From: Porticoccaceae bacterium
GTDB taxonomy: Bacteria > Pseudomonadota > Gammaproteobacteria > Pseudomonadales > Porticoccaceae
Assembly: GCA_023228865.1 (NCBI GenBank)
Contig: JALOAH010000113.1
Coordinates: 1-10,883, forward strand
Reading direction: 5' to 3'
Length of the DNA stretch: 10,883 bases
The notes under the pieces were generated by a model. It did not search any database and was not told the origin of the DNA. It saw only the letters and a list, made by a program, of their open reading frames with translations. Position 1 is the first letter of the stretch; every line of letters begins with the position of its first letter. A program made the position numbers and the translations under genes. This document shows positions 1-10,883 of this stretch, one piece after another.

Positions 1-114
1 AGCCCTCGCCACTTTGGTCACCATCTGGCACAGGCTGCATCGTCCAAAAAAGCCCGGCTCCGCACTCTTGGTGCCGTGCTTGTGGCCGCAGGGCTGGCAG
101 AGCCATTTAATCAT
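1..114 (-). CDS. small zinc-ribbon protein, partial (3' end outside window)
   Basis: The first 38 codons of a gene that runs off the left edge. The product starts MIKWLCQPCGHKHG and has two CxxC pairs (Cys6/Cys9 and Cys26/Cys29) about 16 residues apart, the usual spacing of a small zinc ribbon, so it probably binds zinc and perhaps nucleic acid or a protein partner. The ATG at 112-114 overlaps the TAA of the upstream 75-residue gene and has a GGAGG-type ribosome site about 9 bases before it. An ATG at 104-106 in another frame gives a Cys-poor product and is less convincing. The function is unknown. It is the last visible gene of the leftward operon. Confidence 0.6.
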   Translation of the reverse strand, partial: MIKWLCQPCGHKHGTKSAEPGFFGRCSLCQMVTKVARA

Positions 115-334
115 TCGCTGCATCCTCCGCCCGCATCTCCTTCCACCGATTCAGCGTATCGATGGCCTCGTCAATGTCCTGGTCCAGTGTCTTGATGCTC
201 TGGCCAGCACGCAATAGCTTTTTGATAGCGTGCTGCTGAGCAGGGTGAGCGATCCCGTAAACAGAAAATATACGATACGGGTCAATCCGCACCCCTCCAA
301 ACATAAATCTGTAGTGCTTTCCGCTGTCGGTCAT
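107..334 (-). CDS. small conserved-type phage protein, 75 aa, unknown function
   Basis: A 75-residue, mainly helical soluble protein with no signal peptide or membrane segment. The central part (about residues 18-66, with DPYRIFSVYGI and a later DQDIDEAIDTLNRW) looks like small hypothetical proteins I recall from phage early regions, but I know no function for them. The ATG overlaps the TGA of the cytosine methyltransferase gene (ATGA, 331-334), and GGAG lies 8 bases upstream, so translation is probably coupled to the methyltransferase. Composition matches its neighbours. No catalytic motif is visible. Confidence 0.75.
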   Translation of the reverse strand: MTDSGKHYRFMFGGVRIDPYRIFSVYGIAHPAQQHAIKKLLRAGQSIKTLDQDIDEAIDTLNRWKEMRAEDAAND

Positions 335-1254
335 GCCATGATCTCCATAAAAGACCCTACGAACTCCGCCGCCTGGATCGGGTTGATAGCGTTACCGTAA
401 CCGCGCAATCGTCCCACTCGATTGGATACCCCATGAGCCAGCGGGAATGATCCGGGTCTAACTGGCCGCCACTTTCCATCCCGGCAGAGGAGCCAGTCAG
501 CATCTCGCCAGTGGCCGTTAGTCGGGCCGGGCCTGATAACATCGCAAAGTCGTTCAGATTCGAGCCGTGGCGAGTCTTGCCCATTGCTCGTTTCGCCTGA
601 CCGCCGCCCGTTGAATCCGATGTTTGAGGTGTTGGCCAGCCCGAAAACATCGCCACATGGTTCAAACTCACCGAAACTTTGCGCCCGTCCGGCGTCATCC
701 CCGTCGCGCTCAAGCCCTCGAACGACTGGCTGCCTTGGCTGTTGCCTACCGTTGGCGTCGGCCACCCAGTAATTGCGATCTCTGATGTGCGGCGCACCGA
801 CCCCCGCAGACGGGAACGGGATACTCCCGAAGGCGTAACCCATGGCTTCCAAGTCAGCGTGTACAAGGTCGATCCAAGCATCGACAGCCTTGCTTCCAAC
901 CTGCTCGCCAAAAACGACTGGAGGTCTTTGCTGCTGGATGAGCCACTGGAATGCAGGCCACAGGTGCCGCTCGTCATCAAACCCTGCTCCTTTGCCTGCC
1001 GCGCTGAAAGGCTGGCATGGGCATGATCCTGTCCATACTGGTTTGTCGTCTGGCCATCCGGCGTGTCGCAACGCGAGACTCCATCCTCCGATTCCGGCGA
1101 AGAAGTGGCATTGGGTATATCCAGCAAGGTCATTTGGTTGAACATCCTCGATACTCCTTTCGTCAACGTCGCCGGGCGCAATATGTCCGCCAGCTATCAG
1201 GTTTCGCAGCCACTGAGCGGCGAACGGGTCAATCTCGTTGTAGTAGGCGGTCAT
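331..1254 (-). CDS. phage DNA (cytosine-5-)methyltransferase
   Basis: A 307-residue C5-cytosine methyltransferase that would transfer a methyl group from S-adenosylmethionine to cytosine in duplex DNA. Motif I (SAM binding) is FFAGIGGWSLAL, residues 51-62. Motif IV is GSCPCQPFS, residues 76-84, with catalytic Cys80. Motif VI is GEQV at 117-120, in place of the usual ENV. Motif VIII is HIRDRNYWVA at 156-165, and motif X is YGNAINP at 286-292. Residues 166-250 are variable and hold the target-recognition part, so the recognition site cannot be predicted. The ATG at 1254 overlaps the TGA of the upstream zinc-ribbon gene and has GGAGG 8 bases upstream; a longer in-frame opening reaches 1488 but would lack this site and overlap that gene. 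No restriction enzyme is beside it, so it most likely shields phage DNA. A second long frame lies within it. Confidence 0.93.
   Translation of the reverse strand: MTAYYNEIDPFAAQWLRNLIAGGHIAPGDVDERSIEDVQPNDLAGYTQCHFFAGIGGWSLALRHAGWPDDKPVWTGSCPCQPFSAAGKGAGFDDERHLWPAFQWLIQQQRPPVVFGEQVGSKAVDAWIDLVHADLEAMGYAFGSIPFPSAGVGAPHIRDRNYWVADANGRQQPRQPVVRGLERDGDDAGRAQSFGEFEPCGDVFGLANTSNIGFNGRRSGETSNGQDSPRLESERLCDVIRPGPTNGHWRDADWLLCRDGKWRPVRPGSFPLAHGVSNRVGRLRGYGNAINPIQAAEFVGSFMEIMA
357..1145 (-). CDS. overlapping same-strand frame inside the cytosine methyltransferase gene (candidate overprinted gene)
   Basis: A 262-codon open frame lies wholly inside the methyltransferase gene, on the same strand in another frame. 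Its ATG (1143-1145) is preceded at 8 bases by AAAGGAG (1154-1160), a ribosome site as good as any in the window. The product begins MFNQMTLLDIPN, is rich in Ser, Thr, Gly and Arg, holds two GWPTP motifs (residues 127-131 and 169-173) and ends with RWLMGYPIEWDDC and a basic tail. I recall hypothetical proteins in phages and prophages with very similar openings, SARQAK segments and RWLMG.P.EWDDC endings, but could not check them. Where the first frame has the conserved PCQPFSAAGKG, this frame reads ASLSARQAKEQG, so some conservation may be imposed by the enzyme frame. It is either a translated overlapping gene or a long chance opening; I slightly favour translation because of the ribosome site. 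Confidence 0.5.
   Translation of the reverse strand: MFNQMTLLDIPNATSSPESEDGVSRCDTPDGQTTNQYGQDHAHASLSARQAKEQGLMTSGTCGLHSSGSSSSKDLQSFLASRLEARLSMLGSTLYTLTWKPWVTPSGVSRSRLRGSVRRTSEIAITGWPTPTVGNSQGSQSFEGLSATGMTPDGRKVSVSLNHVAMFSGWPTPQTSDSTGGGQAKRAMGKTRHGSNLNDFAMLSGPARLTATGEMLTGSSAGMESGGQLDPDHSRWLMGYPIEWDDCAVTVTLSTRSRRRSS
1154..1160 (-). promoter_or_regulatory. internal Shine-Dalgarno site within the methyltransferase gene
   Basis: Minus-strand AAAGGAG, 8 bases before the ATG at 1143-1145, inside methyltransferase codons 32-34. It uses the AGG arginine codon in the enzyme frame. Its position fits initiation of the overlapping 262-codon frame and nothing else nearby. Confidence 0.5.
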
Positions 1255-1538
1255 GCCCCCGCCCTCCAGCTCATAGTCTGAATCCGGTATGCTCTCGCCA
1301 TAAAATCCCTCGGCACCCAGTGGTGAGGGCAGAGCTCTACCGGCTCTGGCTCTGACTCCGGAAGCCGCTCTGCTACAGGGTTGTGGCTCGTGCGCTCGCA
1401 GGACTCGCATTTGTAGACTTTCGCCACACCTTTTGCGCGCTGGCGGCTGCCCTGATACCGAAGCCCCCGATGGTCGCAGTGGTTGCACAGCAGCGGCTCG
1501 AGAGGGTTGGCTTTTTTCGGTGGCGGCTTCCTTTTCAC
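1251..1538 (-). CDS. small zinc-ribbon protein, 95 aa
   Basis: A 95-residue basic protein with a CxxC pair at Cys18/Cys21 (LLCNHC) and a second at Cys44/Cys47 (YKCESC), separated by a basic stretch. This is the pattern of a compact four-Cys zinc ribbon, often nucleic-acid binding. The N-terminus is Lys/Pro rich (KRKPPPKKA). I chose the GTG at 1536-1538 because it overlaps the TGA of the upstream 47-residue gene (GTGA) and GGAGG stands 7 bases before it; longer in-frame openings reach 1811 but would cover two neighbouring genes. Its own TGA overlaps the ATG of the cytosine methyltransferase. Function unknown; the tight linkage suggests it is made together with the methyltransferase, which does not prove that they interact. 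Confidence 0.72.
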   Translation of the reverse strand: MKRKPPPKKANPLEPLLCNHCDHRGLRYQGSRQRAKGVAKVYKCESCERTSHNPVAERLPESEPEPVELCPHHWVPRDFMARAYRIQTMSWRAGA

Positions 1539-1678
1539 TTCATCCCCTCCAAAATTGCCCTCAATTTGGTGATCACTTTCAACTGGTGACCCATCCATGC
1601 GTCGCCGCCCTTCTCCGGGCACTTTAGCCGCATTGCCGCTTGCAAGGCTTCTTCCACGGTTTTGCGTTGCGCCATCAT
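1535..1678 (-). CDS. tiny phage protein, 47 aa
   Basis: A 47-residue product beginning MMAQRKTVEEALQAAMRL and ending LRAILEGMK, probably two short helices around a Gly-Gly-Asp-Ala-Trp turn. No recognisable domain. It is supported by position: the first ATG (1676-1678) overlaps the upstream TGA as ATGA, AAGGAG lies a few bases upstream, and its TGA overlaps the GTG of the next gene. It fills what would otherwise be an unexplained gap between two genes. A second ATG directly after the first could also be used. Confidence 0.65.
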   Translation of the reverse strand: MMAQRKTVEEALQAAMRLKCPEKGGDAWMGHQLKVITKLRAILEGMK

Positions 1679-2046
1679 GCTCTGCTCCTTTTGCCATTCT
1701 CAATCGCAACCCGAACCATCCGCTCCAGCCCAGCGCGCGCAACGGCGTCCTGGTTGGCATCCGACATTTCCCGCGACATGACATACCGCACCGACGACCG
1801 ATCAGCACCAATGCGCTCGGCGATCTCGCTGATCGTCAGGCCCGACTCGGCCAAGTGCTTGATGCTCTCCCGGCAAAGGCGGCGCTTGCTGAACTTGCCA
1901 TTCCACGCCTTGAGCCCGAGCCGGCCAGCCTTGCGGTGTACGGCTTGCTCCGTGCGGCCAATGGCTATCGCGATCTGGCGCACCGGCTTGTCGCCGTACC
2001 AGCGGCGCAGGTGCGCTACTTGGTGGTTTGTCCATTGTTTAGCCAC
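1675..2046 (-). CDS. DNA-binding protein with two helix-turn-helix-like segments
   Basis: A 123-residue basic protein. Residues about 4-45 (QWTNHQVAHLRRWYGDKPV then RQIAIAIGRTEQAVHRKAGRLGL) look like a Myb/SANT- or GcrA-type helix-turn-helix, with Trp residues in the first helix and a typical IA..IGRTE.AV turn. Residues about 62-90 (LAESGLTISEIAERIGADRS) form a second, resolvase/AsnC-like helix-turn-helix. It is therefore probably a phage transcription factor, but target and partner are unknown. The GTG at 2044-2046 overlaps the upstream gene by 8 bases and has GGAGG about 10 bases before it; an ATG at 2151 would overlap the whole end of that gene. Its TGA overlaps the next ATG. Confidence 0.75.
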   Translation of the reverse strand: MAKQWTNHQVAHLRRWYGDKPVRQIAIAIGRTEQAVHRKAGRLGLKAWNGKFSKRRLCRESIKHLAESGLTISEIAERIGADRSSVRYVMSREMSDANQDAVARAGLERMVRVAIENGKRSRA

Positions 2047-2218
2047 GGCTTGCTTTCCTCCCCCGCTCCCGCTGCAACTGCCGCAGTGCGTCCGATGGCT
2101 GGTATTCATTGCGCGCCACCCATGGCGGCAGGATCTCGATAACGCCGCCACGCGCCAGGTATTCGGCTGTGTCGGTGGCTATTTTTTCGCGGTCGGTCTG
2201 GCGCAGTTGTGGGTTCAT
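2039..2218 (-). CDS. small phage protein, 59 aa
   Basis: A 59-residue product beginning MNPQLRQTDREKIATDTAEY and ending in an Arg-rich tail (RQLQRERGRKASRG). The middle reads LARGGVIEILPPWVARNEY. No family is named with confidence; it resembles small hypothetical proteins of phage early operons. The ATG (2216-2218) overlaps the upstream TGA as ATGA, continuing the coupled chain, and its TAA lies within the first codons of the helix-turn-helix gene. The frame is unbroken and fills the interval exactly. Confidence 0.65.
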   Translation of the reverse strand: MNPQLRQTDREKIATDTAEYLARGGVIEILPPWVARNEYQPSDALRQLQRERGRKASRG

Positions 2219-2421
2219 TTCCGTGCATCCTCTTTTGACAGGTAAAGTGCTTGCTCGGGCGCAAATCCGGCCCGGATATGGGCCTCATACTTTTGCCGGG
2301 TCATAGCGGCTTGAAGGTCCATCAGCTCAGTGATTGCCTGCAAGTTATCCGCCAGACTGTTCCTTGCCGCCTCGACGGCGAACTTGATTTTCTGCTGGTC
2401 CGTTAGTGGGGGTGTTTTCAC
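2215..2421 (-). CDS. small phage protein, 68 aa, unknown function
   Basis: A 68-residue, acidic-to-neutral, strongly helical protein beginning MKTPPLTDQQKIKFAVEAAR. The C-terminal half (AHIRAGFAPEQALYLSKED) has the look of small phage proteins of unknown function. The start is a GTG (2419-2421) overlapping the TGA of the preceding gene as GTGA, with a G-rich ribosome site (GGGGGAG) about 7 bases before it. No membrane segment or catalytic motif can be seen. Confidence 0.7.
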   Translation of the reverse strand: MKTPPLTDQQKIKFAVEAARNSLADNLQAITELMDLQAAMTRQKYEAHIRAGFAPEQALYLSKEDARK

Positions 2422-2582
2422 GCCAACTCCCCCCGCTCAATGCGCTGCACGGTGCGCAGGGACACGCCGTTCTTTTCGGCAAGCGCCGGGTTTGCCAGCA
2501 ATGCCACCTGGCGCTCCAGATCGGTTCGGCGCTTGATGGCCCGCCTTATCGTGATGATGGTTTCTTTGGGTGTTTTTTTCAT
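2418..2582 (-). CDS. tiny helix-turn-helix-like protein, 54 aa
   Basis: A 54-residue basic protein beginning MKKTPKETIITIRRAIKRR. Residues about 28-51 (LLANPALAEKNGVSLRTVQR) read as a helix-turn-helix, with ALAEKNGVS as turn and LRTVQRIE as recognition helix. A role in binding phage or host promoters is possible, but the protein is barely longer than the motif. Its ATG overlaps the TGA of the adenine methyltransferase gene (ATGA, 2579-2582) and its TGA overlaps the next GTG. The ribosome site is weak (GGA about 10 bases upstream), so it may rely on coupling to the methyltransferase. Confidence 0.65.
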   Translation of the reverse strand: MKKTPKETIITIRRAIKRRTDLERQVALLANPALAEKNGVSLRTVQRIERGELA

Positions 2583-3214
2583 TTTATGGATCCTAGAAGG
2601 TCGATTTGTTTTGTCTCGGCGTCAATTCTTACTTTGGCTGCGGCAAAGTAATCGGCGTCAAGTTCGATGCCGGTAAAGTCGCAACCGAAGTAATGGGCAG
2701 CGATGGCGCTAGATCCGCTGCCGAGGTGCGTATCAAGAATGCGGTCGCCCGGCTTGGCGTATTTGTCGAGTATCCATTGATAGAGCTTTACGGGCTTTTG
2801 GGTGGGGTGGATTCTGTTTTTGTTTGCTGCGGCATTGTAATCGTATTTTTTAGAGCTGGACTTAAAGCTAGTCCACGCCATTTCATACTGCGCAAAAGTC
2901 ACATCTTCTGAAAATCCTTTATCCCACAACAGCCAGCATGGAGACGGGTATAAAAAGTCAGTCATGTAATTACCACCCCATATAATCTGGTTTTTGCTGA
3001 CTCGCTCCAGCTCTAAAAAGTAATCTTCATCCGGGATGCTTTTATCTTCGCCGGCAAACTTTTTGTAATTGCTTTTCGCGTCGCCTTTCCTGCGCCCCAT
3101 GCTTACATTTATACCTATCCCATACGGCGGATCGACGCAAGCCAGATCAAACGCCTTATCGGGGCAATCCCGCAGGAAGTCCATGCAGTCCATGTTGAGC
3201 AGTTCGATAGCCAC
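2579..3214 (-). CDS. DNA adenine-N6 methyltransferase, beta-class order
   Basis: A 211-residue DNA methyltransferase of the N6-adenine/N4-cytosine type. The catalytic motif IV DPPYG is at residues 28-32, near the N-terminus. HPTQKP at 136-141 and the SAM-binding motif DTHLGSGSSAIAA at 161-173 follow, then GIELDADYF. This order (IV before I) is the beta class. DPPY makes N6-adenine the more likely target, but N4-cytosine is not excluded. The usual opening ..IELLNMDCMDFL.. begins at the GTG at 3212-3214, with GAGGTG upstream; longer in-frame openings would overlap the upstream gene. The target-recognition region between the motifs is clearly AT-richer than the ends. No cognate nuclease is adjacent, so anti-restriction or regulation is likely. 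Confidence 0.92.
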   Translation of the reverse strand: MAIELLNMDCMDFLRDCPDKAFDLACVDPPYGIGINVSMGRRKGDAKSNYKKFAGEDKSIPDEDYFLELERVSKNQIIWGGNYMTDFLYPSPCWLLWDKGFSEDVTFAQYEMAWTSFKSSSKKYDYNAAANKNRIHPTQKPVKLYQWILDKYAKPGDRILDTHLGSGSSAIAAHYFGCDFTGIELDADYFAAAKVRIDAETKQIDLLGSIK

Positions 3215-3216
3215 AA

Positions 3217-3258
3217 TCACCACCTCATCGGCATAACAATTACGGATTGCATGATCAT
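3217..3258 (-). CDS. possible 13-codon leader ORF before the adenine methyltransferase
   Basis: An ATG (3256-3258) overlaps the upstream TGA as ATGA and has GGAGG 7 bases before it, yet its frame closes after 13 codons (MIMQSVIVMPMRW). The TGA lies two bases before the GTG chosen for the methyltransferase. It could be a leader peptide that carries ribosomes to that GTG, or merely a relic of an older start. Confidence 0.3.
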   Translation of the reverse strand: MIMQSVIVMPMRW

Positions 3259-3530
3259 GATTGCACCTCCAGCGCCAGCAGCTCCTGAATCCGCCCCTGC
3301 ATAATCGCAATCCGGCGCTGTGATTCGGCCCGCTCTTGCTCGATGCTGGCTTTTAGGGATTCGACCATGGCGGCGCGGGGGTCGCTGAAAATGACGTGCA
3401 GTTCTTCGGTTTCGCCAACCCGAACATATTCATGGGACGGGTTATCCGGGCTCTCTGAAAAATGGATAAAGCTGTACTTGGTATTAAAATACAGGTAAAC
3501 CTTGCCCTTAAACTCTGTTGGTACATTCAT
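3255..3530 (-). CDS. small phage protein with C-terminal coiled coil, 91 aa
   Basis: A 91-residue protein. Residues 1-55 look beta-rich (KGKVYLYFNTKYSFIHFSES); residues about 56-88 are a charged, heptad-like helix (MVESLKASIEQERAESQRRI) that could be a coiled coil. No family is recognised. The ATG at 3528-3530 is chosen because GGAG lies 8 bases upstream; an earlier in-frame opening at 3596 would start inside the promoter. It is the first gene after that promoter, so it heads the left half of the operon. Composition is like that of the neighbours. Confidence 0.72.
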   Translation of the reverse strand: MNVPTEFKGKVYLYFNTKYSFIHFSESPDNPSHEYVRVGETEELHVIFSDPRAAMVESLKASIEQERAESQRRIAIMQGRIQELLALEVQS

Positions 3531-3554
3531 TTTTGCTTCTCCGTTTTTTGGTTT

Positions 3555-3570
3555 GGTGTTGATCGACACC
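3555..3570. promoter_or_regulatory. near-palindromic operator-like site
   Basis: GGTGTTGATCGACACC matches its own reverse complement at 14 of 16 positions, centred on GATC, with TTT and AAA close to its ends. It lies just downstream of the -10 box of the leftward promoter at 3574-3602, about where transcription would begin. No run of T follows on the minus strand, so it is not an intrinsic terminator. A repressor site is the natural reading. The half-site recurs in the main control region (minus-strand GGTGTTGA at 10011-10018). Confidence 0.45.
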
Positions 3571-3573
3571 CAA

Positions 3574-3602
3574 ACTATAGTCACCAATCGCGCCAATGTC
3601 TA
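3574..3602 (-). promoter_or_regulatory. internal leftward promoter
   Basis: On the minus strand, TAGACA (3597-3602) and TATAGT (3574-3579) each match the sigma70 consensus at 5 of 6 bases with a spacer of exactly 17. This is one of the few real intergenic gaps of the operon, between the 73-residue gene and the 91-residue gene. Transcription would begin near 3566, about 36 bases before the ATG at 3530. Confidence 0.6.
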
Positions 3603-3613
3603 ATATCAATTAG

Positions 3614-3835
3614 CTATATCCGGCGCAGTTTATATAACCTAACCGCCTCTTCCCGCACTTGGCCGCGTATGTGGTCTGGCAGCGACGCTAGGGCTGCTTT
3701 GGTGTCGGGAGCGGCTAGGCACTGGCAGGCCGTGCGGTATATCTCCAGGCGCGCCCATGACTTCACCGCGTCGCTGATGCCTTCGCGCTGGCCGCCGGCG
3801 TACAGTTTCAGTTGCTCTGATGGTTTGACAGCCAT
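3614..3835 (-). CDS. small phage protein, 73 aa, unknown function
   Basis: A 73-residue helical protein beginning MAVKPSEQLKLYAGGQREG, with a later PDHIRGQVREEAVRLYKLRR. The last 40 residues resemble small phage proteins of about 70 residues in which a short helix precedes P..IR..V...I..L; I know no function for these. The ATG at 3833-3835 overlaps the end of the VRR-NUC gene by 28 bases, and GAGG lies about 10 bases upstream. It is the last gene before the internal promoter and is probably the end of the first segment of the operon. Confidence 0.7.
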   Translation of the reverse strand: MAVKPSEQLKLYAGGQREGISDAVKSWARLEIYRTACQCLAAPDTKAALASLPDHIRGQVREEAVRLYKLRRI

Positions 3836-4221
3836 GTCTCGAATGCCTCTTTTGCTGCCACCCAGCCCAGCGCAACACACACAAACGCGCCCGCGCCCTG
3901 TGCCGCTTCCAGGTAATCTATCTGGCCGTCCTGCCATTTACTGGCGGTATGATCGCGGCGTTTCAGCTCACAGACAAACGCCGGGCAACCTGGCACCACA
4001 ACGTCTGCCGCGCCAGGGGTCATGCCTTCGGCCTTCTGACGCTGCGTCTGCTGGTGAGTGCGCTTGCCTTCGTTGCGCGGATGGATGGCAATCAGGCCGT
4101 AGCTTTTCGGGTATTGCAACCGCAGCCAGTTAAAAAACGTAATCTGCTCGGCGGACTCTGGCGGGCATTTGCCGCGCCATGCCGTGTCTCCGAATACATT
4201 TAAAAAACTCGGAAAAATCAT
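3808..4221 (-). CDS. VRR-NUC domain nuclease
   Basis: A 137-residue VRR-NUC protein, a PD-(D/E)XK-type nuclease family found free-standing in phages and as the nuclease part of FAN1. The expected residues are in order: Glu25 in SAEQ, the HPRNEGK segment at 47-53, GMTPGAADVVVP at 66-77 with Asp73, CELK at 84-87 (Glu85, Lys87), and Gln100 in WQDGQ. Metal-dependent cleavage of branched or flapped DNA during replication or recombination is the likely role. The ATG at 4219-4221 overlaps the TGA of the GIY-YIG gene (ATGA) and has GGAG 9 bases upstream; another ATG at 4236 lacks a good site. The 28-base overlap with the next gene suggests coupling. The start seems to have been reshaped by insertion of the GIY-YIG gene. 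Confidence 0.88.
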   Translation of the reverse strand: MIFPSFLNVFGDTAWRGKCPPESAEQITFFNWLRLQYPKSYGLIAIHPRNEGKRTHQQTQRQKAEGMTPGAADVVVPGCPAFVCELKRRDHTASKWQDGQIDYLEAAQGAGAFVCVALGWVAAKEAFETWLSNHQSN

Positions 4222-4940
4222 ACGGAAATTCTCCATCCGGATACTGTCGCCCTGATTCTATTAACCATCTGGTTAACATTTCCCTGGGATAGATTGTATT
4301 TTTTATACAGCTCATATTGTGTTCCAATAAAAATAGATCCGTCCTTGTGTATAAACTTCCTGACGGTATGGTCATACGCCGGGTTTTTTGACCCTTGATT
4401 CATTCTCGACCTAAGCTCTACTGACTCCTTTGTTGATAGGGCTTTTCTTATTTTCTCTGCCCTGCTTGCCCGGTATTCATCACTAGATTTATCCCATGCT
4501 GCTTTTAAGGAATCTGACAGTTTTTTCCTGCTCTCATCGCTTGGCTTCCGCCCTAGACACGGATGGGTCCATCCCTCTTCTGCCATCCGCTCTCGGATTA
4601 TCCTGACCATTGACTCAGACATCTTTCTTTTGAATTCTTCCGTGTGTTTTAACCCAGCCGCTCCGGATTCTCCGCCATCGCTGAGGTTGCAAAGAGTGTC
4701 CCTCCCAATCGAGAGAATTACATCTCGCTCTTTCTCACATGCCTCGCTGCTAGTCATGCTTCTGAAAAGTATTTCGCACGTTCTACCGTATTTGTTGTTT
4801 ATGTTGTGCCAGTGGGGGTTTCTGGATGTGTTGCTGTGGACCCTTGTTCCCGTTCCTTTCCCCACATAAAAAACCTCGCCCTCTTTTTCTCCGCTCTTGT
4901 ATCTGTGCACATAAACGTAATATCTTTTTTCGTCCTTCAT
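4218..4940 (-). CDS. GIY-YIG homing endonuclease with NUMOD-type C-terminus
   Basis: A 240-residue free-standing homing endonuclease. The N-terminus holds a variant GIY-YIG domain: YYVYVHR at 7-13, VFYVGKGTGTRV at 23-34, and a likely catalytic Glu around 67-71 (SEACEKE). The linker has two NUMOD3-like segments (GLKHTEEFKRKMSES and GRKPSDESRKKLSDSLK). The C-terminal FIGTQYELYKKYNLSQGNV and SGWRI are typical of NUMOD1/IENR1 DNA-binding modules. It would make a double-strand break or nick in related phages lacking the gene and so spread itself. The start at 4940 has GGAG 6 bases upstream. It sits between helicase and VRR-NUC genes, is less GC-rich than either flank, and is not expected to be needed for phage growth. 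Confidence 0.9.
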   Translation of the reverse strand: MKDEKRYYVYVHRYKSGEKEGEVFYVGKGTGTRVHSNTSRNPHWHNINNKYGRTCEILFRSMTSSEACEKERDVILSIGRDTLCNLSDGGESGAAGLKHTEEFKRKMSESMVRIIRERMAEEGWTHPCLGRKPSDESRKKLSDSLKAAWDKSSDEYRASRAEKIRKALSTKESVELRSRMNQGSKNPAYDHTVRKFIHKDGSIFIGTQYELYKKYNLSQGNVNQMVNRIRATVSGWRISV

Positions 4941-4998
4941 TTTCCGCTCCACCAATACCTAGTGCCACAATCATACCATGCCACTCGGGGAATTTCAT
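4941..4998 (-). other. abandoned start region between helicase and GIY-YIG genes
   Basis: The helicase TGA overlaps an ATG (4996-4998) in the ATGA manner seen across this operon, but that frame (MKFPEWHGMIV...) soon runs through the GIY-YIG gene in another frame and looks non-coding there. The first residues MKFPEW resemble MIFPSF at the start of the VRR-NUC protein on the other side of the GIY-YIG gene. I read it as the original VRR-NUC start, cut off by the insertion. Confidence 0.4.
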
Positions 4999-6881
4999 TG
5001 CTCTGGCATCCTGTCGGCGGGGCGGTTGTATCCGTGGACGCGGTAAAAGTCCGTCCCGCGCCGCCTGGCATAGGTTATTGTTTCTGGCATGGCGCCCTTG
5101 TCAATATGTTCTAAAAACATATCAATGTCCGGCGCAACGTGGCCACGGTATACCGCACGGCTCAGGGCCTCCCAATCCGCCACGGCTTGCGTGCTGTTCG
5201 CGCCAGGGGTGTACCAGATCGGGAAGGTGCGGTATTCGGTGGTGTAGTCGATACGCAGTGTATCGTTGCCGGACTGGCTAACGCCCTGCGCCAGCGTCCA
5301 GTTCAATACCGGATCTGTGCTGATGGCGTATGGGTCTTTTTTTACCCTGGTGAATTCGCGCACCAGCTTGGCATGAGGATCAACAATCTCACACTTGCAC
5401 GCGCAACAATACCTCGCCGCAATGTCATTATCGGCTTGGCACTCCGGGCACTCCTTGCTGGTCCAGCGGTAGTCGCACCGATCATACATGCCCATGCCGG
5501 CGCGCACCTGCCCTGTGCATCGCCGCCCATGGTGGCTGGGCAGGGGGCCATGATCAGTTTCGATAGGCTGGCCATTTAGGTCAAGGAAATAGCCGTCTTC
5601 GCTATACTCGAATTCGTCATCATTTTTTCGCGCCGAGAACTCGTTCTTAAATCCGCACTCCGGGCATTTTACGTCAAGCATGGCGCTACCGCTCGACGCG
5701 CCCTTTACGCGGATTCGCGGGGCGAACAGGTCGCTGTGCAAGTTGAACCTTTCTATATTCTCCCCATAATCAAGCAAAATAGCCTCTGGCTTTTCACTTT
5801 TTGCAATTGCTTCAATATCACCGGCAACCGAATCACTAATAAGCCGCACACCCCTCCATAATATTTGCTGAAACAAGCCGGGTGACTCGATTGCTCGCAT
5901 CACAGCGATAATAGAAACATGCGGGAAATCAACGCCCGTGGTAAGGGTGCCAACGCTTACTAAATACTTAAATTTTTTGTTTTCAAAATCTTTAATAAGT
6001 CCGTCTCGTTCGCTACCCATGTTTACATCGCCGCCAAGCATTCTGCTGTTCTCTGGCGGAAGGCTTTCCATAATCTCTTTTGCGTGCTGAACTGTTGCAG
6101 CAAATATCATTACTCCAGAGTGCCCGCGCGAATAACCAACAATATCGCTAACTATGTTGTATGTTAGCCTTCCCCTGCCCTCGAAAACCCTTTCAACATC
6201 GGAGTCGTCAAATTTTCCGTTCTGCTTAAGTTTTATGCTACTTGTGTCGTAGCTTTCAACATGGCTCGGGTCTGCGTGCATTGGCGTCAGGAAGCCAAGG
6301 TCAACAAGCTCTCTCGTTGTTATTCGGTAAAGCAAATTGTTGTAATATGGGTTTATTGCCTGGTCTTCAGGAACAAAAGAGCCATCTACATCATATGAAT
6401 AAATAAACCCTGTTTTAAATCTGTATGGACTTCCTGTCATCCCGATAACTCGCAACCTTTGGTTTTTCGCCCGCATAGCAGAAATAATGGCTTTTACTTG
6501 CTCTGTTGTTCTGTGGGCCTCATCAACCAAAACGGCACCAAACTGGTCGCCAAACCGAGATATGCTATTTGCCACTGTGCCCGGTGTTGCAAAAACACAC
6601 GGGTGCCGAAGGCATTTAGACCCGGAGGACGCGCTGAAGATGCTGGCTGGGCTGCCGGTAGCTAGGTACTTTTTCGCGTTACCGGTGCAAAGCTCTTTTG
6701 TTGGCTGCAAGCAAAGAACTCTTTTCCCCGTTGATTCATAAACCCACTTTGCTATTGCCGCCATTATGTGCGACTTCCCGGCGCCTCCTGATAACTCCAG
6801 CAGCCCAGGCATTAGGCTTTTTTTCATGTGTGCAATGGCGGCGTCAACAGCTTCTTGTTGGTAAAACCTAAGGCGACTCAT
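4995..6881 (-). CDS. DEAD/DEAH-box superfamily 2 helicase with C-terminal zinc-ribbon region
   Basis: A 628-residue ATP-dependent helicase. Motifs in order: Q-like RFYQQEA (5-11); Walker A SGGAGKSH (31-38), with GGAGKS where most have G.GKT; DEAH (120-123); TGSP (149-152); FAAT (260-263); TLTTGVDFP (312-320); and motif VI QQILWRGVRL (338-347), in which Trp replaces the usual Gly. From about residue 400 come Cys pairs (406/409, 478/481, 492/493, 495/497, with singles at 455 and 469) of one or two zinc ribbons, then an alpha/beta tail. It probably unwinds or remodels DNA in phage replication or recombination, like SSL2/UvsW-type helicases. The ATG overlaps the HNH gene's TGA. Bases 5740-6881 are much AT-richer than 4995-5740. 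Confidence 0.92.
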   Translation of the reverse strand: MSRLRFYQQEAVDAAIAHMKKSLMPGLLELSGGAGKSHIMAAIAKWVYESTGKRVLCLQPTKELCTGNAKKYLATGSPASIFSASSGSKCLRHPCVFATPGTVANSISRFGDQFGAVLVDEAHRTTEQVKAIISAMRAKNQRLRVIGMTGSPYRFKTGFIYSYDVDGSFVPEDQAINPYYNNLLYRITTRELVDLGFLTPMHADPSHVESYDTSSIKLKQNGKFDDSDVERVFEGRGRLTYNIVSDIVGYSRGHSGVMIFAATVQHAKEIMESLPPENSRMLGGDVNMGSERDGLIKDFENKKFKYLVSVGTLTTGVDFPHVSIIAVMRAIESPGLFQQILWRGVRLISDSVAGDIEAIAKSEKPEAILLDYGENIERFNLHSDLFAPRIRVKGASSGSAMLDVKCPECGFKNEFSARKNDDEFEYSEDGYFLDLNGQPIETDHGPLPSHHGRRCTGQVRAGMGMYDRCDYRWTSKECPECQADNDIAARYCCACKCEIVDPHAKLVREFTRVKKDPYAISTDPVLNWTLAQGVSQSGNDTLRIDYTTEYRTFPIWYTPGANSTQAVADWEALSRAVYRGHVAPDIDMFLEHIDKGAMPETITYARRRGTDFYRVHGYNRPADRMPEQ

Positions 6882-7501
6882 ATCAAAAACTTTCTTTTTG
6901 CGTTATTTTTTAAATTTTGTTCTGCCCAAACAGGCATTAAATTCGACAAACAATTTATTTTTTTTGGACAAGATATTCCTTCAGATAAAAGAACTGATAT
7001 TGGCGTTATGTGATCTATATGCCAGGCACCATGGTTCTCCCATCTCATTCCTTTCTCAAACTGTGATTCTATATGTGATATAAGCTCTTGCCTGGTATAG
7101 CCAAGTATTTTTTCTGTCCTGCCGTTCTTTTCTGTTTTTAAAACTCTTCGCAACGAATCCCGCATAAAACAAATAGCTTTAGATGTTTTTTTCGACCTCC
7201 ATTTAGACTCTGATTTTCTTACCGCCTCGCGGTTTTCCTTCTTCCACGTCTTTGCCCTATCTATTGTTTTTTGCCTGTTTTTTTTATACCACCTTTTTGC
7301 TCTAATAGCCGCCAATAACTTTTTTTCCTCGGCAGATACGCGAGGGATATTTTGCAAAGGCTTTTCTTCATAATGACAAGCAATACACTTTGCGTTAGAA
7401 CTCCAACGCTCAGAAATATGGTTTTTTTTGCATGGCTTGCCCGTGAAGTATCGAGCTTTACCTTTTGATAAAGATTCTTTTCGGGGAATTATTTCTTGCA
7501 T
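6878..7501 (-). CDS. HNH homing endonuclease
   Basis: A 207-residue HNH endonuclease. The N-terminal ARYFTGKPCKKNHISER followed by CIAC at 39-42 is a Cys/His finger common in phage HNH proteins. A long Lys/Arg-rich helical middle (about 60-130) should contact DNA. The HNH core is at 158-200: GAWHIDHITPIS (His161, Asp163, His164), then LSNLMPVWAEQNLKNN. It probably acts as a free-standing homing enzyme. Base composition is the lowest in the window (15 G+C in 6901-6960, 18 in 6961-7020), which suggests a foreign origin. The ATG at 7499-7501 has GGAG 8 bases upstream; a GTG at 7510 is possible. Its TGA overlaps the helicase ATG. Confidence 0.88.
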   Translation of the reverse strand: MQEIIPRKESLSKGKARYFTGKPCKKNHISERWSSNAKCIACHYEEKPLQNIPRVSAEEKKLLAAIRAKRWYKKNRQKTIDRAKTWKKENREAVRKSESKWRSKKTSKAICFMRDSLRRVLKTEKNGRTEKILGYTRQELISHIESQFEKGMRWENHGAWHIDHITPISVLLSEGISCPKKINCLSNLMPVWAEQNLKNNAKRKFLI

Positions 7502-7596
7502 TATACGCACTCCATCAAAGCGGTCATCGAAAGGGAAACAAGGCAGGCGATGATGAGTCGCTTTTCGTCTGGCCGGACTAGCCTTGATTTGACTGA
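7501..7596 (-). other. start-less open segment upstream of the HNH gene
   Basis: The 108 bases between the exonuclease and HNH genes hold no complete gene. One frame stays open for 31 codons, reads like protein (KSRLVRPDEKRLIIACLVSL...) with a hydrophobic stretch that could be a membrane helix, and its TAA overlaps the HNH ATG (TAATG). It has no upstream ATG, GTG or TTG, only ATGs close to the end. It may be a remnant of a gene disturbed by the HNH insertion, or chance. Confidence 0.25.
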
Positions 7597-7609
7597 TTAT
7601 ACGCCACGG

Positions 7610-8464
7610 TTACGAAAGCCGCCAGTATTCCGATGGTTTCCCAGTCCACGGAGCAACATCCAGCTCTGGCAATTTCTCTTTGACAATTTTGGCATAAGCA
7701 ACCGATCCGGCACGCTCAACCTTGGTCAGCTTGCGCCCCCACAAGATAGCGTTGCGCTCTTTGGCGATTTTAACCAGTTCTGCCATGACTTCTTTTTTCC
7801 GGGCCTCTGCATCATCGATGGTGGTTTTCAGTGCATCATATTCGTCAAGCAGGGACTTTGCGCCCAGGGTGTTGACTTCATAAATTGCGCCTTCAAGGTG
7901 GGCAGGGTTGTCCAGTTCTGACAGATAGCGGTTGTAAAAAGCTTCCATTTCCGGGAAATACTGACCCCACCATTCGGGGTCAAAATCTACGGTTTGCAGG
8001 TCATCACCGTGCTTGCTCCACTGATAGAAATGGGCATAGTGTCTGCCACTGCTGGCCATCTCGACTTGCATCTGTGCGTAGTAATGCGGCTGGTCAGCGG
8101 CGGCCTTGAACTCCGGCTGTGGTTTGTTCCGCAGACCAAACGGGCATTTTACTTCAACAAGCCCAAAGTACTCGATAAGGCCATCCGGCGTAGCGCCAAG
8201 CCAATCGTGCTCCGGATGGACGAAAAACCCGCACTCCTCAACGTAATGTCCGGTCTTGCCCATATAGTCCATAATTGCAAGGGGCTCGTGCAGGTGGCCG
8301 TATTCGGTGGCAATGTTGCCGGTGAACTCGGATTCAGCGCCATGATAGTCGCGCACCATTTGGCGGATCAGGTCTTCGGGGGTTTTCCATGGGTTCAGGC
8401 CAAGGGCGGCGCCCACGTTCGAGCCGGTGAGTCGTCCGCGTCTTTTTGGGGATAGGTTGGTCAT
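7610..8464 (-). CDS. YqaJ-type viral recombinase/exonuclease
   Basis: A 284-residue exonuclease of the YqaJ family (lambda-exonuclease fold), which digests one strand of duplex DNA from an end to leave ssDNA for annealing. Visible motifs: RLTGSNVGAALGLNPW at 11-26; GHLHEP at 56-61 with Glu60; GATPDGLI at 90-97 with Asp94; VEVKCP at 103-108 with Glu104 and Lys106; and HYYAQMQVEM at 127-136. Together these form the metal-binding core. The C-terminal third is helical and charged. The ATG at 8462-8464 has GGAG 7 bases upstream. It follows the ssDNA-binding and Sak4-like genes, the usual partners of such an exonuclease. Confidence 0.93.
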   Translation of the reverse strand: MTNLSPKRRGRLTGSNVGAALGLNPWKTPEDLIRQMVRDYHGAESEFTGNIATEYGHLHEPLAIMDYMGKTGHYVEECGFFVHPEHDWLGATPDGLIEYFGLVEVKCPFGLRNKPQPEFKAAADQPHYYAQMQVEMASSGRHYAHFYQWSKHGDDLQTVDFDPEWWGQYFPEMEAFYNRYLSELDNPAHLEGAIYEVNTLGAKSLLDEYDALKTTIDDAEARKKEVMAELVKIAKERNAILWGRKLTKVERAGSVAYAKIVKEKLPELDVAPWTGKPSEYWRLS

Positions 8465-8508
8465 TTTTTTACTCCGTTGATGTGGCGCGTCCTTGCGCCG
8501 GTTTTTGG

Positions 8509-9054
8509 TCAGAACGGGATGTCTTCCTCGAAATCATCAACCGGAGCAGTCTGCGGAACAGGCTTGGGCGGTACAGGCGGCGCATTCTTCGCCGGGGCCA
8601 CCGCGCTGACCCAGTTGCCCTGGATCTTCTCGCCATCCTCCTTGGTCATCTTCCACACCTGCAACTTGATTGCCATGGGCTTGCCGACCAACGCGGTCAT
8701 CAGGTCGGTGTCGTCAGGCTCCGCTTGCAGCTTGATCAGTCGCCCCCCTGCGTTGGCGTCAATCGCTGCCAGCATCCGCTTGGCCTTGTCCGCCGTGGCG
8801 GCGGGGTCTTTGTCGCGACTGGTGCCGTGGACTTTGACTTTTTGGAAAATCACACGGTTGCCATAGGCTTCGGGCCGCATGATTCGCCACTTGAGAGAGA
8901 TGTAACTGTCGCTCTCGTATTCGTCCCACTTGGCTTCCTCAATCGCTGCAATGCAGCCTGTGTTGGCTGGGATTGGCTCAAGATTTCCGCCCTCGGCTTC
9001 GTAGGTGGTTTTTGCTTCGGCCTGTTGGCCGTCGTTCATTGTCCAGAATGACAT
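8509..9054 (-). CDS. DUF669-type phage ssDNA-binding protein
   Basis: A 181-residue protein of the DUF669 type, found beside Sak4-like ATPases and exonucleases in many phages and thought to bind ssDNA. Typical features: MSFWTMNDGQ at the start, LEPIPANTGCIAAIEEAKWD at 25-44, YISLKWRIM at 51-59, and KAKRMLAAIDANAGG at 90-104. A Pro-rich linker (159-171) leads to an acidic tail ending DDFEEDIPF, very like the tail by which bacterial SSB recruits partners; that supports an SSB-like role. The ATG at 9054 lies 3 bases after the Sak4-like stop, with GAGG 8 bases upstream. It presumably coats the strand exposed by the exonuclease. Composition is GC-rich like the flanks. Confidence 0.87.
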   Translation of the reverse strand: MSFWTMNDGQQAEAKTTYEAEGGNLEPIPANTGCIAAIEEAKWDEYESDSYISLKWRIMRPEAYGNRVIFQKVKVHGTSRDKDPAATADKAKRMLAAIDANAGGRLIKLQAEPDDTDLMTALVGKPMAIKLQVWKMTKEDGEKIQGNWVSAVAPAKNAPPVPPKPVPQTAPVDDFEEDIPF

Positions 9055-9057
9055 GGT

Positions 9058-9939
9058 TTATTCCTCTTCGGTGGCTTCGGATGTATCGGATGATACGGGT
9101 GGTGGTTGTGTTGCGTTGAAAAACGGAATGTACGGCAGGATTGGATTTTCGCCCTCGGCAACGTCAAGCTCCTGCGGAATGCGATAACGGTTTTTAGCGT
9201 CAACAAAACCGATAGTGCCTTCGCTGGCGGTCACCAGGAGGCGCTCGCCGGTACTGGTCATTTTTCCATAGGCCTTGACGTTGCCCTTCTTGTCCTTGTC
9301 GCTTCCCATCACGAATTCGCGTGACTTAAGATACAGCACGGCATCGCTGGTGGCGATGTACACCCGGCGACTGGCTTCGTGCATGTCCATCGTCCACGTC
9401 GCGTAGGCTTCCACGTCCGGGCGGTTCTTGACCTTGGCAATGCCGCTGTGGGCCAGGAACACGACCGCAATCCCTCGCCGCCGCAAATGCTCACACGCAC
9501 TGCGCACCTTGGCGTGGAGGTTTGCAACAGCAAGATAGCCCTTACCGTAGCCGCCAGCGGCCTCGCCAATGTTGGTGGCTTCCGGGTTCCCGTCAAACTC
9601 GATCACCTCAGACTCAAACAACATATTCAGCGTGGTTACCGCGTCAATGACTACAGTCTTATAGGGGTGGTCCTGCGTTGCCAGTTCGCGCAACTGTTCA
9701 AGCAGTATTTCGCTCGGCTTGGCGTTGCGTTTCTGGTTTGCGCTGGGCAGTTCCGGGAAGAAGGCTGGCTGCTTATCCTCCGGCCACGTCTCGAACACGC
9801 TGGTAGCGTTCTCGGCCTGAACAAAAATAGGGTTTGGGAACGTCGCCGCCAGCGTTGATTTCCCAACTCCCGGAAAACCTACGATTGTGATTACCGGCGC
9901 TTGTGGGTGGGCCTTTTTGGCCTGATCAAGGTATGACAT
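9058..9939 (-). CDS. Sak4-like RecA-fold ATPase (phage recombination)
   Basis: A 293-residue P-loop ATPase of the phage nucleotide-binding AAA_24/Sak4 kind, a RecA-like single-strand annealing or strand-exchange protein. Walker A is GFPGVGKST at 21-29, Walker B is KTVVIDAVT at 94-102, and VVFLAHSGI at 159-167 is the RecA-like sensor strand. The C-terminal LVTASEGTIGFVDAKNRYRIP is shared with this family, and the tail is acidic (EATEEE). Its place as the first gene of the leftward operon, before the DUF669 and exonuclease genes, fits the module. The ATG at 9937-9939 has GGAG 9 bases upstream. A KaiC-like reading is possible, but the context favours recombination. Confidence 0.88.
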   Translation of the reverse strand: MSYLDQAKKAHPQAPVITIVGFPGVGKSTLAATFPNPIFVQAENATSVFETWPEDKQPAFFPELPSANQKRNAKPSEILLEQLRELATQDHPYKTVVIDAVTTLNMLFESEVIEFDGNPEATNIGEAAGGYGKGYLAVANLHAKVRSACEHLRRRGIAVVFLAHSGIAKVKNRPDVEAYATWTMDMHEASRRVYIATSDAVLYLKSREFVMGSDKDKKGNVKAYGKMTSTGERLLVTASEGTIGFVDAKNRYRIPQELDVAEGENPILPYIPFFNATQPPPVSSDTSEATEEE

Positions 9940-9979
9940 GTTTTGGTGCTCCGCATTGGGTTGTTGTCGTTTGTGACCG

Positions 9980-10008
9980 TTGCAAGATTAGACCGTAAAG
10001 GTTATGCT
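9980..10008 (+). promoter_or_regulatory. rightward promoter for the Cro-like gene
   Basis: TTGCAA (9980-9985) and TATGCT (10003-10008) are 17 bases apart and each match the sigma70 consensus at 4 of 6 positions. Transcription would begin near 10015, before the ATG at 10044. It shares nearly all its DNA with the opposed leftward promoter. Confidence 0.45.
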
Positions 10009-10014
10009 TGTCAA
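9987..10014 (-). promoter_or_regulatory. main leftward promoter of the recombination operon
   Basis: On the minus strand, TTGACA (10009-10014) is a perfect -35 box and TCTAAT (9987-9992) a 5-of-6 -10 box, 16 bases apart. Transcription would start near 9980 and run into the Sak4-like gene at 9939. The -35 lies within GGTGTTGACA, which shares GGTGTTGA with the palindrome at 3555-3570. A direct repeat GACCGT (9975-9980, 9991-9996) lies over the -10 region and may also be an operator. Confidence 0.65.
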
Positions 10015-10043
10015 CACCCAACATCAACATCATGAGGCATAAA

Positions 10044-10214
10044 ATGACAACGCAAGAAGCAAAAGATTTTTTTGGCGGCATAAAGGAGCTTGCTGAAGCT
10101 CTTGGGATATGGCCTCACAATATTAGCCGGTGGGGCAAATTTCCGCCCATGGCGAGGCAGTACGAAATTGAGATAAAAACAAAAGGCGCTCTCAAGTCAG
10201 AAAGCAATAAATAG
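10044..10214 (+). CDS. Cro/YdaS-like transcriptional regulator
   Basis: A 56-residue helix-turn-helix protein of the Cro/YdaS type. FFGGIKELAEALGIWPHNIS (9-28) holds the turn and recognition helix, and RWGKFPPMARQYEIEIKTKGAL (29-50) is the typical continuation (W....P..R...IE..T.GAL). It would bind operators in the divergent promoter region and control both arms. The ATG at 10044-10046 is chosen because GAGG lies about 7 bases upstream; an in-frame ATG at 10032 is less well placed. No CI-like repressor gene lies on the opposite side, where it usually would. The primase-polymerase gene follows 29 bases after its stop. Confidence 0.85.
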   Translation: MTTQEAKDFFGGIKELAEALGIWPHNISRWGKFPPMARQYEIEIKTKGALKSESNK

Positions 10215-10243
10215 TCACCTGATTGCCTTTAGAGGGCTAAAAA

Positions 10244-10883
10244 ATGAGCGCATGGGTAGACTATGTAGAAGCAGGGTTCCGCGTTTTTGGAATCCACGGT
10301 GTAGATAAAAACGGACGGTGTGAATGCGGGAATCCAGACTGCAAGGCGCTGTACAAGCACCCAAGGATCAGCAACTGGCAATCAGTCCCGCACTGGTCAG
10401 AAGATCAGCTCGAAACCTTCGAGCAGTTGGGCCATTTTAAAACCGGGTTCGGCGTCTTGTGCGCCGGGCATTTGATCATTGACGTGGACGCCCGCAACGG
10501 CGGCGTGGAGTCGTTCGCCAGGCTATGCAAGGACGTGCCAGAGGCGGCCGGCGCTGTGTTTGTGGTCAACACCGGGTCAGGCGGTGGCAGCCAACACCAT
10601 TACTTTTCGTTGCCGGAGCCCATGGCGCTAGTGCAGCACCTGCCACAATATCCCGGCATCGATTTAAAAACGTCAGGGTATGTCATAGGCGCCGGATCAT
10701 TGCACGCCAGCGGCGCGGACTATGAGCGGGCGCGGGGGTATCCACAGGACATCTCGGTGGCGCCTGCTGCGCTGGTGGATTTGCTGCGGAAGCCAGACAG
10801 GCACCGCGTTGACCTTGACGGGGCGGCGGTTGACGTGTCGGAGTCGGACATTCTCGACTTGCTGCACTACATATCCCCAGATC
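10244..10883 (+). CDS. bifunctional DNA primase/polymerase, N-terminal part (3' end outside window)
   Basis: The first 213 codons of a primase-polymerase of the archaeo-eukaryotic primase (Prim-Pol) superfamily, cut by the window edge. It begins MSAWVDYVEAGFRVFGIHG, the usual opening. The catalytic metal-binding motif DVD is at 80-82 (LIIDVDARNGG). The nucleotide-binding segment TGSGGGSQHHYFSLP is at 110-124, with the SGGG..H pattern, and GIDLKTSGYVIGAGS at 138-152 is the third hallmark. Cys26, Cys28 and Cys33 near the start may bind metal. It should make primers and extend them at the phage origin; such proteins often carry a helicase domain downstream, which cannot be seen here. AGAGGG lies about 8 bases before the ATG at 10244-10246. 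Confidence 0.88.
   Translation, partial: MSAWVDYVEAGFRVFGIHGVDKNGRCECGNPDCKALYKHPRISNWQSVPHWSEDQLETFEQLGHFKTGFGVLCAGHLIIDVDARNGGVESFARLCKDVPEAAGAVFVVNTGSGGGSQHHYFSLPEPMALVQHLPQYPGIDLKTSGYVIGAGSLHASGADYERARGYPQDISVAPAALVDLLRKPDRHRVDLDGAAVDVSESDILDLLHYISPD

Follow-up and report, generated by a model that had tools for sequence, protein, structure and literature searches.

Why a phage-type C5 cytosine methyltransferase gene should carry a second long reading frame on its own strand is the question raised by this locus, which lies in the window, the whole 10,883-nucleotide stretch of DNA that was analyzed. The preliminary description reported a frame of 262 codons, open from an ATG at 1145 to a stop at 357 in a frame other than that of the methyltransferase, with AAAGGAG 8 bases ahead of the ATG, and both the frame and the ribosome site (1160-1154) are confirmed on the sequence. 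We call the methyltransferase frame (start 1254, stop 331) alpha and the second frame, which is +1 relative to it and has its stop codon at 359-357, beta (Table 1). A GTG start for the methyltransferase at 1488, given in the list of open reading frames, was set aside because homology begins at 1254. No Pfam family matched beta, and the two phrog families that it did match, phrog_1008 and phrog_31772, are each labelled "DNA methyltransferase." Beta ends in RWLMGYPIEWDDC. The LMGYP-type ending and the YGNAINP of the methyltransferase had been thought to be encoded by the same bases, but they are neighbors: the LMGYP bases read AHGVS in the methyltransferase frame, and YGNAINP (399-379) lies just downstream.

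Table 1. Features of the two overlapping frames, in window positions
Feature	Position	Strand	Evidence
Alpha, C5 cytosine methyltransferase frame, catalytic motifs and motif X	331..1254	minus	307 aa; PF00145 E 3.4e-12, phrog_363 E 2.3e-91
Beta, overlapping +1 frame, proposed TRD and motif IX subunit	357..1145	minus	262 aa; phrog_1008 E 4.8e-31, phrog_31772 E 4.5e-30; constraint, start signals
Beta Shine-Dalgarno AAAGGAG	1154..1160	minus	SD-like 4-mer here in 97/136 relatives, null 23.8
Beta start codon ATG	1143..1145	minus	ATG in 124/136 relatives, null 51.7
Beta residues 1-45, proposed translated unconserved tail (alpha codons 37-81)	1011..1145	minus	4-fold identity 0.367; alpha identity > beta in 67/67 pairs
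Beta residues 46-129, conserved N-domain over alpha motifs IV-VIII, both frames constrained	759..1010	minus	4-fold identity 0.777
Variable WPTP-type modules, proposed target-recognition region, beta-frame selected	535..759	minus	beta identity > alpha in 58/58 independent pairs
Motif IX-like segment QLDPDHSRWLMGYPIEW, beta residues 228-244	414..464	minus	pattern in 136/137 betas, 0/139 alphas
Motif X (YGNAINP) in alpha	379..399	minus	pattern in 137/139 alphas, 0/137 betas

Both frames were present, always in the +1 relation, in all 164 loci compared, namely, 80 viral loci fetched with the methyltransferase protein only (best 80 of 589), 80 fetched with beta (best 80 of 138; some contigs are common to both sets), and four annotated phage loci. 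In the methyltransferase-only set, the aligned beta interval was free of stops in 70 of 80 loci and held one stop in the other 10. In nine of these ten loci, those inspected individually, the frame is open again from 5 bases into the interval, which puts the stop ahead of the conserved core. Opening lengths were compared with a null in which the methyltransferase codons were permuted while the protein and its codon usage were kept. The +1 frame of the window methyltransferase stays open for 278 codons where the null averages 131 (P ~0.007), the methyltransferase-only loci average 297 against 141 (75/80 at P < 0.05), and the loci found with beta average 301 against 162 (68/80 at P < 0.05). The remaining frames of the methyltransferase-only set were near the null, both the +2 frame (59 versus 71) and the three antisense frames (151 versus 139, 117 versus 116, and 89 versus 101). 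Moreover, a beta profile matched 10 of 12 more distant phage loci drawn from the methyltransferase and beta hit lists, 8 of them at E <= 3e-15 and 2 near E 7e-4; L169 and L171 were the two without a match.

The start signals of beta are conserved as well. Among 139 methyltransferases of less than 90% identity, 136 could be aligned at the start site, and the ATG stood at the same place in 124 of these nonredundant relatives (the standard deviation of the null being 5.0). ATG and Shine-Dalgarno occurred together in 96, where the null gave 9.3 and a maximum of 18 in 200 permutations. The methyltransferase-only subset (n = 65) behaved alike, with an ATG in 61, an SD-like site in 46, and both in 45 (nulls of 26.9, 12.4, and 5.0). 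The codon choices that make these signals are unusual: aspartate is encoded by GAT in 126/134 cases at the ATG column versus 1,115/2,977 elsewhere, and arginine by AGG in 64/134 cases at the Shine-Dalgarno column versus 240/3,608 elsewhere. None of the three outcomes set in advance as counting against a gene, frequent stops in the second frame of homologs, lost start signals, and opening lengths like those of the null, was seen.

How selection acts on the two frames was read from sites that are synonymous for alpha. A per-column permutation test was inflated because the sequences are related, such that the +2 frame, the antisense frames, and even the nonoverlapping codons 1-36 exceeded its null, and our conclusions therefore rest on how long the frames stay open, on the start signals, on 4-fold sites, and on independent pairs. 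Third-base identity at alpha 4-fold codons with the same amino acid was 0.346 for codons 1-36, 0.367 for 37-81, 0.777 for 82-165, 0.512 for 166-240, 0.760 for 241-299, and 0.356 for 300-307; that is, about 35% outside the conserved core of beta and about 77% inside it. At some positions where alpha varies, beta hardly does: pair identity was 1.00 versus 0.50 for the beta Trp opposite alpha Leu135, 1.00 versus 0.59 for the beta Leu opposite alpha Ala273, and 0.99 versus 0.28 for the beta Pro opposite alpha Ser277. The first 45 residues of beta are unconserved and appear to be the price of a start site that precedes the alpha motif I-IV region.

Ungapped DNA matches in which each locus was used once indicate the frame of selection. 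Alpha identity exceeded beta identity in 64/64 pairs over codons 1-36 and in every pair over codons 37-81. Both frames are constrained over codons 82-165 (alpha higher in 58/68 pairs) and codons 241-299 (alpha higher in 50/66, the reverse in 15, and one tie). In the variable region between them beta was the better conserved in all independent pairs, including 28/28 in the methyltransferase-only set. Across 974 pairs of variable modules, beta had an amino-acid identity of 0.845, compared with 0.495 for alpha and 0.502 for the unused frame; no match was out of phase. A Paenibacillus-phage-type family gave 0.846 for beta versus 0.465 for alpha in its variable region, with beta higher in 6/6 independent pairs; 17 of 21 loci were used, four having been dropped for lack of the motif VIII pattern. 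Judged from these patterns of conservation, the 262-codon +1 frame, with a conserved core that stays open in the methyltransferase relatives compared, is a genuine overlapping gene under strong purifying selection.

What beta contributes is suggested by the motifs that alpha lacks. Motif IV and motif X were each found in 137/139 alphas, and a motif IX-like pattern was found in none. The betas are the complement: the loose form of the motif IX-like pattern is nearly universal among them, the stricter form was present in 129 of 137, and none had motif X. In some lineages, moreover, a beta-type segment and the catalytic motifs share one chain, or the beta-type segment lies in a staggered second open reading frame. 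Single-chain relatives carry beta-type (WPTP-type) modules and a motif IX-like segment in frame between motifs VIII and X, and one protein with the beta-type segment in frame, P0130, had a predicted M.HhaI-like fold. Because the same kind of segment fills the motif IX position in these relatives, the LMGYP segment of beta is very probably its real homolog. The resemblance to LMGYP in true C5 methyltransferases, at first described as odd, would then be no oddity. The window-type beta profile matched the single-chain protein of L205 (E 2e-5), while L211 (E 3.5) and Papez (E 0.34) scored poorly and Gudmit gave no match; the link to most single-chain enzymes runs through a second beta family. L207 was discounted as a single-chain methyltransferase, its open reading frame being without catalytic motifs.

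The simplest account is one enzyme in two polypeptides. We consider it very likely that the locus encodes a single C5 cytosine methyltransferase as two chains read from overlapping frames that form an active heterodimer. Alpha would supply the AdoMet-binding and catalytic motifs and motif X, and beta, translated from its own ribosome site, would supply the specificity (TRD-type) modules and motif IX; in the assembled heterodimer, alpha would catalyze while beta recognizes the target and completes the fold. The product of beta most likely serves as the second subunit of such a two-polypeptide enzyme, and target recognition is probably encoded by beta because the variable, specificity-type region is selected in the beta frame. 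The computed results are a conserved beta frame with its start signals, a motif split, selection in the beta frame, and beta-type segments at the TRD and motif IX position of single chains. One of the two suggestions first made for this frame was a conserved gene that overlaps the methyltransferase and perhaps acts with it; its conservation is well supported, and from the results above we infer the joint function, namely, that both proteins are made, bind each other, and are both needed and that beta sets the target sequence.

Several observations count against the two-polypeptide account. One comes from viral contigs searched with a single-chain alignment (best 80 of 568). In all 80 loci the +1 frame stayed open across motifs IV-VIII for 150 codons or more, and 66 had the loose motif IX pattern there, but 3 had it in alpha and 11 in neither frame (with a stricter pattern, 55 in +1, 1 in alpha, and 24 in neither). 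Modeled alone by AF2, beta was predicted poorly (pLDDT 57, pTM 0.27) and was confident only around residues 71-120, and no known fold was found for the predicted structure. In the single-chain L205 and L211 the N-half of beta is still open in +1, which is more than a role limited to TRD and motif IX would explain. Finally, the published placement of the TRD differs from ours.

In M.EcoHK31I, a two-polypeptide C5 methyltransferase, the gene for the small subunit lies inside that for the large one, in a different frame. This enzyme was reportedly described by Lee, Kam and Shaw in 1995. According to PMC3404938, M.EcoHK31I (YGGCCR) has motifs I-VIII and X in the larger subunit and motif IX in the smaller, its predicted TRD is placed in the large subunit, and M.AquI (CYCGRG) is likewise a two-polypeptide C5 methyltransferase; PMC3439449 terms M.EcoHK31I naturally split. 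No match in the searches made carried the name of M.EcoHK31I. By published motif layout, the window alpha and beta share the motif split of M.EcoHK31I: alpha has the catalytic motifs and motif X without motif IX, beta has motif IX, and the two overlap in different frames. A predicted TRD in the large subunit, a trait that does not define the kind, is not what we find, as all 58 pairs favor beta. We file the locus as a variant of the M.EcoHK31I kind because what sets it apart is the frame in which the specificity region is selected. The window locus also differs in being a phage-type orphan, as Pfam recognized no restriction enzyme among the ten neighboring frames tested. M.AquI has its motif X in the small subunit, a layout shared by the staggered relatives L189, L203, L206, and L208, whereas the window motif X is in alpha. 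Single-chain C5 methyltransferases of the M.HhaI and M.NgoMIV type have the same catalytic motifs but keep motif IX in the same chain. The beta family also includes phrog_1008, phrog_31772, and the "putative Mte8-like protein" of phage K1ind1, whose ORF28 is nested in ORF29 at +1; these are known as names whose labels include neither a function nor a subunit relation, and the Mte8-like protein is mentioned without a function in the portion of PMC5582158 available. The motif split has been published for M.EcoHK31I, and what is new is the breadth in phages, the beta-frame selection of the specificity region, and the natural fusions.

Could the open frame be a by-product of composition and methyltransferase conservation, an artefact that has seeded databases with false proteins, which was the other suggestion in the preliminary description? 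A GC content of about 0.59 favors long open frames, such that even the permuted window sequence gives the long mean noted above, and because other frames exceed the per-column null that test alone does not decide. Open lengths, start signals, constraint at methyltransferase-synonymous 4-fold sites, and the frame of selection nonetheless contradict an artefact, and we give it almost no chance. Moreover, the beta frame is kept at low GC (0.47 in genes L166 and L170, 0.34 at locus L208) and is absent from a canonical NgoMIV-type methyltransferase, in which the longest +1 run is 73 codons. Very improbable too is production of the C-terminal half of beta by ribosomal frameshifting from alpha, which would give a fused alpha-beta chain without separate initiation. 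Natural in-frame fusions indicate that an alpha catalytic half followed by a beta C-half is workable in one chain, but the conserved ATG and Shine-Dalgarno and the conserved N-domain of beta point to separate initiation.

If beta is a real protein, it might still have an independent job, perhaps against host restriction or defenses, with only an incidental resemblance to motif IX. The N-domain of beta (residues 46-129) would fit such a job, having no counterpart within single-chain methyltransferases and staying open in +1 beside them. We think this unlikely, however, as alphas are without motif IX and single-chain relatives hold beta-type modules and a motif IX-like segment in frame between motifs VIII and X. 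Moreover, an overlapping +1 methyltransferase was present in all 80 bacterial loci retained when beta was the query (best 80 of 275), in a search that could miss free-standing betas of another type. Equally doubtful is that alpha holds the TRD and beta adds motif IX only, which is the arrangement predicted for M.EcoHK31I in PMC3404938 and agrees with an alpha frame that stays open through the variable region. That region is conserved in beta, with alpha no better than the unused frame, and single-chain relatives have WPTP-type modules at the TRD position. The heterodimer with specificity in beta remains the reading we prefer.

How widely this arrangement occurs is indicated by the database matches. 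Beta matched 6,772 database proteins at E <= 0.001 (among 7,993 candidates scored), 200 of 50,697 phage records, and 13 of 72,556 plasmid records. Both frames are annotated in K1ind1, Xanthomonas phage PhiXhv-5, and Paenibacillus phage BN12, and one of the two in N15, but the beta frame is usually missed by annotation. Of the 80 loci from the single-chain search, 18 that were truncated, atypical, or near-duplicate had been excluded in advance. In the remaining 62, 4-fold identity rose from 0.318 ahead of motif IV to 0.372-0.566 over the stretch from IV to VIII; it was 0.502 across the variable part, reached 0.607 near motif X, and fell to 0.344 beyond it. Each locus set comprises the nearest relatives of its own query, and therefore no share among all phage C5 methyltransferases can be derived from them. 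We nevertheless lean toward the view that dual-coded heterodimers with specificity in the second frame make up a broad and perhaps dominant class among the C5 methyltransferases of phages and prophages. In these the variable half of the annotated methyltransferase would be largely a passenger, and cassettes would recombine as DNA modules read in beta. If so, the annotation of many phage C5 methyltransferases covers half an enzyme, no activity is to be expected from alpha on its own, specificity is predicted in the wrong frame when the annotated chain is used, and an odd enzyme of 1995 becomes a widespread architecture. The nested, staggered, and single-chain versions would also offer natural material for the study of how long overlapping genes arise and resolve.

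Some loci appear to rearrange the same parts. In Gordonia phage Gudmit (L168:982-2367) the methyltransferase frame has ADTSG-type modules opposite the LPTP modules of beta. A Cys-rich stretch follows, and beyond it the methyltransferase frame itself encodes LPTP modules and a WMMMLPAGW segment, as though the C-half of beta had been transferred to alpha by a change of frame. The alpha frames of L304 and L307 end with a motif IX-like segment, and motif X of L304 is in +2, which is another frame arrangement of the same parts. At L346:3017-3050 the methyltransferase contains an (AG)17 repeat beyond which the motif X part of alpha continues in +1 and the motif IX part of beta in +2; a single slip would switch both frames together, and the repeat reflects either phase variation or an assembly error. 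The end of the beta frame at L089:1501-2433 runs into alpha-type sequence (LMGVSGRVGRLRGYGKAIVPQ), either by frame merger or by sequencing error.

In five plasmid records (H147-H151) the match is confined to alpha residues 1 to 141-169 (61-64% identity). All five are apparently truncated alpha genes, and in four no gene is listed. Among the neighbors at window positions 2579-3310, 4218-4955, and 6878-7510, Pfam recognized an N6/N4 DNA methylase (PF01555, E 3.7e-16) and, in a GIY-YIG-like frame, a NUMOD3 motif (E 2e-5); the frame at 6878-7510 is HNH-like by eye only, without a Pfam match. Finally, megablast of the whole window matched 34 phage records, and in the ten best-listed matches, Edwardsiella phage eiAU and Salmonella phage epsilon15 among them, only the methyltransferase region (window 385-1254) aligned, at about 77-79% identity; a match so restricted is what dual coding would favor.
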